Below the pieces are notes generated by a model. It did no database searches and was not told where the DNA came from. It saw only the letters and a list, made by a program, of their open reading frames with translations. The translations under genes and the position numbers were made by a program. Positions 1-64,000 of a DNA stretch of 64,000 nucleotides are shown one piece after another; position 1 is the first letter of the stretch; each line of letters opens with the position of its first letter. This DNA is from Pseudobdellovibrionaceae bacterium (GTDB lineage: Bacteria; Bdellovibrionota; Bdellovibrionia; Bdellovibrionales; Bdellovibrionaceae), in NCBI GenBank assembly GCA_019637955.1, contig JAHBUS010000003.1, forward strand, positions 248,001 through 312,000, read 5' to 3'.

Positions 1-1
1 G

Positions 2-751
2 TTCCGCTACGACGTGATGAAACCCGACACCAACAAAATCATTTTCAATCAGAGTTTCGCCGCGCAGTTCTTTATCGGTGAAATCGGCAACGGTTTTTCA
101 TTTCAAGCCGCGTACGCTTACAAACCTTCGAATCAGTTGTCGTTGGCGGCCGACGGACGCATCATCCCCGGCAATCAGATCGACGTGAAGATCAACCCGA
201 ACATCTATTATCACAGCGTGGTTTCGGCCGACCTTCAATACGCGAGCGACCTCTACGAGATCGGGGTGGGAGCACTTCGCGACAAGCCGCAAGACCCGGA
301 GTTCGATAAAGAGTGGACGTACCGCACCTTCGGTCAGAGCGACATGATCTCGCCGTTTGTCGGCGTTCGTCTGGGGCTCGTGAAGTTGCGCGCGATGAGC
401 ATCACGATCAACGGACCCGACGAGGGCGCCGCCGGTCCGAAAGCGACCGAATTGGGCGATATTCTTCAGCACCGCTACACGACGACGAGCGCTCAGGCCG
501 TCGAGGCCTCCGCGCGTTTTTTCTGGAAGCGCCACGAGGGCCTCACGGGCCGCGTTCGCTACACGCGCGGGGCGAGCGGTGAATTCGAATCGGTCCTGGG
601 CGATTTGGCGTACCAGCTGGATTCGCGTTGGTCGCTCGGCGCGAGCGCCATCTTGGCGCGCGTGGAGCAAAACGAGCTGGCGCGCAAAACCGTGTATTCC
701 GAATACGAGAATAACGACTTGGTGCAAGCCGGGGTGACGTATGTCTTCTAA
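2..751 (+). CDS. outer-membrane beta-barrel protein, 5' end outside window
   Basis: The reading frame is open to the left edge of the window, so the first in-frame GTG/ATG at 14/17 is probably internal and the signal peptide lies outside. The visible 250 residues alternate polar and hydrophobic residues in many short strands rich in Tyr, Phe and Gly. The chain ends in Thr-Tyr-Val-Phe, a C-terminal aromatic typical of outer-membrane barrels recognised by BamA. It overlaps the following lipoprotein gene by 11 bp, so the two are probably co-translated and may act together in the outer membrane. I do not recognise the specific family and assign no transport substrate. Confidence 0.7.
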   Translation, partial: FRYDVMKPDTNKIIFNQSFAAQFFIGEIGNGFSFQAAYAYKPSNQLSLAADGRIIPGNQIDVKINPNIYYHSVVSADLQYASDLYEIGVGALRDKPQDPEFDKEWTYRTFGQSDMISPFVGVRLGLVKLRAMSITINGPDEGAAGPKATELGDILQHRYTTTSAQAVEASARFFWKRHEGLTGRVRYTRGASGEFESVLGDLAYQLDSRWSLGASAILARVEQNELARKTVYSEYENNDLVQAGVTYVF

Positions 752-3053
752 CTTGCGCCGCCTCGCTTTGCTGGCGTTCTCGTTGGTTGTGATCATGCAG
801 ACCGGCTGTGACCGCTTTTTGAAAAGCTCGGCCACCGCCGAAGAAAAAGCCAAAAAAGAAACCATCGATTTGAGCCCGGCCGGCATGAACTGTCTCGAAA
901 AATTGCCGGACCAACTCGAAAAATTCATCGAAGACAAGGCGAGCGTCGGGGACGTCGAAACGGCCTACGGCTGTCTGAACAAAGCTCTGGACACCTTCTC
1001 GCGTTTCACGGCGGGCTCCGAAGCCAATGTCTACACCGACGAAGAACTGCGACACTTCTTGAACCGCTATCTCCTGAAAAAGAATCAAGTCTCGAAAGAC
1101 TTCATGTCACAGCTCATGAAACTCAAGCTGTTGATGATCGGCGGCAGCGCGCGCTCGATGACGCGCACCGAGCTCAAGCAGATGGAAAATTTCATCAGCA
1201 TCTTCAAAGAGGAGTCGCTCAAGCTCAACGGCTGGATGCGCATTTTGCTCTTTCAGGCCGGCGCTCCCGACGTTTCGACCGAAAAGCTCGAAGAACTGAA
1301 CCGCATCGTGAAAAGCGTGGCGTCTCGCCTCTTGCGTGAGACCAAAGCCGCGGGCTCGCTTTACGAATTCTCGGACCTGCAGAGTCTGGTGTCGGAGGTT
1401 CGCGGCTTCTTGGGCCAGACCCGCGCGCTCGAGCCGGTTCTCAAATGGATGCCGCTCTTGTCGCAGCTCAAAAACATGTTCTTCGGGACGCACTCCAAAA
1501 TCGCGTCCGAGCGCGAATGGCAGGAGGCTTCGGCCTACGCGCTCGACGGGTATTCGATGGCGCTCGAGTTTTTCTACCGCCTGCGAAAACAAGATTTCAA
1601 TACGCATGAAAGCTGGTCGCGCGTCATTCAGTTCGTGGACCGCGGCCTTGATTTCTTGGACCGCGCGCCGGTTTTGAATAACGACGGCCGTTTCGAGACG
1701 CGCGCGCTGGACGGCGTTCTCGATGAAATTTGGTCGCTCAATCTTTTGAAACTCAACCTCAACGTCGACACGGTTAAGAAATCGTACCGCATGGTGGTCT
1801 TGCGCGTTTTGGATCGAAATGCCTCGCGCCAAGCTCAAGCGGTTGAAGTGGTCGCTTTGGACCGCAAGCACCTGTCGGTCTTGCGCCAAGAGTACAATGT
1901 TTGGCGTGTGGCGCAGAGCTTGATCATGAATCTCTTCAAGGACCGCCGCATCTCTGACGGCGTCGACGCCGCCACGCTCACCGGCGCGATCGAGAGCGAA
2001 CCCGTTCTCGTGAACATCGCGGGCCTCAAGCAAGGTCCCGAACAGCGTGAGGCTTTGCTCGCCTCTTGGGCGCAGTGGGCGGCCCTGCTGAAAGACTCGC
2101 GGCCCGTGCAGTGGACCGAGTCGATGAAAGTGCTCATGCGCTACGACGTTCCGACGGCGAAAACCAGCTTCGCGGGTCTCAATCTGCTCAACGCGCTCCG
2201 CTCGGTCAGCCGTTTGGTGCTTCGCGCGTACGGCGAAGGCGAGGGCGCGGACGCCTGGCAGCTCAAAATCAAGGAGCAGGGTCTTTTGAACATGCAAGAG
2301 GATTTCCGGGCTTTCGGCCGCGAGGTGCGTTTCTTGGATCCGCGCTCGGAAGACCCCGCCATCCGCACGTTCAAAGAGGCGAACTTCTTCACGTTCCACG
2401 GCAACGGCGACGACTGGCTCGACGCGCGTGAGCTGACCGAGGAGCTCAGCGTGCTCATCTCGGGCGGCGCGCACATGACCCAAGACGTTCTCGCCTTGGC
2501 CAACCAGGCCCAGTGTCAGACCGGCAAGATCGACATTTTCGATCAGCCCATCTATCGCAACGATTGCTTCGAAAAAGTCCTGCGGACAAATTTTTCCAGC
2601 GTTCTGGAGAACCTGCCGGGCATGACAACGCTCGCCAAGATGATGACCAATGAGCAGTGGGACTCGTTCTACAAGTCGATGCTCGCCGTCGCGGCCCTGG
2701 ATCAACGCGAAGAGGGCACGATCGAGTACGCCGAGATCCGCACGGGCCTCGTGGTGCTTCAATACGTTGAGACCCTCATGGTCGTTTACGACACGAACCG
2801 TGATGGCCGTCTCACCGAGAAGGAGATTCTCGGGTCGGCGCCCCGGTTCCGCGGTTTCATCAAGTCCATCAGTCCTTTGGGTGATTTCATGGTCGACGAC
2901 ATCTTCTTGTACTTGGCTTACAAGGGCAAAAAGCCCGGGGCCATGGACCTGATCTCATTTAAATTTGAAAAATCCATGGGCTTGGGCGATATTGGACGGG
3001 TGGAGCTGATGAACGTGCTTGCCGTTCTCAAAAAAGATGCCGCTAAAAAGTAA
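741..3053 (+). CDS. large lipoprotein with EF-hand-like calcium sites
   Basis: This 770-residue protein starts with a basic and hydrophobic signal ending in the lipobox Met-Gln-Thr-Gly-Cys (Cys23), so it should be lipid-anchored. The body is largely helical. Near residue 690 there is a canonical EF-hand loop, DTNRDGRLTEKE, with acidic or oxygen ligands at positions 1, 3, 5, 9 and 12. About 130 residues earlier a second, degraded loop (HGNGDDWLDARE) follows the same pattern. Calcium binding is inferred from these loops. The gene starts inside the 3' end of the barrel gene and its own 3' end overlaps the MFS gene. The overall function is unknown. Confidence 0.75.
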   Translation: MSSNLRRLALLAFSLVVIMQTGCDRFLKSSATAEEKAKKETIDLSPAGMNCLEKLPDQLEKFIEDKASVGDVETAYGCLNKALDTFSRFTAGSEANVYTDEELRHFLNRYLLKKNQVSKDFMSQLMKLKLLMIGGSARSMTRTELKQMENFISIFKEESLKLNGWMRILLFQAGAPDVSTEKLEELNRIVKSVASRLLRETKAAGSLYEFSDLQSLVSEVRGFLGQTRALEPVLKWMPLLSQLKNMFFGTHSKIASEREWQEASAYALDGYSMALEFFYRLRKQDFNTHESWSRVIQFVDRGLDFLDRAPVLNNDGRFETRALDGVLDEIWSLNLLKLNLNVDTVKKSYRMVVLRVLDRNASRQAQAVEVVALDRKHLSVLRQEYNVWRVAQSLIMNLFKDRRISDGVDAATLTGAIESEPVLVNIAGLKQGPEQREALLASWAQWAALLKDSRPVQWTESMKVLMRYDVPTAKTSFAGLNLLNALRSVSRLVLRAYGEGEGADAWQLKIKEQGLLNMQEDFRAFGREVRFLDPRSEDPAIRTFKEANFFTFHGNGDDWLDARELTEELSVLISGGAHMTQDVLALANQAQCQTGKIDIFDQPIYRNDCFEKVLRTNFSSVLENLPGMTTLAKMMTNEQWDSFYKSMLAVAALDQREEGTIEYAEIRTGLVVLQYVETLMVVYDTNRDGRLTEKEILGSAPRFRGFIKSISPLGDFMVDDIFLYLAYKGKKPGAMDLISFKFEKSMGLGDIGRVELMNVLAVLKKDAAKK

Positions 3054-4212
3054 GGTCTCCTTTCATCCCAATCTGATCTTCGCTTACATCACGCTTTTCT
3101 ATCTCGGACTTTCTGACAACTTGCGCGGGCCGTTCTTTCCGGCCCTGCTGGAGCGTTTCGGTCTGTCGAGCCAAGAAGGCGCTTGGTACTTTGCGGCCTC
3201 CTCGGTGATGAATTTTGTCGGCGCGGCCCTGGTCCCGGCGCTGGCGCGCAAAGCGGGTTACAAGTGGGCCCTTTGGCTTTCGGTCGGTTTGATGTTTCTC
3301 TCCCAGGCGCTCGCTTGGATGGCGCCGAACTACCTGGTCTTTCTTTTGAGCTCGGCGATTCTGGGATTGTCGGTCGGCTTTCTCGGCGTTTTGCAAAACG
3401 TGATGGTTTTGGTCGCCGCCCCCTCGCACTTGCGGGCCCGGATCTCGGGAGGGCTTCACACCATCTACGCGCTGGCGAGTTTTTGTGCGCCGCTCGTGAT
3501 CTCATTCTTGGCTTCGCGCCAGTTGCCGTTGCAAGTCGCGTTTGCGATGACCTCCGTCATGGGGGTCGTGATCCTCGTCCTCATCGCGAGGGTGTCCGAA
3601 TTTTTGGAGCCGTCCGACCGCCATGCACCGCCGAGCGGGTCCAAGCACATCAGTTTTCCGATCGTGTACTTTGCCTTGATGTTCGCGGGCTACGTCGCCG
3701 GCGAGATCGCGGCGGGGAGCCGGCTGGCGCAATTCGCGCACAAATCTTTGGGATGGTCGATTTCGGAGGCGAGCACGCTCTCGTTTCAATTCTTTGCCGG
3801 TCTTTTTGCCGGCCGTTTGGCGCTCGCCCTGTTGCCGATGCGCGTGCCCGTGATGCTGTGCTTGCGCGTGGCGCTGAGTCTGGCCGTTGCGTTCGCGCTG
3901 CTCGGGATTTACCACCATCCACTCTGGTTTTTGATCTTCGGCGTGGTGATGGGGCCGATCTACCCGCTCACGATGACGGCGCTCAGCGAAACCTTCCCGG
4001 TCCAGATCCAATCGGCGGCGACCGCGGCCGTCACGGCCTCGGGCGTTTCGGTTCTTTTGATGCACCTCGGAGTCGGGGCGTTATCGGATGCTTACGGCGT
4101 GGGCGTCGGTCTTTTGGTGTCACCCGGACTTTGTTTCTTCGTTCTGATCTTGAATCTTCTTTACCCCATCGTGTTTCGCTCTCAAAATGAGCGGCATGGC
4201 CGTTCGCTTTGA
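3037..4212 (+). CDS. MFS transporter
   Basis: The roughly 390-residue protein is almost entirely hydrophobic helices, with about twelve membrane segments and a short basic loop near the middle. This is the layout of the major facilitator superfamily. The first helix follows a short basic N-terminus, and a Gly-rich helix with a basic loop follows helix two. The ATG at 3037 is chosen. An in-frame TTG at 3019 would add six residues, and neither start has a strong ribosome site. The gene overlaps the upstream lipoprotein gene by 17 bp and the ABC ATPase downstream by 26 bp, so it probably belongs to the same transcription unit. Substrate unknown. Confidence 0.8.
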   Translation: MPLKSKVSFHPNLIFAYITLFYLGLSDNLRGPFFPALLERFGLSSQEGAWYFAASSVMNFVGAALVPALARKAGYKWALWLSVGLMFLSQALAWMAPNYLVFLLSSAILGLSVGFLGVLQNVMVLVAAPSHLRARISGGLHTIYALASFCAPLVISFLASRQLPLQVAFAMTSVMGVVILVLIARVSEFLEPSDRHAPPSGSKHISFPIVYFALMFAGYVAGEIAAGSRLAQFAHKSLGWSISEASTLSFQFFAGLFAGRLALALLPMRVPVMLCLRVALSLAVAFALLGIYHHPLWFLIFGVVMGPIYPLTMTALSETFPVQIQSAATAAVTASGVSVLLMHLGVGALSDAYGVGVGLLVSPGLCFFVLILNLLYPIVFRSQNERHGRSL

Positions 4213-5074
4213 CCGCGTCAGCAAAAAATTCGGTGCCACCCTCGTTCTGAACGAGGTGTCGTTCTCCTTCGCCAAGGGCGAAGTGGTGAGCCTGCTCGGT
4301 CCGAACGGCGCCGGCAAAAGCACCGCACTGCAAATTCTCTTGGGACTTCGCCGTCCCACGACGGGCTCGGTCACCGTGTTCGGTGAACCGGCCGGGTCCC
4401 TGGCGGCCAAAACCAAAATTGGCGTGACGCCGCAAGATTTGCAGTTTCCAGGTCCCATGAGGGTGCGCGAGATTTTGGATTTTCTCGCCGGCTTTCACGC
4501 GTCGCCGCGATCCGTGCCGGAGCTGATCGAGCTGCTTGAACTCGGCACTTTGCAAGACCGCAAGTCCGGTGTGCTCAGTGGCGGCGAGCGCAGGCGCCTG
4601 GGTCTGGCGGCCGCGCTCATCGGCAACCCTGAGCTGCTTGTTTTGGATGAGCCCACCACGGGCCTGGATCTCGACTCCAAAAAAATTCTCTGGGCCACGC
4701 TCAAGCGCGAGGTGCAAAAAGGCCTCACGCTGCTTTTGACCTCGCATGACCTGCAAGAGATCCAAGCGATGACCGACCGGGTGCTCTTACTCGCAAAAGG
4801 GCGTGTGCTGTATGAGGGCTCGCTCGCGCAAATTCACGAGCGGGTCAATCTGCAGAGGCTGCGCTTTGATTTGTCGCAGACGATCGATTTTACCGGCGCG
4901 CCGCCCGCCTTCGAGATCACGCGCGAAGGTCTCGAGGTGCAGGTTCTCACCGAGCAGGGCTGGAACTGGGTGCGCTACCTCGCGCAGCGCGAGGCGCCGG
5001 TTCTGGATCTGCAAGTCGCCGATGCGGGGCTTGAAGAGGCGCTGGATGTGCTGCTCGAAACGGGGAGGGCGTGA
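4187..5074 (+). CDS. ABC transporter ATP-binding protein
   Basis: A 295-residue nucleotide-binding subunit of an ABC-2 type exporter. The Walker A motif GPNGAGKST is at residues 38-46, the signature LSGGE at 130-134, Walker B LLVLDEP at 150-156 and the switch histidine at 187. The C-terminal 80 residues after the ATPase core are poorly conserved, as is usual in drug and lipid exporters of this type (the CcmA/NatA-like group). The stop codon overlaps the start of the permease gene (TGATG), so the two subunits should be made in fixed ratio. Cargo cannot be deduced. Confidence 0.9.
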   Translation: MSGMAVRFDRVSKKFGATLVLNEVSFSFAKGEVVSLLGPNGAGKSTALQILLGLRRPTTGSVTVFGEPAGSLAAKTKIGVTPQDLQFPGPMRVREILDFLAGFHASPRSVPELIELLELGTLQDRKSGVLSGGERRRLGLAAALIGNPELLVLDEPTTGLDLDSKKILWATLKREVQKGLTLLLTSHDLQEIQAMTDRVLLLAKGRVLYEGSLAQIHERVNLQRLRFDLSQTIDFTGAPPAFEITREGLEVQVLTEQGWNWVRYLAQREAPVLDLQVADAGLEEALDVLLETGRA

Positions 5075-5808
5075 TGAACCCCGTTCTTCGCCTGTGCGCC
5101 TTTCAAATCCGTGAAACCTTTCGTCAACCTCTTTACGTGGTGACGACGCTGCTCTTTCCCTCGATGTTTTTTCTCTTCTTCGGCGTGCCCAATGCGACGG
5201 ATGAACGCGCGGCCTTGATTTTGATCTCGTCGTTCTCGTGCTTTGCCGTCCTGGGCGTGGTGCTCTTTCAATTTGGCGTGAGCTTCGCGCAAGACCGCGC
5301 GTCGGGTTGGATGCTGCATCTGCGCACGCTTCCGGTTTCGCCGCACGCGCTGTGGACCGCCAAAATCCTCACCGGTCTTTTCTTCGCGGTGCTCGCCTCG
5401 CTCGGCGTGATGCTCACGGCGATGGTGTCGGTCGACTATCTGGTGCCGAACGCGCGCCTCTTGAATTTTTTCTTGAGCCTTTGGGGCGGCGGTTTTCTCT
5501 TTGCCTCGCTGGGGATCATCATTGGCCTCGTCAGCAATCCGCGCGCGGCGGTGCCGACGGCCAATTTGATTTACCTGCCACTTTCGTTCGCCGGAGGCCT
5601 GTGGCTGCCGCCCGACGCGCTTCCTCGTCTGGTGCAGAAAGCCTCCGAGTTTTTGCCCACGCGCCACTACGGCGAACTGGTCTGGGCGGCGGCGCTGGGC
5701 GAACCGGTTCTCAGCCGTTGGTGGATGGGTCTTTTGATTTACCAGGTGATCTTCGCCGTGACCGCCGTGATTTTGATGAAACGGGATGAGGGGCTGCGCT
5801 TTGGCTGA
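5074..5808 (+). CDS. ABC-2 type transporter permease
   Basis: About 244 residues with six predicted membrane helices, matching the ABC-2 permease family. The first helix comes after a short amphipathic N-terminus, and a conserved short helix lies between the fifth and sixth segments (around PPDALPRLVQ). It partners the ATPase directly upstream. The ATG at 5074 is preceded by GGGGAGGG and overlaps the ATPase stop; a GTG at 5071 is also possible. Its 3' end overlaps the RNA methyltransferase gene by a few bases. Confidence 0.88.
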   Translation: MNPVLRLCAFQIRETFRQPLYVVTTLLFPSMFFLFFGVPNATDERAALILISSFSCFAVLGVVLFQFGVSFAQDRASGWMLHLRTLPVSPHALWTAKILTGLFFAVLASLGVMLTAMVSVDYLVPNARLLNFFLSLWGGGFLFASLGIIIGLVSNPRAAVPTANLIYLPLSFAGGLWLPPDALPRLVQKASEFLPTRHYGELVWAAALGEPVLSRWWMGLLIYQVIFAVTAVILMKRDEGLRFG

Positions 5809-6946
5809 ATTCTTCGTCGTCTGTCCGATTGGTTTTGAAAACGACCTCGCGCAAGAGCTGCGCGAGATCGAAGGCTTTCTTCTGGGCGCCGGCAATCTTC
5901 CCACCACGGAAGGCTACCAAGAACTCGAGCCCCAAAAAGGCGGCGTGCGCGTGCAAGCCGATCCTTTGATCGGGCTGCAGATCCATTTCTTTTCGAAGCT
6001 CGCGTCCCGCCTCTTGCTCCGCCTCAAACGCTTTCGCGCCCTCGAATTTTCGCTGCTCGAACGGGAGCTGAAAAAAATCGACCCGGCCCCATGGATCGGC
6101 GCGCAGACCTTCTCGCTGAAAGTCTCGTCGCAAAAATCCAAATTGGGTCAGGAAAAGCGCATTTTCGAAACCGCCCAGCGTGCTTGGAAACAGCTCAAAG
6201 AGGACGGGGCGCAGGAGTTTTACTTGCGCGCCGAGAACGATGAGTTCGAACTCTCGCTCGATCTGACGGGTGAGCACCTGCACCGACGGGGCTCGGGGCG
6301 CGATCTCGGGGGCGTGGCGCCCATCCGCGAAACGCTCGCGGCCGCACTGCTGCGATTTTTGATCGGGGAGGCGCCGCTCTCGCGTCTGCAAAACGTCACG
6401 CTCATCGATCCCATGGCCGGATCGGGGACGCTGCTCGCTGAGGCCTCGCGGCTGTATCAACCCAATTTTGACCGGGCGTATGCGTTTCAATCGCAAAAAT
6501 GGATTCCGAAGATCTTGCTGTCTCCGACTTACCGGCAAAACTACCGCGGCTTTGGCGCGCCCACCTGGGCGGGGCTGATGGGCGCCGATCAAAAACCCGA
6601 AGCCCGGGCCCGTCTTGAAAGTCTCGCCGAGGGGTTGACCGAGACGCTTGAGACCTTCGCGCCGGGAGAACTGCCATCGGGCACAAATCCCCGTTGGGTG
6701 GTGAGCAACCCTCCTTATGGGGAGCGTTTGCAGAAAATCCCGGCCGAGGACCTTGTCAGAATTCTGTTAGAACCTAAGCCTGAGCGCGTCGCCGTGATTC
6801 TTCCCGAAGCCCTGGCGCTCGAACTGGAGCGCCGTTGGCCCCGTGAAAACGCGCCAAATGGTGGTCCTCTCTGGTCCTTTTCGAAACAGCGAGTTCTCAA
6901 CGGCGGAATTCCCTGCCTGCTCGCCAAGTTCGTGAAGAATTTTTAA
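5801..6946 (+). CDS. THUMP-domain class I SAM-dependent RNA methyltransferase (UPF0020/RlmL-like)
   Basis: An approximately 381-residue methyltransferase that probably modifies N2 of a guanine in rRNA or tRNA. The N-terminal 60 residues resemble the ferredoxin-like region of the RlmL/TrmN family and are followed by a THUMP-type RNA-binding region. The SAM-binding loop DPMAGSGT is near residue 203 and the catalytic motif NPPYG near 300, both diagnostic of the UPF0020 group. TTG at 5801 is preferred because AGGGG lies 7 bases upstream; ATG at 5786 would add five residues and overlap the permease further. The exact target base is not deducible. Confidence 0.85.
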   Translation: MAEFFVVCPIGFENDLAQELREIEGFLLGAGNLPTTEGYQELEPQKGGVRVQADPLIGLQIHFFSKLASRLLLRLKRFRALEFSLLERELKKIDPAPWIGAQTFSLKVSSQKSKLGQEKRIFETAQRAWKQLKEDGAQEFYLRAENDEFELSLDLTGEHLHRRGSGRDLGGVAPIRETLAAALLRFLIGEAPLSRLQNVTLIDPMAGSGTLLAEASRLYQPNFDRAYAFQSQKWIPKILLSPTYRQNYRGFGAPTWAGLMGADQKPEARARLESLAEGLTETLETFAPGELPSGTNPRWVVSNPPYGERLQKIPAEDLVRILLEPKPERVAVILPEALALELERRWPRENAPNGGPLWSFSKQRVLNGGIPCLLAKFVKNF

Positions 6947-7009
6947 GGAGGGCGTCACGCGCGAGGCCGATCTCGACAGCCGCCAGATGGGCCTGTAGTC
7001 TCCGGCGCC

Positions 7010-8071
7010 ATGAAAACACTGATCGCCCTGTCGCTCGTTTCGATGTTTTTGATGACCGCCTGCTCGCCCCAAGACCCCGCGGTCTTGACCCGCGACGAGA
7101 AGTCCCGCGAAGCTTCGCGCCGCGCGCGTAGCAGCGGCGGCAACACCGGGCAGAGCACGGTGGGCGGCGCTGCCGGCATTCCGCCGATGGCCGATGCCGC
7201 GACGGCGATCCACCTCTTGGACCGTCAATCCGAAGTCATTCAGCTTCTCGCCCTCGGCGGTTTGGTGACCGAGGCCCGCGAGCGTCTCTCGCTGCAAACG
7301 TGCGTTCGTCTGACCGAAGTGCCCCGCTCAGCCACGAACCTGCAGGTGCTGCTGGATTTTAGCCAGTGCGCCCGCAAAGTGACGCCCCAATTCTTAAGCC
7401 AGAACGGCCGCATCTCGATGGAGATCACGCTCGACGAAAACCGCAAAATGTCGGCGCTCAAAGTGTCGACCGCCGAGCTGAACGATCCCGGTCTCACGGC
7501 GTTCGCGATGACGCTCTCGAAAGACAAAATCCGCGACCGCGCCGAGATTCGCGATCAGCTCAAAATTGAAGCGGTTCGCATCTCGACCGAGCCGCTCAAG
7601 TTCCGCATCGTCGAGGCCCAATCTTTGAGCAAAGTGGTCGTCAACGCGCGCAACGTTCAGACGTACTCGATCACCACGCTGACCTCGGGCGATATCGAGT
7701 TCGTGACCGAGAATGAGCAAACCGTGGCCCGCCACGCTTTGCGCTCGGAACTCAACTGGGTCAGCGAGATCGCCGGCGCCAAAAACAGCCCCTACTTCCG
7801 CACCTCGCTCACGCCCAAGACCGGCACGGTCAATACCGAGAGCCTCGAAGTGTGCGGCGGCCGCCAAGGTGAAAGCGTGATCAAATTTTCGTACCGTCCG
7901 GATCAATCGCGAAACAACGATCCCGTCGTTTACGATGCCGAAAGCGTGACCTTGATCAACGCCAAAAACCCCGACCGCAAATCGCGCCTGACGACCAGCC
8001 CCTGCGACAAGCGCGCGGGCGGTTTGAACGGTTGGTTCGTGGTCGATTGGTCGCAGCTCTTTCTCTTTTAA
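7010..8071 (+). CDS. hypothetical lipoprotein
   Basis: A 353-residue protein with a clear lipoprotein signal, lipobox Leu-Met-Thr-Ala-Cys with Cys18. A short Ser/Gly/Arg-rich linker follows, then a beta-rich domain with four cysteines (for example in QTCVRL, SQCARK and EVCGGR) that could form disulfides in the periplasm. I do not recognise the family. It is followed after nine bases by a gene for a very small membrane protein, suggesting a two-gene unit. Confidence 0.75.
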   Translation: MKTLIALSLVSMFLMTACSPQDPAVLTRDEKSREASRRARSSGGNTGQSTVGGAAGIPPMADAATAIHLLDRQSEVIQLLALGGLVTEARERLSLQTCVRLTEVPRSATNLQVLLDFSQCARKVTPQFLSQNGRISMEITLDENRKMSALKVSTAELNDPGLTAFAMTLSKDKIRDRAEIRDQLKIEAVRISTEPLKFRIVEAQSLSKVVVNARNVQTYSITTLTSGDIEFVTENEQTVARHALRSELNWVSEIAGAKNSPYFRTSLTPKTGTVNTESLEVCGGRQGESVIKFSYRPDQSRNNDPVVYDAESVTLINAKNPDRKSRLTTSPCDKRAGGLNGWFVVDWSQLFLF

Positions 8072-8080
8072 GGAATCAAC

Positions 8081-8230
8081 ATGTCGAAAAAAACCATCCG
8101 TGATATCGCCATCCTGATGATCGTGGTCTTTGCCGTCACGGTGATCACGTACCCGCTCATCTTTAAATCCGAACCCGACAAGAATGAGCTGCCGCCGCCC
8201 GAAACGAGCGTGCAGGATTTCAAACAGTAA
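8081..8230 (+). CDS. small single-pass membrane protein (49 aa)
   Basis: A 49-codon frame with ATG at 8081 and an AAGGA ribosome site just overlapping the end of the lipoprotein gene. After MSKKTIRD comes one hydrophobic helix of about 20 residues, then a charged and Pro-rich tail ending in Phe-Lys-Gln. The basic N-terminus suggests the tail is periplasmic. Position and ribosome site support a real gene that standard length cut-offs would miss. Function unknown. Confidence 0.6.
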   Translation: MSKKTIRDIAILMIVVFAVTVITYPLIFKSEPDKNELPPPETSVQDFKQ

Positions 8231-8239
8231 ATCGCAAAA

Positions 8240-8782
8240 TTAAAACGACGATCCCGGTTGCTTGAGGAATTCAATTTCTTCGGGCGTCGACACGCGTCCC
8301 AAGATGGCATTTCGGTGCGGGTAGCGCCCAAAGCGCTCGAGGATCTCGCGGTGCTTCTCTTCAAACTTCAGATTGTTCTCAAGTCCCGGCTGCGAAAAGA
8401 GCCGGCGTGAGTCGTCGTGAATCTTGAGAGATTCGCTGTGCATGTAAGGCATGTACAAGAACGCGCGCTGGTTCACCGGCAAGAGTCCGTGGCGAGGATC
8501 GCGCACGGCCTCTTGGGCCAGCGCCAGGGCCATCGGGTCTTGCGCAAACGAGCGGGCGTCGTCACGGAAGATATTGCGGGAGAATTGGTCCAAGACGATG
8601 ATCTCAGCCAAACGCCCTTGGGGCGTCTCGCGCCACGACGCGAGTTCGCCACGGGCGGCCTGCTCCAGAAGAGCGCCAAAGCGCTCCTTGATCAAGCGGT
8701 CCAGGGCGAGATCCTTTTTAAACTGCTGCTCGGGCTTGAGCTCCTCGAACCAGAATTTCAGAACCTCGTTCGGGCCGGTCAT
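8240..8782 (-). CDS. DUF924 family protein
   Basis: A 180-residue cytoplasmic protein with the hallmarks of DUF924 (a TPR-like helical family): the N-terminal VLKFWFEE, the central IIVLDQFSRNIFR and the later FLYMPYMHSE. Length is normal for the family. The biochemical role of DUF924 proteins is not established. The start ATG overlaps the stop of the upstream exonuclease-like gene by four bases, so the two are co-translated. Confidence 0.88.
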   Translation of the reverse strand: MTGPNEVLKFWFEELKPEQQFKKDLALDRLIKERFGALLEQAARGELASWRETPQGRLAEIIVLDQFSRNIFRDDARSFAQDPMALALAQEAVRDPRHGLLPVNQRAFLYMPYMHSESLKIHDDSRRLFSQPGLENNLKFEEKHREILERFGRYPHRNAILGRVSTPEEIEFLKQPGSSF

Positions 8783-10005
8783 TTGCGGCCCGGTTTCTTT
8801 TTGGCGGGAGCCTTGGGAGCGGGCGGCGCTTCGACGGCGGGCGCCGGCGTGGTCACCGCCGCACCGGGAATCAGCTCGAGCTCACCGTAGATCGGCAAGT
8901 GATCCGAAACACCTTTGCCTTCTTTGAGATTGAAACGCTCGGGGCGTCCGCTCCACTGCATTTGGTACTGCCCCCAGATGGGCGTCATGATGGTGTCGGG
9001 AATGAGTTTGTAGCCCACGCCTTTGCCGTCCGCGAGGTTTTGCGAGAACACCAAGATGTCGAGGTAATCCCAAACACCGCGGTAGTTGTGCGTGCCCTTG
9101 CAGGTCTTGCAGCCGACCTTGTGGCTGACGAGCCCCATGGCGCCAATGTGCTTGTCGAAGATGCCGCTCTCTTCGTTTTCGATGTCGGTGATATTCCAGT
9201 CACCGCCCACAACCCACGCCGATCCTTCGGGCAAAGCTTTGATCGCGCGCGTGAGCGTGTTCATGGCGTCTTGGCGCTCTTCAATCGGGTTGGACTGCGA
9301 GGGGAAGTGAAGGCTGTAAACGTAGAGAGTGGCGCCATTGGGAAGACGCAAAGGCACTTCGAGAATCCCGCGCGTGCCCCAGGGGCGGCGGGTCGGGTCT
9401 TTGGACGGCGAAAATTCAACGCGGTGGAGCTTGGGTTTGCCGGCGAGCGGGAAGCGGGACATCAAGCCGGTGTCGATTCCGCGCATGTCGTCGCCCTCGA
9501 TCAGCTCGATGGTTTTGTAGCCAGCGGCAGGAAGGCCCTCTTCGCTGAGGCGCTTGAGGACGCGCAAGTTCTCGACTTCCACCAGAATCAGAATGTCAGG
9601 CCCGCGCTCATGCACCTGCAAAATCGCGTCGGCGGTGTGCTTGATTTTGGTGCGCACGGCGGCGTCATCCCAGTTGGTCTCTTCGCATTCGACGCGGCGG
9701 TAACCGCTCTGCTTGGCGCAGTAGGCTTTGGCCTCGGAACTCTTGAGTTTTGTCTGAATCGGAAGCCAGGTGTAGTCCTCGCGGTTGTCGTCGTGGAGTT
9801 CGTCAAAGAAGTTCTCGACGTTGTAAGACATGATGCTGATGCGGTTCTCGGGGGCGGGGCCTTTGAGCGGGTTTCCGGCCGACGGCAATTTGCTCGCGCA
9901 GCCCATCGCCCAGAGGGCGAGACCCAGGAGGAATCCCGTGCTGCAGGCACTCAGCACGCGTCGATTCGAATTGAAAAAAATGCCGCTTTTTCCTGCTGCC
10001 GCCAT
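8779..10005 (-). CDS. endonuclease/exonuclease/phosphatase-fold lipoprotein
   Basis: A 408-residue protein of the EEP superfamily (DNase I-like metal-dependent phosphoesterases). A lipobox Ala-Met-Gly-Cys (Cys36) predicts lipid anchoring. The fold's motifs are present in order: MSYNVENFFD near the start of the domain, LVEVEN (catalytic Glu), VYSLHFPSQS, GGDWNITD (the GDxN motif) and the terminal SDHLPI. A proline/alanine and lysine-rich tail of about 35 residues follows. As a surface or periplasmic enzyme it could act on extracellular nucleic acid or phosphoesters; substrate is inference. An AGGA-type ribosome site precedes the start. Confidence 0.85.
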   Translation of the reverse strand: MAAAGKSGIFFNSNRRVLSACSTGFLLGLALWAMGCASKLPSAGNPLKGPAPENRISIMSYNVENFFDELHDDNREDYTWLPIQTKLKSSEAKAYCAKQSGYRRVECEETNWDDAAVRTKIKHTADAILQVHERGPDILILVEVENLRVLKRLSEEGLPAAGYKTIELIEGDDMRGIDTGLMSRFPLAGKPKLHRVEFSPSKDPTRRPWGTRGILEVPLRLPNGATLYVYSLHFPSQSNPIEERQDAMNTLTRAIKALPEGSAWVVGGDWNITDIENEESGIFDKHIGAMGLVSHKVGCKTCKGTHNYRGVWDYLDILVFSQNLADGKGVGYKLIPDTIMTPIWGQYQMQWSGRPERFNLKEGKGVSDHLPIYGELELIPGAAVTTPAPAVEAPPAPKAPAKKKPGRK

Positions 10006-10128
10006 GGGTCCTCCCGACGTTTACGGTCGTTGACTGTGGATTTGAAGATGCGCCCACCATAACACAAAGAGGACTTGCGAAAAGCGGGAGTTTTGGGTCA
10101 TAACACGCCCAGCAAAGAGGAGACCTCA

Positions 10129-11073
10129 ATGAGCTTGAATCCTGTCGTCCGTTTGTTGTCCTTCGCGGCCTTGATCGCCGCCCTGGCCGCGCCTTTGACG
10201 GCTCACGCTCAAGACAATGAGTACATCTTCAACACCACCGGCCAGATGTCGGACTTGGGTCTCTCGAAATGGGGTCTCAGTTACTTCAACTTCTCGTCCG
10301 CCGAAATGGAATACGCCAACCGCGGGGGCGCTTCGGCCTACATCTACCAATACCTGTCGTTCAATTATAAGTTCGCACCCGATCAGCGCTTCGCGATCCG
10401 CCCGGCCTTCGGAACCGAGACCGCCGGCGTTTACGACAACTTCGGCAACACGCGCCCGATGAGCACCAAGCTCTCGGATCTGCACGTGACTTACAGCAAT
10501 TACAACATCGCGAGCTTCCCCGGTGAGTTTGACCTTTCGGGAACTTTCTATCTCTACGCGCCCACCAGCGAGTCGTCGCAAGAAAAAAAATGGGCCGCGC
10601 GCGTGCGTTCGTGGATGATCCTCAAAAAAACCCTCGATCGCAATTGGACCGTCACGTACAACGCCAAGCCGGAGTATTTCTTCAACACGCAAAAAGCGTA
10701 TCGCAGCGAGCGCGTGAACGTCGATCCCGCGGGTCAGACCTTCACCACCATTCGCGCCAATAACAACAAGATGGCCGAGTACGATCACTACATCGAGGTC
10801 AGCCGCTTTGCGAACAAGTACTTCACGCCGCAGCTCTCGGTCGGCTGGGTGTACGAGTGGTACCACGATTCGAACGAAGCCGATTCGCGTGATCTCGTCT
10901 CGGAAAGCTTCAAGATCGCGCCGAGCACGTGGATCAATGTCAACCGCCAACTGCGCTTTATCGTGGGCGTCGAGAACCAAGTGAACATCCGCCGTCCCAC
11001 GAACGGGGAGTTCCGCCTCTTCCGTGAGCAAGACAACCAGTATTACCTGATGACTTTCTGGACGATCATGTAA
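10129..11073 (+). CDS. outer-membrane beta-barrel protein (porin-like)
   Basis: A 314-residue secreted protein with a typical Sec signal ending in Ala-His-Ala before Gln-Asp. The mature part is strand-rich with many aromatic residues and no long helices, consistent with a barrel. ATG at 10129 follows AGAGGAG; an upstream in-frame start at 10075 lacks this and would bury the signal peptide. The chain ends in Trp-Thr-Ile-Met rather than a canonical terminal Phe. It is divergent from the EEP lipoprotein gene, with about 120 bp between them for promoters. Specific function unknown. Confidence 0.75.
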   Translation: MSLNPVVRLLSFAALIAALAAPLTAHAQDNEYIFNTTGQMSDLGLSKWGLSYFNFSSAEMEYANRGGASAYIYQYLSFNYKFAPDQRFAIRPAFGTETAGVYDNFGNTRPMSTKLSDLHVTYSNYNIASFPGEFDLSGTFYLYAPTSESSQEKKWAARVRSWMILKKTLDRNWTVTYNAKPEYFFNTQKAYRSERVNVDPAGQTFTTIRANNNKMAEYDHYIEVSRFANKYFTPQLSVGWVYEWYHDSNEADSRDLVSESFKIAPSTWINVNRQLRFIVGVENQVNIRRPTNGEFRLFREQDNQYYLMTFWTIM

Positions 11074-11086
11074 CAATCGTTCCCGG

Positions 11087-11977
11087 ATGATTCAGCTCAA
11101 TTACCATCACCTCTACTATTTCAAAGTCATCGCGACCGAGGGGAGCATCTCCAAGGCCGCGCAAAAGCTGAGACTCGGGCAGCCGACGCTCAGCATGCAG
11201 CTGAAGCAATTCGAAGATTTTTTGGGTCATCAGCTTTTCGAGCGCAAGAACCGCAGCTTGGTTTTGACCGAAATGGGCCGCGTGGTTCTGTCTTACGCGA
11301 ACGAGATTTTTCATCTCGGCGAAGAGATGCTGCAAACCATTGAAGACCGTCCCAACAAACAAAAACGCATGAAGCTGCAAATCGGCGCGCTGGACAGCGT
11401 GCCGAAATCGGTGGTGCGCTCGCTGATGCGCACGGCCTACGCCAAAGCGGACTGCCAAATCTCGATTCTCGAAGGCGACGGGCCTGACCTGATCAAAGAG
11501 CTCATCGAGCACCGCTTGGATCTCGTTTTGTCCAACGCGGCGGCGCCGAGCCTCACCGAAGAGCGCCTGTTCACCAAGTCGCTCGTCAAGATGCCGCTGA
11601 TCGTGTGCGGGTCGCGCCGGTTCATCAATCTGCGCGCCAATTTTCCGCGCTCGCTCGCGGGCCAGCCGTTCATCGTGCCCACCGCGCATTCGCGCGTGCG
11701 CCACGAATTGGAGCATTTTTTCGAGAACCATCTGCTGCAAGTGGACGTCATCGCCGAGACTCAAGACACCGCCTTGATGAAAACGCTGGCGGCCGATGGC
11801 CAGGGCTTGATCGTCATCGGCGAGCACGCGGTGCGCGCGCCGTTGCAAGATGGTTTGATGGTGAAAATCGGCGAGCTTGAAGGTCATTTCGAGGAAATCT
11901 GGCTGATCGCCGCTCAACGCAAAATTCAGAACCCCATCGCCAAAGAGATCATGAAAGACTTTAACGTCAATTTGTAA
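11087..11977 (+). CDS. LysR family transcriptional regulator, NhaR-like
   Basis: A 296-residue LysR-type regulator. The N-terminal winged helix-turn-helix reads LNYHHLYYFKVIATEGSISK and continues to QPTLSMQLKQFE, very close to the NhaR subgroup, which responds to sodium or pH in enterobacteria. The C-terminal half is a periplasmic-binding-protein-like effector domain ending at the normal family length. It starts 14 bases after the barrel gene and could control it, but no LysR-type site was identified, so that is inference. Confidence 0.88.
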   Translation: MIQLNYHHLYYFKVIATEGSISKAAQKLRLGQPTLSMQLKQFEDFLGHQLFERKNRSLVLTEMGRVVLSYANEIFHLGEEMLQTIEDRPNKQKRMKLQIGALDSVPKSVVRSLMRTAYAKADCQISILEGDGPDLIKELIEHRLDLVLSNAAAPSLTEERLFTKSLVKMPLIVCGSRRFINLRANFPRSLAGQPFIVPTAHSRVRHELEHFFENHLLQVDVIAETQDTALMKTLAADGQGLIVIGEHAVRAPLQDGLMVKIGELEGHFEEIWLIAAQRKIQNPIAKEIMKDFNVNL

Positions 11978-12127
11978 GCGGCTTTGTCCCCCGTGGTTCC
12001 TCCGTCTCCGCTCTGTTCAGGCGTCGAAGTTTTTCTCGACACGTCTCAAAATGAAACGTCCCGGTCGCGCCTTGGTGGCTCTGGGCGGGCGAGACCCTTG
12101 CAATCCTTCTCAGTGTTGGGGGATCTC

Positions 12128-13072
12128 ATGCGGTTGTTCTTCGGTTTCACTCTCTTCGTCTCGCTTTTCATGATGATGGCTTGCCAGCCGTCTCGACCGG
12201 GCTCGAATTCGAACATCGCGCTCAATTGGGACGCATCCGATAAACTCATCCATGGCAGCACCGCCGCCGAGTCGTCGCGTTTCGGTTTGGCGATGATGAT
12301 CGTGCGCGGAGAAAAGTGGAGCACCTGTTCGGCCACGATCATCGGCCGCCGTTTGATTCTGACGGCAGCACATTGTCTCTCCCATCTTCAAGAGAGTCCC
12401 GCGCGCTTGGTTCTGTGGCGCAATCCCTTGACCCGCGACGCCTCTGGCGCCTCTCAACCCTCGAACGCGGACGGGCTCATGGAGCCCATCGCCGAGATCG
12501 TCCGTCATGTGCGCCACCCCTTGTTCCGCGATGGCGACACGCAGAACGGCTACGACTTGGCGGTGGGTTACACCGACCGGGATTTTCCGGCCGACATGGC
12601 GCCGGTCGCGCTCGCGCCTAAAAACTGGCTCGCGCTTCCGATTCTGAAGTTCTATTTCGTGGGGGCGGGTTCCAAGCATCCCAACCCGATGATGGATCAA
12701 ACGGCGCAGACGCTTCAGCAAGGCGACGTGACCGGTGAAACGACCGTCACGCGGGCGTCGTACATGGGATGGATGGGCGATGCGTTTTCGCATTCACCGT
12801 TGAACCCGGGCGATCGTTTGGTCTCAGCCACCGAAAGTTTGCAGCGAACCTTCATCTGCAAAGGCGACTCGGGGGGAGCGCTAGTTCAGCGCAATGACGA
12901 TGGTTCCTCGATGCAGGTCGGAATTCTGGTCACGACGTTTATGCGAAAATTTGAAGGTCAGCCCGTTTGCTACGGATCGGCGATGACGTCGGTCCCGGTC
13001 AGCGCGCACGCCGATTGGATTCAAAAGACCATGTTGGACTTGAGCAACTATTCAAAAGCTGAGACTCGGTGA
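12128..13072 (+). CDS. trypsin-like serine protease, lipid-anchored
   Basis: A 314-residue S1-family protease. The signal ends in the lipobox Met-Met-Ala-Cys (Cys19). The catalytic triad is visible: His82 in TAAHC, Asp143 in NGYDLAVG and Ser248 in GDSGGA. Length suits a single S1 domain. ATG at 12128 is preferred because GGGGGA lies just upstream, whereas the in-frame extension to 11984 has no signal-like start. As a surface or periplasmic protease it fits the rich secreted hydrolase set of this genome. It is the last core gene before the AT-rich island. Confidence 0.88.
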   Translation: MRLFFGFTLFVSLFMMMACQPSRPGSNSNIALNWDASDKLIHGSTAAESSRFGLAMMIVRGEKWSTCSATIIGRRLILTAAHCLSHLQESPARLVLWRNPLTRDASGASQPSNADGLMEPIAEIVRHVRHPLFRDGDTQNGYDLAVGYTDRDFPADMAPVALAPKNWLALPILKFYFVGAGSKHPNPMMDQTAQTLQQGDVTGETTVTRASYMGWMGDAFSHSPLNPGDRLVSATESLQRTFICKGDSGGALVQRNDDGSSMQVGILVTTFMRKFEGQPVCYGSAMTSVPVSAHADWIQKTMLDLSNYSKAETR

Positions 13073-13120
13073 ATGTCGGCTTGTCTGTGTGTCAGGCGTC
13101 AAAGATGCTGTGGATTTTGA

Positions 13121-14662
13121 TCATTTAAGGCAATTTGCGACTTTGCCTCTGCCAGCAATTGATCTAATCTCGTTGAGGCTATCGCTTTCAAAGGCTCGTG
13201 TCGCTGGCCAGTGCTTTACCTTTTTGAATGAAAAACCATCTTTTTTGGTGCAAAGCCATATGCCTTCTTTGCTTAACAGGCCAACCCCATTAGCGTTTAC
13301 GAGGCGCGCGTATGAGCAGACCTGTCCAAAGTCTTTTTGAAGTTGGTCATTAGTAATGATCGACATCTTTGCCTCCCAAACCCAATCAGCAGTAATTGAT
13401 TTTTCTCTGCTGTTGTCTTTTGCGTTTATTAGGTAGTCCGGGATGACTTTGTCTTTGCGACCTACCCTGAGCTTAACCTGTCTACGCCAATCCGATTTCT
13501 TGAATCCAAGTTCATTAAGCAGTGGTTCAAGGATTTGAATTTCGACGTCTCTTTCTGTCCTAATTCGCGTATTGGCGATTTCTTTGTCGCTAAGCCTAGG
13601 AAGAGCGCTAATGTCCATTCCCTTGCTCTCCAAAAGGATCAGTAGGCGATCGTAGTATTTTTTTGCGATCGGCTTTCCGTTGACTCCGTGCATGTTCGAC
13701 CTAACTAGAGGAAACTGTGAGAATAATAGATCTGATTTGAGTTCCCTTAGAGTTATTGGTTCGACAAGTTGAGGAAGACCCATCCAAACAGTGTTGTAGA
13801 ATCCACGAAATGGTTCAACGCCACCGGGCCGGACAGCGCGCCAGATTGAATGGATTCGGCTCCTCGGGCTGAGGCAATACATCACAATAATGTCGCCCAC
13901 AGAGGTCTCTTTACTGCCCTGCCAAAAAGTTCGAGTTCTTTCGTCGATATTGTCGAGGAACTCGAAATCACCGTTGTTTGAGATTCCTCCTCCGACGAAC
14001 CACGCTCTATTAGGCTCTGGTAGATTTGAAATTTCGGGAAACTTCAGGTCTACGACTTCGGGAGCGAAGCCATAGAGAAAAACCGGAAGATGTTCGGTCT
14101 CTAGATCCAGAGAGACCCAAAAGTTGAAGAGAGATTTGCATATCTCAAGGTAGTAGAAAAACCTGGCGTCGTAGTCGCTCTTCGGTGGGACAGGAGGGAG
14201 GAATATCCCGAATTCACCAAAGATCTTTTCGAGAGCATAAAAATTAGGATAAAAATAGTATGGGAAGAAAAACTTGGGGTACATGCAGTATAAAGCTGCC
14301 GAAAGAGTCTTAATGTCGTCTACTTCGAAAAGTGATGCTTCCTCATCTTCATCGGGGCAGAGAGTGTCGACCCCTTGGAAGTAGGCTTCAGCCTCAGGCC
14401 ATGAATCTACTGAACTCGGGATCAGCTTGTCTTTTTCACATTGTCGTAATTCGCGAATTGCGTCGCTAACGCTTTCTATCACGGTCTTAACATCATAATT
14501 ACTCGGATGCAGGGTTCCCTCGTAGGCCCAGCTGCTAGTAAATTCTTGGAGAGACACGTCGTGCTTTGCATGTCTTTCCTCAAGATTGGCGAAAAACTCA
14601 AGCCATTGCTTTCCCTTTGATGACTCTAGATACATATCCCAGAGGAACTTATTCAGTTTCAT
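13121..14662 (-). CDS. EVE-like (PUA-fold) domain fused to HsdR-N-type PD-(D/E)xK nuclease; candidate restriction/anti-phage effector
   Basis: A 513-residue protein with three parts. Residues 1-215 are a helical region with an aromatic segment FFFPYYFYPNF, followed by PPVPPKSDYDARFFYYLE, of a kind I associate with McrB-like and other restriction proteins. Residues about 219-350 look like an EVE or ASCH/PUA-like domain (WFVGGG, then TFWQGSKETSVGDIIVMY, then IWRAV); such domains often sense modified bases. Residues about 365-480 match the HsdR N-terminal nuclease: E374, P-D409-Y, E430-A-K432 and Q441. There is no helicase domain, so this is not a full HsdR. Base use is visibly AT-richer than the flanks, which suggests horizontal acquisition. 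Confidence 0.75.
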   Translation of the reverse strand: MKLNKFLWDMYLESSKGKQWLEFFANLEERHAKHDVSLQEFTSSWAYEGTLHPSNYDVKTVIESVSDAIRELRQCEKDKLIPSSVDSWPEAEAYFQGVDTLCPDEDEEASLFEVDDIKTLSAALYCMYPKFFFPYYFYPNFYALEKIFGEFGIFLPPVPPKSDYDARFFYYLEICKSLFNFWVSLDLETEHLPVFLYGFAPEVVDLKFPEISNLPEPNRAWFVGGGISNNGDFEFLDNIDERTRTFWQGSKETSVGDIIVMYCLSPRSRIHSIWRAVRPGGVEPFRGFYNTVWMGLPQLVEPITLRELKSDLLFSQFPLVRSNMHGVNGKPIAKKYYDRLLILLESKGMDISALPRLSDKEIANTRIRTERDVEIQILEPLLNELGFKKSDWRRQVKLRVGRKDKVIPDYLINAKDNSREKSITADWVWEAKMSIITNDQLQKDFGQVCSYARLVNANGVGLLSKEGIWLCTKKDGFSFKKVKHWPATRAFESDSLNEIRSIAGRGKVANCLK

Positions 14663-14731
14663 GAAAAACTAGTCATCACGATTAGCAGGCAAGCCATTTT
14701 AGATTCGAATTGCCGACTATTTCCTGCGTGA

Positions 14732-14760
14732 TTAGGAATTATATATGACACTAATATAAT
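14732..14760. promoter_or_regulatory. candidate overlapping divergent promoters
   Basis: Two perfect TATAAT boxes face in opposite directions: plus strand 14755-14760 and minus strand 14743-14738. The two boxes plus one flanking base form a 7-bp inverted repeat 9 bp apart. They sit in the AT-rich gap between the nuclease gene and the membrane-protein gene. The matching -35 boxes are poor (TTAGGA on plus, CTCAGG on minus). The geometry means one polymerase would exclude the other, or a dimeric regulator could bind across both. Confidence 0.45.
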
Positions 14761-14832
14761 CCTGAGGGCAGAATTAATAGAAGGCAATTTAAATTGTGTT
14801 TAGCATTCATGACCTATGAAATAGAGGTTTGA

Positions 14833-15480
14833 TTGAATAGAGTAGAGTATCAGAAAAGTGCGATCGAGAAGTTCATCTCCATTCTCGAGTCTAGATTCTC
14901 TTCTCCATTTTTTGGACCGCTTATTTTGTCATGGAGTATTCTCAACTGGCGAATTCCCATTTACTTGGTATTTGGGGGAGATGCTTCGAGAGCTACTTAC
15001 ATCGCAGAGTATTTACACGCAGCTTCAGCACTAGATACAGTGATTTGGCCCGCATTGATCGGTGGGGCTTACTGTTTTGGTGGGCCTATTGTTTCAGCTA
15101 TGTATGATCGTTTTCTTGCAAAGCTAGCTCAGCGTGAAGTGCGAATCAGAATTAAAGAAGATCAGGACCTCGAGTACTACAGAATCTACAACACCGTTCC
15201 CGGCGAATTCTTCGAGGCGTTGAGGAAACATGCAAAAAATTTAGCTGAAATGGGCGGTAATCTAAGCGCCGCTCTCAAAATGCCAGATCTGTCGAATGAT
15301 CGAAATGTTTTCGCTTCTGTCGTCAAGCAAACCGTCGATCTGGTTGAAAAAGTCCGCGATATGGATAAGCTATTGGAGCCATTTCCCGACCTGAGCATTG
15401 CTCAGCCGTCTGAGGTTATTGAGCGGCATTCAAAATCTAAGAAAATTTATAAAAAGAAGGTTTTCGGCGAGGGCGCTTAA
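14833..15480 (+). CDS. two-helix membrane protein of the AT-rich island, family unknown
   Basis: A 215-residue protein starting at TTG 14833 behind AGAGG. Residues about 25-48 and 70-92 are hydrophobic and form two likely membrane helices. The rest is a charged cytoplasmic region rich in Glu and Lys, ending in a basic tail. I do not recognise the family. It is divergent from the EVE-nuclease gene, shares its AT-rich composition and is the only other gene in the island. A linked role, such as a membrane effector or immunity partner, is possible but is inference from position. Confidence 0.65.
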   Translation: MNRVEYQKSAIEKFISILESRFSSPFFGPLILSWSILNWRIPIYLVFGGDASRATYIAEYLHAASALDTVIWPALIGGAYCFGGPIVSAMYDRFLAKLAQREVRIRIKEDQDLEYYRIYNTVPGEFFEALRKHAKNLAEMGGNLSAALKMPDLSNDRNVFASVVKQTVDLVEKVRDMDKLLEPFPDLSIAQPSEVIERHSKSKKIYKKKVFGEGA

Positions 15481-15487
15481 AGTTAGC

Positions 15488-16369
15488 TTACAGCTGTAGC
15501 AAAACTTCGAGCGGCGCTACATCCACGGGGCGCTCCAGCGAGAACCGCTGACCCTTGTAAGTGCCCTCGATCCGCTCGCAGGATAGCGCGAACTCCTCCC
15601 ACAACGGCGACAGAGAAGGGCCTCCGCCATACAGGGCGTCTCCCAAGAGCGGCGCGCTTTCGAAAGCCATTTGCACGCGGATCTGGTGCGTGCGTCCGGT
15701 GAGAAGCTTGATCTCTTGCCGGCACCATCCGTTTTCCAAATTCTGACGCCCGAGCACCTCAAGATCGCAGCGAACCGTGTAGTCCGCAGACTCGGTGGGC
15801 GAGAGCTCGCGGGGAGCGCGGTCGGTCTTTTTCATCCAGTGCGTCCAAAGTCCCGACCCTCGTAGCGGCGCGGGTCCGATGCTGGCGTAGATTTTTTCGC
15901 TGGTGGGAAGCGTGTCCGAATTCATCACGCGCGCCGCAATGTGGGATGTCGCGAACAAAAGCAGACCTCTCGTGCCGACATCTAGGCGGCTCAGACCCCA
16001 AAGTTCACGGCCCGTTTGCGCTTCGAGCGCCGCTTTGACGTTTTCAATTTGATTGTCAAGAGTCGGGTGAGACGGAACGCCCGCCGGTTTCCAGGCCGCG
16101 ATCCAATCCTGTTCTTCGTGGGCCACACGAATTTTTGTCAGCTGTTCTTGAGGAAAGCGTTTGGGCCGAAGGTGCACGCGGATCAGGTCATTTGCTTGAA
16201 AGGTGGGCACCTCGTCGGGCGACCAACGTTTTTGATTGCGATAAATCGCGCCAAAACGAACGAGCTCCTCCAGGGCATTCTTGCTCAGTGCGAAAAAACT
16301 CCGCACAAAGTCCAGGCCGTCGGTGACCTCGGGAACAAGGGCGAACTGAATGCGGTCCGAAGAGTTCAT
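15488..16369 (-). CDS. RluA-family pseudouridine synthase
   Basis: A roughly 293-residue RNA pseudouridine synthase. The catalytic motif reads LSRLDVGTRGLLLFA, with the conserved Asp of the RluA family. The later TGRTHQIRVQMA and LLGDALYGG match the family's other conserved blocks. The N-terminal S4-like region is diverged. ATG at 16369 is chosen; an in-frame TTG at 16405 would add 12 residues, and neither has a good ribosome site. The target uridine (rRNA or tRNA) cannot be read from sequence. Confidence 0.85.
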   Translation of the reverse strand: MNSSDRIQFALVPEVTDGLDFVRSFFALSKNALEELVRFGAIYRNQKRWSPDEVPTFQANDLIRVHLRPKRFPQEQLTKIRVAHEEQDWIAAWKPAGVPSHPTLDNQIENVKAALEAQTGRELWGLSRLDVGTRGLLLFATSHIAARVMNSDTLPTSEKIYASIGPAPLRGSGLWTHWMKKTDRAPRELSPTESADYTVRCDLEVLGRQNLENGWCRQEIKLLTGRTHQIRVQMAFESAPLLGDALYGGGPSLSPLWEEFALSCERIEGTYKGQRFSLERPVDVAPLEVLLQL

Positions 16370-16434
16370 TCTTGCGGGCTTACACGATGCAACGAAGGTC
16401 TGCAATTGAAAGAAACGGTGTTAGCGTTGAGTGA

Positions 16435-17100
16435 ATGTCATTTGCTCAGGAACCCATTTTTCAATGGCTCTCGCAATATGCTTACCAGCCCGAAGTCGTC
16501 TACTTCGGCGTTTTCGCGATGATGATCGCCAGCGGCTTCGGTTTTCCGATGCCCGAAGAGGTGACGATCGTCAGCGTGGGCATCATCACGTACATGGGCG
16601 CGCATCCCGAGCATTTTCCACCACCGTATCCGGGAGCCCCGGTTGTCAACGGCTACGAAGCGGCGGCCATCACCCTCTTCTCGGTGGTGTTCGCCGATCT
16701 GCTCGTGTTCTCCATCGGCCGTTTCTTTGGGCGCAAGCTCATGAAGCGCAACTGGTTCAAGCGTCTGTTCAGCGATGAGCGCATGGCGCGCGTGAATGAG
16801 TTCATGAAAAAGTACGGCGTCTACGCCGCGTTCATCTTTCGCTTCACCCCGGGCCTGCGCTTCCCGGCGCACATCGCGATGGGCATGACGAACTTTTCGA
16901 TGTGGCAGTTCGTTCTGGTCGACGGCTTGGCCGCGCTCATCAGCGTGCCGACGCAGATCTTGCTGATCTACCATTACGGCGAACCGATCCTGGGCGCCTT
17001 GCAAAAATTTAAGTACGTGATCTTCGGCGCGCTGGCGGTCGCTTTGATCGCCTACTTCGTGCGCAAACTCTACCTCCGACTTCGCACCCGCACCGCTTAG
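16435..17100 (+). CDS. DedA family membrane protein
   Basis: A 221-residue DedA (SNARE-associated/VTT) protein. It shows the family's re-entrant region GFGFPMPEEVTIVSVG, the central GRFFGRK and the basic-plus-Pro block FIFRFTPGLRFPAHIAMG, followed by two more membrane helices. DedA proteins are thought to act as lipid scramblases or transporters in the inner membrane, for example for undecaprenyl phosphate. Divergent from the pseudouridine synthase gene with a short gap. Confidence 0.9.
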   Translation: MSFAQEPIFQWLSQYAYQPEVVYFGVFAMMIASGFGFPMPEEVTIVSVGIITYMGAHPEHFPPPYPGAPVVNGYEAAAITLFSVVFADLLVFSIGRFFGRKLMKRNWFKRLFSDERMARVNEFMKKYGVYAAFIFRFTPGLRFPAHIAMGMTNFSMWQFVLVDGLAALISVPTQILLIYHYGEPILGALQKFKYVIFGALAVALIAYFVRKLYLRLRTRTA

Positions 17101-17119
17101 GGCCGGGCCGGATCTTCAA

Positions 17120-18088
17120 ATGACCCTTTTGGCCACCATTTTTCTCAGCCTCTTCGCCGCGACGCCCTCGGAAGCTCGCGTCCTTGGTTTGGTCCCAACG
17201 ATCGAGTCGCGAGGCCTGCGTCTTCTGGTCTCGACGCGCTCGGATCTTTGGACCAAACCCGATCAAGACAAAGACGCCCCCGTACGTGTGTACGGACTCG
17301 ATCTGCGGATCCCTGTCCTGCAGGGAGAAAAAGGGGCGGTGTCGGCACAGATTCACAACGAAGCCCTTCACCCGGCCAAGACAGGCCTCACCGTCGGCGA
17401 AACGCCCGAACTGATCGGCACCAACTTGACGTCGCGTTCGATCGGCTTCGGTGCGAGTTACCAGCCCAACGAGAACCTCGAGACCTCGATTTTCGCTTCG
17501 TACGAATCTGCCAGCGACGAGCCGTTTCGCGACATTCGAGACAAGTGGGTGGAAGCCAGCGCGATCGCGGCGATCCGCGTGAGCGAAACCAGGCATTGGG
17601 TGCTCGCCGTTAACAGCTCGAACAACCGCGGCTTTCGCAACGGCGAACTTGTTCCGTACGTCGGCGTCCGGCAAATGTTTTCGCCGACCTTTGAAGCGAC
17701 ATTTGGATTTCCCTTTTTGTTTTTGCGTTGGGGACAGACCTCCGAACTTTCGGGCACGCAGGTGACGCTCACGCCCGTCGGCGTGCATCTGGAGTCCTTG
17801 CATCAGGTGGGCGAGAACGTGGGTATCGGGGTGAACGGGGGGCTGGCGGCGCGCTCTTACCTGAACACCAACCGCACCGACGATGACACACGCGTGATTT
17901 ATCAAGAAACGTTTTTTGAGGCGGCCGGACGGTTGCAAGCGTCCGAAGGCGTGCAAATCGGGCTCGTGCTCGGCGGCTCTTTCAACCGTACGATGTACCA
18001 AGCCCGTCAGGTGTTTCATCCGATCGGGTCGCGCACGACGATGCCGTCCGATGTCTACGGAGGGTTTCGGATGGAGTTTGAATTGTGA
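17120..18088 (+). CDS. outer-membrane protein, hypothetical
   Basis: A 322-residue protein with a short Sec signal ending in Ser-Glu-Ala-Arg. The mature region alternates in beta-strand fashion with many Gly and aromatic residues and closes in Glu-Phe-Glu-Leu, consistent with a barrel in the outer membrane. Its stop overlaps the GTG start of the metallophosphoesterase gene (GTGA), and that gene overlaps the next in the same way, forming a tight three-gene envelope operon. Family not recognised. Confidence 0.7.
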   Translation: MTLLATIFLSLFAATPSEARVLGLVPTIESRGLRLLVSTRSDLWTKPDQDKDAPVRVYGLDLRIPVLQGEKGAVSAQIHNEALHPAKTGLTVGETPELIGTNLTSRSIGFGASYQPNENLETSIFASYESASDEPFRDIRDKWVEASAIAAIRVSETRHWVLAVNSSNNRGFRNGELVPYVGVRQMFSPTFEATFGFPFLFLRWGQTSELSGTQVTLTPVGVHLESLHQVGENVGIGVNGGLAARSYLNTNRTDDDTRVIYQETFFEAAGRLQASEGVQIGLVLGGSFNRTMYQARQVFHPIGSRTTMPSDVYGGFRMEFEL

Positions 18089-18894
18089 GAACTTCAGGCG
18101 TCGGCATTTTGCTGCTTATTCTGACGTCGCTTTCGGGGTGCGCGCCCTTTTTGGATTCGCCGTATTCGGATCAGCTTCTTCGCAGCGAACGCCGTTTGAA
18201 TCAGAAGTCGCAAGGGGAGATCGGCAATCCCGAAGCCGACGGCACCGTTCGCATCGCGGTGATCGCCGACTCGCACCAGAACTACCGCGAATTGGACGAA
18301 ACGATCTTTGCCATCAACAACGCGGCGGATGTCGACTTTGTCGTCAACCTCGGCGATTTCACGAACAGCGGGTACAATCTCGAGTTCGATCAGTTCATCG
18401 ATTCTTACGTGCAGATCCGCCGGCCCGCCTTTACGTTGCAGGGCAATCACGATTCGATCGGGGCGGGGCCCGCGCTCTTTCAAAAAGCCTTTGGTGGACC
18501 AAACTTTTGGTTTGAAACCAGTTCGAAACGCTGGATTTTCTTTCACACCAATGACCTGGAGGATCTTGAGCACTTCGATCCGCAGTGGCTCAAAGACGCG
18601 GTCGACGGGTCGGCCAAGCCCGTCGTCATTTTTTCGCACGCGCAGCTGACCGATGACGCCCGCTACGGCGCCGCCACGAGGGCGCAGCTCACCGCGATTC
18701 AGGCGGACGCGAAGGTGGTGCTCACGCTCAATGGGCACAATCATATTTATGAACTCACGGACAACGCCGGGACGGCGGTTCTGCAAGTTCCGCGCGTCGA
18801 AAACGACTGGGTCTTGTTGGAGATTCAAGGAACCTCCCTCACGATCCGGCAAATGAAATCGGGAGCCAGCACATCGGTCACGCTCAAGCAGTGA
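18085..18894 (+). CDS. calcineurin-like metallophosphoesterase lipoprotein
   Basis: A 269-residue protein with lipobox Leu-Ser-Gly-Cys (Cys19) and a full metallophosphoesterase core. The di-metal ligands appear in order: VIADSHQ, NLGDFT, GNHD, FSHAQ and NGHNHIY. This is the standard D-x-H, GD, GNHD, H, GHxH pattern. It should hydrolyse a phosphate ester at the cell surface or periplasm; substrate unknown. The GTG start at 18085 overlaps the upstream stop, and its own stop overlaps the next GTG start. Confidence 0.88.
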   Translation: MRTSGVGILLLILTSLSGCAPFLDSPYSDQLLRSERRLNQKSQGEIGNPEADGTVRIAVIADSHQNYRELDETIFAINNAADVDFVVNLGDFTNSGYNLEFDQFIDSYVQIRRPAFTLQGNHDSIGAGPALFQKAFGGPNFWFETSSKRWIFFHTNDLEDLEHFDPQWLKDAVDGSAKPVVIFSHAQLTDDARYGAATRAQLTAIQADAKVVLTLNGHNHIYELTDNAGTAVLQVPRVENDWVLLEIQGTSLTIRQMKSGASTSVTLKQ

Positions 18895-19415
18895 TTTTCA
18901 CCCTTCTGTTGTCGTTCTTGTGCGCGCCGGCTCTGGCGGGCAACTGGCTCGTCTCGATCGAGCGCGCCGGCTTCTTTGGGCAGTACTCGCTGGGTGGGGG
19001 CTACGAGTGGAGTCCACATCACGAGGTGGATCTGTCTTACGGTTTTTATTCGAACGGCTCCCGCAGTGGACGTCAGCTCAACACGGTCTACCGTTTTTCG
19101 CCGTGGACCATCGAGCGTCCCACGCACGTTTGGGTTCCGGTGCATCTCGGATTGTTTTTGATGTTCTCTCTCGAACGCGACCGCTTTTTTTTCAACTCGC
19201 CATCGAAGTATCCGTACAAGGATTACTACGAGCAAAACGCGCTTCGCGGCGGCGTGGAGTTTGGCACGGCCTTTCGGCTGCGCAGCCCGGCGCTTACGAT
19301 CGCGTACCACATGCGGTTTTTGGACAATGGAATGGTCGCGATCTACAACAATTCGCGAAAGGATCTGCAGTACTACCTCTCGTCGGGGATCGCACTGCAG
19401 TACCGCTTTGAATAG
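18891..19415 (+). CDS. small outer-membrane protein, hypothetical
   Basis: A 174-residue protein with a compact signal peptide (hydrophobic, then Ala-Leu-Ala) and a strand-rich, Tyr/Phe-rich mature part ending in Tyr-Arg-Phe-Glu. It looks like an eight-stranded barrel in size, though the family is not recognised. The GTG start overlaps the metallophosphoesterase stop by four bases, so it is probably translated with it. Confidence 0.68.
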   Translation: MIFTLLLSFLCAPALAGNWLVSIERAGFFGQYSLGGGYEWSPHHEVDLSYGFYSNGSRSGRQLNTVYRFSPWTIERPTHVWVPVHLGLFLMFSLERDRFFFNSPSKYPYKDYYEQNALRGGVEFGTAFRLRSPALTIAYHMRFLDNGMVAIYNNSRKDLQYYLSSGIALQYRFE

Positions 19416-19421
19416 CCGGTC

Positions 19422-20459
19422 TTAGGCGGCTTCGGTGGACGGGTAGAGCGTTTCGGGCGTGACCTGAACATTGACGTTCAACGCGTGCGCCGGTTGCTGC
19501 GGTTTTCCTTCCATGTCGGGATAGAAAACCTTGTCGTAACCTTCGACCAAGCCGTAGAGCTCCTCGCGCAGGCGGAACAGCAGGCCCGCGTCGGTGCCGA
19601 GCAACCAGTCCATTTGCACGAGATAGAGCGTCTCTTCAAGTTCGGTCCAATTCATTTGTTTTAAAAAACTTTGGGGAAGGCTTTCCACCAACACCGCCGC
19701 GTTGTGCGAGTAGGTGTAAAAGGCCTGTTCCATTTTTTCGACGGCCGATTTGGACATCTCGTCCTTGGCGCGCTTGAACGACCAGTACAGAAGGGCGTCG
19801 TTGGCCACGTACTCGGCCTTGGGCAAATAATCCGAGATCGAATCGACTTTCGCGGCTTCGTGCGTGGGGTCTTGCACGTGGGCGTTGTAGTCCATGGCCA
19901 AGAGCGCGCGCAGGTTGAACAGCATCGAGTGCAAGTAGTGCATTTGCATCAACGTCTCGCGCGAGAAGCGGGTTTTAAAATCGTAGATCAGGGGCCGCTC
20001 TTCTTTGGTTTCGAGGTAGTCGATCGCGTCGACCAAGTCGTGCAGTTTCGAGAGGTCAAAACCCCAGGGCTGTTTGGCCTGATCGAGGGCTTCGGTGAAG
20101 GCGCGTTCGAAGCGTTTGACGGCTTCGGTGGGCTCGGATTTGAGTTGGTCCCGTAAAGCTTGAATGCGGGGCTGCGAACGGGCGAACAGAACGTGGTGGG
20201 GCTCAAGAGCCTTCCAAGATTCGTTCGCGAAACCGTAGTTCATTTGCGGGGACACGAAGGGGTTTTGCAGATGGGGATTGAGGTGCACGAGCGAGAGACC
20301 CACCAGCGCGTCGGCGGCGTAGTGAAAAGGGGCTTCGGGCTCGGCGTTCTTGTATTTATGCTGCTCCCAGAAGCAGATTTTCTCCGGTTTCGGAAAAGCT
20401 CCCGACGCCGTGAGAATATCAAAGCCCATCCAAACTCCGTTTTGCTGCTTCGTCTTCAT
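19422..20459 (-). CDS. hypothetical cytoplasmic protein
   Basis: A 345-residue soluble, mostly helical protein with no signal peptide or membrane helix. Asn, His and aromatic residues cluster in the first 90 residues. The C-terminal half is leucine-rich and helical, ending in Pro-Ser-Thr-Glu-Ala-Ala. ATG at 20459 has AAGGAG nine bases upstream; a TTG two codons earlier is too close to that site. A perfect 17-bp palindrome lies just upstream and may regulate it. I do not recognise the family. Confidence 0.7.
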   Translation of the reverse strand: MKTKQQNGVWMGFDILTASGAFPKPEKICFWEQHKYKNAEPEAPFHYAADALVGLSLVHLNPHLQNPFVSPQMNYGFANESWKALEPHHVLFARSQPRIQALRDQLKSEPTEAVKRFERAFTEALDQAKQPWGFDLSKLHDLVDAIDYLETKEERPLIYDFKTRFSRETLMQMHYLHSMLFNLRALLAMDYNAHVQDPTHEAAKVDSISDYLPKAEYVANDALLYWSFKRAKDEMSKSAVEKMEQAFYTYSHNAAVLVESLPQSFLKQMNWTELEETLYLVQMDWLLGTDAGLLFRLREELYGLVEGYDKVFYPDMEGKPQQPAHALNVNVQVTPETLYPSTEAA

Positions 20460-20487
20460 CGCCAATCACTCCTTCGGGGCAAAATTC

Positions 20488-20504
20488 TTTTGCACTGTGC
20501 AAAA
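20488..20504. promoter_or_regulatory. perfect 17-bp palindrome, operator-like
   Basis: TTTTGCAC, one central T, then GTGCAAAA: two 8-base arms match exactly. It lies 28 bases upstream of the minus-strand gene starting at 20459 and about 60 bases upstream of tatD, in the only promoter space between these divergent genes. It is too A/T-flanked and short-looped to be a terminator, so binding of a dimeric regulator is the likely role. The regulator is unknown. Confidence 0.5.
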
Positions 20505-20564
20505 CCTCATCGGTTTCTGAACGCTTTCTTTGGAGTCCTGAACCGGTCTGCTAGACTTTCGAAC

Positions 20565-21395
20565 GTGAACCGTTTGCGCCCGGGCTGGGTCGATGCCCAC
20601 CTTCATTTAGCGGATCCCCGGATCGACGACCCGGGGGCTTTGGTCGAGCAGGCCGAGGCCCAAGGCATCCATTCGTTTCTGCAAGGCGGAGTCGGTCCCG
20701 AGGACTGGCAGCGCCAGCGTGAATTGGCCCAGCGCCATCACGGCATCTTGCCCGCGTTCGGCCTGCACCCTTATTGGGTGAGCGATCACACCGCCGACGA
20801 ATGCGAAAGTGCCTTGGATCAATTGGCGCGTGAGCTGCCGCACGCTTTGGCGCTCGGGGAGACCGGTCTGGATTTTCGCCCGCACATCTGCAAAGACAGC
20901 GAAGCGCGCCAGATCGCGTGCTTCGAAGCCCAACTCGAAATGGCCCGTGTCGGGGCCAAGCCGGTCATCCTGCACTTGGTGCAGGCGGTGGACGAAGCCG
21001 AACGGGTGTTGGATCTTTTTGGTGCCGGCGTGCGTGGCCTCGTGCACGCGTTCACCGGTTCGGCGCCCCAGGCGGAAGCTTGGCTCAAGCGGGATCTGCA
21101 CCTCTCCGTGGGCGGTCCCGTGTGCCGCCCGGATTTGACGCGTCTTCATCAGGCCGTGAAAATCATTCCCATGGACCGCCTGCTGCTCGAAACCGACAGC
21201 CCCGATCAGCCGCCGCCGGGCGTGGTGGCCGGTCACAACACGCCCAGCTCGCTTCTACTGGTGGCGGACAAAGTGGCCGAAATCAAGGGGCTCAGCCGGG
21301 CCCAAGTTCTTGACAAGAGCCGCGAAAATCTCGAAAAACTCCTCTATGCAAATCAGTCCGCAAATCACTCCGCAAACCAGTCCACAAATCCCTGA
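20565..21395 (+). CDS. TatD family metal-dependent hydrolase
   Basis: A 276-residue TatD-like hydrolase (a TIM-barrel nuclease or phosphodiesterase fold). The metal-binding motif DAHLH is near the N-terminus. Then come FGLHPYW, ALGETGLDF (metal Glu), PVILHLVQA, VHAFTGS and LLLETDSP, all in family order. GTG at 20565 is the best start; the longer frame to 20160 runs through the divergent gene. The final residues (NQSANHSANQSTNP) come from a 12-bp tandem repeat shared with the overlapping tcdA gene. Confidence 0.88.
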   Translation: MNRLRPGWVDAHLHLADPRIDDPGALVEQAEAQGIHSFLQGGVGPEDWQRQRELAQRHHGILPAFGLHPYWVSDHTADECESALDQLARELPHALALGETGLDFRPHICKDSEARQIACFEAQLEMARVGAKPVILHLVQAVDEAERVLDLFGAGVRGLVHAFTGSAPQAEAWLKRDLHLSVGGPVCRPDLTRLHQAVKIIPMDRLLLETDSPDQPPPGVVAGHNTPSSLLLVADKVAEIKGLSRAQVLDKSRENLEKLLYANQSANHSANQSTNP

Positions 21396-22257
21396 GCCAT
21401 CGCCGGTTCAACCGCCCGAAACCAAGTACGTCATGCACCGCCGTTTTGACCGCATGGGCCGCTTGGTCGGCGATCAGAACATGGAAAAACTCTTCCGCAC
21501 GCACGTGATGGTGATCGGTTTGGGCGGCGTGGGGTCGTGGGCGGCTGAGAGTCTCGCACGCTCGGGCGTGGGTCACCTCACGGTGATTGATTTCGATGAG
21601 ATCTGCATCACCAACGCCAACCGCCAGTTGCACGCGCTGCAAGGTTTGGTCGGCCGTAAAAAAGCGACGATCATGGCCGAGCGCCTGCGCAAGATCAATC
21701 CTCAGTCGCGTGTCGACGAGATGGTGATGTTCTACAACGAAGAAAACTCGGCCGAGATCTTGGCGCGCAAACCCGATTACGTTCTGGATTGCATCGACAA
21801 CCTCACGGCCAAGGCGCACCTGCTGGCCACCTGCCGCCGTCTGGGCCTCAAAGTGGTGTCGGCAACGGGCGCGGCCGCGCGTCTGGATCCCAGTGCGGTG
21901 CAAGTCAAAGACATGAGCGAAACGCACACCGATCCGCTCGCGCAGCAGCTGCGCAAAATTTTGCGTCAAAAACACGATTTCCCGGCGAAAGAGTCTTTCG
22001 GCATCCCCACGGTGTTCTCGGCCGAAGAGCCGATGCTGCCGGTGGAGCTGCATTACGATAACGGCGAGGGCTTCAAGTGCGTCTGCCCGCAAGGTCAGAA
22101 CAATCTGCACTCGTGCGACAAACGCAATTTGATCTATGGCACCGCGAGCTTCGTGACGGGCGCTTTCGGTTTGGCGATGGCCTCGTGGGTCGTGCGTGAT
22201 CTGCTGGTGCCGGTGGATCCGAGTCTGCAAAAGCGTCCCGAAAGCGAGGCCCGTTAA
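21346..22257 (+). CDS. tcdA: tRNA threonylcarbamoyladenosine dehydratase (TcdA/CsdL, ThiF family)
   Basis: A 303-residue E1-like enzyme that dehydrates t6A37 in tRNA to its cyclic form (ct6A). After a roughly 28-residue Pro/Gln-rich extension comes RRFDRMGRL, then the nucleotide loop VIGLGGVGSWAAESLARSG (residues 57-75), the motif FDEICITNANRQ with the ThiF-type D..N..R residues and DCIDNL. This matches TcdA rather than MoeB or ThiF because no zinc CxxC pairs are present. ATG at 21346 lies inside tatD; MHRRF at 21433 is a shorter alternative start. Confidence 0.88.
   Translation: MQISPQITPQTSPQIPEPSPVQPPETKYVMHRRFDRMGRLVGDQNMEKLFRTHVMVIGLGGVGSWAAESLARSGVGHLTVIDFDEICITNANRQLHALQGLVGRKKATIMAERLRKINPQSRVDEMVMFYNEENSAEILARKPDYVLDCIDNLTAKAHLLATCRRLGLKVVSATGAAARLDPSAVQVKDMSETHTDPLAQQLRKILRQKHDFPAKESFGIPTVFSAEEPMLPVELHYDNGEGFKCVCPQGQNNLHSCDKRNLIYGTASFVTGAFGLAMASWVVRDLLVPVDPSLQKRPESEAR
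21349..21396 (+). repeat. four 12-bp tandem repeats coding in two frames
   Basis: Four consecutive 12-base units resembling CAAATCAGTCCG run from 21349 to 21396, the first three nearly identical and the fourth diverged. They code for the last residues of TatD in one frame (Asn-Gln/His-Ser-Ala-like) and for the first residues of TcdA in another (Gln-Ile-Ser/Thr-Pro-like), because the two genes overlap by 50 bp here. Confidence 0.85.
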
Positions 22258-22394
22258 TGGCTCTCGCCTTTTTTCTTTTCAGCGGGGCCTGCGTGATTCT
22301 TTTCGGTCTTGGTTTTGTCTGGATGACCCTGCGTCACCACAAGCAAGTGGACCGTGCCGCCCGCGAAAAAAAGCGCCTCGAAGAAAGAGCTTGA
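22257..22394 (+). CDS. small membrane protein (45 aa)
   Basis: A 45-codon frame whose ATG overlaps the TAA of tcdA (TAATG), a classic coupling arrangement. One hydrophobic helix of about 20 residues is followed by a highly charged tail (KKRLEERA). No stand-alone ribosome site is needed if translation re-initiates from tcdA. Function unknown. The overlap and composition support it being real, but there is no family evidence. Confidence 0.5.
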   Translation: MALAFFLFSGACVILFGLGFVWMTLRHHKQVDRAAREKKRLEERA

Positions 22395-22448
22395 ACCCCC
22401 GGTTCTCGCGTTCTAGGTTCGGGTCCTGATTTTTCTTCAGGAGGACGC

Positions 22449-23432
22449 ATGGCTCAGCAAGTTGGACCCATTTCTCAGTTCATCGATCATCATTACCGCC
22501 ACTTCAATTCGGCGGCTTTGAAAGACGCCGCGGTCGCGTACCGCAAACATATGGACCAAGGCGGGCAGATGCTCGTGTCCCTGGCGGGCGCGATGAGTTC
22601 GGCGGAGCTCGGTTTGTCTTTGGCCGAAATGATCCGTCAAAACAAAGTCCACGCGATCTCTTGCACCGGCGCGAACCTTGAAGAAGACGTCTACAACCTC
22701 GTGGCTCACGACCACTACGTGCGCATCCCTGACTGGCGTCAACTCACGCCCGCCGACGAGCAAAAGCTGCTCGACAAGCACTTGAACCGCGTGACCGACA
22801 CCTGCATCCCTGAAGAAGAGGCCATTCGCCGGATCGAAGGCGCGATCCTCGATGTTTGGACCGAAGCCGACAAAAAAGGCGAGTCGTACCTGCCTCACGA
22901 GTTCTTCTACAAAATCTTGCTGAACGGTTCGCTCAAAAAACACTACCAGATCGATCCTAAAAACTCGTGGCTTCTCGCGGCCGCCGAGAAAAATCTCCCG
23001 ATGGTCGTTCCGGGTTGGGAAGATTCGACGACGGGCAATATCTTCGCCGGTCACACCATCAAGGGCACCATCAAAGACGTGCGCACCATGAAGTCGGGCA
23101 TCCAGTACATGACCACGTTCGCCGAGTGGTACATGTCGGCATCGAAAAAAGCGGACATCGGTTTCTTCCAAATTGGCGGCGGGATCGCGGGCGATTTTCC
23201 GATCTGCGTGGTGCCGATGCTCCATCAAGATCTCGAGTACACCGATGTTAAGTGCTGGAAGTACTTCTGCCAAATTTCGGATTCAACCACGTCTTACGGT
23301 TCGTACTCGGGCGCGGTGCCGAACGAAAAGATCACGTGGGGTAAGCTCGAGGTCGACACGCCTCGTTTTATCATTGAGTCGGACGCGACCATCGTGGCGC
23401 CGCTCATGTTCGCTTACATCATGGGTCAGTAA
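22449..23432 (+). CDS. deoxyhypusine synthase-like protein (bacterial homospermidine/spermidine synthase-like)
   Basis: A 327-residue member of the deoxyhypusine synthase family. Key features are SLAGAMSSAELG, SCTGANLEED, the GGGIAGDFP loop and ITWGKLEVD, whose Lys299 aligns with the active-site lysine that forms the imine in deoxyhypusine and homospermidine synthases. Bacteria lack eIF5A, so such proteins are thought to make polyamines from spermidine or putrescine using NAD. AGGAGG precedes the ATG. It stands alone between tcdA and a terminator-like hairpin. Confidence 0.88.
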   Translation: MAQQVGPISQFIDHHYRHFNSAALKDAAVAYRKHMDQGGQMLVSLAGAMSSAELGLSLAEMIRQNKVHAISCTGANLEEDVYNLVAHDHYVRIPDWRQLTPADEQKLLDKHLNRVTDTCIPEEEAIRRIEGAILDVWTEADKKGESYLPHEFFYKILLNGSLKKHYQIDPKNSWLLAAAEKNLPMVVPGWEDSTTGNIFAGHTIKGTIKDVRTMKSGIQYMTTFAEWYMSASKKADIGFFQIGGGIAGDFPICVVPMLHQDLEYTDVKCWKYFCQISDSTTSYGSYSGAVPNEKITWGKLEVDTPRFIIESDATIVAPLMFAYIMGQ

Positions 23433-23509
23433 GCCCTGCGGTGCCTTTCACGCGGACAGTGAAGGGGCCGACGTCATTTCACTTCCGATTCGGTGACTGC
23501 TCGCATTGA

Positions 23510-23543
23510 AGGCCAGCTCAAATCAGGTGCTGGCCTCTTGTTG
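23510..23543 (+). terminator. candidate intrinsic terminator
   Basis: Eight-base arms AGGCCAGC (23510-23517) and GCTGGCCT (23529-23536) enclose an 11-base loop and are followed by CTTGTTG. The T-tract is weak. It lies about 80 bases after the deoxyhypusine-synthase-like gene and before a convergent minus-strand gene, so it may stop transcription from either side. Confidence 0.5.
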
Positions 23544-23568
23544 AAAAGGTGCTCATCCAGTCTCTTCG

Positions 23569-23961
23569 TCAAAGATTACCGATGCTCGGACAAGACCAGT
23601 TGCTGAGGCCGGTTTCTTTGGCGGCCTCATGCCAAATTTTCTTTCGATCTTCGGCTTTGGCGTCCTTGGCATCTTTGTAGGCCGTCAGGGCATCCGCCGA
23701 CCGCAGTCCCGCCAGCGCCATTCTCGACATGCGCAAGCGGACCTCGTCTTCACGTCCTTTGAGCGCGGGATCTTGTTTGGTTCGCTGGGCGATTTTGGAC
23801 ACCTCGCAGGCCATGGCAAAATCAAGCGCTTGCGTGCTTTGCGGATTGGGCGCGGCATGACTGAGCAGGGGTGAACTGTAGGTGATGATAAAAACAAAGA
23901 GACATAAAAATTTCTGCGATTTGGAACGCAGAGTTTTGTCGGCACGAGTCTTCTTTGTCAT
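23569..23961 (-). CDS. secreted hypothetical protein
   Basis: A 130-residue protein with a long basic N-terminal region followed by a hydrophobic Sec signal ending in Ser-His-Ala-Ala. The mature part of about 90 residues is helical and highly charged, with two cysteines (MACEVS and WSCPS) that could pair. ATG at 23961 is chosen because AAGGAG lies upstream; the longer frame to 24006 lacks a ribosome site. No family recognised. Confidence 0.65.
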   Translation of the reverse strand: MTKKTRADKTLRSKSQKFLCLFVFIITYSSPLLSHAAPNPQSTQALDFAMACEVSKIAQRTKQDPALKGREDEVRLRMSRMALAGLRSADALTAYKDAKDAKAEDRKKIWHEAAKETGLSNWSCPSIGNL

Positions 23962-24020
23962 CCTCTGTCTCCTTTTTGACTGGCGATCCCACTCTCGAAA
24001 GTGCAATCGTGGTTCCTCGT

Positions 24021-24046
24021 AAAAGGCCCGGAGAAACCTGCCTTTT
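24021..24046 (-). terminator. candidate terminator downstream of ankyrin gene
   Basis: Seven-base arms AAAAGGC and GCCTTTT with a 12-base loop. Read on the minus strand it follows the ankyrin-repeat gene end at 24098 and precedes the next minus-strand gene. The T-run is within the stem and short, so this is tentative. Confidence 0.35.
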
Positions 24047-24097
24047 GGGGCATTTGAGGAAATCTCGACGAAAGCGTTGGACCATTATGCCCCGCGT

Positions 24098-24421
24098 TCA
24101 CAAGAACAGCCTTTTCCACCAAGCGGGGCGAACGCCTCTTGCGCTCAGAGCTTGGAGCACCCGGAGGTCCCTCTTTTTTAGAGCTGACTGCAACGGCGTG
24201 CGCTGATGAAAGTACGATTCCAAATCGGCACGGGCGCCGTTTTCAAGAAGATAGACCGCGATTTCGCTGTGGCCATTTTCGATGGCGGTGACCAGCGCGG
24301 TCATCTGGATTTCAGGGTGCTGATAGTTGGGATTCACACCGCGGGAGATATGGAGTTTGACGAGTTCGAAGTTGCCTTCGTCGGCGGCCCGGTAAAATTC
24401 TTTCCAATCACCCGCAGACAC
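24098..24421 (-). CDS. ankyrin-repeat protein
   Basis: A 107-residue protein made of about three ankyrin-like repeats: EFYRAADEGNFELVKLHISR, then TALVTAIENGHSEIAVYLLE with NGARADL, then RTPLQSALKKRDLRVLQALS. There is no signal peptide, so it is probably cytoplasmic and mediates a protein contact. It lies four bases after the outer-membrane protein gene on the same strand and is probably co-transcribed with it. Confidence 0.78.
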   Translation of the reverse strand: MSAGDWKEFYRAADEGNFELVKLHISRGVNPNYQHPEIQMTALVTAIENGHSEIAVYLLENGARADLESYFHQRTPLQSALKKRDLRVLQALSARGVRPAWWKRLFL

Positions 24422-24425
24422 GGGC

Positions 24426-25214
24426 TTAGAACATCCAGCCCAGGCGCAGGAGCGTGACGAACGGAAGGCCCATCTTGCCGAACTTGTCGCCGTTGTCTTT
24501 CACGTCTTTCTCGAGATTGATGTACTCCTGCGTGCCGGTGATAGCGCCGGGAGCGTTCGACGAGAAATCGGTGGTGTTGCCACTCGGGGCGAGATAGCCC
24601 AGCTCGAAACCGACCGACAAGCCGGCATCGTACTGCCAGATCCAACCGAGTTGCGGTTTGAAGTAGTTTGCTTTCACGTTCGCTTCGGCTTTGGCGTCGA
24701 AGCCCTGGATGTTTTCGGTCTTCTCGATTTTGACTTGATGGTTGCCGTAACCCAATCCCACGTAAAAGGCCGAGGCCCAAGGATGGTAGCGGGCCTGAAC
24801 TTCGGTGTTTTTCATGTCGATCTTCGTGTTCTCGGGTCCGTCGGCGTTAAAGGCGCCGCCGATGAGTGCGAAGCCCCAGGTGCGGGAGGCGGTGACAAGA
24901 TCAAGACCGACGGTGGTCACGTGAGGAAAGCCGAGCGCGGCGTGAACGCCGAACAGGGGACGCGACCACGAAGCGCCCGAAGTGGGAGCGGCTTTGGGTT
25001 CATCCGCAGCGGGGGCATCGAAATGCATGGGCTTGGGAGTCGGTGAAGGCGCGATCGTGCCTTTGATGTCGGTGCCGGTTTGGGGCGGCTCATTCGTGGG
25101 AGGCGCCGTCGGCGGCGTTTTCTTCTCCACGGTGGCGGACTGAGTTTGCTTTTGAGCCCAAGACATCGAGGCGGTCAGGGTGACGGCCAAAAAGACTTTC
25201 GAAAAAAGTGTCAT
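24426..25214 (-). CDS. outer-membrane beta-barrel protein with Pro-rich linker
   Basis: A 262-residue protein with a Sec signal ending Ser-Trp-Ala before Gln, then a 60-residue Pro/Thr-rich linker, then a Gly and aromatic-rich barrel domain ending in Gly-Trp-Met-Phe. The terminal Phe fits BamA recognition. ATG at 25214 has AAAGGA nine bases upstream; a GTG at 25232 would place the start within the ribosome-site region. The linker could cross or contact peptidoglycan. Family not recognised. Confidence 0.72.
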   Translation of the reverse strand: MTLFSKVFLAVTLTASMSWAQKQTQSATVEKKTPPTAPPTNEPPQTGTDIKGTIAPSPTPKPMHFDAPAADEPKAAPTSGASWSRPLFGVHAALGFPHVTTVGLDLVTASRTWGFALIGGAFNADGPENTKIDMKNTEVQARYHPWASAFYVGLGYGNHQVKIEKTENIQGFDAKAEANVKANYFKPQLGWIWQYDAGLSVGFELGYLAPSGNTTDFSSNAPGAITGTQEYINLEKDVKDNGDKFGKMGLPFVTLLRLGWMF

Positions 25215-25315
25215 CACGGTGGATCCTTTCACCTTCTAAATTCGTCAGGCTTTATTGTGAAAGGCAAAAGACGGCCACGTCATCCCATGATGGGGTGCGT
25301 AGCTAAGCTGTGAGC

Positions 25316-25825
25316 TTAATCGGACTTTTTGGTTGAAGCTGGACCCCGCGTTTCGGGGATCCACCGGGGATCGAGCTGCGCGCGCGCGGCGACGCGGGCC
25401 TGTTCAATCTCGCTCGACGGCGAGAGTTCGATGGAGCGGTTCAGGCTTCGCAACGCTTTTTCATAGCGGCCCTGTTGAAAGTAAATTTGACCGCGAAGGC
25501 CAAAAGCCTCGGCATCGTACGGATTCATCTGAATGGCCCGCAGAACATACTTCTCGGCGGGGGCGTAGTGCCCGAGAGCAAAAAACAGGGCCGAGCGGTG
25601 CATCTCTTCTTGTCCGCTGAGATTCTCGCAGTGAAAGACGGGCTCAAGGTCTTGCAAGGCCACGTCGGTTTTTTCGGCGGCCAGATCATCAAAACTTTGT
25701 TGAAAGTAGGTTTCGCGGGCGGAGTCCTCGCAGTTGCGGGCGAATTGACTTTCGTTGACCGCGTAACCGGAACCGAAGCCCAGGGCAAACAGCGAACTGA
25801 TGGCGAGCGCGGTAAAAGCTTTCAC
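25316..25825 (-). CDS. secreted TPR-repeat protein
   Basis: A 169-residue protein with a short Sec signal and a mature region holding at least two tetratricopeptide repeats, seen as RSALFFALGHYAPAEKYVLR and EAFGLRGQIYFQQGRYEKAL (with RSLNRSIELSP). TPR repeats form helical scaffolds, so this is probably a periplasmic adaptor. Two cysteines near residues 32 and 66 could form a disulfide. It lies in a run of minus-strand envelope genes. Confidence 0.75.
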   Translation of the reverse strand: MKAFTALAISSLFALGFGSGYAVNESQFARNCEDSARETYFQQSFDDLAAEKTDVALQDLEPVFHCENLSGQEEMHRSALFFALGHYAPAEKYVLRAIQMNPYDAEAFGLRGQIYFQQGRYEKALRSLNRSIELSPSSEIEQARVAARAQLDPRWIPETRGPASTKKSD

Positions 25826-25922
25826 GCGAGAGGTCTCCCTTGAAGACTTATCGGTAAAGCGGGTGAACTATAAAGACCTTGGTCCAGGTGTTTTCTCGCC
25901 TCAATTTGAGACGGGCGCGCTC

Positions 25923-26330
25923 TTAATCCGGATAAACGATCTCGAGCGGCGTTTCGAGATCCGCTCTCAAAGATTGGCGCACCGGGCAGGTGTGGGCGAC
26001 GCGCTCAAGCCACTCGCGGCGCTCCTTGGGGATGCCGGGGGGCATGTGGATCGTTGCGGGCAGGCGCGAGATGCGGCGCGGATTGGGGACCATCTCTTTG
26101 GTGATTTCAACGCGCGCGCCTTTGAGCGAAAGGCCCTCGTTCTCGGCGGCGATCGCCATCACGGTCAACATGCAAGAGCCCAGCGCCGCACCCATGAGGT
26201 CGGTTGGCGAGAAACGCTCACCCTTGCCATTGTTATCCTTGGGGGCGTCGGTTTCGAGCCGGCTCGCAGACGGGCCGTGGGTGAATTCGCAGTGCTTCTC
26301 GCCTTGATAAATGCCGGACATTTTGACCAT
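25923..26330 (-). CDS. OsmC family protein
   Basis: A roughly 135-residue OsmC/Ohr-fold protein. Family marks are the FSPTDLMGAALGSCMLTVMA helix with the first cysteine and AHTCPVRQSL with the second; these two cysteines reduce peroxides in OsmC-type enzymes. ATG at 26330 or 26321 can serve as start. The former overlaps the start codon of the divergent glycosidase-like gene. It probably protects against organic peroxide stress in the cytoplasm. Confidence 0.86.
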   Translation of the reverse strand: MVKMSGIYQGEKHCEFTHGPSASRLETDAPKDNNGKGERFSPTDLMGAALGSCMLTVMAIAAENEGLSLKGARVEITKEMVPNPRRISRLPATIHMPPGIPKERREWLERVAHTCPVRQSLRADLETPLEIVYPD

Positions 26331-27558
26331 GGGCCTCCCGATGGGTGATGATAACCGGGTGGATGATGTCAAACGGCTGAGAGAAGTGGCAAGTCAAAGT
26401 TTGCGCGCCAATCTGGTGACGCACGATTCGGGAACCTTCCTGAGAGCGGGCGCGCATCATTTCGCGAGCCTTTGGACGCGCGATTTTGCTTACGCGGTGC
26501 CGGGGCTTTGCGCGATCGGTGAGCGGGCCGCGGCCGAACACCACCTCTCGACGATTTTGAAGCAAACCGCCAGCGACGGTCTGGTTCCGCGGATTCTGGA
26601 GCGCGGCTCGTCGGCGTGGACCGTGCTGAAGTGGACGCTCTTTCGTCCTCTGCAAATGGAAGCCGGCGAAAAAAACGACTGGCGCGGCTCCAAACTCAAA
26701 GCCGAGTATTTGGGTGAGCACGGAACGCGCGCGCTCGATGCGGGACTGCTCGTGCTGCTCGCGAGCTTCTCGATGGCGAATCCGGGATTTTTATCGGCGC
26801 ATCATGAGGAGCTTAAAAAAGTTTTTCGTTACTACGAAACCCTCACAGGCGGGTGGCGCCAGCTTCTCACGCAAGAGGAGTTCGAAGATTGGCAAGACAG
26901 CGCGCGCCGCTCGGGCTGCGTGAGCTATTGCAACTTGCTTTTACTTTGGGTTTTGCACCACGCTCAGCGCTTCGAGTGGGTGAGCCCGGGCGATCTCGCG
27001 CGCATGACGGCGCTTTTCAATGCGACCTTTGCCCGCGTCAACGGCTTGATCCCTTTGCGCTCGGGCGGGGCGCAGATTTCGCTCGAGACGCAGCTTCACG
27101 CCATCGAAATGGGCCTGGAGTTTCCGTCTTGGCGGACGCATGTTGACGGAATGTGGAAGGACCTGAAGCGCTCCGACCTGTGGCTGCGCGGTTTGGGACT
27201 TCCCATTCATCCTCGGTATCACGACGATGAAATCAGTTTTTTCACCAAAGCCGTGGGTCTTCGGCACTACCACGATGCCTTTCGCTGGACGTGGTTGATC
27301 GCCGAGACCGGAAGGATCGCGCTGCTTTTCAACGATCTTGAGGTCGCGGAGGTTTGCGCCAGCGAACTCGTCCGCTCGTTGGGACCGCAAGGCGTTGGCG
27401 AGATTCTCGAGCTCAAAACGCCACGGCCCGTGCGCACGTGGACCTACCGGTCCGAGGCGCCCTTTTCTTGGGGGGCCGCGCGCACCCTTCAGTTTTGCGA
27501 TCTCTGGAGCGAGCGCGTGACGGCGTCACCGTCAAAAAGTTCGCCGCTCTCCACCTGA
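26329..27558 (+). CDS. six-hairpin glycosidase-like protein
   Basis: A protein of about 409 residues, cytoplasmic, with the sequence character of (alpha/alpha)6-barrel glycosidases such as amylo-alpha-1,6-glucosidase or GH100/GH15 relatives. The segment FASLWTRDFAYAVPGL resembles the substrate-facing loop with the W-x-R-D signature. Later blocks include EYLGEHGTRALDAGLLVLLA and YHDDEISFFTKAVG. The true start may be ATG 26311, 26329 or 26341; none has a good ribosome site. The substrate, perhaps a storage or disaccharide sugar, is inference. Confidence 0.6.
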   Translation: MGLPMGDDNRVDDVKRLREVASQSLRANLVTHDSGTFLRAGAHHFASLWTRDFAYAVPGLCAIGERAAAEHHLSTILKQTASDGLVPRILERGSSAWTVLKWTLFRPLQMEAGEKNDWRGSKLKAEYLGEHGTRALDAGLLVLLASFSMANPGFLSAHHEELKKVFRYYETLTGGWRQLLTQEEFEDWQDSARRSGCVSYCNLLLLWVLHHAQRFEWVSPGDLARMTALFNATFARVNGLIPLRSGGAQISLETQLHAIEMGLEFPSWRTHVDGMWKDLKRSDLWLRGLGLPIHPRYHDDEISFFTKAVGLRHYHDAFRWTWLIAETGRIALLFNDLEVAEVCASELVRSLGPQGVGEILELKTPRPVRTWTYRSEAPFSWGAARTLQFCDLWSERVTASPSKSSPLST

Positions 27559-27613
27559 CAGGCTGGATCCTCGCACAGCTCAGCCCCCTTTTTTCGGGAA
27601 TGGTTTTCGCTCT

Positions 27614-27630
27614 GAAATCCTTCGGATTTC
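27614..27630 (+). promoter_or_regulatory. hairpin abutting ribosome site
   Basis: GAAATCC, loop TTC, GGATTTC: a 7-bp perfect stem directly before the GGGAGG ribosome site of the gene at 27643. Such a stem could modulate initiation, protect the mRNA 5' end or mark a processing site. Confidence 0.4.
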
Positions 27631-27642
27631 GGGAGGTCCACC

Positions 27643-28776
27643 ATGCTTCAAACTCGACTTTTTAAGACGGCATTTCTGGCGGGCCTGGCCCTGACGGCGC
27701 TCCTCCCTTTGAGGGCGGGGGCGCAAGCGTCGGAGTGGCTCCAGCGGGCCCGTGCGGTTCGCGGCTTGGTGCCGCAGGACATGACCCTCGTCACGCTTCA
27801 AGAGAACGGGCAGACGATGACGCTGTTTCAAGGCGCTTTGCAGATGATTCAGGCCTTTGAGCAGGCGCCCACGCGCTCGCAAGACCGCCAGACTCAAGGG
27901 GCAGGAGTGCGCGAGATTCTGGGCAATCCGATTTTGCTTTACCGCAGCCTCGAAGACGCCGATCTCTCGCGCGTCGATATGAGCGACGTGGATGCCATGA
28001 TGACCGCGGTGTTTCGCGTGCTCGCCAAAACCGATGTCCCTGCGGGTTTTGTGAACAGCCCGATGAAAATCCGCGTCGACAATGCCATTCGTAAAATGAA
28101 TCTTGGCACCTTCTCCAAGCTCGCCGAAAACGTGGGCGAGCGGCGTGAGGCGCTCGAATTTTTGGCTGAACTTGAAAAAGAGGCCGAGGCCTCGATCTCG
28201 CGGAACCGGGGATTGGTGCACCCCGAGCTCAACGCCGGTGACCGCCAGGCGCTCTCGGCATTCTTGGGTGGCTTTTTGTGGCGCTTTCGCGGTGCCGGCG
28301 GCTATGACGGCCTGGGCACGAATGCCCGCCGTGATCTTTTTGTGCAAAAAGGCTTCGCGGCGATCGCGCGTCTGAACGGCGCGGGTTCAAGCGCGTCCGC
28401 GATCGCGATGGCGATCCGTGCGGGCGTTCAAAATACGAGCTGGGGCCAATACCATGACATGGGCCGCCTTCCCGGCGCGGACCGCTTCGCCGATTTCGTG
28501 CAAATGGAAAAACTCGGCCGCGACATGATGGGTTGGACCAAGCAGACGCTGAAACTCTCGGGCTACGGTGACAAGGCGGTGTACGCCACCATGGCGGGCG
28601 CGACGATGGCGAGCTGCTACGCGTACGCGTGGGAGAAAATCCCGGTGAGCTACCAAGTGGGCGCGAACCTGGGCGCGCCGTATCTCTTTATTTTTGGTGC
28701 GCCGACCAACTTCGGTGAGTATTGCACGGGCGCCTCCATCGGCCTCGCCCTGCACGAGATCATCGCGGCAAAGTAA
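27643..28776 (+). CDS. secreted hypothetical protein (377 aa)
   Basis: A protein with a Sec signal ending in Arg-Ala-Gly-Ala before Gln-Ala. The mature 345 residues are helical in the first two thirds. The last third is Gly/Ala-rich, with motifs such as ATMAGATMASCYAYAW and LGAPYLFIFGAP that might insert in a membrane. GGGAGG is seven bases before the ATG. I do not recognise the family. It is monocistronic between the glycosidase-like gene and the convergent ABC operon. Confidence 0.65.
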   Translation: MLQTRLFKTAFLAGLALTALLPLRAGAQASEWLQRARAVRGLVPQDMTLVTLQENGQTMTLFQGALQMIQAFEQAPTRSQDRQTQGAGVREILGNPILLYRSLEDADLSRVDMSDVDAMMTAVFRVLAKTDVPAGFVNSPMKIRVDNAIRKMNLGTFSKLAENVGERREALEFLAELEKEAEASISRNRGLVHPELNAGDRQALSAFLGGFLWRFRGAGGYDGLGTNARRDLFVQKGFAAIARLNGAGSSASAIAMAIRAGVQNTSWGQYHDMGRLPGADRFADFVQMEKLGRDMMGWTKQTLKLSGYGDKAVYATMAGATMASCYAYAWEKIPVSYQVGANLGAPYLFIFGAPTNFGEYCTGASIGLALHEIIAAK

Positions 28777-28807
28777 TCGACGCGCCCGCTTCGAAGGTGC
28801 CAGGCAC

Positions 28808-29593
28808 CTAAGAGCTGGCCGACGTGTAAAACGTGAGGGCGTACTTCCAGAAGCGCTGGCTCATCCACAGGAACGCGCCCGCGACAAAAACGGCGAGCGC
28901 GAAGGCGCCCAGATCTGGCGGCCCCAGCAAAAAGCGCGAGGGCACGCTCGCGATCAGTCCCACCGGGAGCAGCGTCACGACCAAGAATTTCAGCCAAGGC
29001 GCATAGATCGAGTCGGGCCGCATCCCGAGGCGGTAAAGTTGGTACCACATGTACTGCAGGTTTTCGCTGCGGGTGAAGATCACGGCCGTCGCCGAAATCA
29101 TAAAGCGGATGCCGTAAAGAGCGATGAGGCCGCAAGGCACCAGGACAATCAGCCAGAACAGGCGCGGCCAGCTAAAGTCGGGGAGCTGCGAGAGCGACCA
29201 GATCAGCCAGGCGAGGCCCATCACCAAGTTGCCGAAGATCGCCGTGTTGGCGCGCTGAAGGCTCATCATGAACTGCGAGTTCACGGGCTTGGCCAAAAGC
29301 AAATCCATCTCGCCTTTGCGAACCCGGTCGCTCATCTTGTCGAGATTCTCGCTCAGCATGATCATGTAAAACGCATCGACCACGAAGAGCAGGCCCAGAA
29401 AGACGCGCGTCTGCGCGAGGTTCCACGAGCCCAGCTTGTCGGTGTGCAAGAAAAGAGCTTCGAAGGTCACGATCTGGGCCACGTACCAGAAGATGTCGGT
29501 CACGATGCGCGAGACGAAATTCATGCGGTACTCAAGGTCCGCCTTGAGGCTGGCGATCATGAAGGCTTTGTAGAGACGAAGGTACTTCATCAT
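28808..29593 (-). CDS. ABC-2 type permease (second permease of exporter)
   Basis: A 261-residue membrane protein with about six helices, matching the DUF990-like ABC-2 permeases. The N-terminus (MMKYLRLYKAFMIASLKADLE class) and the EMDLLLAKPVNSQF block are typical of the group. It is the last gene of the nfu-ATPase-permease-permease unit, starting one base after the preceding stop. Its stop overlaps an AGGTGCC/GGCACCT palindrome. The pair probably forms a heterodimeric channel. Cargo unknown. Confidence 0.85.
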   Translation of the reverse strand: MMKYLRLYKAFMIASLKADLEYRMNFVSRIVTDIFWYVAQIVTFEALFLHTDKLGSWNLAQTRVFLGLLFVVDAFYMIMLSENLDKMSDRVRKGEMDLLLAKPVNSQFMMSLQRANTAIFGNLVMGLAWLIWSLSQLPDFSWPRLFWLIVLVPCGLIALYGIRFMISATAVIFTRSENLQYMWYQLYRLGMRPDSIYAPWLKFLVVTLLPVGLIASVPSRFLLGPPDLGAFALAVFVAGAFLWMSQRFWKYALTFYTSASS

Positions 29594-29594
29594 C

Positions 29595-30407
29595 TTAGGC
29601 CCCCGTTCCCGCGTAGCGGGCCACGCCGCGCTTCCAGCTCAAAACCGCGAGAAGACCGAAAAAGATCAACCCGTACGTCGCCGTGATCCAGCCGCGCAAA
29701 AAAAGATCGGGACCGAATCGGCCGGTCATGTAACCCACGGGGATGTACACCGCGTTCGCGAACGGCAGCCAGGTGAGCGCGTTCTTGATCCCTTCGGGAA
29801 AAAGATCGAGCGGCACAAGCTCGCCCGAGAGCAGCCAAAGTCCCATGTTCTTCGCGACCGTGAGGGCATGAATGCGGTTGAGATAAAAGGCCAAGGTCGC
29901 CACGATGAAACTCAAAGTCTGCACGACCAGCAGGTAGTAAAACACCAGCGCCAGCGCGGGGAGCAGGCGGTCCCAAATGATGGTCAGGTCAAAAATCCAG
30001 CAAGTCAAAAGCGGCACCAACAGCGAAACGACCGTGGTGATCGTCTTGTAGCCCATGAATTGGCTCATGTAGTATTCGAAGAAGGAGAAGGGGCGGGTGA
30101 GCAGCGAGTTGATCGAACCCGAGTCGATCTCTTCGGCCATGCGGAACTCGTACATCCACGTCGACGTGAGCCGGGCCATGAAGGCCGACCAGATCGCGTA
30201 AGCGAGGTAGGCGTTCAGTCCAAAGCCGTTGATCTCGGCCACGCCCGCGCCCGCGAAGAGCGCGAACCAAAGGGTGACCTCGATCATCGAAGTGACCGCC
30301 GGCTGCAGGACCGCATCCGTCAAAAAATTCAGACGGTACTCAAGGTTGGTGAGCACCGCGAGACGGAAGAAGGCGAGATTCCTTCTCCAAAAACTCGCGA
30401 ATGACAT
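29595..30407 (-). CDS. ABC-2 type permease (first permease of exporter)
   Basis: A protein of about 270 residues with six predicted membrane helices and the RPFSFFEYYMSQFMG block, equivalent to the RPxxxxF region of its partner permease. ATG at 30407 is favoured; an ATG at 30425 would add six residues. The start lies 68 bases inside the 3' end of the ATPase gene. This is a large overlap that points to coupled translation, or to the ATPase having a frame-shifted extended tail. Confidence 0.85.
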   Translation of the reverse strand: MSFASFWRRNLAFFRLAVLTNLEYRLNFLTDAVLQPAVTSMIEVTLWFALFAGAGVAEINGFGLNAYLAYAIWSAFMARLTSTWMYEFRMAEEIDSGSINSLLTRPFSFFEYYMSQFMGYKTITTVVSLLVPLLTCWIFDLTIIWDRLLPALALVFYYLLVVQTLSFIVATLAFYLNRIHALTVAKNMGLWLLSGELVPLDLFPEGIKNALTWLPFANAVYIPVGYMTGRFGPDLFLRGWITATYGLIFFGLLAVLSWKRGVARYAGTGA

Positions 30408-31374
30408 CTTCAAAATCCCTCTCATCGATGGTGATATCTTTAACGCCGCTCAAGGATGTGATCTTCGACAAAACGGGAGCCAGCTCCTCGTTGGTGACTT
30501 GTAACGACAAGTTTTGCTCACCCGCAGGGAGCGTGTGCAAATTCATGATCGGCAGGGCGGCCGCCAAAGGTTCGGCCAGCGAGAAGCGCAAAAGCTTCTT
30601 GCTCTCGGTCTTGCGCGTGAAGCCCTCGACGGTGCCGTCGTAGACCATCGAACCCTGCGAAATCAGCAAAAGGCGGTCGGCGAGTTTGGCGATGTCATCC
30701 ATGTAGTGGCTGGTTAAAATGACCGTCGGTTTTTTGAGCGCCACGTATTCTTCCAGAAACTTGCGGATCGAGCTCTGCGCCACGATGTCGAGGCCAATGG
30801 TCGGCTCATCCAGGTACAAAACCTCGGGTTCGTGCAACAGCGCGCCGATGATTTCCATCTTCATGCGCTCGCCCAGTGACAGCCGGCGCAGCTGCGTTTC
30901 GAGCACGTGCGTGCAGTTTAGAATCTCGGCCAAGTCGTGAACGCGCTTTTTCGCCGCGGTTTTGTCGAGATCATAGATCTCGGCGAGCAGGGCGTAGCTG
31001 TCATGAGGCGTGAGGTCCCACCAGAGCTGGTTTTTTTGACCGAGCAAAATTGAGATCTGCCGCAAAAATCGCGAGTCGCGCTCGGCCGGATTGAAGCCCA
31101 AAACGCGGGCTTCGCCGCTGGAGGGACGCACCAGTCCCGAGAGCACCTTGAGGAGCGTGGTTTTGCCCGCGCCATTGGCGCCGACCAGGCCCACGATCTG
31201 GCCTTTCGGGATTTGCAGCGTGGTTGCCTGCAGCGCGATCTTGTCTTTGTGCTGGCGCTTCCAAAACCCTTTGAGGCTGTTCGCGAGCCCTTCGGGTTTC
31301 ACGTAAGTTTGATAGACGCGCGAAACCTCCCGGGTCTCGATGGCCCAGGGGCTTTGGCTGAAAGTCGAACTCAT
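30340..31374 (-). CDS. ABC transporter ATP-binding protein
   Basis: A 344-residue ATPase. Walker A GANGAGKTT is near residue 64, the signature LSLGERMK near 165, Walker B VLYLDEPTIGLD near 188 and the H-loop SHYMDD near 222. The variant signature LSLGE and the long C-terminal domain are usual in the ABC-2/DUF990-linked group. ATG at 31374 overlaps the nfu stop (TGATG). It energises the two permeases downstream. A longer frame to 31473 lies inside nfu and is rejected. Confidence 0.9.
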   Translation of the reverse strand: MSSTFSQSPWAIETREVSRVYQTYVKPEGLANSLKGFWKRQHKDKIALQATTLQIPKGQIVGLVGANGAGKTTLLKVLSGLVRPSSGEARVLGFNPAERDSRFLRQISILLGQKNQLWWDLTPHDSYALLAEIYDLDKTAAKKRVHDLAEILNCTHVLETQLRRLSLGERMKMEIIGALLHEPEVLYLDEPTIGLDIVAQSSIRKFLEEYVALKKPTVILTSHYMDDIAKLADRLLLISQGSMVYDGTVEGFTRKTESKKLLRFSLAEPLAAALPIMNLHTLPAGEQNLSLQVTNEELAPVLSKITSLSGVKDITIDERDFEDVIREFLEKESRLLPSRGAHQP

Positions 31375-31928
31375 CAGACGGCCACCACTTCCTTGATGCC
31401 GGGAAAGAGTTCGCGCATGCGCACTTCGATGCCTTCTTTGAGCGTGGCCTGGCTCGACGGACAGCCGCTGCACGCGCCCTTCATCTGGATGTAGAGAACG
31501 TCGTCTTGCAGTTTATTGAACACGATGTCGCCGCCATCCAAGGCCACCACCGGGCGGATGTCGCGCGCGATGGCGCGCTTGATGTCTTTGATCAAAGGCG
31601 GGTCATTGGGGTCTTCGTCGTTGGTGGAGAGCGTCGTGTCGATATCGAGGTACACGGGTTCGCCGCGGTCCAAGTGCTCCTGAATGAGGCCCGAGAGCGG
31701 TTCGGCCAAAACCTCCCAGTCGACCCAGTCTTGTTTGGTAACGGCCATGAAATCGGGGCCCAAAAAGACGCCCGACGTCCATGGAAAGCCAAAAATTTTG
31801 GCCGCGAGCGGGGAGATCTCGGCCTCTTGCGAGGTCTTGAACTCTTGCGTCTTGTCGGTCACTTTTTGATCGAACAGGAACTTCATGGTGGCCGGGTTCG
31901 GTGTCTGTTCAAAACGCACTTTGTTCAT
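31374..31928 (-). CDS. Nfu-type iron-sulfur cluster scaffold (NifU C-terminal domain)
   Basis: A 184-residue protein with the N-terminal Nfu_N domain (RFEQTPNPATMKFLFDQ, then a strand-rich region to about residue 90) and a C-terminal NifU-like domain. The cluster motif CSGCPSS (CxxC) is near residue 155. This architecture carries [4Fe-4S] clusters to client proteins in the cytosol. It is the first gene of the unit containing the ABC exporter; I see no obvious functional link beyond co-transcription. Confidence 0.9.
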   Translation of the reverse strand: MNKVRFEQTPNPATMKFLFDQKVTDKTQEFKTSQEAEISPLAAKIFGFPWTSGVFLGPDFMAVTKQDWVDWEVLAEPLSGLIQEHLDRGEPVYLDIDTTLSTNDEDPNDPPLIKDIKRAIARDIRPVVALDGGDIVFNKLQDDVLYIQMKGACSGCPSSQATLKEGIEVRMRELFPGIKEVVAV

Positions 31929-32014
31929 TCGAGAATCTCCTTGATAACGGGCGCCTCTTGTTATTAGTCTCAGGCCTCTTTTTTGTCTGCTTTCAAAATC
32001 GGAAGGAATGAAAT

Positions 32015-32941
32015 ATGACGCCGCGCGTACGTGAGATCTTGAGCTGGTATGGTGCTGACAATCCCGGGGTTCTGACCAACCTCGCCCGCATGATGAACCA
32101 CGGCCGTCTCAAGGGAACCGGAAAGCTCGTCATTCTTCCTGTCGATCAGGGCTTCGAGCATGGTCCCGCGCGCTCGTTCGCGATGGCTCCGGATGGCTAC
32201 GATCCCGCTTACCACATGGAACTGGCGATCGAGTCGGGTTGCAACGCCTACGCGGCTCCCCTCGGTGCGATCGAAGCTTGCGTGCGCGATTTCGCGGGCG
32301 AAATTCCGCTCATCCTCAAAGTGAACAACTCCGACACTCTCTGGGGCAACAAAGCCCCCATCTCGGCGCTCACCTCGAGCGTGGACGATGCTCTTCGTCT
32401 TGGCTGCGCGGGGATCGGTTTCACGATCTACCCCGGATCGGGAATGCGCAAAGAGCAGTACGAAGAGATCCGCCATGCCGCGAGTGAAGCGAAAAAAGCC
32501 GGTCTCGTCGTCGTGATCTGGTCTTACGCCCGCGGCGAGCAAATCTCGAAAGAGGGCGAGACGGCCATCGACGTGATCGCGTACGCCGCGCACATCGCCG
32601 CTCAATTGGGCGCGCACATCATCAAGGTCAAACCCCCGACCGCGCATATCGAGCAAGAAGCGGCCCGCAAGGTGTACGAAGCGCAAAAAATCCGCGTCGG
32701 CACGCTGGCCGACCGCACGAAGCACGTTGTTCAGGCCTGCTTCGCCGGTAAACGCATCGTGATCTTCTCGGGCGGCGAGGCCAAGGGCACCGACGCTTTG
32801 ATCAACGAAGTGAAGGAGCTCGCGCAAGGCGGCGGCTTCGGTTCGATCATGGGCCGCAACGCCTTCCAACGTCCCAAGAAAGAGGCGATCCAGCTTCTCA
32901 AAGACGTTCAAGATGCGTTCGCTGGCAAAAAATTAGACTGA
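32015..32941 (+). CDS. fbaB: class I fructose-bisphosphate aldolase (DhnA/FbaB type)
   Basis: A 308-residue archaeal/DhnA-type class I aldolase that cleaves fructose 1,6-bisphosphate through a lysine Schiff base. Conserved blocks are ILPVDQGFEHGP, GCNAYAAPLGAIEA, LILKVNNSD, GIGFTIYPGSG, VIWSYARGE, HIIKVKPPT (catalytic Lys region) and the phosphate loop IVIFSGGEAKGTD. AAGGAA is near the start. It is divergent from nfu and lies 26 bases before lysS, possibly in one transcript. Confidence 0.9.
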   Translation: MTPRVREILSWYGADNPGVLTNLARMMNHGRLKGTGKLVILPVDQGFEHGPARSFAMAPDGYDPAYHMELAIESGCNAYAAPLGAIEACVRDFAGEIPLILKVNNSDTLWGNKAPISALTSSVDDALRLGCAGIGFTIYPGSGMRKEQYEEIRHAASEAKKAGLVVVIWSYARGEQISKEGETAIDVIAYAAHIAAQLGAHIIKVKPPTAHIEQEAARKVYEAQKIRVGTLADRTKHVVQACFAGKRIVIFSGGEAKGTDALINEVKELAQGGGFGSIMGRNAFQRPKKEAIQLLKDVQDAFAGKKLD

Positions 32942-32967
32942 AAAAATAAGACTGATTTGGAACAACT

Positions 32968-34467
32968 ATGACCGACATTAAAAACGAGAATCCGCTCCGC
33001 GCGGAAAAACGCCGCAAGCTGCACGCGCTCCGTGAAAAAGGGGTCAACCCCTTTCCGTACACGTTCGACCGCACCGCCAGCACGCAGGACATTCGCACCA
33101 AGTACGAGGCGCAATTGCAAGCGGGCGAGAAGGTCCTTGATTCCAACTTCCGTATCGCGGGCCGTTTGATGACCCTGCGAGCGATGGGAAAAGCCTCGTT
33201 CTTCAACGTTCAGGATCAGAGCGGTTCGCTGCAGATCTACGTGAAGCTCGAGGAGCTTTCGCCCGAAGCCAAAACCGCTTTTGATCTCGTCGATCTCGGC
33301 GACATCGTCGGCGTCGAAGGCTACGCGTTCAAAACGCAAAAAGGCGAAATCTCGCTGCACGCGAAGAACTTCACGATCTTGACCAAAACGCTGGAGCCTC
33401 TTCCCGAAAAGTTTCACGGCGTGGCCGACGTCGAGATCAAGTACCGCCACCGTCACTTGGATTTGATCACCGATGCCGAGAGCCGCAAGGTGTTCGAAGC
33501 GCGCTCGAAAATCGTGCGCGAGATTCGCAAGTGGATGGAAGCCAAAGGCTTTCTCGAGGTCGAAACACCCGTGCTCCAGCCGATCTACGGCGGTGCCGCC
33601 GCGCACCCCTTCGATACGCACCACCGCGCTCTGGACATGAAACTGTTCATGAAGATCTCGCCCGAGCTCTACTTGAAACGCTTGATCGTCGGCGGCTTCG
33701 AAAAGGTGTTCGAGATCGGCAAGAACTTCCGCAACGAAGGGATCGACCGCACTCACAATCCCGAATTCACGATGATGGAGTGGTACGAGGCCTACACCGA
33801 CTACAACTACCAGATGAACCAGTTCGAAGAGCTGGTGTCGCATTTGGCGAAAACCATCACCGGCTCGTACATCGTGCCGTTTCAAGACAAAGAGATCGAT
33901 TTCACGCCGCCGTGGCGCCGTTTGACCGTCTTTGACGGCGTTCGCGAGTACGGTCAAGTCGATCCCGACAAGGCGAGCCTTGAGGATCTGCAAGCCAAAT
34001 TGGTTTCAATCGATGGCCAGTACAAAGATCCCAAAAAATTGAGCGCGCTCTCGCGCGGTGAAGTGATCATGAAAATCTTCGAAGGCACGGCCGAGGAGCA
34101 CCTCTGGAATCCGACCTTCGTGATGGATCATCCCGTTGAGATTTCGCCGCTCACCAAAATCCACCGTAAGGATTCGCGTCTCGTCGAGCGCTTCGAGCCC
34201 TTTGCGGGCGCGATGGAGATCGGCAACGCGTATTCCGAGCTGAACGACCCCGAGGAGCAGTACCAGCGCCTCAAAGATCAAGAGGCCAAGCGCACGATCG
34301 ACGAAGAGGCGCACCCGATGGACGAAGACTTCATGCTCGCGATCGACACCGGCATGCCCCCGACGGGCGGCGTGGGTCTGGGGATCGAGCGCATCGTGAT
34401 GCTCTTGACCAACCGTCCCAGCATCCGCGACATCATTCTGTTCCCGACGATGAAACATCAGCGGTGA
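32968..34467 (+). CDS. lysS: lysyl-tRNA synthetase, class II
   Basis: A 499-residue class II LysRS. The N-terminal OB fold (residues about 60-150) binds the anticodon. Motif 1 is around VETPVLQPIYGGA, motif 2 is FEIGKNFRNEGIDRTHNPEF and motif 3 is GVGLGIERIVMLLTN. The lysine-binding region MEWYEAY is intact. Length and order are standard. No second lysS copy is in the window. Confidence 0.95.
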   Translation: MTDIKNENPLRAEKRRKLHALREKGVNPFPYTFDRTASTQDIRTKYEAQLQAGEKVLDSNFRIAGRLMTLRAMGKASFFNVQDQSGSLQIYVKLEELSPEAKTAFDLVDLGDIVGVEGYAFKTQKGEISLHAKNFTILTKTLEPLPEKFHGVADVEIKYRHRHLDLITDAESRKVFEARSKIVREIRKWMEAKGFLEVETPVLQPIYGGAAAHPFDTHHRALDMKLFMKISPELYLKRLIVGGFEKVFEIGKNFRNEGIDRTHNPEFTMMEWYEAYTDYNYQMNQFEELVSHLAKTITGSYIVPFQDKEIDFTPPWRRLTVFDGVREYGQVDPDKASLEDLQAKLVSIDGQYKDPKKLSALSRGEVIMKIFEGTAEEHLWNPTFVMDHPVEISPLTKIHRKDSRLVERFEPFAGAMEIGNAYSELNDPEEQYQRLKDQEAKRTIDEEAHPMDEDFMLAIDTGMPPTGGVGLGIERIVMLLTNRPSIRDIILFPTMKHQR

Positions 34468-34475
34468 GGAGTCCG

Positions 34476-35471
34476 ATGAGAGCAGCTCTTCTTTTTTTGG
34501 TGGCGGGATTTCTGGTGGCGGGTTGCCAAACGCCGCCCACCAAAACCTTTGAGTCGAAAGACAATTTCACCAAAAAAGAGGAGTCGGTCCGTGCGAGCGT
34601 GATCAGCGATAAAACGCTGCTCGTCGATGCACGGCCTCCATTCGCGTACGCCCTCTCGCATGCCAGCGGGGCGGTCTCGATTCAGTGGACGGATTTCATC
34701 GAAAAGGATGCGCCGCTGGAGGGTTACCTCGAGAAAGATCTGTTCTTTCACGCGCGCCGGTTGGCGCGGCTCGGGATCGGTCCCGACACCGAGGTTTTGG
34801 TTCTCGGCAGCGGCCGGGCCGGAAATGGTGAAGAGGGGCGCCTGGCGTGGACGTTTCGCCGCATGGGACTCAAAAACGTGCGCTTCGCCGCGCTCGATTC
34901 GATCCGCGCGACCATGACCAGCGAACCGGTGCCGCAACCACCGATCGCGCCCGGAGAACTGGCGCCCGAGAACACGGCGCCCCCGACGACGCAAGCCATG
35001 CCCGCCGAAGTTCCCCTGTGGAAGCCGGTCGAAGACGAGTCCCTCGAGGTGAAGCGCGCCGCGGCCGTCGCCGACATTCAGACGAAAAAGTCGGGGATCG
35101 TGGTGATCGACGTGCGCCCCGAAAAGGACTACCTGCAAGACGCGGATCTGTTTAATAAAATGAATCTCATGCCCAAACTCTTGAACGTCCCCTGGGCCGA
35201 GTTCTTGAGCGCGCAGGGCACCGCCAGCCCGCAAATCGAAGAGCGCCTCAAGGCCGTCGGCGTGAACAAGTCGGATGTCATCTACGTGATCGACGAGCGC
35301 GGTGTGCGCTCGGCCGGAACCACTTTGATCCTGCGCGATCTGGGTTTCTCAAAGGCCGCGAACTGGTCGGGTGGATTCCGCGAACTCGAATGGTCGCGCA
35401 AGGCCCTGCCGCAAAAAGCGGGTCCCCCAAAGACCGTTCCCAAAAAAACGGCGCCGAAACAGCGCCGTTAA
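34476..35471 (+). CDS. lipoprotein with two rhodanese-like domains lacking the active cysteine
   Basis: A 331-residue lipoprotein (lipobox Val-Ala-Gly-Cys, Cys17) with two rhodanese-like domains. The first has LLVDARPPFAYALSHASGAV and the loop VLGSGRAGNG; the second has VVIDVRPEKDYLQ and the loop YVIDERGVRSAG. In active rhodaneses this loop begins with a cysteine. Here the first loop has none and the second has Asp in its place, so catalysis is probably lost and a binding or structural role is more likely. ATG at 34476 has GAGGAG five bases upstream and closely follows lysS. Confidence 0.78.
   Translation: MRAALLFLVAGFLVAGCQTPPTKTFESKDNFTKKEESVRASVISDKTLLVDARPPFAYALSHASGAVSIQWTDFIEKDAPLEGYLEKDLFFHARRLARLGIGPDTEVLVLGSGRAGNGEEGRLAWTFRRMGLKNVRFAALDSIRATMTSEPVPQPPIAPGELAPENTAPPTTQAMPAEVPLWKPVEDESLEVKRAAAVADIQTKKSGIVVIDVRPEKDYLQDADLFNKMNLMPKLLNVPWAEFLSAQGTASPQIEERLKAVGVNKSDVIYVIDERGVRSAGTTLILRDLGFSKAANWSGGFRELEWSRKALPQKAGPPKTVPKKTAPKQRR
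35442..35469 (-). terminator. intrinsic terminator for minus-strand genes, inside the 3' end of a plus-strand gene
   Basis: Arms AACGGCGC (35447-35454) and GCGCCGTT (35462-35469) enclose a 7-base loop. Read on the minus strand they are followed by a run of seven T (35448-35442). It follows the secreted cysteine protein gene ending at 35497. The hairpin also codes for the last residues of the rhodanese-like lipoprotein. Confidence 0.7.
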
Positions 35472-35496
35472 AATCTTAAAATTGAATCGTGGGCTC

Positions 35497-35919
35497 TTAG
35501 AGGCGTTCGACCTTTTTCTTGGCCTTCGCTTTGGATTTCTTGCTCTTCTTCTCGGGAGCGCTCGCGGGCAGGCGCTGCGTGTCGCTGTGGACCGCACGTT
35601 TGATACCGACGGTGCTCATGCAGCTCACGCGTTCTTCGTCCGACGACTCGTCGTTTTTACAAGTGCCGAGCTTTTTAGGGTCAAAGGTGTAGAGCTTGGC
35701 GTTGTCCAGGCAGCGCATGAACTCGTCGTTCGAGAACTGATCGTTGCAGAGAGCGACCACGTAAGAATCGCCGACCTCGCGGGTGGCCGTGAAGCAGAGC
35801 TCTTGGCCGTGTGAATCCAAGAAGCGGTCGCAAGCCGATTCGGGCTTGATGGGTTCAATGTCCGCGCCGAAGGTGAGGGGGGCGGCAAAAGTCAGGGCTA
35901 AAAACAGGATCGCTTTCAT
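35497..35919 (-). CDS. secreted cysteine-containing protein with Lys-rich tail
   Basis: A 140-residue protein with a Sec signal ending in Thr-Phe-Gly-Ala. The mature part has six cysteines in a spaced pattern (ACDRF, ELCFT, ALCND, RCLD, TCKN, SCMS) suggesting disulfides, followed by a Lys/Ala-rich tail of about 25 residues. The segment CNDQFSNDEFMRCLDNA resembles a segment of the secreted protein at 39172-39849, so they may be paralogues. It follows the HD-GYP gene with an AGGAGA site. Confidence 0.7.
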   Translation of the reverse strand: MKAILFLALTFAAPLTFGADIEPIKPESACDRFLDSHGQELCFTATREVGDSYVVALCNDQFSNDEFMRCLDNAKLYTFDPKKLGTCKNDESSDEERVSCMSTVGIKRAVHSDTQRLPASAPEKKSKKSKAKAKKKVERL

Positions 35920-35927
35920 GTCGTCTC

Positions 35928-36875
35928 CTAAGCGGCGGCCTTCATTTTAAACAAAACGGAATACATCGCATTGAGCATCTCGGGGTCGTAACGTCCCGCG
36001 AGCTTCTCTTTCATCATCGTCACGGCTTCGTGCGGGGTCATCGGCACGTTGTACGAGCGCTGCGTGGTCATGGCGTCGTAGGTGTCGGTGATCGCCACGA
36101 TGCGGGCGAACGGGTGGATCTCGTCGGCCACCAGCTGCTGCGGGTAACCGTTGCCGGCCCACGACTCGTGGTGCTCAAAGCAGGCGGCCTTGATGCCTTC
36201 GGTGACCGTGGGATTTTCTTTGAGAATCATCAGGCCGAACTGAGGGTGCTTTTGCATCTGCGCCCATTCGGCGTCGTTGAGAGGGCCTTTTTTGCAGAGA
36301 ATGTCGATGTTCACCTGGCGCTTGCCGATATCATGGAAAAGGGCGGCGACGCCCATCTCCTCAAGGTCCGCTTTCGTAAAGCTCAAGGACTCGGCCAAAC
36401 CCAGCGAGTAAATGCTCACGTCGAGCGAGTGGTTGTAGGTGTAAAAGTCGTGGCCCGAGAGCGAGATTAAGTGCGCCATCGCCGAGGGTTCCGCCTCCAT
36501 GAACTCCACGAACTGCGTGATGATAGGGCGCGATTGATCCAGGGCTTTGTTGACGTCGGGGTTTTCGAAAAGCTCTTCGACCAGGGTCATCGAGGACTCG
36601 CGCAAGACGAGGGCCTTTTCGCGCACGTCGAGATCGCCGGACATCATCTGGTTGTGGACGTAGCCCTTGTAGTGGCGGCGGTCCTCTTCTTTGACGAGAA
36701 AGTGATTTCCCGAATCGCGGGCCATCAGCAAGCGGAGCTTTTCGGCTTCGATTTTGTCGCCAGCGCGCAAGTAGGTGATCATTTGGTTGTTGATCCGCAA
36801 GTGCAGATCGAACGTCGTCGGCTTGCCGGGAATCAGGGTGTTGATTCTGACTTTGAAAAATCCGGGAGTGTCCAT
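35928..36875 (-). CDS. HD-GYP domain protein (cyclic-di-GMP phosphodiesterase family)
   Basis: A 315-residue protein. Residues 1-120 form an N-terminal domain of the type that precedes HD-GYP modules (DUF3391-like). Then comes the HD-GYP domain with His149, the HD pair His181-Asp182 in FHDIGK, His210, His235-His236 and the Gly-Tyr-Pro triplet at 243-245. All metal ligands I can place are intact, so cyclic-di-GMP hydrolysis is plausible. It shares a transcript with the small cysteine-rich secreted protein downstream. Confidence 0.88.
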   Translation of the reverse strand: MDTPGFFKVRINTLIPGKPTTFDLHLRINNQMITYLRAGDKIEAEKLRLLMARDSGNHFLVKEEDRRHYKGYVHNQMMSGDLDVREKALVLRESSMTLVEELFENPDVNKALDQSRPIITQFVEFMEAEPSAMAHLISLSGHDFYTYNHSLDVSIYSLGLAESLSFTKADLEEMGVAALFHDIGKRQVNIDILCKKGPLNDAEWAQMQKHPQFGLMILKENPTVTEGIKAACFEHHESWAGNGYPQQLVADEIHPFARIVAITDTYDAMTTQRSYNVPMTPHEAVTMMKEKLAGRYDPEMLNAMYSVLFKMKAAA

Positions 36876-36964
36876 GCTTTGAGTGTACTCCCTCTCTCGA
36901 GCATGCGCTCCAAAATCCCGTTTTGAGACGTGACAAAGGACCAGGGTTTTTCTACGCTTTTCTC

Positions 36965-39079
36965 GTGAGAGATGAACCGAAGAAGCCCAAGCTGAAACTC
37001 GAAACGGACGTGCAGTACCTCAAAGGGGTCGGTCCGAAGCTGGGCGCGCTTTTGTCCAAACGTGGCATTCGCACCGTGCTGGACCTTTTGACGTATTACC
37101 CCCGTGCCTACGAAGACCGCCGCGCGGCCCGCAATATCGGCACGCTCAAAGGCGATGACTTGGTGAGCCTCAAAGCCCAGGTCATCAAGGTCTCGTCGTT
37201 TCACATGGGCCGCTCGAAACGCAAAATTTACGACGTGCTCATTCGCGATTCGAGCGGGCAGATTCACTGCAAGTATTTCCGCGTTCCCTACAAAGGCTAC
37301 TTCGAGCGCTTTCAGCCGTTTCAAGAGGTTCGCGTTGTTGGCAAGGTGACCGATTACCGCGGCAAGCTCGAGTTTCACCATCCCGATTTGCGCGACATCG
37401 AGCCCGATGAGGACTTGCAAGACGTGCTCGTGCCGATTTACGTCGAGATCGAAACGCTCTCGTCCACCAAAATCGCGCGGCTCGTGCGTTTGGTGCTCGA
37501 GCAGCTCCCGCCCGAGGCCGTCCCGGTCGAAAAGTTTCCGGCCGCCTTGCGCGAAAAACACGGACTCATCACCCGGTGGCAGGCCCTGCAGCAGCTGCAC
37601 GCCCCGTCGCCCGAAGACGCCGCGGCATTGATGGAGCAAAAATCGGCGGCCCACCGGCGCATCATTTTCGAAGAGTTTTTCTGGATGGAGCTTTACCTCG
37701 CGGCCCGCAAAAGCGGTTTGCAAAAAGAGCAGGGCGTTCCCATCAAAGCGCGGGGCGAGTTGAGCGAGCGTCTCATCAAGAGCCTGCCGTTCGAACTGAC
37801 CGGCGCGCAGAAGCGCGTGATCCAGGAGGTCAACAAGGACCTCGCCAAAGAGCACCCGATGTCGCGTCTGGTGCAAGGGGATGTGGGCTCCGGAAAAACC
37901 ATGGTCGCTTTGCTCGCAGCGCTGCAAGCCATCGAGGCGGGACATCAGGCGGGCTTGATGGCGCCGACCGAGATTTTGGCCGAACAGCATTTTCGCAACG
38001 CCAAGAAACTCTTCGAACCGTTGGGTCTGCGCGTGGCGCTGTTGACCGGGAAATCCAAAGCCAAAGAGCGCGGCGAGCTTCTTGCCGCCCTTGAAGCCGG
38101 AGAGATTCATTTCTTGATCGGCACGCACGCGCTGATCGAAGACGTGGTGCAGTTCCGCTCGCTGGGACTTGTGATCATCGATGAGCAGCACCGCTTCGGC
38201 GTCGAGCAGCGCGCCAAGCTCAAGCGCAAAGGCGTATCGCCGCATTTCCTGGTCATGACCGCGACGCCCATTCCGCGAACGCTGGCGATGACCGTTTACG
38301 GTGATTTGGACGTGTCGGTTCTGGATGAGCTTCCTCCCGGGCGAAGCCCGATCCAGACGCGCGTGATCTTTGACTCCAAACGGGTTGAAGCCATGAACTT
38401 CATGGCGGCGCAGATCGAACGCGGGCGTCAGGCCTATATCGTCTACCCCCTGGTCGAAGAGTCCGAAAAGATCGATCTGAAAAATGCGCTCGAAGAATTT
38501 GAAAAACTGAAAACTCAATTTCCCAAGTACAAATTCGGCCTTTTGCATGGCCGCATGAAGTCCGACGAAAAAGACGAAGTCATGGATCAGTTTCGCAAAG
38601 GCGAGATCCAGGTGCTCGTCTCGACGACGGTCATCGAGGTTGGCGTCGACGTGCCGAACGCCAACATCATGGTGATCGAGCATGCCGAGCGCTTCGGCCT
38701 TTCGCAGCTGCACCAGTTACGCGGGCGGGTCGGGCGGGGCGAGCACAAAAGTTTTTGCGTGATGATCATGGGCCATGCCGTGAGCCAAGAGGCCCGCGAG
38801 CGCACGGCCTTCATGGAAAAAACCTCCGATGGTTTTAAGGTCGCCGAATTTGATCTCGAGCTGCGCGGACCTGGGGAGTTTTTAGGAAGCCGCCAGTCAG
38901 GCCTCCCCGGGTTTCAAATGGCCAACCTGGTTCGCGACGTGACGACGCTGATGGAGGCGCGCGAGGCCGCTTTCGATCTTTTGAAAGCCGATCCCAAGCT
39001 GGCCAAGCCCGAGAATGAGCATCTGCGAGCCGAGCTTTTTGACAAGCACGGACCCACGGCCCTGGCAGGGATCGCCTGA
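36965..39079 (+). CDS. recG: ATP-dependent DNA helicase RecG
   Basis: A helicase of about 704 residues that remodels stalled forks and branched DNA. The N-terminal wedge/OB domain runs to about residue 270, followed by Walker A GDVGSGKTMVA, the DEQH box, MTATPIPRTLAM, LPPGRSPIQT and the motif VI region QLRGRVGRG. Length is normal. GTG at 36965 is chosen; TTG at 36923 would add 14 residues. It lies opposite the HD-GYP gene. Confidence 0.93.
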   Translation: MRDEPKKPKLKLETDVQYLKGVGPKLGALLSKRGIRTVLDLLTYYPRAYEDRRAARNIGTLKGDDLVSLKAQVIKVSSFHMGRSKRKIYDVLIRDSSGQIHCKYFRVPYKGYFERFQPFQEVRVVGKVTDYRGKLEFHHPDLRDIEPDEDLQDVLVPIYVEIETLSSTKIARLVRLVLEQLPPEAVPVEKFPAALREKHGLITRWQALQQLHAPSPEDAAALMEQKSAAHRRIIFEEFFWMELYLAARKSGLQKEQGVPIKARGELSERLIKSLPFELTGAQKRVIQEVNKDLAKEHPMSRLVQGDVGSGKTMVALLAALQAIEAGHQAGLMAPTEILAEQHFRNAKKLFEPLGLRVALLTGKSKAKERGELLAALEAGEIHFLIGTHALIEDVVQFRSLGLVIIDEQHRFGVEQRAKLKRKGVSPHFLVMTATPIPRTLAMTVYGDLDVSVLDELPPGRSPIQTRVIFDSKRVEAMNFMAAQIERGRQAYIVYPLVEESEKIDLKNALEEFEKLKTQFPKYKFGLLHGRMKSDEKDEVMDQFRKGEIQVLVSTTVIEVGVDVPNANIMVIEHAERFGLSQLHQLRGRVGRGEHKSFCVMIMGHAVSQEARERTAFMEKTSDGFKVAEFDLELRGPGEFLGSRQSGLPGFQMANLVRDVTTLMEAREAAFDLLKADPKLAKPENEHLRAELFDKHGPTALAGIA

Positions 39080-39171
39080 AGATCAATTTCTTTTGAACCT
39101 TCGATAAAGAGGGTCGGGGGGCCCGAACAGGACTTGTGAGCGGCAAGAGGGTCGGTTCATCATCAAAGTCT

Positions 39172-39849
39172 ATGCTGATCAGATGGATGACCGTCGTTGC
39201 GATTGTGGGATTTTCGGCCGTAAGCTCCGCCCAGCTCATGACTCAAGCCGAGCGGGTGCAAAACCTGATTCAAGAAAGCGGCAAAACGATCGAGGCGCAA
39301 AAGGCGCTGCAGGTCCGCTGTTCCAAAATTTCGATGGTGTACACGGGCGTCAAAAAAAACTGCGCCCAGGCCGCCTCCGCGGGGCTTCATGATCCCGGTG
39401 CGGTTGCCTTCTGCGCCGAGCTTGATGACAACTCGCTCGACTACTGCCTCAAGAGCATCAAGGGGCGCGCGTTTTCGGCCGAAACTCTCAAACTCTGTTC
39501 TCAGGTCAATGGCCGCGGCTATTACTTCTCGGACCGGGCGAACTGCTTGGACTATTTTGCCGAAACCACGGGCCAATTCGATGCCAGCTTGGTGTCTTTC
39601 TGCTTTTCGCAGTTCAGCAACAACTTCCGTCAGTCTCTGGGTTGTTTGAACGCCGTCCGCGACCGGCAAGGGAGCGTCGACCGTCTCAAGCGCGCCTGCC
39701 AGGGGCGCCCGCACACCAGCAACGATGGATCGCACGAGCTGGAAGCGTGCGTGGATGAAGTGATGCGGAAAGAACCCTCGATTTGCGCGCCCGAGAAGTC
39801 CGCGACCACCGCCAGGCCCGCACCCACGCCGGCGAGCACGCAGCGCTGA
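39172..39849 (+). CDS. secreted cysteine-rich hypothetical protein
   Basis: A protein of about 225 residues with a Sec signal ending in Ser-Ser-Ala before Gln. It has repeated helical units each holding a cysteine pair: VRCSKISMVY/KNCAQA, AFCAEL/DYCLKS, KLCSQV/NCLDYF, SFCFSQF/GCLNAV and RACQGR/EACVDE. The unit with QFSNN and GCLNAV resembles the small secreted protein at 35497-35919. These look like a disulfide-linked helical repeat in the periplasm. ATG at 39172 is preferred to a GTG at 39136. No named family. Confidence 0.7.
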   Translation: MLIRWMTVVAIVGFSAVSSAQLMTQAERVQNLIQESGKTIEAQKALQVRCSKISMVYTGVKKNCAQAASAGLHDPGAVAFCAELDDNSLDYCLKSIKGRAFSAETLKLCSQVNGRGYYFSDRANCLDYFAETTGQFDASLVSFCFSQFSNNFRQSLGCLNAVRDRQGSVDRLKRACQGRPHTSNDGSHELEACVDEVMRKEPSICAPEKSATTARPAPTPASTQR

Positions 39850-39931
39850 CGCTTCAAATCATTCGCGAAATTAAGGCATCCCCGGTTTTATTTTCTTTTC
39901 ATTACACCCCGACTTTGGTCAGATTTTTGGC

Positions 39932-39947
39932 GGGCTCACGTGAGCCC
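39932..39947. promoter_or_regulatory. perfect 16-bp palindrome upstream of the S8 protease
   Basis: GGGCTCACGTGAGCCC is fully self-complementary. A second element, TTCACG-ATT-CGTGAA (39974-39988), lies just before the AAGGAGGGG ribosome site at 39992-40000. With no T-tract after the first, an operator or mRNA leader structure controlling the protease is more likely than a terminator. Confidence 0.45.
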
Positions 39948-40006
39948 AAGGCCAACAGATGGCCCCGCGGATCTTCACGATTCGTGAAACTAAGGAGGGG
40001 ATTCCT

Positions 40007-42103
40007 ATGAAACAGTCTCTACAAGGACTGATCGGAGCATTGACCGTGGCGCTCTCGCTCAACGCGGGCGCAGGCGAACTGCTCAAATTCGAAAAAGGTG
40101 ACGTCGATCTTCGCGGACTTCAGTCCGTCTTCGCCGCCAATGAGCAGGACGAGCAAATCTGGATCGTTCAGTTTAAATCGGTCATCACGCCCGCGGACCA
40201 CAAAGCTCTCAAGGCGGCCGGCGCGAAAGTGTACCGCTACGTTCCCGAAGACGCGCTCGTCGTGCGCGGCTCGCGCCAAGCGATGAAAACTCGTTTGGGT
40301 TCGGACCTCCAAGGCTTCATGCCTTTCAGCGGTGAGTTCAAACTCTCGACCGCGCTGCCGGCCTTCTCGGTGTTCTCCTCGCAAAAGCGCGACATCTTCA
40401 CTTTGACCTTCATTCACAACGACGAAGTCAAAGCGGCGCTGGAGCAAATCCAAAAGCTCGATCCGCAAATGAAAGTCGTGCAAAAATCGGGACGTTTCGT
40501 TGACGTCGTGATGAACGCCGCCGCCGTGCCCGCGCTCTCGCGCGTGAACGCGCTTGAGTTCGTCGAGCCGCGCGCCGAAATCGTGCCGCTCGCGCTGCCG
40601 ATGGGCGAAGACGTCGGAACGCTCGCTCCCGGTGACTATAGCGATTACACCGGTTTTGAAACCGGCACCAAAGTGATGAACTTCGAAAACGCCTGGCAAG
40701 CCGGCTTCAAAGGCGAAGGCCAAATCGTGTCGGTGGCCGACACCGGCTTGGATCTCGGCGAGATCAACCGCGTTTCGGGTGAGTTTCAAGGCGCGGTCCT
40801 CAAAGGTTACGCCGTCGGCGTGGGCGCCAAAACATGGGAAGATCCCATGGGTCATGGCACGCACGTGGCCGGCTCGGTCGCGGGCCGCGGCACCGCTTCG
40901 GGCGGAAAATTCCAAGGCGGCGCTCCCAAAGCGATGCTGATCCCCGAAGGCATGTGGTCGCCGATCATCGACAACTTGACCGTTCCGCCGAAACTCTCGC
41001 AGTTGTTCCAGCCCGCGTTCAATGATGGCGCGCGCTTGCACACCAACTCGTGGGGCAAAGCCGCCGACTTCGGCGCTTACGACTCGATGGCGGTTCAAGC
41101 CGATGAGTTTCTCTTCAACAACCAAACGATGCTCGTTCTCTTCGCCGCGGGGAACAGCGGCGTCGATAAAGATGCCAACGGCGTGATCGATCGCAACTCG
41201 ATCGGTACTCCCGGCACCGCAAAGAACGTTTTGACCGTCGGCGCGAGCGAGAATTTGAACGCTCTCGGCGGCATTCAAAAGCAAATCAAAGAGCTCGGTT
41301 CGGCCAAAGCCAACTGGCCCGCGGAACCGATCTGGTCCTCGAAACTTTCGGACGACCCGAACGGCATCGCGGCGTTCAGCTCGCGCGGCCCCACTCGTGA
41401 CGGCCGTTTGAAGCCCGAGATCGTGGCTCCCGGAACCAACATCCTGTCGGCCTTCTCGCAAGTGCCCGGCGCGAACCAACTCTGGGGCAAATACAACGAC
41501 CACTACGCCTACTCGGGTGGAACATCGATGGCGACGCCGCTCGCCGCCGGTGCCGCCGCGATCGCGCGCGAAGTGTTGATCAAAAAGCACGGCTTGGGAG
41601 ACCCCTCGGGTGCCATGGTCAAAGCGCTTCTGATGCACACGGCAGTGGACCTCTACCCCGGTCAGTACGGTGAAGGCACTCCCACGCAAGAGCTCACGCA
41701 CCGCCCGAACAACGATCAAGGCTACGGCCGCGCGGATCTGGCGAATGTCGTGAATGTCGGGGCTGGCACTCAGCTCGTCGACAACAAGACCGGTGTCGGC
41801 ACGGGTGAGAAAGTGGAGATCGCCTTTAACGTGGTGAAGGGCCAAAACCTTCTGGCGAACATGGTGTACTTCGATGCGCCCGGAACGCCGTCGGCGGCCA
41901 CCGCGTTGGTGAACAACTTGGACATGACGCTGCTTACGCCCGACGGGCAGGAGATCGGCACTCGTGACGCCAAGAACAACCATGAAATCTTGGAAATGGC
42001 GAACCTGCCCGCAGGCCGTTACACGCTCGTGATCAAGGGCACCAATGTGCCAATGGGCAAGAGCGGTAAACAGCCCTACGCACTCGCTCTCACGGTCAAG
42101 TAA
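40007..42103 (+). CDS. subtilisin-family (S8) serine peptidase, secreted
   Basis: A 698-residue secreted protease. A Sec signal ending in Ala-Gly-Ala is followed by an inhibitor-like propeptide (to about residue 195) and the peptidase domain: Asp245 in VADTGLD, His283 in GHGTH, oxyanion Asn383 in AAGNSG and Ser507 in SGGTSMATP. The last 110 residues form a beta-sandwich of the pre-peptidase or P-domain type, often removed on maturation. ATG at 40007 has a strong AAGGAGGGG site. It probably digests external protein. Confidence 0.93.
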   Translation: MKQSLQGLIGALTVALSLNAGAGELLKFEKGDVDLRGLQSVFAANEQDEQIWIVQFKSVITPADHKALKAAGAKVYRYVPEDALVVRGSRQAMKTRLGSDLQGFMPFSGEFKLSTALPAFSVFSSQKRDIFTLTFIHNDEVKAALEQIQKLDPQMKVVQKSGRFVDVVMNAAAVPALSRVNALEFVEPRAEIVPLALPMGEDVGTLAPGDYSDYTGFETGTKVMNFENAWQAGFKGEGQIVSVADTGLDLGEINRVSGEFQGAVLKGYAVGVGAKTWEDPMGHGTHVAGSVAGRGTASGGKFQGGAPKAMLIPEGMWSPIIDNLTVPPKLSQLFQPAFNDGARLHTNSWGKAADFGAYDSMAVQADEFLFNNQTMLVLFAAGNSGVDKDANGVIDRNSIGTPGTAKNVLTVGASENLNALGGIQKQIKELGSAKANWPAEPIWSSKLSDDPNGIAAFSSRGPTRDGRLKPEIVAPGTNILSAFSQVPGANQLWGKYNDHYAYSGGTSMATPLAAGAAAIAREVLIKKHGLGDPSGAMVKALLMHTAVDLYPGQYGEGTPTQELTHRPNNDQGYGRADLANVVNVGAGTQLVDNKTGVGTGEKVEIAFNVVKGQNLLANMVYFDAPGTPSAATALVNNLDMTLLTPDGQEIGTRDAKNNHEILEMANLPAGRYTLVIKGTNVPMGKSGKQPYALALTVK

Positions 42104-42162
42104 GGGACTTTCAAGAGATTTTCTAAGTCTCTGAAATCAATAAAGAATTTCAATCTCCAGAA

Positions 42163-42184
42163 CCCTGCCTCAAGGCGGGGTTTT
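42163..42184 (+). terminator. intrinsic terminator after the S8 protease
   Basis: CCCTGCC, loop TCAA, GGCGGGG (one T-G pair), then TTTT. It follows the S8 protease stop by 60 bases and separates it from the carD promoter. Confidence 0.75.
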
Positions 42185-42237
42185 GGCGTTCACGGGTGTT
42201 GTTTTTTCATAGCGGGCACCCCGAGGGGCCAATTCTT

Positions 42238-42266
42238 TTGATAGATCGTGTCATATGGGCTATAAC
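42238..42266 (+). promoter_or_regulatory. near-consensus sigma-70 promoter of carD
   Basis: The -35 box TTGATA (42238-42243) and the -10 box TATAAC (42261-42266) each differ from consensus at one position and are separated by exactly 17 bases. Transcription should start near 42273, giving a leader of about 70 bases before the carD ATG at 42346. Confidence 0.75.
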
Positions 42267-42345
42267 TTGGGCGGCTCGAAGCTCACCCGAACCTCGAGCG
42301 TTAATGATCCCGCTCCCCCTGGAGCGAACATGAGAGAGGCTTTGC

Positions 42346-42900
42346 ATGAATAAACTGGGACCTCGTGAGAGCGCGATCCGTGAGCGCTCAAAAGCCCAAA
42401 TGCCATTTAAGGCCGTCGACTTCAAGGTCGGCGACAATGCCGTGTACCCAGGTCACGGTGTGGGCACAGTGATCTCGATCGAAACCAAAGAAATCATGGG
42501 CTCGAAAGCGGACTTCTACATCGTTCAGATCCGCGAAACCGGCATGAAAGTCATGGTTCCCAAAAACAATGCGGCCAGCGTGGGCCTTCGCCCCATCATC
42601 TCTCGTGAAGAGGCCGACAAAGTGATCCAAATTCTCAAAACGACCAATGTCAAAATTGACAATCAGACTTGGAACCGCCGGTACCGCGAGTACATGGAAA
42701 AAATCAAAACCGGTTCGGTCTACGAAATCGCCGAAGTTCTGCGCGATCTCTTCGTTCTGAAAGTGGACAAAGAGCTCTCTTACGGCGAGCGCAATATGCT
42801 CGAAACCGCGCGCAAGCTCCTCATGAAGGAGTTGACCTTGGCGGTGGACGAAAAAGAGCTGTCCGCTCAAGAGGACGTGCGCGCCATCTTCGGTCTTTAA
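42346..42900 (+). CDS. carD: CarD/CdnL family RNA polymerase-binding regulator
   Basis: A 184-residue CarD-like factor that binds the RNA polymerase beta subunit and stabilises open promoter complexes, often at rRNA genes. The N-terminal Tudor-like domain starts with FKVGDNAVYPGHGVGTV, and the C-terminal helical domain carries NRRYREYMEKIKTGSVYEIA and ELSYGERNMLETARKLL. A roughly 18-residue N-terminal extension precedes the usual start MPFKAV. If that shorter form is used, the start is at 42400. Confidence 0.9.
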   Translation: MNKLGPRESAIRERSKAQMPFKAVDFKVGDNAVYPGHGVGTVISIETKEIMGSKADFYIVQIRETGMKVMVPKNNAASVGLRPIISREEADKVIQILKTTNVKIDNQTWNRRYREYMEKIKTGSVYEIAEVLRDLFVLKVDKELSYGERNMLETARKLLMKELTLAVDEKELSAQEDVRAIFGL

Positions 42901-42943
42901 GACATCCGCCTGCGTTCGGTTTGGTGCTGAACCTGATTGGCAA

Positions 42944-42969
42944 AAAAACCCGCCCACCGGCGGGTTTTT
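42944..42969 (+). terminator. strong intrinsic terminator after carD
   Basis: AAAAACCCGCC and GGCGGGTTTTT (11 bp) flank a CACC loop. The structure is symmetric, so it can also act on the minus strand. It lies 44 bases after the carD stop and isolates carD from the gltX operon. Confidence 0.88.
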
Positions 42970-43147
42970 CTTTTTCGGGCGATCGCGTGTGAAGGCGGGG
43001 CGTTTCCGCCTCGGAGACTGGGTGCGTCGAGGTCCGCCAGATCCCGTGCCTCGGCGTTCTCGTCGCTGACATCGCACCCCTAGTGTTGCTAGGCTGGAGA
43101 ACTCGAACGGGCCGCACATCTGCGATCCGTCCACCGGAGGTCTCCCT

Positions 43148-44659
43148 ATGAGTGTCCCCTCGAAGGCCGCTGCCGTCGTCACCAGCCCGATCGCCGATGA
43201 AGTGCGCGTTCGCTTTGCCCCATCTCCCACCGGCTACTTGCACGTGGGCGGCGCCCGCACGGCGCTTTACAATTTTTTGTTCGCGCGCCAGCACCAAGGC
43301 AAATTCGTTCTGCGCATCGAAGACACCGATGAGGCGCGTTCGACCGAAGAGTCGCTCAAGATGGTTCTTGAAGATCTGCAGTGGCTCGGTCTGACTTGGG
43401 ATGAAGGACCGGATCCCAAAACGCTCAAGGACATCGGCCCGTACGGTCCGTACCGCCAAAGCCAGCGTCTCGACATTTACAAGAAGTACGCGCAAGAGCT
43501 GATCGATAGCGGCAAGGCGTATCACTGCTTCATGACCGACGCCGAGATCGAAACCCAGCGAAACAGCTTGATGGCGCAAGGAAAACCCCCGCACGTCGAA
43601 AGCCCCTACGCCGATTGGCCGGTCGAAAAAGCGCTCGCTGAAATCAAAAATGGCAAGTCGGGCGTCGTTCGATTTAAAACCAAACACCTTCGCAAGGATT
43701 ACATCTTCTCGGACTTGGTTCGCGGCGAAGTGAAATTTCCCTCCGATATGGTGGGCGACTTCGTCTTGCTGCGCACGGGCGGGATGCCGGTGTACAACTT
43801 CTGCAACGTGGTCGATGACCACTTGATGAAGATCACGCACGTCTTACGAGCCGAGGAGCATCTTCCCAATACGCTCCGTCAGTTGATGATCTACGAAGCT
43901 TTGAATTGGCCCGCGCCTCAGTTTGGTCACTTGTCGCTAATTTTGGATGAGGACCGCAAAAAACTCTCCAAGCGCAAAGGCGCGACGTCGTGCCACGAGT
44001 TCAAGATGGAGGGCTACCTGCCCGAGGCTTTGAACAATTTCGTGGCCCTGCTCGGTTGGTCGCACCCCGAAGGCAAAGAGGTCATGTCGATGCAAGAGAT
44101 GACCGACAAGTTTGGCACCGACCGTTTGAACCCGGCGGGCGCGGTTTTTGATGCCGTCAAACTCAAGTGGATGAACTCGGTTCACCTGCGTGAGCTCTCG
44201 AACCGCCAGATCTTTGAGGAGCTCAAACCCTTCTTGGACCGCTTGAACTTGGAATTGCCGTCGGACCCCGCGTGGCAAGAAAAGAGCGTCGGCGTGTTTA
44301 AGAGCGCGATGGAAACCCTGGTCGATTCGGCCGAGCTGTACCGTCCGCTCTCGGACAAATCGTTCGTCGTCTTGCCCGAGGCCGAAGAGGCTCTGAAGTG
44401 GGACACCACCAAAGCCGTCGTGCAGACTTGGCGCGATCTGATCAGCGCGCACCCGCGCGATGAGTTCACCGAAGAGGAATTTTCGAAAATCCAAGATCAA
44501 GTCAAAGAGAAGACGGGCGCCAAAGGCAAAAATCTGTTCATGCCCGTGCGCGTGGCCGTGATCGGCAAGCCCCACGGCACCGATCTGAAGCTGCTCGTTC
44601 CGCTCATGAAAAAAGCGTCGCTGGTGAAGCGCGCCGATGAGGTCTTGGCAAAGTTATGA
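43148..44659 (+). CDS. gltX: glutamyl-tRNA synthetase
   Basis: A 503-residue class I synthetase. The HIGH-equivalent is PSPTGYLHVGGAR, followed by the catalytic core to about residue 330, with KLSKRKG as the KMSKS loop, and a helical anticodon-binding domain at the C-terminus. Whether it is discriminating, or also charges tRNA-Gln, cannot be told from sequence. GGAGG precedes the ATG. It opens the overlapping run gltX-cysS-uvrB-uvrC. Confidence 0.94.
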   Translation: MSVPSKAAAVVTSPIADEVRVRFAPSPTGYLHVGGARTALYNFLFARQHQGKFVLRIEDTDEARSTEESLKMVLEDLQWLGLTWDEGPDPKTLKDIGPYGPYRQSQRLDIYKKYAQELIDSGKAYHCFMTDAEIETQRNSLMAQGKPPHVESPYADWPVEKALAEIKNGKSGVVRFKTKHLRKDYIFSDLVRGEVKFPSDMVGDFVLLRTGGMPVYNFCNVVDDHLMKITHVLRAEEHLPNTLRQLMIYEALNWPAPQFGHLSLILDEDRKKLSKRKGATSCHEFKMEGYLPEALNNFVALLGWSHPEGKEVMSMQEMTDKFGTDRLNPAGAVFDAVKLKWMNSVHLRELSNRQIFEELKPFLDRLNLELPSDPAWQEKSVGVFKSAMETLVDSAELYRPLSDKSFVVLPEAEEALKWDTTKAVVQTWRDLISAHPRDEFTEEEFSKIQDQVKEKTGAKGKNLFMPVRVAVIGKPHGTDLKLLVPLMKKASLVKRADEVLAKL

Positions 44660-46104
44660 GTCTGGTCGTTTACAACACGCTTTCGCGCACCAAAGAGACT
44701 TTCGCCCCGCACGACCCCAAGCACGTCAAAATGTATCTCTGCGGGCCCACCGTGTACGGGCTTTTGCATGTCGGGAACTTTCGCGGGCCGATTTTTTTTA
44801 ACTTGGTTCGCAACTGGCTCGAGCATCTCGGTTACAAGGTGACCTTCGTGTACAACTACACGGACGTGGACGATAAGATCATCCATCAAGCCAATGTCGA
44901 AGGTGTGTCGTCGGGCGAGCTGGCCGAGCGCTACATCAAAGAATTTCAGGCCGATTACTCGCGGTTGGGACTGCGTCCGCACGATCTCAACCCCAAAGTC
45001 ACCGACACCATGCCCGAGATCATCGCCATGATCGGGGAGCTGGTCGAAAAGCAAAAGGCGTACGCCGTGAAGGGCGACGTCAATTACTCGATCCGCTCGT
45101 TTGCCGATTACGGAAAGCTGTCGAACCGTAAACCTGAAGATTTGATGGCGGGCGTTCGCATCGACCGCGATCACGATAAAAAAGATCCGCTCGATTTCGC
45201 GCTCTGGAAAGGGGCCAAACCTGGCGAGCCCGCCTGGACATCGCCCTGGGGCGAAGGCCGTCCCGGATGGCACATCGAGTGCTCGGCCATGATCCGCAAA
45301 CACCTGGGCGACAAGATCGACATCCATGGCGGCGGACTGGATTTGGTCTTCCCGCACCACGAAAACGAGATCGCGCAGAGCGAGGGCTGCTCGGGCCACG
45401 GGTTCGTGAAGTACTGGATGCACAACAACATGATCAACTTCGGCGGCTCGAAAATGAGCAAGTCGCTTGGCAATATCATGCGCGGCCGCGAGTTCATGGA
45501 CCTGCATGGTGCCGAGGTCTTTAAGTTCATGATGTGCAGCGCTCATTACCGGAGCGTCTTGGATCTTTCGGACGAGGCGGTTGAGAACTCAACCAAGGGT
45601 CTGGCGCGCATTTACTCGGCGATGGCTTTGGCCGAGTCGTTGATCACTTCGGAGGCCAAGCCCGAGCCCGCTTTTGAGAAAATCTGCGGCGACGCCTGGG
45701 TGCAAATCGAAGCCGCGATGAACGACGACTTCGGCACGCCCGAGGCGCTTGCCTGTGTGTACGATGTCATCCGTCAGTACAATGCGGCCGTAAAGCGCGG
45801 GATGAAGGCCAACCCCGCGGTCAGCGGCAAATCTTTGTCGCTCGTCAATTTCATCAAGAAGTTCGGCGCGTTCATGGCCTTGTTTCAGCAGCCGGCAGCG
45901 TCTTTCTTGAAGACGTTGGACGACCGCTTGCTTGCCAAAATGAAATTAGACCCCACAATGGTGCAAGCCCTTGTCATTGAGCGCTCACAGGCGAGAGCTG
46001 CGAAAGATTTCGCGAAATCCGATGAGCTCCGCAAAAAACTGACCGAGATGGGAATCGCGGTCGCGGATCTGCCAGAGGGGTCATTTTGGGAAGTTCAAAA
46101 GTAG
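44656..46104 (+). CDS. cysS: cysteinyl-tRNA synthetase
   Basis: A 482-residue Cys[18 protein letters not shown] contains the HIGH-equivalent and the first zinc cysteine. GWHIECSAM and [12 protein letters not shown] hold the remaining zinc ligands, and SKMSKSLGN is the KMSKS loop. The C-terminal DALR region follows. The ATG overlaps the gltX stop (ATGA). The matching tRNA-Cys gene is about 13 kb away at 59516. Confidence 0.94.
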
Positions 46105-48206
46105 ACGTCGAGAAGCGCCAGGGGCGCACGGGTCAACAGCAAACCAAGAAGAAGTTCCAGCTCACGACCGAGATGAAGCCCTCGGGCGATCAGCCTAAGG
46201 CCATCGAAGAGATGGTGAGCGGATTCGAGGCGGGTTTGAACCATCAGACGTTGTTGGGTGTGACCGGCTCCGGGAAGACCTTCTCGATGGCCAATGTCAT
46301 TCAGCGTATGGGCCAGCCCGCGCTGGTGCTCGCGCCCAACAAAACTCTGGCCGCGCAGCTTTATGCCGAGTTCAAAGAGCTCTTTCCGAAGAATGCGGTC
46401 GAGTACTTCGTTTCTTATTACGACTACTACCAGCCTGAAGCTTACATCCCTTCAACCGACACCTTTATCGAGAAGGACTCGGCCATCAACGAGCAGATCG
46501 ATAAGATGCGCCACTCGGCGACCCGATCGCTTTTTGACCGCAAGGATGTCATCATCGTCTCGTCGGTGTCTTGCATCTACGGTCTCGGAAGCCCCGAGGC
46601 CTATGAGGGCATGATGGTGCACGTGGTGGCAGGGAGCGAGATGAAGCGCGACCACTTGCTGCGCGAGTTCATCCGCATCCAGTACAACCGCAACAACGTC
46701 GACTTTCACCGGGGGACCTTCCGCGTGCGCGGCGACGTCGTCGAAATCTTTCCGGCCTACGAGGATGAGCGCGCGATCCGCATCGAGTTCTTCGGCGATT
46801 TCGTCGAGAAGATCTCGTGGATCGATCCGCTCTTGGGCGAAGTGCTCGAAGAGCTGGATCAAATCGGCATTTACCCCAGCTCCCACTACGTCACCGAAGA
46901 CGACAAAATGAAGCGCGCGATCGGCACGATCCGCGACGAGCTTCGCGAGCGCCTTCAGCAGTTTCAAAAAGAAATGAAGTTTCTGGAGGCGCAGCGGATC
47001 GAGCAGCGCACGCTCTACGACATCGAGATGATGGAGCAGATGGGTTTTTGCTCTGGGATCGAGAACTACTCGCGCCATATGACCGGCCGGGGCGAGGGCG
47101 AAGCGCCGCCCACGCTTTTGGAGTATTTCCCGAAAAACTTCATCACCTTTATCGACGAGTCGCACATCACCGTGCCGCAAATCGGGGCGATGTACCGTGG
47201 GGATCGCATGCGCAAAACCACGCTGGTCGAGCACGGCTTTCGCCTCCCCTCGGCGCTCGACAACCGTCCGCTCAACTTTCAGGAGTTCGAGCAGATGATG
47301 GACAAAGTCGTCTACGTCTCGGCGACGCCGGGTCCTTATGAGCTCAAAAAGTCCGAAGGGATCATCGTCGAGCAGATCATCCGGCCCACCGGGCTGATCG
47401 ATCCGCCGGTCGAAGTGCGTCCGGTCAAACACCAGGTCGACGACATCTTGAAAGAAATCCGTGAGCGCATTCCCAAAAAAGAGCGCACGCTCATCACCAC
47501 GCTCACCAAGCGCAGCGCCGAGGACTTGACCGAGTACTACGAGTCGCTCGGGGTGAAGGTGAAATACCTGCACTCGGACATCGACACGATGGAGCGGGTG
47601 GAGATCATCCGCGATTTGCGTCTGGGCGTTTTTGACGTCTTGGTCGGCATCAACTTGCTGCGTGAGGGTTTGGACATCCCCGAGGTGTCGCTGGTGGCGA
47701 TCACCGACGCCGACAAAGAGGGCTTCTTGCGTTCGGAGCGCTCGCTGATCCAGACGATCGGCCGCGCGGCCCGCAACGTGAACGGCCGGGTGATTCTGTA
47801 CGGTGATACCGTCACGGATTCGATGCGAAAGGCGATGGACGAGACCTCCCGCCGCCGCACGATCCAAGCTGCCTACAACACCGAGCACGGCATCACGCCC
47901 GCGACGGTGAAGAAACGCATCAACGAAGGCCTCGGCGAAATGTTCGACGGCACGGTGCGCACGCCCATTGGCAAAGAACAGTCCGAGTCGCAGGCGCGTC
48001 TTGAGAAGTTCAGTGCCAAGCCTGAGGGGATTCAAAAAGAGATCGACAAACTGCGCACCAAAATGCGCAAGGCGGCCGAGGGCCTGGAGTTCGAAGAGGC
48101 CGCCAAGCTTCGCGATGAGATCAAGCGTTTGCAGATTCTGGATTTGAACATGCATTCGGGTGAGGTCGAGGCCGATTCGGCCAAGATTCAAGACGGAGGC
48201 TCATGA
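46086..48206 (+). CDS. uvrB: excinuclease ABC subunit B
   Basis: A 706-residue UvrB, the DNA damage-verifying helicase of nucleotide excision repair. Walker A GVTGSGKT is near residue 60, the beta-hairpin region starts at [12 protein letters not shown], and the helicase motifs include TFIDESH and the [22 protein letters not shown] region. A UVR domain ([13 protein letters not shown]) at the C-terminus contacts UvrC. The TTG start at 46086 overlaps cysS by 19 bp. Confidence 0.94.
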
Positions 48207-50152
48207 CGAGCGACGCGGACGATTCTTCAGAAAAGCCCGCCAGCGAAGAGTTGGTCAAGGCGCTGACCCGCTTTGAGCAGCTGCGCGAACGCGTCCGTGG
48301 ATACCCCACGCAGCCGGGCATCTATCTGATGAAATCCGCGGCCGACAAGATCATCTATGTCGGCAAAGCCAAGAATTTAAAGAACCGCGTTCGCAGCTAC
48401 TTTTCGGACTCCAGCGATCATTCGCCGAAGACGCGCGTGCTCGTGCGCCACATTCACGAAGTCGACTACATCCTGACCAAAACCGAAGTCGAAGCGTTCT
48501 TGCTCGAGGCGTCGCTGATCAAAAAGCACCGTCCCAAGTACAACATCCGGCTCAAAGACGACAAGTCGTACCCTTACATCAAAATTTCGTGGAAAGACGA
48601 GTACCCGCGTCTTTACCTCGCCCGGAAGGTGAAGAAAGACGGCAGTCTTTACTTTGGCCCTTACACCAGCGGCGGCGCGGTTCACGGGACGATCCGTTTT
48701 TTAAACCGGACATTTCAAATCCGCGACTGCACCGATTCGGTGTTCAAGTCTCGCACGCGCCCTTGCATGACCCACCAGATTGGGCGCTGCACGGCCCCTT
48801 GCGTGAAGCTCATCACCAAAGAGGATTACCGCGCCGATCTTGAAGGAGCGAAGTCGTTCTTGAAGGGGCAGGACAAAAAGGTCATCAAGTCGCTGAAGGA
48901 GCGCATGCTGGAGGCTTCGGGCCAAGAGCGTTTCGAGGTCGCCGCGCGCCTGCGCGATTCGATCGAGTCGATCAAGGCCATCTTGCAAAAACAAGCCGTC
49001 ATCAATTCGGCGAGCGAGGACGATCAAGATGCGGTTGGCTTCTTCGGTGACGACCGCGGCACGCTGATCGAAACCGTGCACGTGCGCCAGGGCCGGGTGC
49101 TCGGCACGCGCGCGCACTACTTCCCGATGCTCGATGCCACCGATCCCAACGAAGATCCGCGCGAGTGGTTGGTGTCGTTCTTGAATCAATACTACGAAGA
49201 CAACATCATTCCGGACCAAGTCTTGCTTCCGCTCGATATCGGTCTTGATATGTCCAAGCTGCTCGAGGCCGTGCTGCAGGAGCGCTCGGGCCGCGAGGTG
49301 AGCGTGCGCTTTGCCACGGGCGAAAAAACGCGCTCGCTCACCGACATGGCGAGCGAAAACGCCAAGTCGCACTTCGAAAAATACGTCAACAAGTCCGAAG
49401 AAAAGCGCCAGGGATTGGAAGAGATCAAGACCAAACTCAGCCTGCCGGCGGCGCCCACGCGCATCGAGTGTTATGACATTTCGACCTTCCAAGGCGCCGA
49501 GACCGTGGCCTCGCAGGTGGTCTTCGAAGACGGGGTTCCGGCCAAAGAGCATTACCGCCGCTACAAGATCAAAACGGTCGAAGGCACCAATGACTTCGCG
49601 TCGATGAAAGAGGTGCTCTCGCGCCGTTTCGCGCACGACGAGTACGACGATCCGGATTTGATCGTGATCGACGGCGGCAAAGGCCAGCTGGGCGTTGCGA
49701 TGAAGGTGCTGGAGGAGCTCGGCCGCACCGAGATTCCGGTGGTGGGTCTCGCGAAGTCGCGCGTTGAGCGCGATTTCGAATCGCAAGAGGTCGCGGCGAG
49801 CGAAGAGCGCTTCTTTCTCCCGGGTCGCGCCAATCCCGTTCTTTTCAAGCCCAACACGGAGGCCTTCCACATCTTGGTGGGCATCCGCGATGAAGCGCAC
49901 CGCTTCGCGATCACGTACCATCGCAAACTGCGTGAGGCGACGTCGCTCGAGAGCGAACTTGACCTCGTGGTGGGTCTCGGCGAAAAACGAAAAAAAGACC
50001 TTTTGCGCAAGTTCCCGAGTGTCGAAGCCATCCGTTCGGCCTCGGCCGATGAGATCGCCGAGATCAAAGGCTTCAACCGCGTTCTGGCGGAACGCATTCT
50101 TTTGCAACTCAACGAGGGTGGAGACGAAGCCCCGGTCGACGCCGAAGCTTAG
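48203..50152 (+). CDS. uvrC: excinuclease ABC subunit C
   Basis: A 649-residue UvrC, the dual-incision nuclease of excision repair. The GIY-YIG domain ([20 protein letters not shown]) makes the 3' cut. A UVR domain near residue 240 ([13 protein letters not shown]) pairs with UvrB, the RNase H-like domain ([11 protein letters not shown]) makes the 5' cut and a helix-hairpin-helix pair ends the protein. The start overlaps the uvrB stop (ATGA). The stop codon overlaps that of the convergent protease gene. Confidence 0.94.
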
Positions 50153-51075
50153 CGAGAGCCGCCGATTTCGGCGGGACGGCGGGGCGGGAGCGGCGCGTTT
50201 TGCACGGGAACCGTGGGGATTTCGCCGCGGCCCAAGGATTTGACCAACTCGTCACGCCCTTGCAGGGGCGCGAAGCGGTGATTGACGCCTTGACCTCGGC
50301 AGCGCTCGATCAGTTCTTCGGCTTTGGGGTTTTCGGTTTGAAAAGCGGAGTTCACGGCGTACAGACACACCTTTGCGCCGTCACTGTGATAAAGACCGCC
50401 GCCCGAATCACCCATGCAAATCGAGCCGTCACCCACTTGCGGCCGGCCGTTGATCTCGCCGCTCGGCACGCGTCCGATCATCTTGATGTCGATCGTTCGG
50501 AGCGGGCTCGTCGTCGTCGCGCGGGGATCTTCGTTTGAAATTCCAATCCCGGCGGCGACAAAACGCCCCATCTCGGGTTTGACATCGGCGCCGCAGATGG
50601 GAACGCCGCGGTGGCCGGTGTCTTCGGCCAAATTCAGAATCGAAATGTCGTTGGACAGATTGGGCGTTTTGGCCGCGCGCAGAGTTTCGGGATCAATCGC
50701 CGAGGTGCCGCCGCGCACTTCGACCTGCCGTTTGGTTCCATCGGCCCGCGTGATCTCAACGACGTATTTCGCGGGTCCGCCGCTCTGAACGCGTTGTCCA
50801 GAAAAGCAGTGCGCGGCCGTCGCCACCTGGCCGCCGTTTAAGAGAGTTCCTGAGCAGATGGTTTGCGGCGCGCCGGGGTTGCCGCCCACCATGGGGACGC
50901 GCAGAATCCGCACGGAGGTCAATCGCACCGTCCGGTCGAGCGAAGACGCATTGGGGCCCCGTCCGGGCTCTTGCCCGCCGACGACGACATTGTGAACCAT
51001 GGAAGGCGCTTGAAGCGGGGCGACCGGAGGCAAGGCCTGAGCCATCGGAATGAGAAAAAACAGAATTTGGTGCAT
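50149..51075 (-). CDS. trypsin-like serine protease, secreted
   Basis: A 308-residue S1 protease with a short signal. VVGGQ at 31-35 resembles the activation site. The triad is His89 (TAAHC), Asp143 (NDISILNLA) and Ser224 (GDSGGG). Four other cysteines could form disulfides. The C-terminal 40 residues are Pro/Arg-rich and may anchor or target it. It belongs to a different subgroup from the lipid-anchored protease at 12128. Confidence 0.88.
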   Translation of the reverse strand: MHQILFFLIPMAQALPPVAPLQAPSMVHNVVVGGQEPGRGPNASSLDRTVRLTSVRILRVPMVGGNPGAPQTICSGTLLNGGQVATAAHCFSGQRVQSGGPAKYVVEITRADGTKRQVEVRGGTSAIDPETLRAAKTPNLSNDISILNLAEDTGHRGVPICGADVKPEMGRFVAAGIGISNEDPRATTTSPLRTIDIKMIGRVPSGEINGRPQVGDGSICMGDSGGGLYHSDGAKVCLYAVNSAFQTENPKAEELIERCRGQGVNHRFAPLQGRDELVKSLGRGEIPTVPVQNAPLPPRRPAEIGGSR

Positions 51076-51146
51076 GAGTCCCCAGTGGCTTTATTTTACG
51101 AGAGGCGCTCGCGGGCTCGCAAGGCCAGTCGTTAAGCTTTCTCAAT

Positions 51147-51175
51147 TTGAGATTTCAGGTTCCCGCGATTAGAGT
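51147..51175 (+). promoter_or_regulatory. candidate promoter, possibly leaderless
   Basis: TTGAGA (51147-51152) and TAGAGT (51170-51175) are 17 bases apart. The predicted start, seven bases on, is at or within one base of the ATG at 51182, so the transcript would have little or no leader. The boxes are only moderate matches. Confidence 0.4.
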
Positions 51176-51181
51176 CGGGGA

Positions 51182-51778
51182 ATGGCGAGCCCCCTCACAA
51201 AATCCAAAGCCATCAAAGCGATCGAGAAAAACGGGATGCTCCTGGTGTACCCCGTGAAAAACAAGGCCGAGCCCAAGTCGCTCTGGTCCGAGCTGCTGCC
51301 GCGCAAAGAGATGGTCTGGGACTGGACCGAAGAGGCGGGCAGCGAGGTTGCCGAGATGTGGCGGCTGCGCGAGAATCTCGCGCGCTCGGGCGATGTCGTC
51401 TACGCCAAGTATTTGCAAAACCGCGCGACGTTCTTTTCAAAGTCGCGCTTCATCGACCTTCTGCGCGAAAAAAACGACTTCAAACGGATGCAAGAGATCG
51501 GCGAAGACGCGTACATCCGCGAGACGTTCTCGCGGGACGCGCAAAATCTGCTCGAGGTTTTGATGTCCGATTCGCCCCTCTCAACCAAGCAGATCAAACT
51601 CGCGGCGGACATGCGCGGCAAGTTTTACGAGCGGGCCTACGAAAAGGCGATGAAGGAATTGTGGCAGCGATTGTGGATCGTGGGTTACGGCGAAATTGAC
51701 GACGGCGCGTTTCCATCCCTCGCCGTGGGAGCGACCAAGCTCCTCTTCGAAGACCTCTGGAACGAAGCCAAAAGGTAG
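51182..51778 (+). CDS. hypothetical protein, possibly AlkZ-related
   Basis: A 198-residue cytoplasmic protein with no signal. The segments LWSELLPRKEMVWDWTEEA, VVYAKYLQNRATFFSKSRF and MRGKFYERAYEKAMKELWQR resemble a short protein family related to AlkZ-type DNA glycosylases, but catalytic residues cannot be confirmed by eye. If correct, the role would be in repair or processing of DNA, in keeping with the nearby uvrBC. Treat the family call as tentative. Confidence 0.5.
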   Translation: MASPLTKSKAIKAIEKNGMLLVYPVKNKAEPKSLWSELLPRKEMVWDWTEEAGSEVAEMWRLRENLARSGDVVYAKYLQNRATFFSKSRFIDLLREKNDFKRMQEIGEDAYIRETFSRDAQNLLEVLMSDSPLSTKQIKLAADMRGKFYERAYEKAMKELWQRLWIVGYGEIDDGAFPSLAVGATKLLFEDLWNEAKR

Positions 51779-51791
51779 CAGCTACCTTTCG

Positions 51792-51998
51792 TTATTGTTC
51801 GGTGTGCATTTCGGTGCGGATGTCGACGTCGCACTCGGTGCAGCGGGCTTTTTCGATGAGGCTCATCATGGTGGGGCCGGCGGCCAACTCGAACTCGAGC
51901 TTGGCGTCGCACATCGGGCAGTTGTGCTGGGATTTTTTAAAGGCTTCGTGACGTTCGATATCGGCTTGCGGCTTGATATTGATGCGGAAAATTTCCAT
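51792..51998 (-). CDS. small zinc-ribbon-like protein
   Basis: A 68-residue protein with CPMC and CTEC pairs about 34 residues apart, a typical four-cysteine zinc ribbon. ATG at 51998 has AAAGGGGG close upstream; the longer frame to 52070 lacks a good site. It may be a small nucleic-acid or protein-binding module. No named family recognised. Confidence 0.65.
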   Translation of the reverse strand: MEIFRINIKPQADIERHEAFKKSQHNCPMCDAKLEFELAAGPTMMSLIEKARCTECDVDIRTEMHTEQ

Positions 51999-52112
51999 CT
52001 CATCCCCCTTTAAAATTGGCCTGACCCGACACTCTTCGGTGGCCGGGCGTTTCAACTTGAGACCGGCCATTTCTTTCTGGACCTGAGCCTGAGGGGAGGG
52101 TAATTCCAGGGG

Positions 52113-52556
52113 ATGGGTTGGGATCTGTACTTAAAAGAGGTCTTGGGCGTCTCCGAAATCGTGATGCCCGTGCGTGAAGTCTTCGCGCAGGCGGCGAGCC
52201 ACGAGCTCCAGCAGGAGCGCATCCTCTTTTTAGCGGAGCCCGAAGGCCCAAAGATTTTGGAGCTCGAGATCTTTCAAAAGATGCTCATGGCCATGAAGCT
52301 CGAGTTCGGTGAGTTCGCGGTTTGGGAGCTCCCCGTGGTGGAGCTCTCGACCGAAGAAAAGAACATCCCCAATGAGATCACCGTCGTGAGCTTTTCGCCC
52401 GAGATCTCCGAATTTTTGCAGCAGCAGCGCCCGAAATTGAATCTGATCACGACCCACCATCCGCTGGAGTGCATAAAAAATCCGCAGCTCAAGAAGCCCG
52501 TTTGGGACGCGCTCAAACGTGCGCTCTCCGAGGCTGGACTTTCCGACAGACTCTAA
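52113..52556 (+). CDS. UDG-fold-like protein lacking catalytic motif (HolD/psi-like?)
   Basis: A 147-residue protein. ILFLAEPEGPKILELEIFQK (with MLMAMKLEFGEF) and LITTHHPLECIKNPQLKKPV (with WDALKRAL) match the middle and last blocks of family 4/5 uracil-DNA glycosylases (the HPxxxLxNPxLKxPVW pattern). The N-terminal active-site block GxAPGxxEDxxG and the iron-sulfur cysteines are absent. The DNA polymerase III psi subunit (HolD) has a related fold, so a non-enzymatic role at the replisome is possible. This is inference from pattern only. Confidence 0.55.
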   Translation: MGWDLYLKEVLGVSEIVMPVREVFAQAASHELQQERILFLAEPEGPKILELEIFQKMLMAMKLEFGEFAVWELPVVELSTEEKNIPNEITVVSFSPEISEFLQQQRPKLNLITTHHPLECIKNPQLKKPVWDALKRALSEAGLSDRL

Positions 52557-52652
52557 CGACCTAGCCCTCCGGCGAGCTGATTTCGTCTCAAAATCCTGGT
52601 GACATAAGGTTTACCCGGGCCGCCAAGGCCAAACACGGATGTTGGGGGCGCC

Positions 52653-53903
52653 TTGAAGTTACATTTGGCCGTTGGCCTTTTGCCTGTCGTTGTCTTTGTG
52701 GGAGCCGCTCAGGCCTCGATCCCGAAACCCGTCCTCACCTGGAAACAAGAAATCGAAAAGCCCGTGCGCGTGCGCTTGGCCTCGGCCTTAAACACCGTGC
52801 GCCTGCAGGGCTTTGGCCTTCGCGTGCAAGGCGGGTCGGCCTCGAGCAACCCGATTGCGATGAACCGCATGGGCTCGCTTGAAATCGAGCGGGTCAAAAC
52901 CGAGATGGGCTGGTTCTGGCGCATCAAAAAGAGCGAAGGAAAGATCGAACGTTTCGAGCTGAAAAAAGCCGAGGCCCTGGTGATTGAAGGCGAAGATCTG
53001 CGCAAAGGCACCCAAGACCTGCCGGGTCGCTTGGTGCTCACGAGCAAGATGAAAGGTTTTGATCTGATCGGCGTGCTGCCGATCGAAAATTACCTGGTGG
53101 GCGTGCTCTCGAGCGAGATGCCGCTCGCCTGGCCGCTGGAAGCCTTGAAGTCGCAGGCCGTGGCGGCCCGCTCTTACACGCTCGCGCTCATGCGCGAACG
53201 CCGCCAACTGCACTACGATGTTGAAAGCACGATTTTGGATCAGGTGTTCAATCACGTTTCGCGTAAGCTCGACAACGACAAGATGATCGCCAAAGCCCGC
53301 CGCGCGGTTGAAGAGACCAGCGGGGTCGTGCTGCTCAATCAAAAGAGCCAAGTCGCCAAGGCCTACTACCACGCCGATTGCGGCGGCCGCACGACGGCGG
53401 CCAAGAATGTGTGGGGAACGGGCGAAAAGGGCCCGGTCATCGTCGACTCGTCGTGCCCCGGTCATCCGCGTTCGAAATGGACCCTCAGTCTCACGGTCGA
53501 TGAGATCCGCGCCAAGCTCAGCAAGAAGTTCGATATTCCCGGCGACATCGAGTCGCTGTTCGCCCTGGCGCCTTCGGCTCAGGACCGCGCGGAGCGCCTG
53601 AAGATCCGTTTGGTCGATGGCCGCGAACGCACGGTCAATGCCGATGAGTTCCGGGCCGCTTTGGGCTACTCGGATTTGCGCAGCACCTTCTTCAAAGTGG
53701 AGCGCCAAGGCGATCATTTTGAATTCAAAGGCCAGGGGTGGGGTCATGGGGTGGGGCTTTGTCAGTGGGGCAGCCGGCGCATGGCCGAGACGGGCAGCGG
53801 AGCGTCTGACATTCTCAGACACTATTATCCGCTCTCACCGATCGCGGGTGAAATTAGAAATTCACCACGAGTCGCATCGAGAAGAACAGCAGGACAAGAA
53901 TAA
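52653..53903 (+). CDS. SpoIID/LytB-domain cell-wall hydrolase-like protein
   Basis: A 416-residue secreted protein with the SpoIID/LytB domain, a peptidoglycan lytic transglycosylase in spore formers. Conserved blocks are VLSSEMPLAWPLEALKSQAV with AARSYTLA, YHADCGGRT and GQGWGHGVGLCQWGSRRMA. Many non-sporulating Gram-negatives keep such proteins for wall remodelling. The TTG start at 52653 follows GGGGG. The last 25 residues after HYYP are unlike the family and overlap a possible antisense micro-ORF. Confidence 0.88.
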   Translation: MKLHLAVGLLPVVVFVGAAQASIPKPVLTWKQEIEKPVRVRLASALNTVRLQGFGLRVQGGSASSNPIAMNRMGSLEIERVKTEMGWFWRIKKSEGKIERFELKKAEALVIEGEDLRKGTQDLPGRLVLTSKMKGFDLIGVLPIENYLVGVLSSEMPLAWPLEALKSQAVAARSYTLALMRERRQLHYDVESTILDQVFNHVSRKLDNDKMIAKARRAVEETSGVVLLNQKSQVAKAYYHADCGGRTTAAKNVWGTGEKGPVIVDSSCPGHPRSKWTLSLTVDEIRAKLSKKFDIPGDIESLFALAPSAQDRAERLKIRLVDGRERTVNADEFRAALGYSDLRSTFFKVERQGDHFEFKGQGWGHGVGLCQWGSRRMAETGSGASDILRHYYPLSPIAGEIRNSPRVASRRTAGQE

Positions 53904-53931
53904 CAAGGGCCATATCGGTTCGGATGTGCAT
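53854..53931 (-). CDS. possible 25-aa membrane peptide, antisense to the SpoIID gene end
   Basis: A short frame with ATG at 53931 preceded by AAAAGGG. It encodes one hydrophobic helix (MALVILVLLFFSMRLVVNF) after a few polar residues. Its 3' half runs antisense to the atypical tail of the SpoIID-like gene. There is no family support; it could be chance. Confidence 0.25.
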   Translation of the reverse strand: MHIRTDMALVILVLLFFSMRLVVNF

Positions 53932-53963
53932 GAGACCCTTTTCGGTGAGTAAACCGAAAACGT

Positions 53964-53984
53964 GAGGGGTTTCGCCTCTTTTTT
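53964..53984 (+). terminator. candidate terminator after the SpoIID gene
   Basis: GAGG/CCTC (or AGGGG/CCTCT) stem with a short loop, followed by six T. Upstream of it lies a perfect inverted repeat TTTTCGGT-GAGTAA-ACCGAAAA (53939-53960). The other roughly 220 bases up to the lipoprotein gene at 54207 hold no gene I can support. Confidence 0.5.
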
Positions 53985-54206
53985 CGCTTTTCTCGAGCGG
54001 CCCTCCATCGCATTTTGTGGGGTTCTTCACCGTCTAATCATTTGACGACCCCGGTGCGCAAACTGTCGCTGTCGATCGCCAGCGGCCGAGTGTCTCAGAT
54101 TGAAGCGCACCTAAGTCTTTGAAATCCGGCGAAAAACGCGTTTGGCACCGCCCTTCAGAAACGGCACACACCTCGCAATTGTAAGGTTTCGAGGAAGGAG
54201 CCCTCT

Positions 54207-55034
54207 ATGAAAAAGCAAACTGTGTTCGTCCAAATCATTTTGGTGGCCCTGATGTCGGTGCTCGGCATCGCGTGCGCTTCTAAAAATGAGGGAGGCTTCT
54301 CCACCAATGATTCGGGAATCACGCCGAATAGCCCCAATCAACCCAGCACCACCCCCACACCGACGCCCACGCCGGGAACCGGCACGGACTACTTCGCCGG
54401 TGGATCGGGCGCCTCGGTCGCGCTGAATGTGAACTGGGCCGACTCGAATCAACGCTCGGTATGGACCACTTATGTCGGTTCGCACCCTTTGAATGCGCCC
54501 ACGAACTTCCGTCTTTATGTGGATCTCAATGAGTCGAACGGCCGCGCGGGCGGAACCGTCAAGATTGGCTACCAGGACAACGGTCAGCTCTACACGGGCG
54601 TTTTCACCACCCAGAATCCCAACGGCTATGATTACAACCGCGTGTCTTATAAGAACTGGTATGTCGGTCAGCCCAACTCCGAGTTCAATCAGTGGTTCAC
54701 TTACGGCGGTAAGCGCGTGTGGCACGGCTTCTTCCAAGATGCTTACGGCGCGATCATCATCGTGATCGACGGCGGCATTGACTTGGGTGATGGCGGCGGT
54801 CTCACCGAACTCACGGGACGCGTGTACTTCAAAAACTTTAAAACCGCTCCGGCTCCCCAGTACATGGGCGGCTCGGGCGAAAACTGCTGGTTCTTGCTGC
54901 CGCCCTCTCCCTACGAGTGCGGAACGTTCAAAGTGGGCGAGCGGGTCGTGACGACATCGGCGCTCTACCCCGGTGATGGTTACACATTGCTGTCGACGTT
55001 CAGCGGAATGAACAAAGCTGCGGCCATTAAGTAA
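54207..55034 (+). CDS. hypothetical lipoprotein with Pro/Thr linker
   Basis: A 275-residue lipoprotein (lipobox Gly-Ile-Ala-Cys, Cys23). A disordered Ser/Pro/Thr linker with PTPTPTPGTGT is followed by a beta-rich domain with many Tyr/Trp/Gly residues and a late cysteine pair (ENCWF and YECGTF). GGAAGGAG precedes the ATG. It heads a short run with the next lipoprotein, with which it shares the Cys-plus-Gly style but no clear sequence match. Function unknown; probably surface-exposed. Confidence 0.75.
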   Translation: MKKQTVFVQIILVALMSVLGIACASKNEGGFSTNDSGITPNSPNQPSTTPTPTPTPGTGTDYFAGGSGASVALNVNWADSNQRSVWTTYVGSHPLNAPTNFRLYVDLNESNGRAGGTVKIGYQDNGQLYTGVFTTQNPNGYDYNRVSYKNWYVGQPNSEFNQWFTYGGKRVWHGFFQDAYGAIIIVIDGGIDLGDGGGLTELTGRVYFKNFKTAPAPQYMGGSGENCWFLLPPSPYECGTFKVGERVVTTSALYPGDGYTLLSTFSGMNKAAAIK

Positions 55035-55077
55035 AAGGCGCACCTCTGGTGCGACAAGAAAGGTGAAGGAGGTCTTT

Positions 55078-55653
55078 ATGAAAAAACTTTTGATTCCCCT
55101 GGTTTTCGTGGCCTCACTCGCCATCGTGGCCTGTAATAAAAACGACGGTGGCAGCACCGCCGCGACTCCCGGCTCCAATTATTGGCAAAACTGTGGAAGC
55201 TGCCAAATGTTCGGGCAAGGTCCCGCGCTTCTCACGGCGGTCAAAGGACAAACCACCGATGGCGGTTTGCAATTCTCTCTCGATTTGCAAGGTCAGAGCG
55301 GCGGCATGCCCGCTTACGGCAATCCCAAAGCGGTCGTCTATTATCAAGGTCCCGCGGCGTTCACCGGTTACATGCGCGTGAACAACTCATCGCTCATTTG
55401 CGGTGCGATGCCCGGCGATTACATGATCCGTCCCTTGCAACCTTCAAGCATGTACGCGCTCACGGTTCAAGGTGGGCAGTACGAGGCGATGGGTCCCAAC
55501 GGTTATCGCATTCTTTTCCGCCTCGGCAACGCTGTGTTTTACAACAACGATGGTGGCGGTGTGAGCTCGGCTTCGATGAACAATCGTGTTGGTCTCAATA
55601 TCATTCTCGATTACGTGAATGGATCACCTTGCGGATCGATTTCGACCTACTAG
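55078..55653 (+). CDS. hypothetical lipoprotein
   Basis: A 191-residue lipoprotein with lipobox Ile-Val-Ala-Cys (Cys19) and a strand-rich mature domain containing three further cysteines (NCGSC and SLICGA), plus a terminal SPCGS. ATG at 55078 follows AAGGAGG; a GTG at 55063 is upstream in frame but has no site. It lies 43 bases after the preceding lipoprotein gene and is probably co-transcribed. Family not recognised. Confidence 0.72.
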   Translation: MKKLLIPLVFVASLAIVACNKNDGGSTAATPGSNYWQNCGSCQMFGQGPALLTAVKGQTTDGGLQFSLDLQGQSGGMPAYGNPKAVVYYQGPAAFTGYMRVNNSSLICGAMPGDYMIRPLQPSSMYALTVQGGQYEAMGPNGYRILFRLGNAVFYNNDGGGVSSASMNNRVGLNIILDYVNGSPCGSISTY

Positions 55654-55665
55654 TCCTGGATCAAA

Positions 55666-57045
55666 ATGAGATTCGGCGGATCATGGTCGACAGGCCCGTT
55701 TCGTCCGTCTATCATTTATGAAGTGGGAAGCCTGAACAGCCGGCGCACCGGCGGGTCTTTTTTATTCTTAGTCGTTCTCATTCTGTTTTTTCAAAACTGT
55801 TCTGTTGGTTTTCGCGCGGATGAAGAGTTGTCCCTTGCGATGATCTCGGGCTCGGCGGTGGAGTCCGCGGTTCCCTCTCCCATTTCTCAAAATCAAGGCT
55901 CCATCATCCCCTCGAGCGGAATTGCGCCGTCGGTGGGTGCGGAAAATGTTTGCCAAGTGACGACCGAATCCGGAGGTCCCGCGGTCGCGGCGATCACAAG
56001 TCCGATGCGCCTGCGCGTGTATCAACGCCAGGGCGGCGCGGCCCAGCTTCCAGTGAATCTTGTTCTGGCGGGAGCCGCCGACTGCGTGCAAGCCCGCATT
56101 TTGCGCGATGACCGCTCCACCCTTGTCGATTGGACGACCATCGCCTCGGCGGCTTTCGCGAGCGGCGCCGGCGTGTCGAGCTCCTTAAACACTCCCAATG
56201 GGGGTTGGTATTTCTTTGAAGTGCGAGCGATCAAAGATCATGCCGCGGGCCCGGTTGCCACGCTCGACTACATCGGCGTGGGTGAGGTGTTCGTCACCGC
56301 GGGGCAGTCCAATTCCACTTTCTTTGGCGAGCAGCCTCAGCGGACCAAAACGGGGAAGGTGGTCTATTTTGACGGGGCCACTTGGCAGCTTTGTCAGGAT
56401 CCGCTCCCGAACGTCGATCCGCAAGGGTCGGGTGGTGCGCCTTGGTGCCCTCTCGGTGATTCGATCGCCGCGGGGTACGGAGTTCCGGTCGCGTTTGCGC
56501 CGACAGGCTGGGGTGGCTCTTCGATTTCACAGTGGCAGGCAAACGCGTCGACAAGCCCGGGTGGTGTTGGCGTTCTCTACAAACGGATGACCCAAACCGT
56601 GGCTTACTTCGGGCCGGGCGGAGTGCGCGCAGTTTTGTGGCACCAGGGAGAGTCGGATGTGTCGATGCCGCAGAACACGTACGTCACGTCTTTGCTCGCC
56701 ATTATCCAAGGTTCGCGAGAGGCGGCCGGAACCGCCGTGCCTTGGATCGTGGCGCAAGCGACTTATCCTCATGATTGGAGCTCCTCTTCGTTGGCGCTTT
56801 GGCGAACACTCTCTTGCGAGGGCCAATGCATCGACGAGAGAAATGCGCAACGACAACAGATCCGCGCGGCCCAGAGTCAACTCGTGGGAGCCGGAAATGT
56901 TTTTGCGGGACCGGACACCGATGTTTTGGGACTGATGTACCGACCCGATGGGATTCATTTTTCTGTTGCTGGCTTGCACGCAGAAGTTCAGTTGTGGGGA
57001 TCATCGATTCACGCGGCCATTCAAAGTCTCATCCAACAACCTTGA
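55666..57045 (+). CDS. SASA-type carbohydrate esterase (sialate O-acetylesterase-like), lipid-anchored
   Basis: A protein of up to 459 residues with a hydrophobic N-terminal segment ending in FFQNC, a probable lipobox. The catalytic domain shows the SGNH/SASA family motifs: VTAGQSNSTFF (nucleophile Ser), AVLWHQGESD and MYRPDGIHFSVAGL (Asp and His). It should remove acetyl groups from sugars outside the cell. The start is uncertain: ATG 55666 or GTG 55723. A terminator-like stem (GCCGG-CGCA-CCGGC followed by a T-run at 55739-55763) lies in the signal region. Confidence 0.75.
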   Translation: MRFGGSWSTGPFRPSIIYEVGSLNSRRTGGSFLFLVVLILFFQNCSVGFRADEELSLAMISGSAVESAVPSPISQNQGSIIPSSGIAPSVGAENVCQVTTESGGPAVAAITSPMRLRVYQRQGGAAQLPVNLVLAGAADCVQARILRDDRSTLVDWTTIASAAFASGAGVSSSLNTPNGGWYFFEVRAIKDHAAGPVATLDYIGVGEVFVTAGQSNSTFFGEQPQRTKTGKVVYFDGATWQLCQDPLPNVDPQGSGGAPWCPLGDSIAAGYGVPVAFAPTGWGGSSISQWQANASTSPGGVGVLYKRMTQTVAYFGPGGVRAVLWHQGESDVSMPQNTYVTSLLAIIQGSREAAGTAVPWIVAQATYPHDWSSSSLALWRTLSCEGQCIDERNAQRQQIRAAQSQLVGAGNVFAGPDTDVLGLMYRPDGIHFSVAGLHAEVQLWGSSIHAAIQSLIQQP

Positions 57046-57077
57046 GTGAAATAGAGCTTGCCAATTTGGAATGAATT

Positions 57078-57980
57078 TTGTCTGATGTGTTTAATATGCT
57101 TCCTCTTTGGGTCGAGTTCTTCGATGATTTGCAACATGTGAGAGGGCGCTCGCAGAATACCATCATGGCTTACCGCCGGGATCTCGAGCTGTTCACGGAA
57201 TTCCGTAAGGGCCATCAGCCCATTTCGGCATTTTACGATTACATGAAAAAACAAAACCTGTCGGCCCGCTCGCAGGCCCGGGTGATCTCTTCGCTGCGCA
57301 CGTACTTCCGCTTTATCGAAAGCCGTGGCGAAAAGGCCGGCGAGCTCACCGAGCTGCGTCCGCCCAAAGTCAAAGTCGGCCTCCCCAAAACTCTCTCGCA
57401 AGAGGAGTTTGACCGTCTCTTCACGGCGGCCGAGAGCGAAGATGCTTTCAAAACTGCCCGTAACCGCATGACTTTGCTTCTGCTTTACGGATTGGGCTGC
57501 CGCGTGAGTGAGCTCATCTCGCTCGATCTCGAAGATTACAATGAGACCGACCGCTGGGTAAAAATCCTCGGCAAAGGCAACAAAGAGCGCTTGGTGCCGT
57601 TGACGGAACACTTGGCCGAGAATCTCGGTCACTACCTGCGCGAGGTTCGCCCGTCGCTTTTGAAGGCGGACCGCACCTCTTCGATTTTGATCAATGACCG
57701 TGGTCACCGGCCTTCGCGTGTGGATATTTGGCGCTGGCTCGCGGCTTGGTCCGAAAAGGCCGGTTTTGCCGAACCCGTTGGTCCGCACCGCTTCCGTCAC
57801 GCCTGCGCGACGGCGTTGCTCGAAAGTGGCGCCGACTTGCGTTCGATCCAAATGCTGCTAGGACACGCAAGCCTGCAAACCACGCAGATCTACACCAACG
57901 TGACCACCTCCAACCTGGTCCGCACCGTGGATGAGCATCATCCTCTGTCGGACTATCAGCTCGAGAAGACCAAGGACTGA
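57078..57980 (+). CDS. tyrosine recombinase, XerC/XerD type
   Basis: A 300-residue recombinase of the length and architecture of chromosome-dimer-resolving Xer proteins. The catalytic residues are Arg142 (GCRVSE), Lys166 (GKGNKER), His237 and Arg240 (HRFRHAC), His263 (LGHAS) and the nucleophile Tyr272 (IYTNV). Start is TTG 57078 or ATG 57096. It sits in core sequence about 1.5 kb before the tRNA-Cys, so a housekeeping Xer role is more likely than an element integrase, though this is not proven. Confidence 0.88.
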   Translation: MSDVFNMLPLWVEFFDDLQHVRGRSQNTIMAYRRDLELFTEFRKGHQPISAFYDYMKKQNLSARSQARVISSLRTYFRFIESRGEKAGELTELRPPKVKVGLPKTLSQEEFDRLFTAAESEDAFKTARNRMTLLLLYGLGCRVSELISLDLEDYNETDRWVKILGKGNKERLVPLTEHLAENLGHYLREVRPSLLKADRTSSILINDRGHRPSRVDIWRWLAAWSEKAGFAEPVGPHRFRHACATALLESGADLRSIQMLLGHASLQTTQIYTNVTTSNLVRTVDEHHPLSDYQLEKTKD

Positions 57981-58001
57981 TCTTGGCAGTGACGGCCGCG
58001 C

Positions 58002-59429
58002 ATGAAGCTGCTGTCTTTCATCGAAGAACATGACGAATTGATCCCGGTTGAAGTCGAACTCGAACTCTGGCCGGGACTTCCCGACATTCACTTTCTTGGC
58101 CGCGCCGACGCCCATCTCAAAGAGGCCGCCCGGCGGATTAAGAGCGCCATCCGCGCGCAGGGTTTTGAATTCCCCATCGCACAGCAAATTTTGGTCAACC
58201 TGAGGCCCAGTCACCTTAAAAAGTCCTCCCGCGGCTTGGAGCTCGCGGTCGCCGCCGCTTACTTGATGGAATCGGGACAGGTCAGGCGTGAGGTGAACGG
58301 CGAGTTTTATTACGGGGAGCTTTCGCTCACCGGCGACGTCGAGGCTCCGAGCGGTTTGGGGTGGATGCAGGTTCCCGAATCAATGCCGCTCGTGACGGGC
58401 GTGAGTCCGGAGGCCATGCCGTTTCGCCGCTTTGAGGTCAAAACTCTGCGAGACTTGGGTGAACCCCGTGAGGTGCCCGCGAGCTTGGCGCCGCTGGACT
58501 GGTCGCCGCCCGCGGCGGTGTTGGATCTCGAGATTTCGGCGGAGCGGGCACGGCTCTTGGGGGTGCTCGCGCTCGGTGGGCATTCGGCGCTGTTCGCCGG
58601 CGCTTCGGGGTCCGGCAAGACCACCGCCGCTAAAATCCTGCATGCGCTCCAACCTTCGCCTTCGATCAACGAAGAGCGTTCACTGCGGCGCCAGTGGCGC
58701 GGCGTGATTCCGCCGGTCTGCTGGCGGCCTTTCATTCAACCGCATCACCGCATCCCCGTGCACTCGCTCGTTGGTGGTGGCAGTGAGGCGCATGGCGGAG
58801 AGCTTGCGCGCGCGGATCTGGGGATGCTGCTCTTCGATGAGTTCTTGGAGTTTTCGCCGCAAGTGATGGAATCGTTACGGGAACCGCTCGAACAAAAACG
58901 CCTGCGTGTGAGCCGTGGGAGCCGGGTCAAAGACTACCCGGTGCGGGCGCAGTTTATCGCGACCACGAACTTGTGCCCGTGTGGCGACTTTATTCCGGGC
59001 AAGCGCTTGACCGCACGCTGCCGCTTCTCGCTGACCAAGTGCCGGTCTTACTCCGAGCGTTTCTCGGGACCTCTCTTGGACCGGTTCGAAGCGGTCGCGC
59101 TTTTGGACAGCGACACGCGTTCGGGAGAAAAGGTGCTCGTGCGGGATCTTCGCCAGCAGGTCGAAGAGCGGCGCGAGCGGCTTCGGGGGCAGGGGCGTGA
59201 GCCGGGGGTTGAATCCAATGACCTGATCCGGTCGCGCTTAGGGGAGTTTTGGAAGACTCAGGATTTGGACCAGATGGCCGGCTCCGAGAGGCGTCGCATC
59301 GCAACAATGCGCTTGGCCCAGTCCTTCTGCGATTGGGAGGGAAGTCCTCGGGTGCGAGGCCCGCATCTCACGGCGGCTCTCGAATTGACCGTGACGACGT
59401 TTGAGAAGCTGCGACGCTGGGATCTTTGA
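58002..59429 (+). CDS. comM: YifB/ComM-family Mg-chelatase-like AAA+ ATPase
   Basis: A 475-residue AAA+ protein of the ComM/YifB family, which promotes branch migration during natural transformation. An N-terminal LonC-like domain (VEVELELWPGLPDIHFLGRA) is followed by Walker A GASGSGKTTAAK near residue 205, the MLLFDEFLEF Walker B, FIATTNLCPCGDF with its cysteine pair, and a helical lid. It is slightly shorter than the usual 500 residues. It lies 22 bases after the Xer gene. Confidence 0.87.
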   Translation: MKLLSFIEEHDELIPVEVELELWPGLPDIHFLGRADAHLKEAARRIKSAIRAQGFEFPIAQQILVNLRPSHLKKSSRGLELAVAAAYLMESGQVRREVNGEFYYGELSLTGDVEAPSGLGWMQVPESMPLVTGVSPEAMPFRRFEVKTLRDLGEPREVPASLAPLDWSPPAAVLDLEISAERARLLGVLALGGHSALFAGASGSGKTTAAKILHALQPSPSINEERSLRRQWRGVIPPVCWRPFIQPHHRIPVHSLVGGGSEAHGGELARADLGMLLFDEFLEFSPQVMESLREPLEQKRLRVSRGSRVKDYPVRAQFIATTNLCPCGDFIPGKRLTARCRFSLTKCRSYSERFSGPLLDRFEAVALLDSDTRSGEKVLVRDLRQQVEERRERLRGQGREPGVESNDLIRSRLGEFWKTQDLDQMAGSERRRIATMRLAQSFCDWEGSPRVRGPHLTAALELTVTTFEKLRRWDL

Positions 59430-59515
59430 GGAAAGTGCCTTTTTTATCAGCACGTGCTCGAAGAGCCGTGTTTGACAATCCTGGGCCTCAGAAATAGAGT
59501 CGACGGTTCTTGACC

Positions 59516-59589
59516 GGTGACATGGCCGAGTAGTTAGGCAGCGCTCTGCAAAAGCGTGTACGGGGGTGCGAATCCCTCTGTCACCTCCA
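59516..59589 (+). tRNA. tRNA-Cys (anticodon GCA)
   Basis: A 74-base cloverleaf including an encoded CCA end. The acceptor stem GGTGACA pairs with TGTCACC, the D-arm runs from GCC to GGC, the anticodon stem GCGCT/AGCGT frames loop CTGCAAA with anticodon GCA, and the T-arm GGGGG/CCCTC is normal. It is the presumed integration site of the downstream element, although no duplicated 3' end is visible in this window. Confidence 0.95.
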
Positions 59590-59694
59590 AAAAACACCCA
59601 CGAAAAAATCGAAAAATGAGCCAAGCTCTCGAAATCTCGAGTGAGTGTTTTCGCATACTTAGCGCAGTTCAGATCGAGCAAACATAACCCCACA

Positions 59695-59758
59695 CCACCC
59701 AAAACCACCCGGCAAGGTGGGTTTCAGGTGGGTCCGAGGTGGGACTGAAATTTCAGTC
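59695..59758. repeat. iteron-like GGTGGG cluster with 16-bp palindrome
   Basis: Three direct GGTGGG repeats at 59716, 59727 and 59738 are spaced exactly 11 bases apart, on the same DNA face. Two inverted copies (CCACCC) lie at 59695 and 59705. The cluster runs into a perfect palindrome, GACTGAAATTTCAGTC (59743-59758). This resembles a replication-initiator or regulator binding array and lies between the tRNA and the element's first gene. Confidence 0.6.
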
Positions 59759-59950
59759 TCCCACGTGATTTCAATAAGTTACGAATTTCACTCTCAAGAG
59801 TGATCTGATTCGTGGGTGGGAAATGTTTTGCGCGACGTGAGCTCTTCATTCGGAAGACTCAAAGTTCTCACTCGCTTTTCCAGGGCGTGGAAAAAAACTC
59901 CTCAAATGCGTCTTCACCGAGATGGTCACCAAAGTGATCTATCGGTGAGA

Positions 59951-60110
59951 CCCGCTCGCAGCCAACTCCCAGCAACCTCCCATGAATTGCTGCTGGTGGC
60001 CGCTCTCCGCTAATCCAGCACCCACTCGCAACAAGTTGGAGCGGGTGCTGGATTAGCTCCGGCATCCACCATCATCAATTCATGGGAGGTGGGAGTTGGC
60101 TGCGAGCGGG
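59951..60110. repeat. ~160-nt near-continuous inverted repeat (giant hairpin)
   Basis: The outer arms are 59951-59999 and 60066-60110. They match over about 45 positions with one 4-base insertion and two single mismatches. After a short unpaired stretch the inner arms CTAATCCAGCACCC (60010-60023) and GGGTGCTGGATTAG (60043-60056) are perfect. The 19-base tip can pair further. It ends 26 bases before the first element gene. An origin, transfer or protein-binding cruciform is likely; no reverse transcriptase gene, as needed for a retron, is present. Confidence 0.85.
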
Positions 60111-60135
60111 ATTACTTTTTACGAAAGGATTATTC

Positions 60136-60933
60136 ATGTTTTCTCTCTCCCTCGGGCCCTCCCTAGCGGCAAAGAGAAGAGTCGTGCAGGAAAAGAACAC
60201 TCGTCTCACGGACAGGGACGCGGAGATCTTGCGGTTTGTCTGCGAGATGAAGTTTGCGAGCTCAACGGATGTCTATGAGAACTTCTTCAAGGTTCTCGTG
60301 GCAGGCGGTGAGAGCAAATCGAAGCGTTGGGCGTTTAAGCGACTTCAGAAGCTAGAAAGCGAAGATTTGCTGATGAGAAAGTTCTCTCATCAAATTCGCG
60401 AAAGTCTCTTCGTCACAACGCCGAAAGGTTTTCGCATTTGCGAGGAAGCGATCTCGAGCCTGAAGCTTCCGCGTCCGAGCTTCGGGATCAACTACAACAC
60501 CTTTGATCATGATTGGCTCATGATCAAAATCCGAAGGGCTCTTGAGAAATCGGGCGAAGCGCGCGTTTGGTTCTCCGAACGGGTGCTTTTAGCAAACCCC
60601 GATCTTCTCGACGGCTTTTCTCAAGATTACTTTCCGGACGGGGTTTATGAGGCCCCGGACGGGACCTTGATCGCCGTTGAGCTGGAGATCTCGCGCAAAG
60701 TACGAAGCCTGTACCGGGAAAAGTTGAACCGGTACGTGAAATACATGCGCGAGACCAATGGCTCAAAGACGGCGATCAAGAGCGTTACCATTCTCGTCGC
60801 CAAAACCGCCGTTCGGAAGGTCATCGAAGACGAAGCTCGAATCTTCGGCGACTACTTTCGCATTCTCCCTTTGGGCGAGTTCCTCGCCCAACACCAACCC
60901 CAACTGAAAAAGGAAAAGTCACATGAAACATAA
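60136..60933 (+). CDS. replication-relaxation family protein (first copy)
   Basis: A 265-residue protein with an N-terminal winged helix (LTDRDAEILRFVCEMKFAS) and a C-terminal restriction-nuclease-like half holding Pro167-Asp168 and Glu182/Glu184 (FPDGVYE, then IAVELEIS). This is the replication-relaxation layout seen on plasmids and integrative elements. ATG at 60136 has AAAGGA upstream. It lies just after the giant hairpin, which it may bind. Its end overlaps the next gene by 11 bp. Confidence 0.75.
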   Translation: MFSLSLGPSLAAKRRVVQEKNTRLTDRDAEILRFVCEMKFASSTDVYENFFKVLVAGGESKSKRWAFKRLQKLESEDLLMRKFSHQIRESLFVTTPKGFRICEEAISSLKLPRPSFGINYNTFDHDWLMIKIRRALEKSGEARVWFSERVLLANPDLLDGFSQDYFPDGVYEAPDGTLIAVELEISRKVRSLYREKLNRYVKYMRETNGSKTAIKSVTILVAKTAVRKVIEDEARIFGDYFRILPLGEFLAQHQPQLKKEKSHET

Positions 60934-61906
60934 CCCTTCTACTCAGCAGTCCACCCAAAAACCCAACTCGTTCTTTAACGGGAAGAACCCTTTCGTTCGA
61001 TACCCAAACAAAGCGAGCGCGCGAGGTGCTCCAGTTCAGGTGCCGCACGGTCTCGCTTCGCGGGACCAGGCGTCACCCTCCTTCCCGGGGGGTGATTCAG
61101 TCCAAGCACCGCGAGTTCCCGCTTCGCGGGACCAGGCGTCGCTCTCCTCCGCACAGCGAGACACGACTGCGCATTCACCAAAACCTATGCCCGCAGTTCA
61201 GGCTCATGCTTCGCCCTCCTCGCCGCGGGCGACAGTCAACCAGGACGGCATTCTCAAATTCCTTCTCGACATGAAGTACGCCCGAAAGAGCCAATTACTA
61301 AAGCGCTTTGGCGATAACGACCAGACGAGAAGCGAGATTGGTCAGCTCTTGCGAGCTGGCTTTATTAAATCAAAAGACCGCGATCTCACCGCAAGATCGC
61401 TCCTGATTCCCACATTGGAGGGCTACAAGCATCTTCAGACGGGAGCCAAAGGCATGCTGCTGGCTGAGCCCGTGAAGCGGATCTTTGACCCCATGGTTCG
61501 TCATGACCTAATCCTGGGCGACATTCGGCTGCGCTTCGAGGAGCTAAACTTCATTAAGAAGTGGAACTCCGAAGAAATGCTGAAGGTCGTCCCAGGCTTC
61601 GCGAAGCTCATGCGCGATCTTCCAGATGCAATGTGCGAGCGAAATGACGGGAACTCTTACTTCCTTGAGCTTGAGATCTCGCCCAAGAATCGAAAGGTCT
61701 ATGAAGACCGGGTTGAGGAGTACAAAGCGATCCTGGAGATGGATGAGATCAAGGCTCAAGGAATTAACGGCGTTATTTTCCTTTGTACCGATCCGAAGGT
61801 GCTCGAGACCCTCAAGTCGGTCACCCCGAAAAACACGAAAGCCTTCTCGGTCTTACCAATCACCCGCTACCTTAAAGATTTCATTCTGGAAGAGGTAGGC
61901 GTATGA
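60923..61906 (+). CDS. replication-relaxation family protein (second copy) with disordered N-terminus
   Basis: A 327-residue paralogue of the preceding protein. Residues 1-105 are a Ser/Pro/Gln-rich disordered region containing two copies of ASRDQAS. Residues 106-330 repeat the winged helix (GILKFLLDMKYARKSQLLKR) and nuclease-like core (LPDAMCE, then YFLELEIS; Pro234-Asp235, Glu249/251). It overlaps the ATPase gene by four bases. The two paralogues may form a heterodimer at the element's origin. Confidence 0.72.
   Translation: MKHNPSTQQSTQKPNSFFNGKNPFVRYPNKASARGAPVQVPHGLASRDQASPSFPGGDSVQAPRVPASRDQASLSSAQRDTTAHSPKPMPAVQAHASPSSPRATVNQDGILKFLLDMKYARKSQLLKRFGDNDQTRSEIGQLLRAGFIKSKDRDLTARSLLIPTLEGYKHLQTGAKGMLLAEPVKRIFDPMVRHDLILGDIRLRFEELNFIKKWNSEEMLKVVPGFAKLMRDLPDAMCERNDGNSYFLELEISPKNRKVYEDRVEEYKAILEMDEIKAQGINGVIFLCTDPKVLETLKSVTPKNTKAFSVLPITRYLKDFILEEVGV
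61054..61140 (+). repeat. 66-bp-spaced direct repeat within a coding region
   Basis: The 21-base sequence at 61054-61074 recurs exactly at 61120-61140; the distance between copies is 66 bases, so frame is kept. Each copy also contains the stem CGC-TTC-GCG, and the second has the larger TCCCGC-TTC-GCGGGA. It encodes the repeated ASRDQAS in the disordered N-terminus of the second replication-relaxation protein. Confidence 0.85.
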
Positions 61907-63186
61907 CCGAGCCCAGGCTCGTGCTGGGAAGAGTGCAAGGACGCACTCTCTTTCCCCAAAAAGAATCCCTGACCGAAGCCCAGATGAACCACCACGTTCA
62001 CGTGGTGGGCCCTTCAGGCTACGGCAAGACGGTGCTTCTCACTCACGTCATTAAACACCAAATCCAAACCGGCAAAGGTCTTCTCTTCATGGATTTGAAG
62101 GCCGACATGGAAACGATTCTTCACTTCTCGAAAATCGCGGCGGACGCAGGCCGTGCCGAGGACTTGCAGATCTTCTCGATCTCAAATCCCGAACTCTCAT
62201 GGAGCTACAACCCTTTTCAGGGCGACACCGCGAACCAGCTTCGGGACAAGATCATGGCCGCTTTAGATTGGTCAGAGCCCTATTACAAACATCAAAGCGC
62301 GAGTTTTCTGCTCAAACTCCTGATCGGGCTCAAACGCTTAAGTGCTCGACAGGAAATCACCTGCACGCCGGCGCTAGTCCGCGAGTGTTCCACTCGCGGC
62401 GATGAGATAGCCAAATGCATTCGGAAGTTGGCGAAGGAGGAAATACATGAGGCCCGGTGCTTGGAAGAGGCTTATCAATTCATCTCGACCCCGGAGGGAC
62501 AAAAATCTCTTTCGGGCCTTCGCACCCAGCTCGACAGTCTGGTCCTCAGTGATTTTGGAAACCTGATTTCAGGTGAAGGGGAGAATCAGATCGATCTTTT
62601 CAAATCAGCGCGGGACTCGAAGATCACATTGATCTTTCTCGATTCCCGCAGGTACCCGAGCACCGCGAAAACCATGGCGAGGTTCCTTTTGCAGGATCTT
62701 AAAGCCGCGAGCGCCAAGATCGACGCCGAAATCCCGAAAGAGCAGCGAAAACCTTTCGCGGTCATCATTGATGAGTTCGCGGATATCGCGAATGAAGACT
62801 TTGTGGGATTCTTGGACCGAGCGAGAAGTAGTAAAATGATGCTCACGATTGCGCATCAGGAGTTTTCGGATTTGAAGCGAGTAAGTCCTGAGTTTGCCGC
62901 GAGGGTGATGGCAAATACGAGTACGCTGTATGCGTTTATGCAGAAGTTGCCGGAGAGCGCGGAGCTGGTCTCGCGCATGGCAGGAACCAAAGTTGGGTGG
63001 GAAAAGACCGAAAGGGCACAGGGGCTCGGGTTTTGGGATGTCAGGACAGGGGAGAAGAGTCTGAAGCGCGTGGATGAGTTTTTGATTCATCCGAATCAAG
63101 TGAAAACTCTGAGGGTGGGGGAGTGTCTTTCGATAAAGAAGTATCCAAGGACGAAAGTGAGGCTCGTGAAGGTGGATCGGGGGTGA
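61903..63186 (+). CDS. VirD4/TraG-like conjugative coupling ATPase
   Basis: A 427-residue P-loop ATPase of the type IV coupling protein/DUF87-like group. Walker A GPSGYGKT is at residues 36-43, Walker B AVIIDEFADI near 290 and the RAD-type segment LTIAHQEFSDL follows. It lacks the long N-terminal membrane helices of full VirD4, so it may be a soluble or helper form. Together with the two replication-relaxation proteins it suggests a mobilisation module. It overlaps the upstream gene by four bases. Confidence 0.8.
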   Translation: MTEPRLVLGRVQGRTLFPQKESLTEAQMNHHVHVVGPSGYGKTVLLTHVIKHQIQTGKGLLFMDLKADMETILHFSKIAADAGRAEDLQIFSISNPELSWSYNPFQGDTANQLRDKIMAALDWSEPYYKHQSASFLLKLLIGLKRLSARQEITCTPALVRECSTRGDEIAKCIRKLAKEEIHEARCLEEAYQFISTPEGQKSLSGLRTQLDSLVLSDFGNLISGEGENQIDLFKSARDSKITLIFLDSRRYPSTAKTMARFLLQDLKAASAKIDAEIPKEQRKPFAVIIDEFADIANEDFVGFLDRARSSKMMLTIAHQEFSDLKRVSPEFAARVMANTSTLYAFMQKLPESAELVSRMAGTKVGWEKTERAQGLGFWDVRTGEKSLKRVDEFLIHPNQVKTLRVGECLSIKKYPRTKVRLVKVDRG

Positions 63187-63408
63187 TGGTGCTTGCTCCT
63201 GATTGGAGTCCTGCGGCCTCCTGGTCGCTCACACCATCTCAACAGTTCCGCGGCTCCTGCCGCTGCACCTATGTGTCTCGGATAGACCTCGACTCTCGTC
63301 AAAGTGGATCGGGGGTTGGGATTGGAACGCGCTCCTGCGCGGGGGAGTGGGGAGCGGGGAGCGGGGAGCGGAGCTTGCCTCCTGGCTGCTCGCGTGCCGC
63401 TCGCGGTC

Positions 63409-63561
63409 GTCAACCTCCGCGTTGACAGCTCCAGGCCTCCGGCCTTGCGCCTACATGTCCACGGGTACGTGGACGCCTCCGGCACTGCACCTACTTGCCT
63501 CCCTTTTGCTCGGCGCTTACATGCCCGCGAGTACGCGGGCGGGAACCCGGCCTGCGGCCGG
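63409..63561. repeat. cluster of covarying hairpin repeats in non-coding DNA
   Basis: Two units about 66 bp apart share GCGCYTACATG before a hairpin: GTCCACG-GGTA-CGTGGAC (63457-63474) and GCCCGCG-AGTA-CGCGGGC (63523-63540). Their stems differ by two paired compensatory changes. Nearby hairpins are GTCAAC/GTTGAC (63409-63426), AGGCC/GGCCT (63433-63445) and CCGGCC/GGCCGG (63547-63561). The 660 bases between the coupling-protein gene and brnT (63187-63848) otherwise hold no gene I can support. Confidence 0.65.
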
Positions 63562-63567
63562 ATAAGG

Positions 63568-63592
63568 AGAGGCTAACGCCTCTTTTTATTTT
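63568..63592 (+). terminator. intrinsic terminator of the element operon
   Basis: AGAGGC, loop TAAC, GCCTCT, followed by TTTTATTTT. It lies 380 bases after the coupling-protein gene, so the hairpin-repeat stretch may be transcribed as a long 3' untranslated region. Confidence 0.75.
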
Positions 63593-63741
63593 GATCGAGA
63601 CTGTCATGGTTTGCATTTGGGCTTTGCTGATCAGGGCCTCGCGCCAATCACCTTCACTCCAGGCCTTCGGCCCTCCGTTACGGCGCTTGTCACGAGTCCC
63701 TGAAGGTCATCAAAACCCAGCAAACCACGCCAGTCTCTCAA

Positions 63742-63788
63742 ATTTTCCCCCCGCCCACTTCGTGGGGGCGACCGGGCGGGGGGAAAAT
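63742..63788. repeat. 15-bp perfect inverted repeat with C/G tracts
   Basis: ATTTTCCCCCCGCCC (63742-63756) and its exact complement at 63774-63788 enclose 17 bases. The C-tract arm and inner CCCAC/GTGGG make nested stems. It lies 19 bases upstream of the brnT promoter. There is no following T-tract, so a protein-binding or origin/end site is more likely than a terminator. Confidence 0.6.
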
Positions 63789-63806
63789 ATTTAGAACACA
63801 AAGAAA

Positions 63807-63835
63807 TTTACAATGTACGTACATTGTCATATAAT
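63807..63835 (+). promoter_or_regulatory. brnT promoter with embedded palindromic operator
   Basis: The -35 box TTTACA (63807-63812; one mismatch) and the perfect -10 box TATAAT (63830-63835) are 17 bases apart. A perfect 18-base palindrome, ACAATGTACGTACATTGT (63810-63827), overlaps the -35 box and fills most of the spacer. This is the geometry for auto-repression, as expected for BrnTA operons in which the BrnA antitoxin represses. Confidence 0.8.
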
Positions 63836-63848
63836 TGAGGAGGCTATT

Positions 63849-64000
63849 TTGGAATTTGAATGGGACGAAAGAAAGTCAGTGCGCAATTTTGCGAAGCACA
63901 GGGTGAGATTCGAGGAGGCGATGACGGTTTTCGCAGATCCCAATTACCTCGAGTTTTACGATGACCCGAGTAGCGAGTCCGAAGATCGGTTCATCAGGAT
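63849..64000 (+). CDS. brnT: BrnT-family ribonuclease toxin, 3' end outside window
   Basis: A partial frame from TTG 63849 encoding a FEWDERKSVRNFAKH start followed by RFEEAMTVFADPNYL, the conserved N-terminal signature of BrnT RNase toxins. The GAGGAGG at 63837-63843 lies partly upstream of the predicted transcript start, so the message may have a very short leader. The antitoxin gene brnA is expected just beyond the window. Confidence 0.82.
   Translation, partial: MEFEWDERKSVRNFAKHRVRFEEAMTVFADPNYLEFYDDPSSESEDRFIR

Follow-up and report, generated by a model that had tools for sequence, protein, structure and literature searches.

The closest known relatives of the locus reported here are plasmids with MOB_C relaxases. 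In pAM373, oriT reportedly consists of an extended inverted repeat (~140 bp) with short direct repeats next to it, and Francia and Clewell, to whom this is attributed (2002), are also said to have found that TraX nicks pAD1 within its inverted repeat. MOB_C relaxases such as pAD1 TraX combine a PD-(D/E)XK domain with an N-terminal winged helix-turn-helix (HTH); they bind direct repeats far from nic, and no covalent intermediate has been observed (PMC12857230). The literature describes CloDF13 MobB/MobC as a further case, in which a MOB_C relaxase works with an element-encoded coupling protein. Islands that carry an oriT-type sequence without a relaxase are known as iOriT or oriT-mimicking elements (PMC11389934, PMC8136818). 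Among predatory bacteria, islands at Bdellovibrio tRNA genes have been noted earlier and merely suspected of being ICE-like (PMC3539863).

We analyzed a 64,000-nucleotide stretch of DNA (the window) from a Pseudobdellovibrionaceae bacterium, which contains a nested hairpin of 160 nt. We conclude that this hairpin is very probably the oriT of an integrative conjugative element (ICE) with a relaxase of the MOB_C type (Table 1). The original prediction, made from the sequence letters, had described nested inverted repeats with a 4-base insertion and a pairing tip, and a repeat finder recovered this arrangement. The outer arms are 21 nt long and 100% paired; beyond a 4-nt insertion in the left arm follows a second pair of arms (59975-59999/60066-60090; 25 nt, 92% paired), and the inner arms (60009-60027/60039-60057; 19 nt with one mismatch, 14-15 contiguous pairs) close on a tip of 11 nt. 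The distance of 26 bases predicted between the hairpin and the first gene of the element was likewise correct (hairpin end at 60110, mobC1 ATG at 60136). Folded as single-stranded DNA, the hairpin reaches -74.7 kcal/mol, compared with -29.2 ± 3.3 kcal/mol for 200 dinucleotide shuffles, none of which matched the real fold (z = -13.8). RNA folding gave a z of -15.5, so that structure prediction, one of the checks proposed at the outset, puts the fold far beyond chance. The size had been called unusual, and we agree: for a MOB_C oriT, both its 160 bases and its continuity are out of the ordinary.

Table 1 Features of the left end of the putative ICE. Coordinates are window positions unless a contig is named; C8 is the contig that holds the window.
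Feature	Coordinates	Strand	Evidence
tRNA-Cys(GCA), insertion site of the element	59516..59589	+	ARAGORN, Rfam tRNA; comM and tRNA synteny kept in relatives
attL core GTCACCTCCAAA (tRNA 3' end plus 2 nt)	59580..59591	+	12-bp repeat
Three direct repeats AGGTGGG, 11-bp period	59715..59743	+	Most relatives have related arrays that differ in sequence
Nested giant hairpin, proposed oriT	59951..60110	.	Fold, arms, 26/26 subfamily loci, 106/291 genomes
Outer left arm, containing CCCGCTCGCAGCC, a direct repeat of inner CCCACTCGCAAC	59951..59971	+	Repeat finder
Inner hairpin	60009..60057	+	Covariance model R1, E 3.6e-8 in own genome
Loop-side conserved motif ACTCGCAACAAG, proposed nic region	60024..60035	+	Class consensus CNCYCWACGA; pAM373 counterpart CGCAACGT
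Outer right arm, inverted copy of outer left arm	60090..60110	+	Repeat finder
mobC1, MOB_C-type relaxase candidate, 265 aa, winged helix and PD-(D/E)XK-like domain	60136..60933	+	NCBIfam NF041423, E 2e-7
mobC2, second MobC-family paralogue, 327 aa, retains PD...ExExxxK	60923..61906	+	NF041423, E 8e-8; weakly matches mobC1
TraD/VirD4-like type IV coupling protein, 427 aa	61903..63186	+	PF12696 E 4e-9, PF02534 E 2e-8, TIGR03743 E 6e-26
attR, identical copy of attL core GTCACCTCCAAA	C8:390306-390317, outside window		~85 bp past integrase gene

A DNA similarity search with the hairpin across 60 relatives found the hairpin itself alone. It was missed elsewhere because its stem sequence varies, and a structure search is needed to find its counterparts. 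In the MobC subfamily, each of the 26 loci for which sequence upstream of mobC is available has a strong hairpin in that position (z of -4.8 to -21); absence from related elements, which the original prediction had named as counting against it, is thus not what we found. The covariation that it had suggested looking for was also present. The inner hairpins of relatives align, their loop is kept as CNCYCWACGA, and their stems change through compensated Watson-Crick swaps, with two-sided changes at 16 of 17 inner pairs in a set of hairpins chosen partly by stem detection, which favors pairing; none of 500 shuffles equaled this number. A covariance-model alignment of 52 distinct hairpins, in which G-U was allowed, has exclusively Watson-Crick pairing throughout pairs 4-15, and its loop is nearly invariant. 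Of 50 hairpins, 37 are enclosed by a perfect inverted repeat that measures 9 or more nt (versus 5% in the background), and in many elements the outer arms bear a copy of the inner core motif. Among ten weaker MobC homologues in other modules, we found an upstream hairpin only at locus L091. This locus, from an Alphaproteobacteria metagenome-assembled genome (MAG), has a strong 73-nt hairpin upstream of a MobC-like gene (z = -12.6) with a different loop that our covariance model does not match, and it is possibly a divergent relative of the class.

Our covariance model of the inner hairpin (R1) located the hairpin in 68 of 141 genomes of the order at an E-value of 0.01 and in 106 of 291 Bdellovibrionota genomes at 1e-4. 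R1 had no match in five further genomes (four Alphaproteobacteria MAGs including that of L091, and one Oligoflexales MAG). Some of these hairpins precede mobC and others follow it; they also occur together with mobC on Bdellovibrio plasmids, and in integrase islands that lack mobC. We inspected 40 R1 sites, mostly picked for having no strong MobC match nearby, so that the following proportions are not frequencies: 24 adjoin a MobC gene, two have a coupling protein with MobC not detected, nine have an integrase only (within ~5 kb), and five have none of these. A frequent order is TrbI, coupling protein, MobC, hairpin, integrase. As its presence downstream of mobC in such modules shows, the hairpin goes with the relaxase in the manner of a cis-acting site.

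These data bear on whether the hairpin could instead act as RNA, either in the leader of the mobC mRNA (i.e., as an attenuator or autoregulatory site) or as a small RNA. Such a role would be in keeping with the gap of 26 nt between the hairpin and the start of mobC1 in the window and with the strong RNA fold; however, in many elements mobC precedes the hairpin, or the hairpin is part of an island that lacks the gene. The core pairs 4-15 include zero G-U, although the covariance model permits it, and over the whole arms G-T mismatches (29) are not above A-C mismatches (51). Furthermore, the hairpin matched no Rfam family. Because the hairpin may precede or follow mobC and its core has no G-U, we reject a leader or small RNA, which we consider very improbable.

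We next turn to the proteins encoded beside the hairpin. MobC1 and MobC2 each matched one family only, NF041423 (MobC replication-relaxation; E 2.2e-7 and 8.4e-8), at 30 bits against a curated cut-off of 200 bits. Pfam gave no match for either protein, and a sequence search of solved structures with MobC gave none; tblastn connected them to annotated mobC genes of conjugative plasmids at E 1e-4 to 5e-4. In an AlphaFold2 model of MobC1 (pLDDT 84, from a seven-sequence alignment), residues 21-110 superpose on winged helices of the MarR family (Z ~10) and residues 129-254 on EcoO109I, a restriction enzyme (Z 9.6; 108 residues at rmsd 2.9). Residues P167, D168, E182, E184, and K188 are invariant in our alignment (A1) and fit the active-site pattern PD...ExExxxK; we equate them with the catalytic residues of TraX. 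The relaxase-like protein of pAM373 has FEIELTMK at the position equivalent to ExExxxK. MobC1 is thus predicted from the model to have the architecture of a MOB_C relaxase, with a MarR-like winged helix followed by an EcoO109I-like endonuclease domain.

Upstream of the element lie a xerC-like recombinase gene, comM, and tRNA-Cys. The attL core (C8:307580 in contig coordinates) and attR are 82.7 kb apart, and the ~82.7-kb segment bounded by this 12-bp repeat of the tRNA-Cys 3' end is, judging by its sequence, a putative ICE, with the hairpin at its left end; the window covers only that end. On the contig beyond the window, a tyrosine integrase gene ends ~85 bp ahead of attR, and just inside the right end are a VirB4/TraC ATPase (E 1.8e-24) and a TrbI/VirB10-like protein (E 2e-7), along with unnamed genes; other T4SS genes are too divergent to name. 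The segment therefore has the hallmarks of an ICE: an integrase, attL and attR as direct repeats at a tRNA, and genes for relaxase, coupling protein, and T4SS. We placed its right end at the 12-bp repeat beside the integrase gene because an empty-site comparison with relatives that keep comM and tRNA-Cys yielded no orthologue of the genes right of attR. Repeats of the tRNA end in the stretches from relatives were just 9-12-bp matches and were left out of the analysis. The AGGTGGG repeats may be relaxase-binding repeats, by analogy with TraX systems, or integrase arm sites. Repeats resembling them flank the att core on the integrase side at attR and in a Bdellovibrionaceae UBA2316 contig, and short direct repeats also stand beside the hairpin in pAM373 and in the plasmid pBdHAGR1. 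The UBA2316 contig holds an integrase, a tRNA 3' fragment, and the hairpin (N-masked) together, and this stretch looks like the attP junction of a circular or tandem element.

Several other features of the element and its genome were observed. The toxin gene of a BrnT-type toxin-antitoxin pair lies just inside the element (window 63813-63998) and runs past the window end. A 15-bp perfect inverted repeat with 17-nt spacing (ATTTTCCCCCCGCCC/GGGCGGGGGGAAAAT; window 63742-63788) looks like a terminator or another palindrome. Non-coding stretches that are GC-rich, partly palindromic, and similar to one another (window 63096-63565, L033:11021-11341, and L033:12085-12507) are possibly a dispersed repeat family inside the element. 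At C8 ~342-381 kb, large ORFs resemble RND metal-efflux pumps and a metal P-type ATPase; named by eye, they are the apparent metal-resistance cargo. The same genome has a second element with another arrangement on contig C7 (43000-56000), with an integrase, a hairpin (C7:48789-48848), MobC, and pieces of a coupling protein, whose match is split over two overlapping frames such that the gene may be broken.

The hairpin also occurs on plasmids and in islands without a relaxase. Three plasmids of Bdellovibrio sp. HAGR004 (pBdHAGR5, pBdHAGR4, and pBdHAGR1) carry MobC, a coupling protein, and the hairpin, despite being typed as "non-mobilizable" by MOB-suite. pBdHAGR1 matches VirB4 and TrbI as well, and from this gene content it looks conjugative. 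The nine integrase islands without MobC or a coupling protein are candidate oriT-only mobilizable elements; their surroundings were covered to ~5 kb, and some lie on short contigs. When some relaxase-less islands are compared with one another or with a complete element, the shared sequence is limited to the hairpin block and to distal or integrase-side blocks; in two of them similarity is almost confined to a 190-bp hairpin block and a distal block. Such sharing is as expected for oriT hitchhikers (iOriT), which these islands appear to be by analogy.

A counterpart outside the phylum is found on pAM373 of Enterococcus faecalis, a plasmid typed MOBC that encodes a replication-relaxation protein (13007-13792) and a TraM-recognition coupling protein (14650-16863). 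The genes for these two proteins flank nested, perfect inverted repeats (outer 18 bp, inner 25 bp, 142-bp span; DNA z = -11.5), which we take to be the experimentally defined oriT of this plasmid. R1 detected the repeat at a modest E of 1.7e-4, and the pAM373 relaxase matched our MobC profile weakly (E 2e-4). The layout of the window, with a large nested inverted repeat adjoining relaxase and coupling-protein genes, is the same as in pAM373; the likeness to this presumed MOB_C oriT from outside the phylum is modest in score.

Together, these data argue for a transfer origin because the hairpin accompanies MobC/MOB_C relaxase genes whether it precedes or follows them, because it is located at one end of an element that is integrated at a tRNA and encodes a coupling protein, a T4SS, and an integrase, because it occurs on Bdellovibrio plasmids, and because its nested architecture, stem core, and loop start are common to the MOBC transfer region of pAM373. 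The original prediction had offered a replication origin, a transfer origin, or an initiator-bound cruciform beside "replication-relaxation genes". Its transfer origin is strongly supported, and the family name it used is right for genes that we read as MOB_C relaxases; an autonomous replication origin found no support. Under that last reading, the hairpin would be a rolling-circle-type origin, used by MobC as initiator either on the excised element or on an ancestral plasmid, a reading that suits both the family name and the hairpin origins common on rolling-circle plasmids. However, the hairpin tracks a coupling protein, a T4SS, and an integrase rather than a replicon, two hairpin-bearing Bdellovibrio plasmids also have ParA-type maintenance genes, and the pAM373 counterpart lies away from the annotated replication initiator. 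We therefore think a dedicated replication origin most unlikely. In some ICEs, oriTs double as replication origins, and it is possible that the oriT is used for replication once the element has excised.

It is less probable still that the hairpin is a recombination site (att or resolution) whose folded strand is used by the integrase in the manner of integron attC. In type A elements the distance from the hairpin to the tRNA att site is no more than ~400 bp, and in other elements the hairpin has integrase genes close by. However, the att core maps to the 3' end of the tRNA and is distinct from the hairpin; on plasmids with no integrase in its vicinity, the hairpin still adjoins mobC, and the pAM373 repeat sits between coupling-protein and relaxase-like genes. 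Finally, a functionless decayed insertion (a fold-back MITE or transposon end), which the long inverted arms resemble, has a negligible probability, as it is refuted by compensatory covariation around a conserved loop, by MobC linkage in dozens of genomes, and by the single copy of the hairpin in the 3.77-Mb genome (a second match is its own reverse complement), which also rules out the high-copy unrelated repeat that the original prediction had considered.

For the hairpin as oriT, the sequences show anatomy and evolution; from these we infer nicking, the position of nic, the strand transferred, a role in termination, and transfer of the element itself, and propose the following. The integrase would excise the element from tRNA-Cys as a circle. 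MobC1, perhaps with MobC2, would use its winged-helix domain to bind the palindrome or a site close to it, and the restriction-enzyme-like domain would nick one strand near the conserved loop. The coupling protein would then deliver the nicked strand to the T4SS. Once transferred, this strand would carry the folded hairpin as the substrate for recognition and for the end joining that closes the circle in the recipient.

The hairpin thus gives Bdellovibrionota a concrete proposed start site for conjugation and a searchable signature for ICEs, relaxase-less islands, and plasmids, among them the three that had been typed as lacking mobility. How the strand is guided and re-ligated is a question for MOB_C relaxases because no covalent intermediate has been seen (PMC12857230), and the conserved hairpin and loop are a direct candidate for this role. 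A broader conjecture, which we hold to be possible but on balance doubtful, is that MOB_C oriTs form one ancient structural class (nested palindrome, GACCAC/CCTGACCA stem core, and CNCYCWACGA-type loop) across Bdellovibrionota, Firmicutes, and Enterobacteria, that the folded hairpin is the substrate on which such a relaxase, for which no covalent intermediate is known, re-joins the strand, and that relaxase-less islands exploit it throughout predatory bacteria.

Compared with pAM373 and pAD1, the locus shares a relaxase family with a winged HTH and a restriction-enzyme fold, and short direct repeats nearby. The inner stem of pAM373 (CCTGACCA...TGGTCAGG) has the same core as most Bdellovibrionota hairpins, and its loop opens with CGCAACGT (a CGCAAC start), where the window hairpin has CGCAACAA. 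Unlike in those plasmids, the window hairpin is nearly continuous, GC-rich, and short-looped; it adjoins mobC1, with the coupling protein downstream, in a chromosomal ICE of a Gram-negative predator; its direct repeats, at a distance of ~200 bp, may be integrase sites; and relaxase sequence similarity is marginal. The CloDF13 record that we used matched neither MobC nor the hairpin. Enterobacterial MOBC/MPF_T conjugative plasmids (e.g., pENT-c88) have a MobC homologue (tblastn E 5e-4) adjoining MobB and, upstream of mobB, nested inverted repeats with GACCACC and an inner arm of GCGCGACCACCCCCTA; they differ in a 69-nt inner loop without the conserved ACGA and in an R1 score at background (E 9.7). 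Like staphylococcal oriT mimics and other iOriT elements (hitchers), the relaxase-less islands pair an integrase with an oriT-type hairpin and have no relaxase nearby; unlike them, they reside in Bdellovibrionota chromosomes and carry a hairpin of MOB_C type, and their pairing with helpers is hypothetical. The MOB_C oriT is known as a kind; its spread in Bdellovibrionota is unexpectedly wide, with apparent oriT-only hitchhiker islands and a detectable link to a Gram-positive plasmid.
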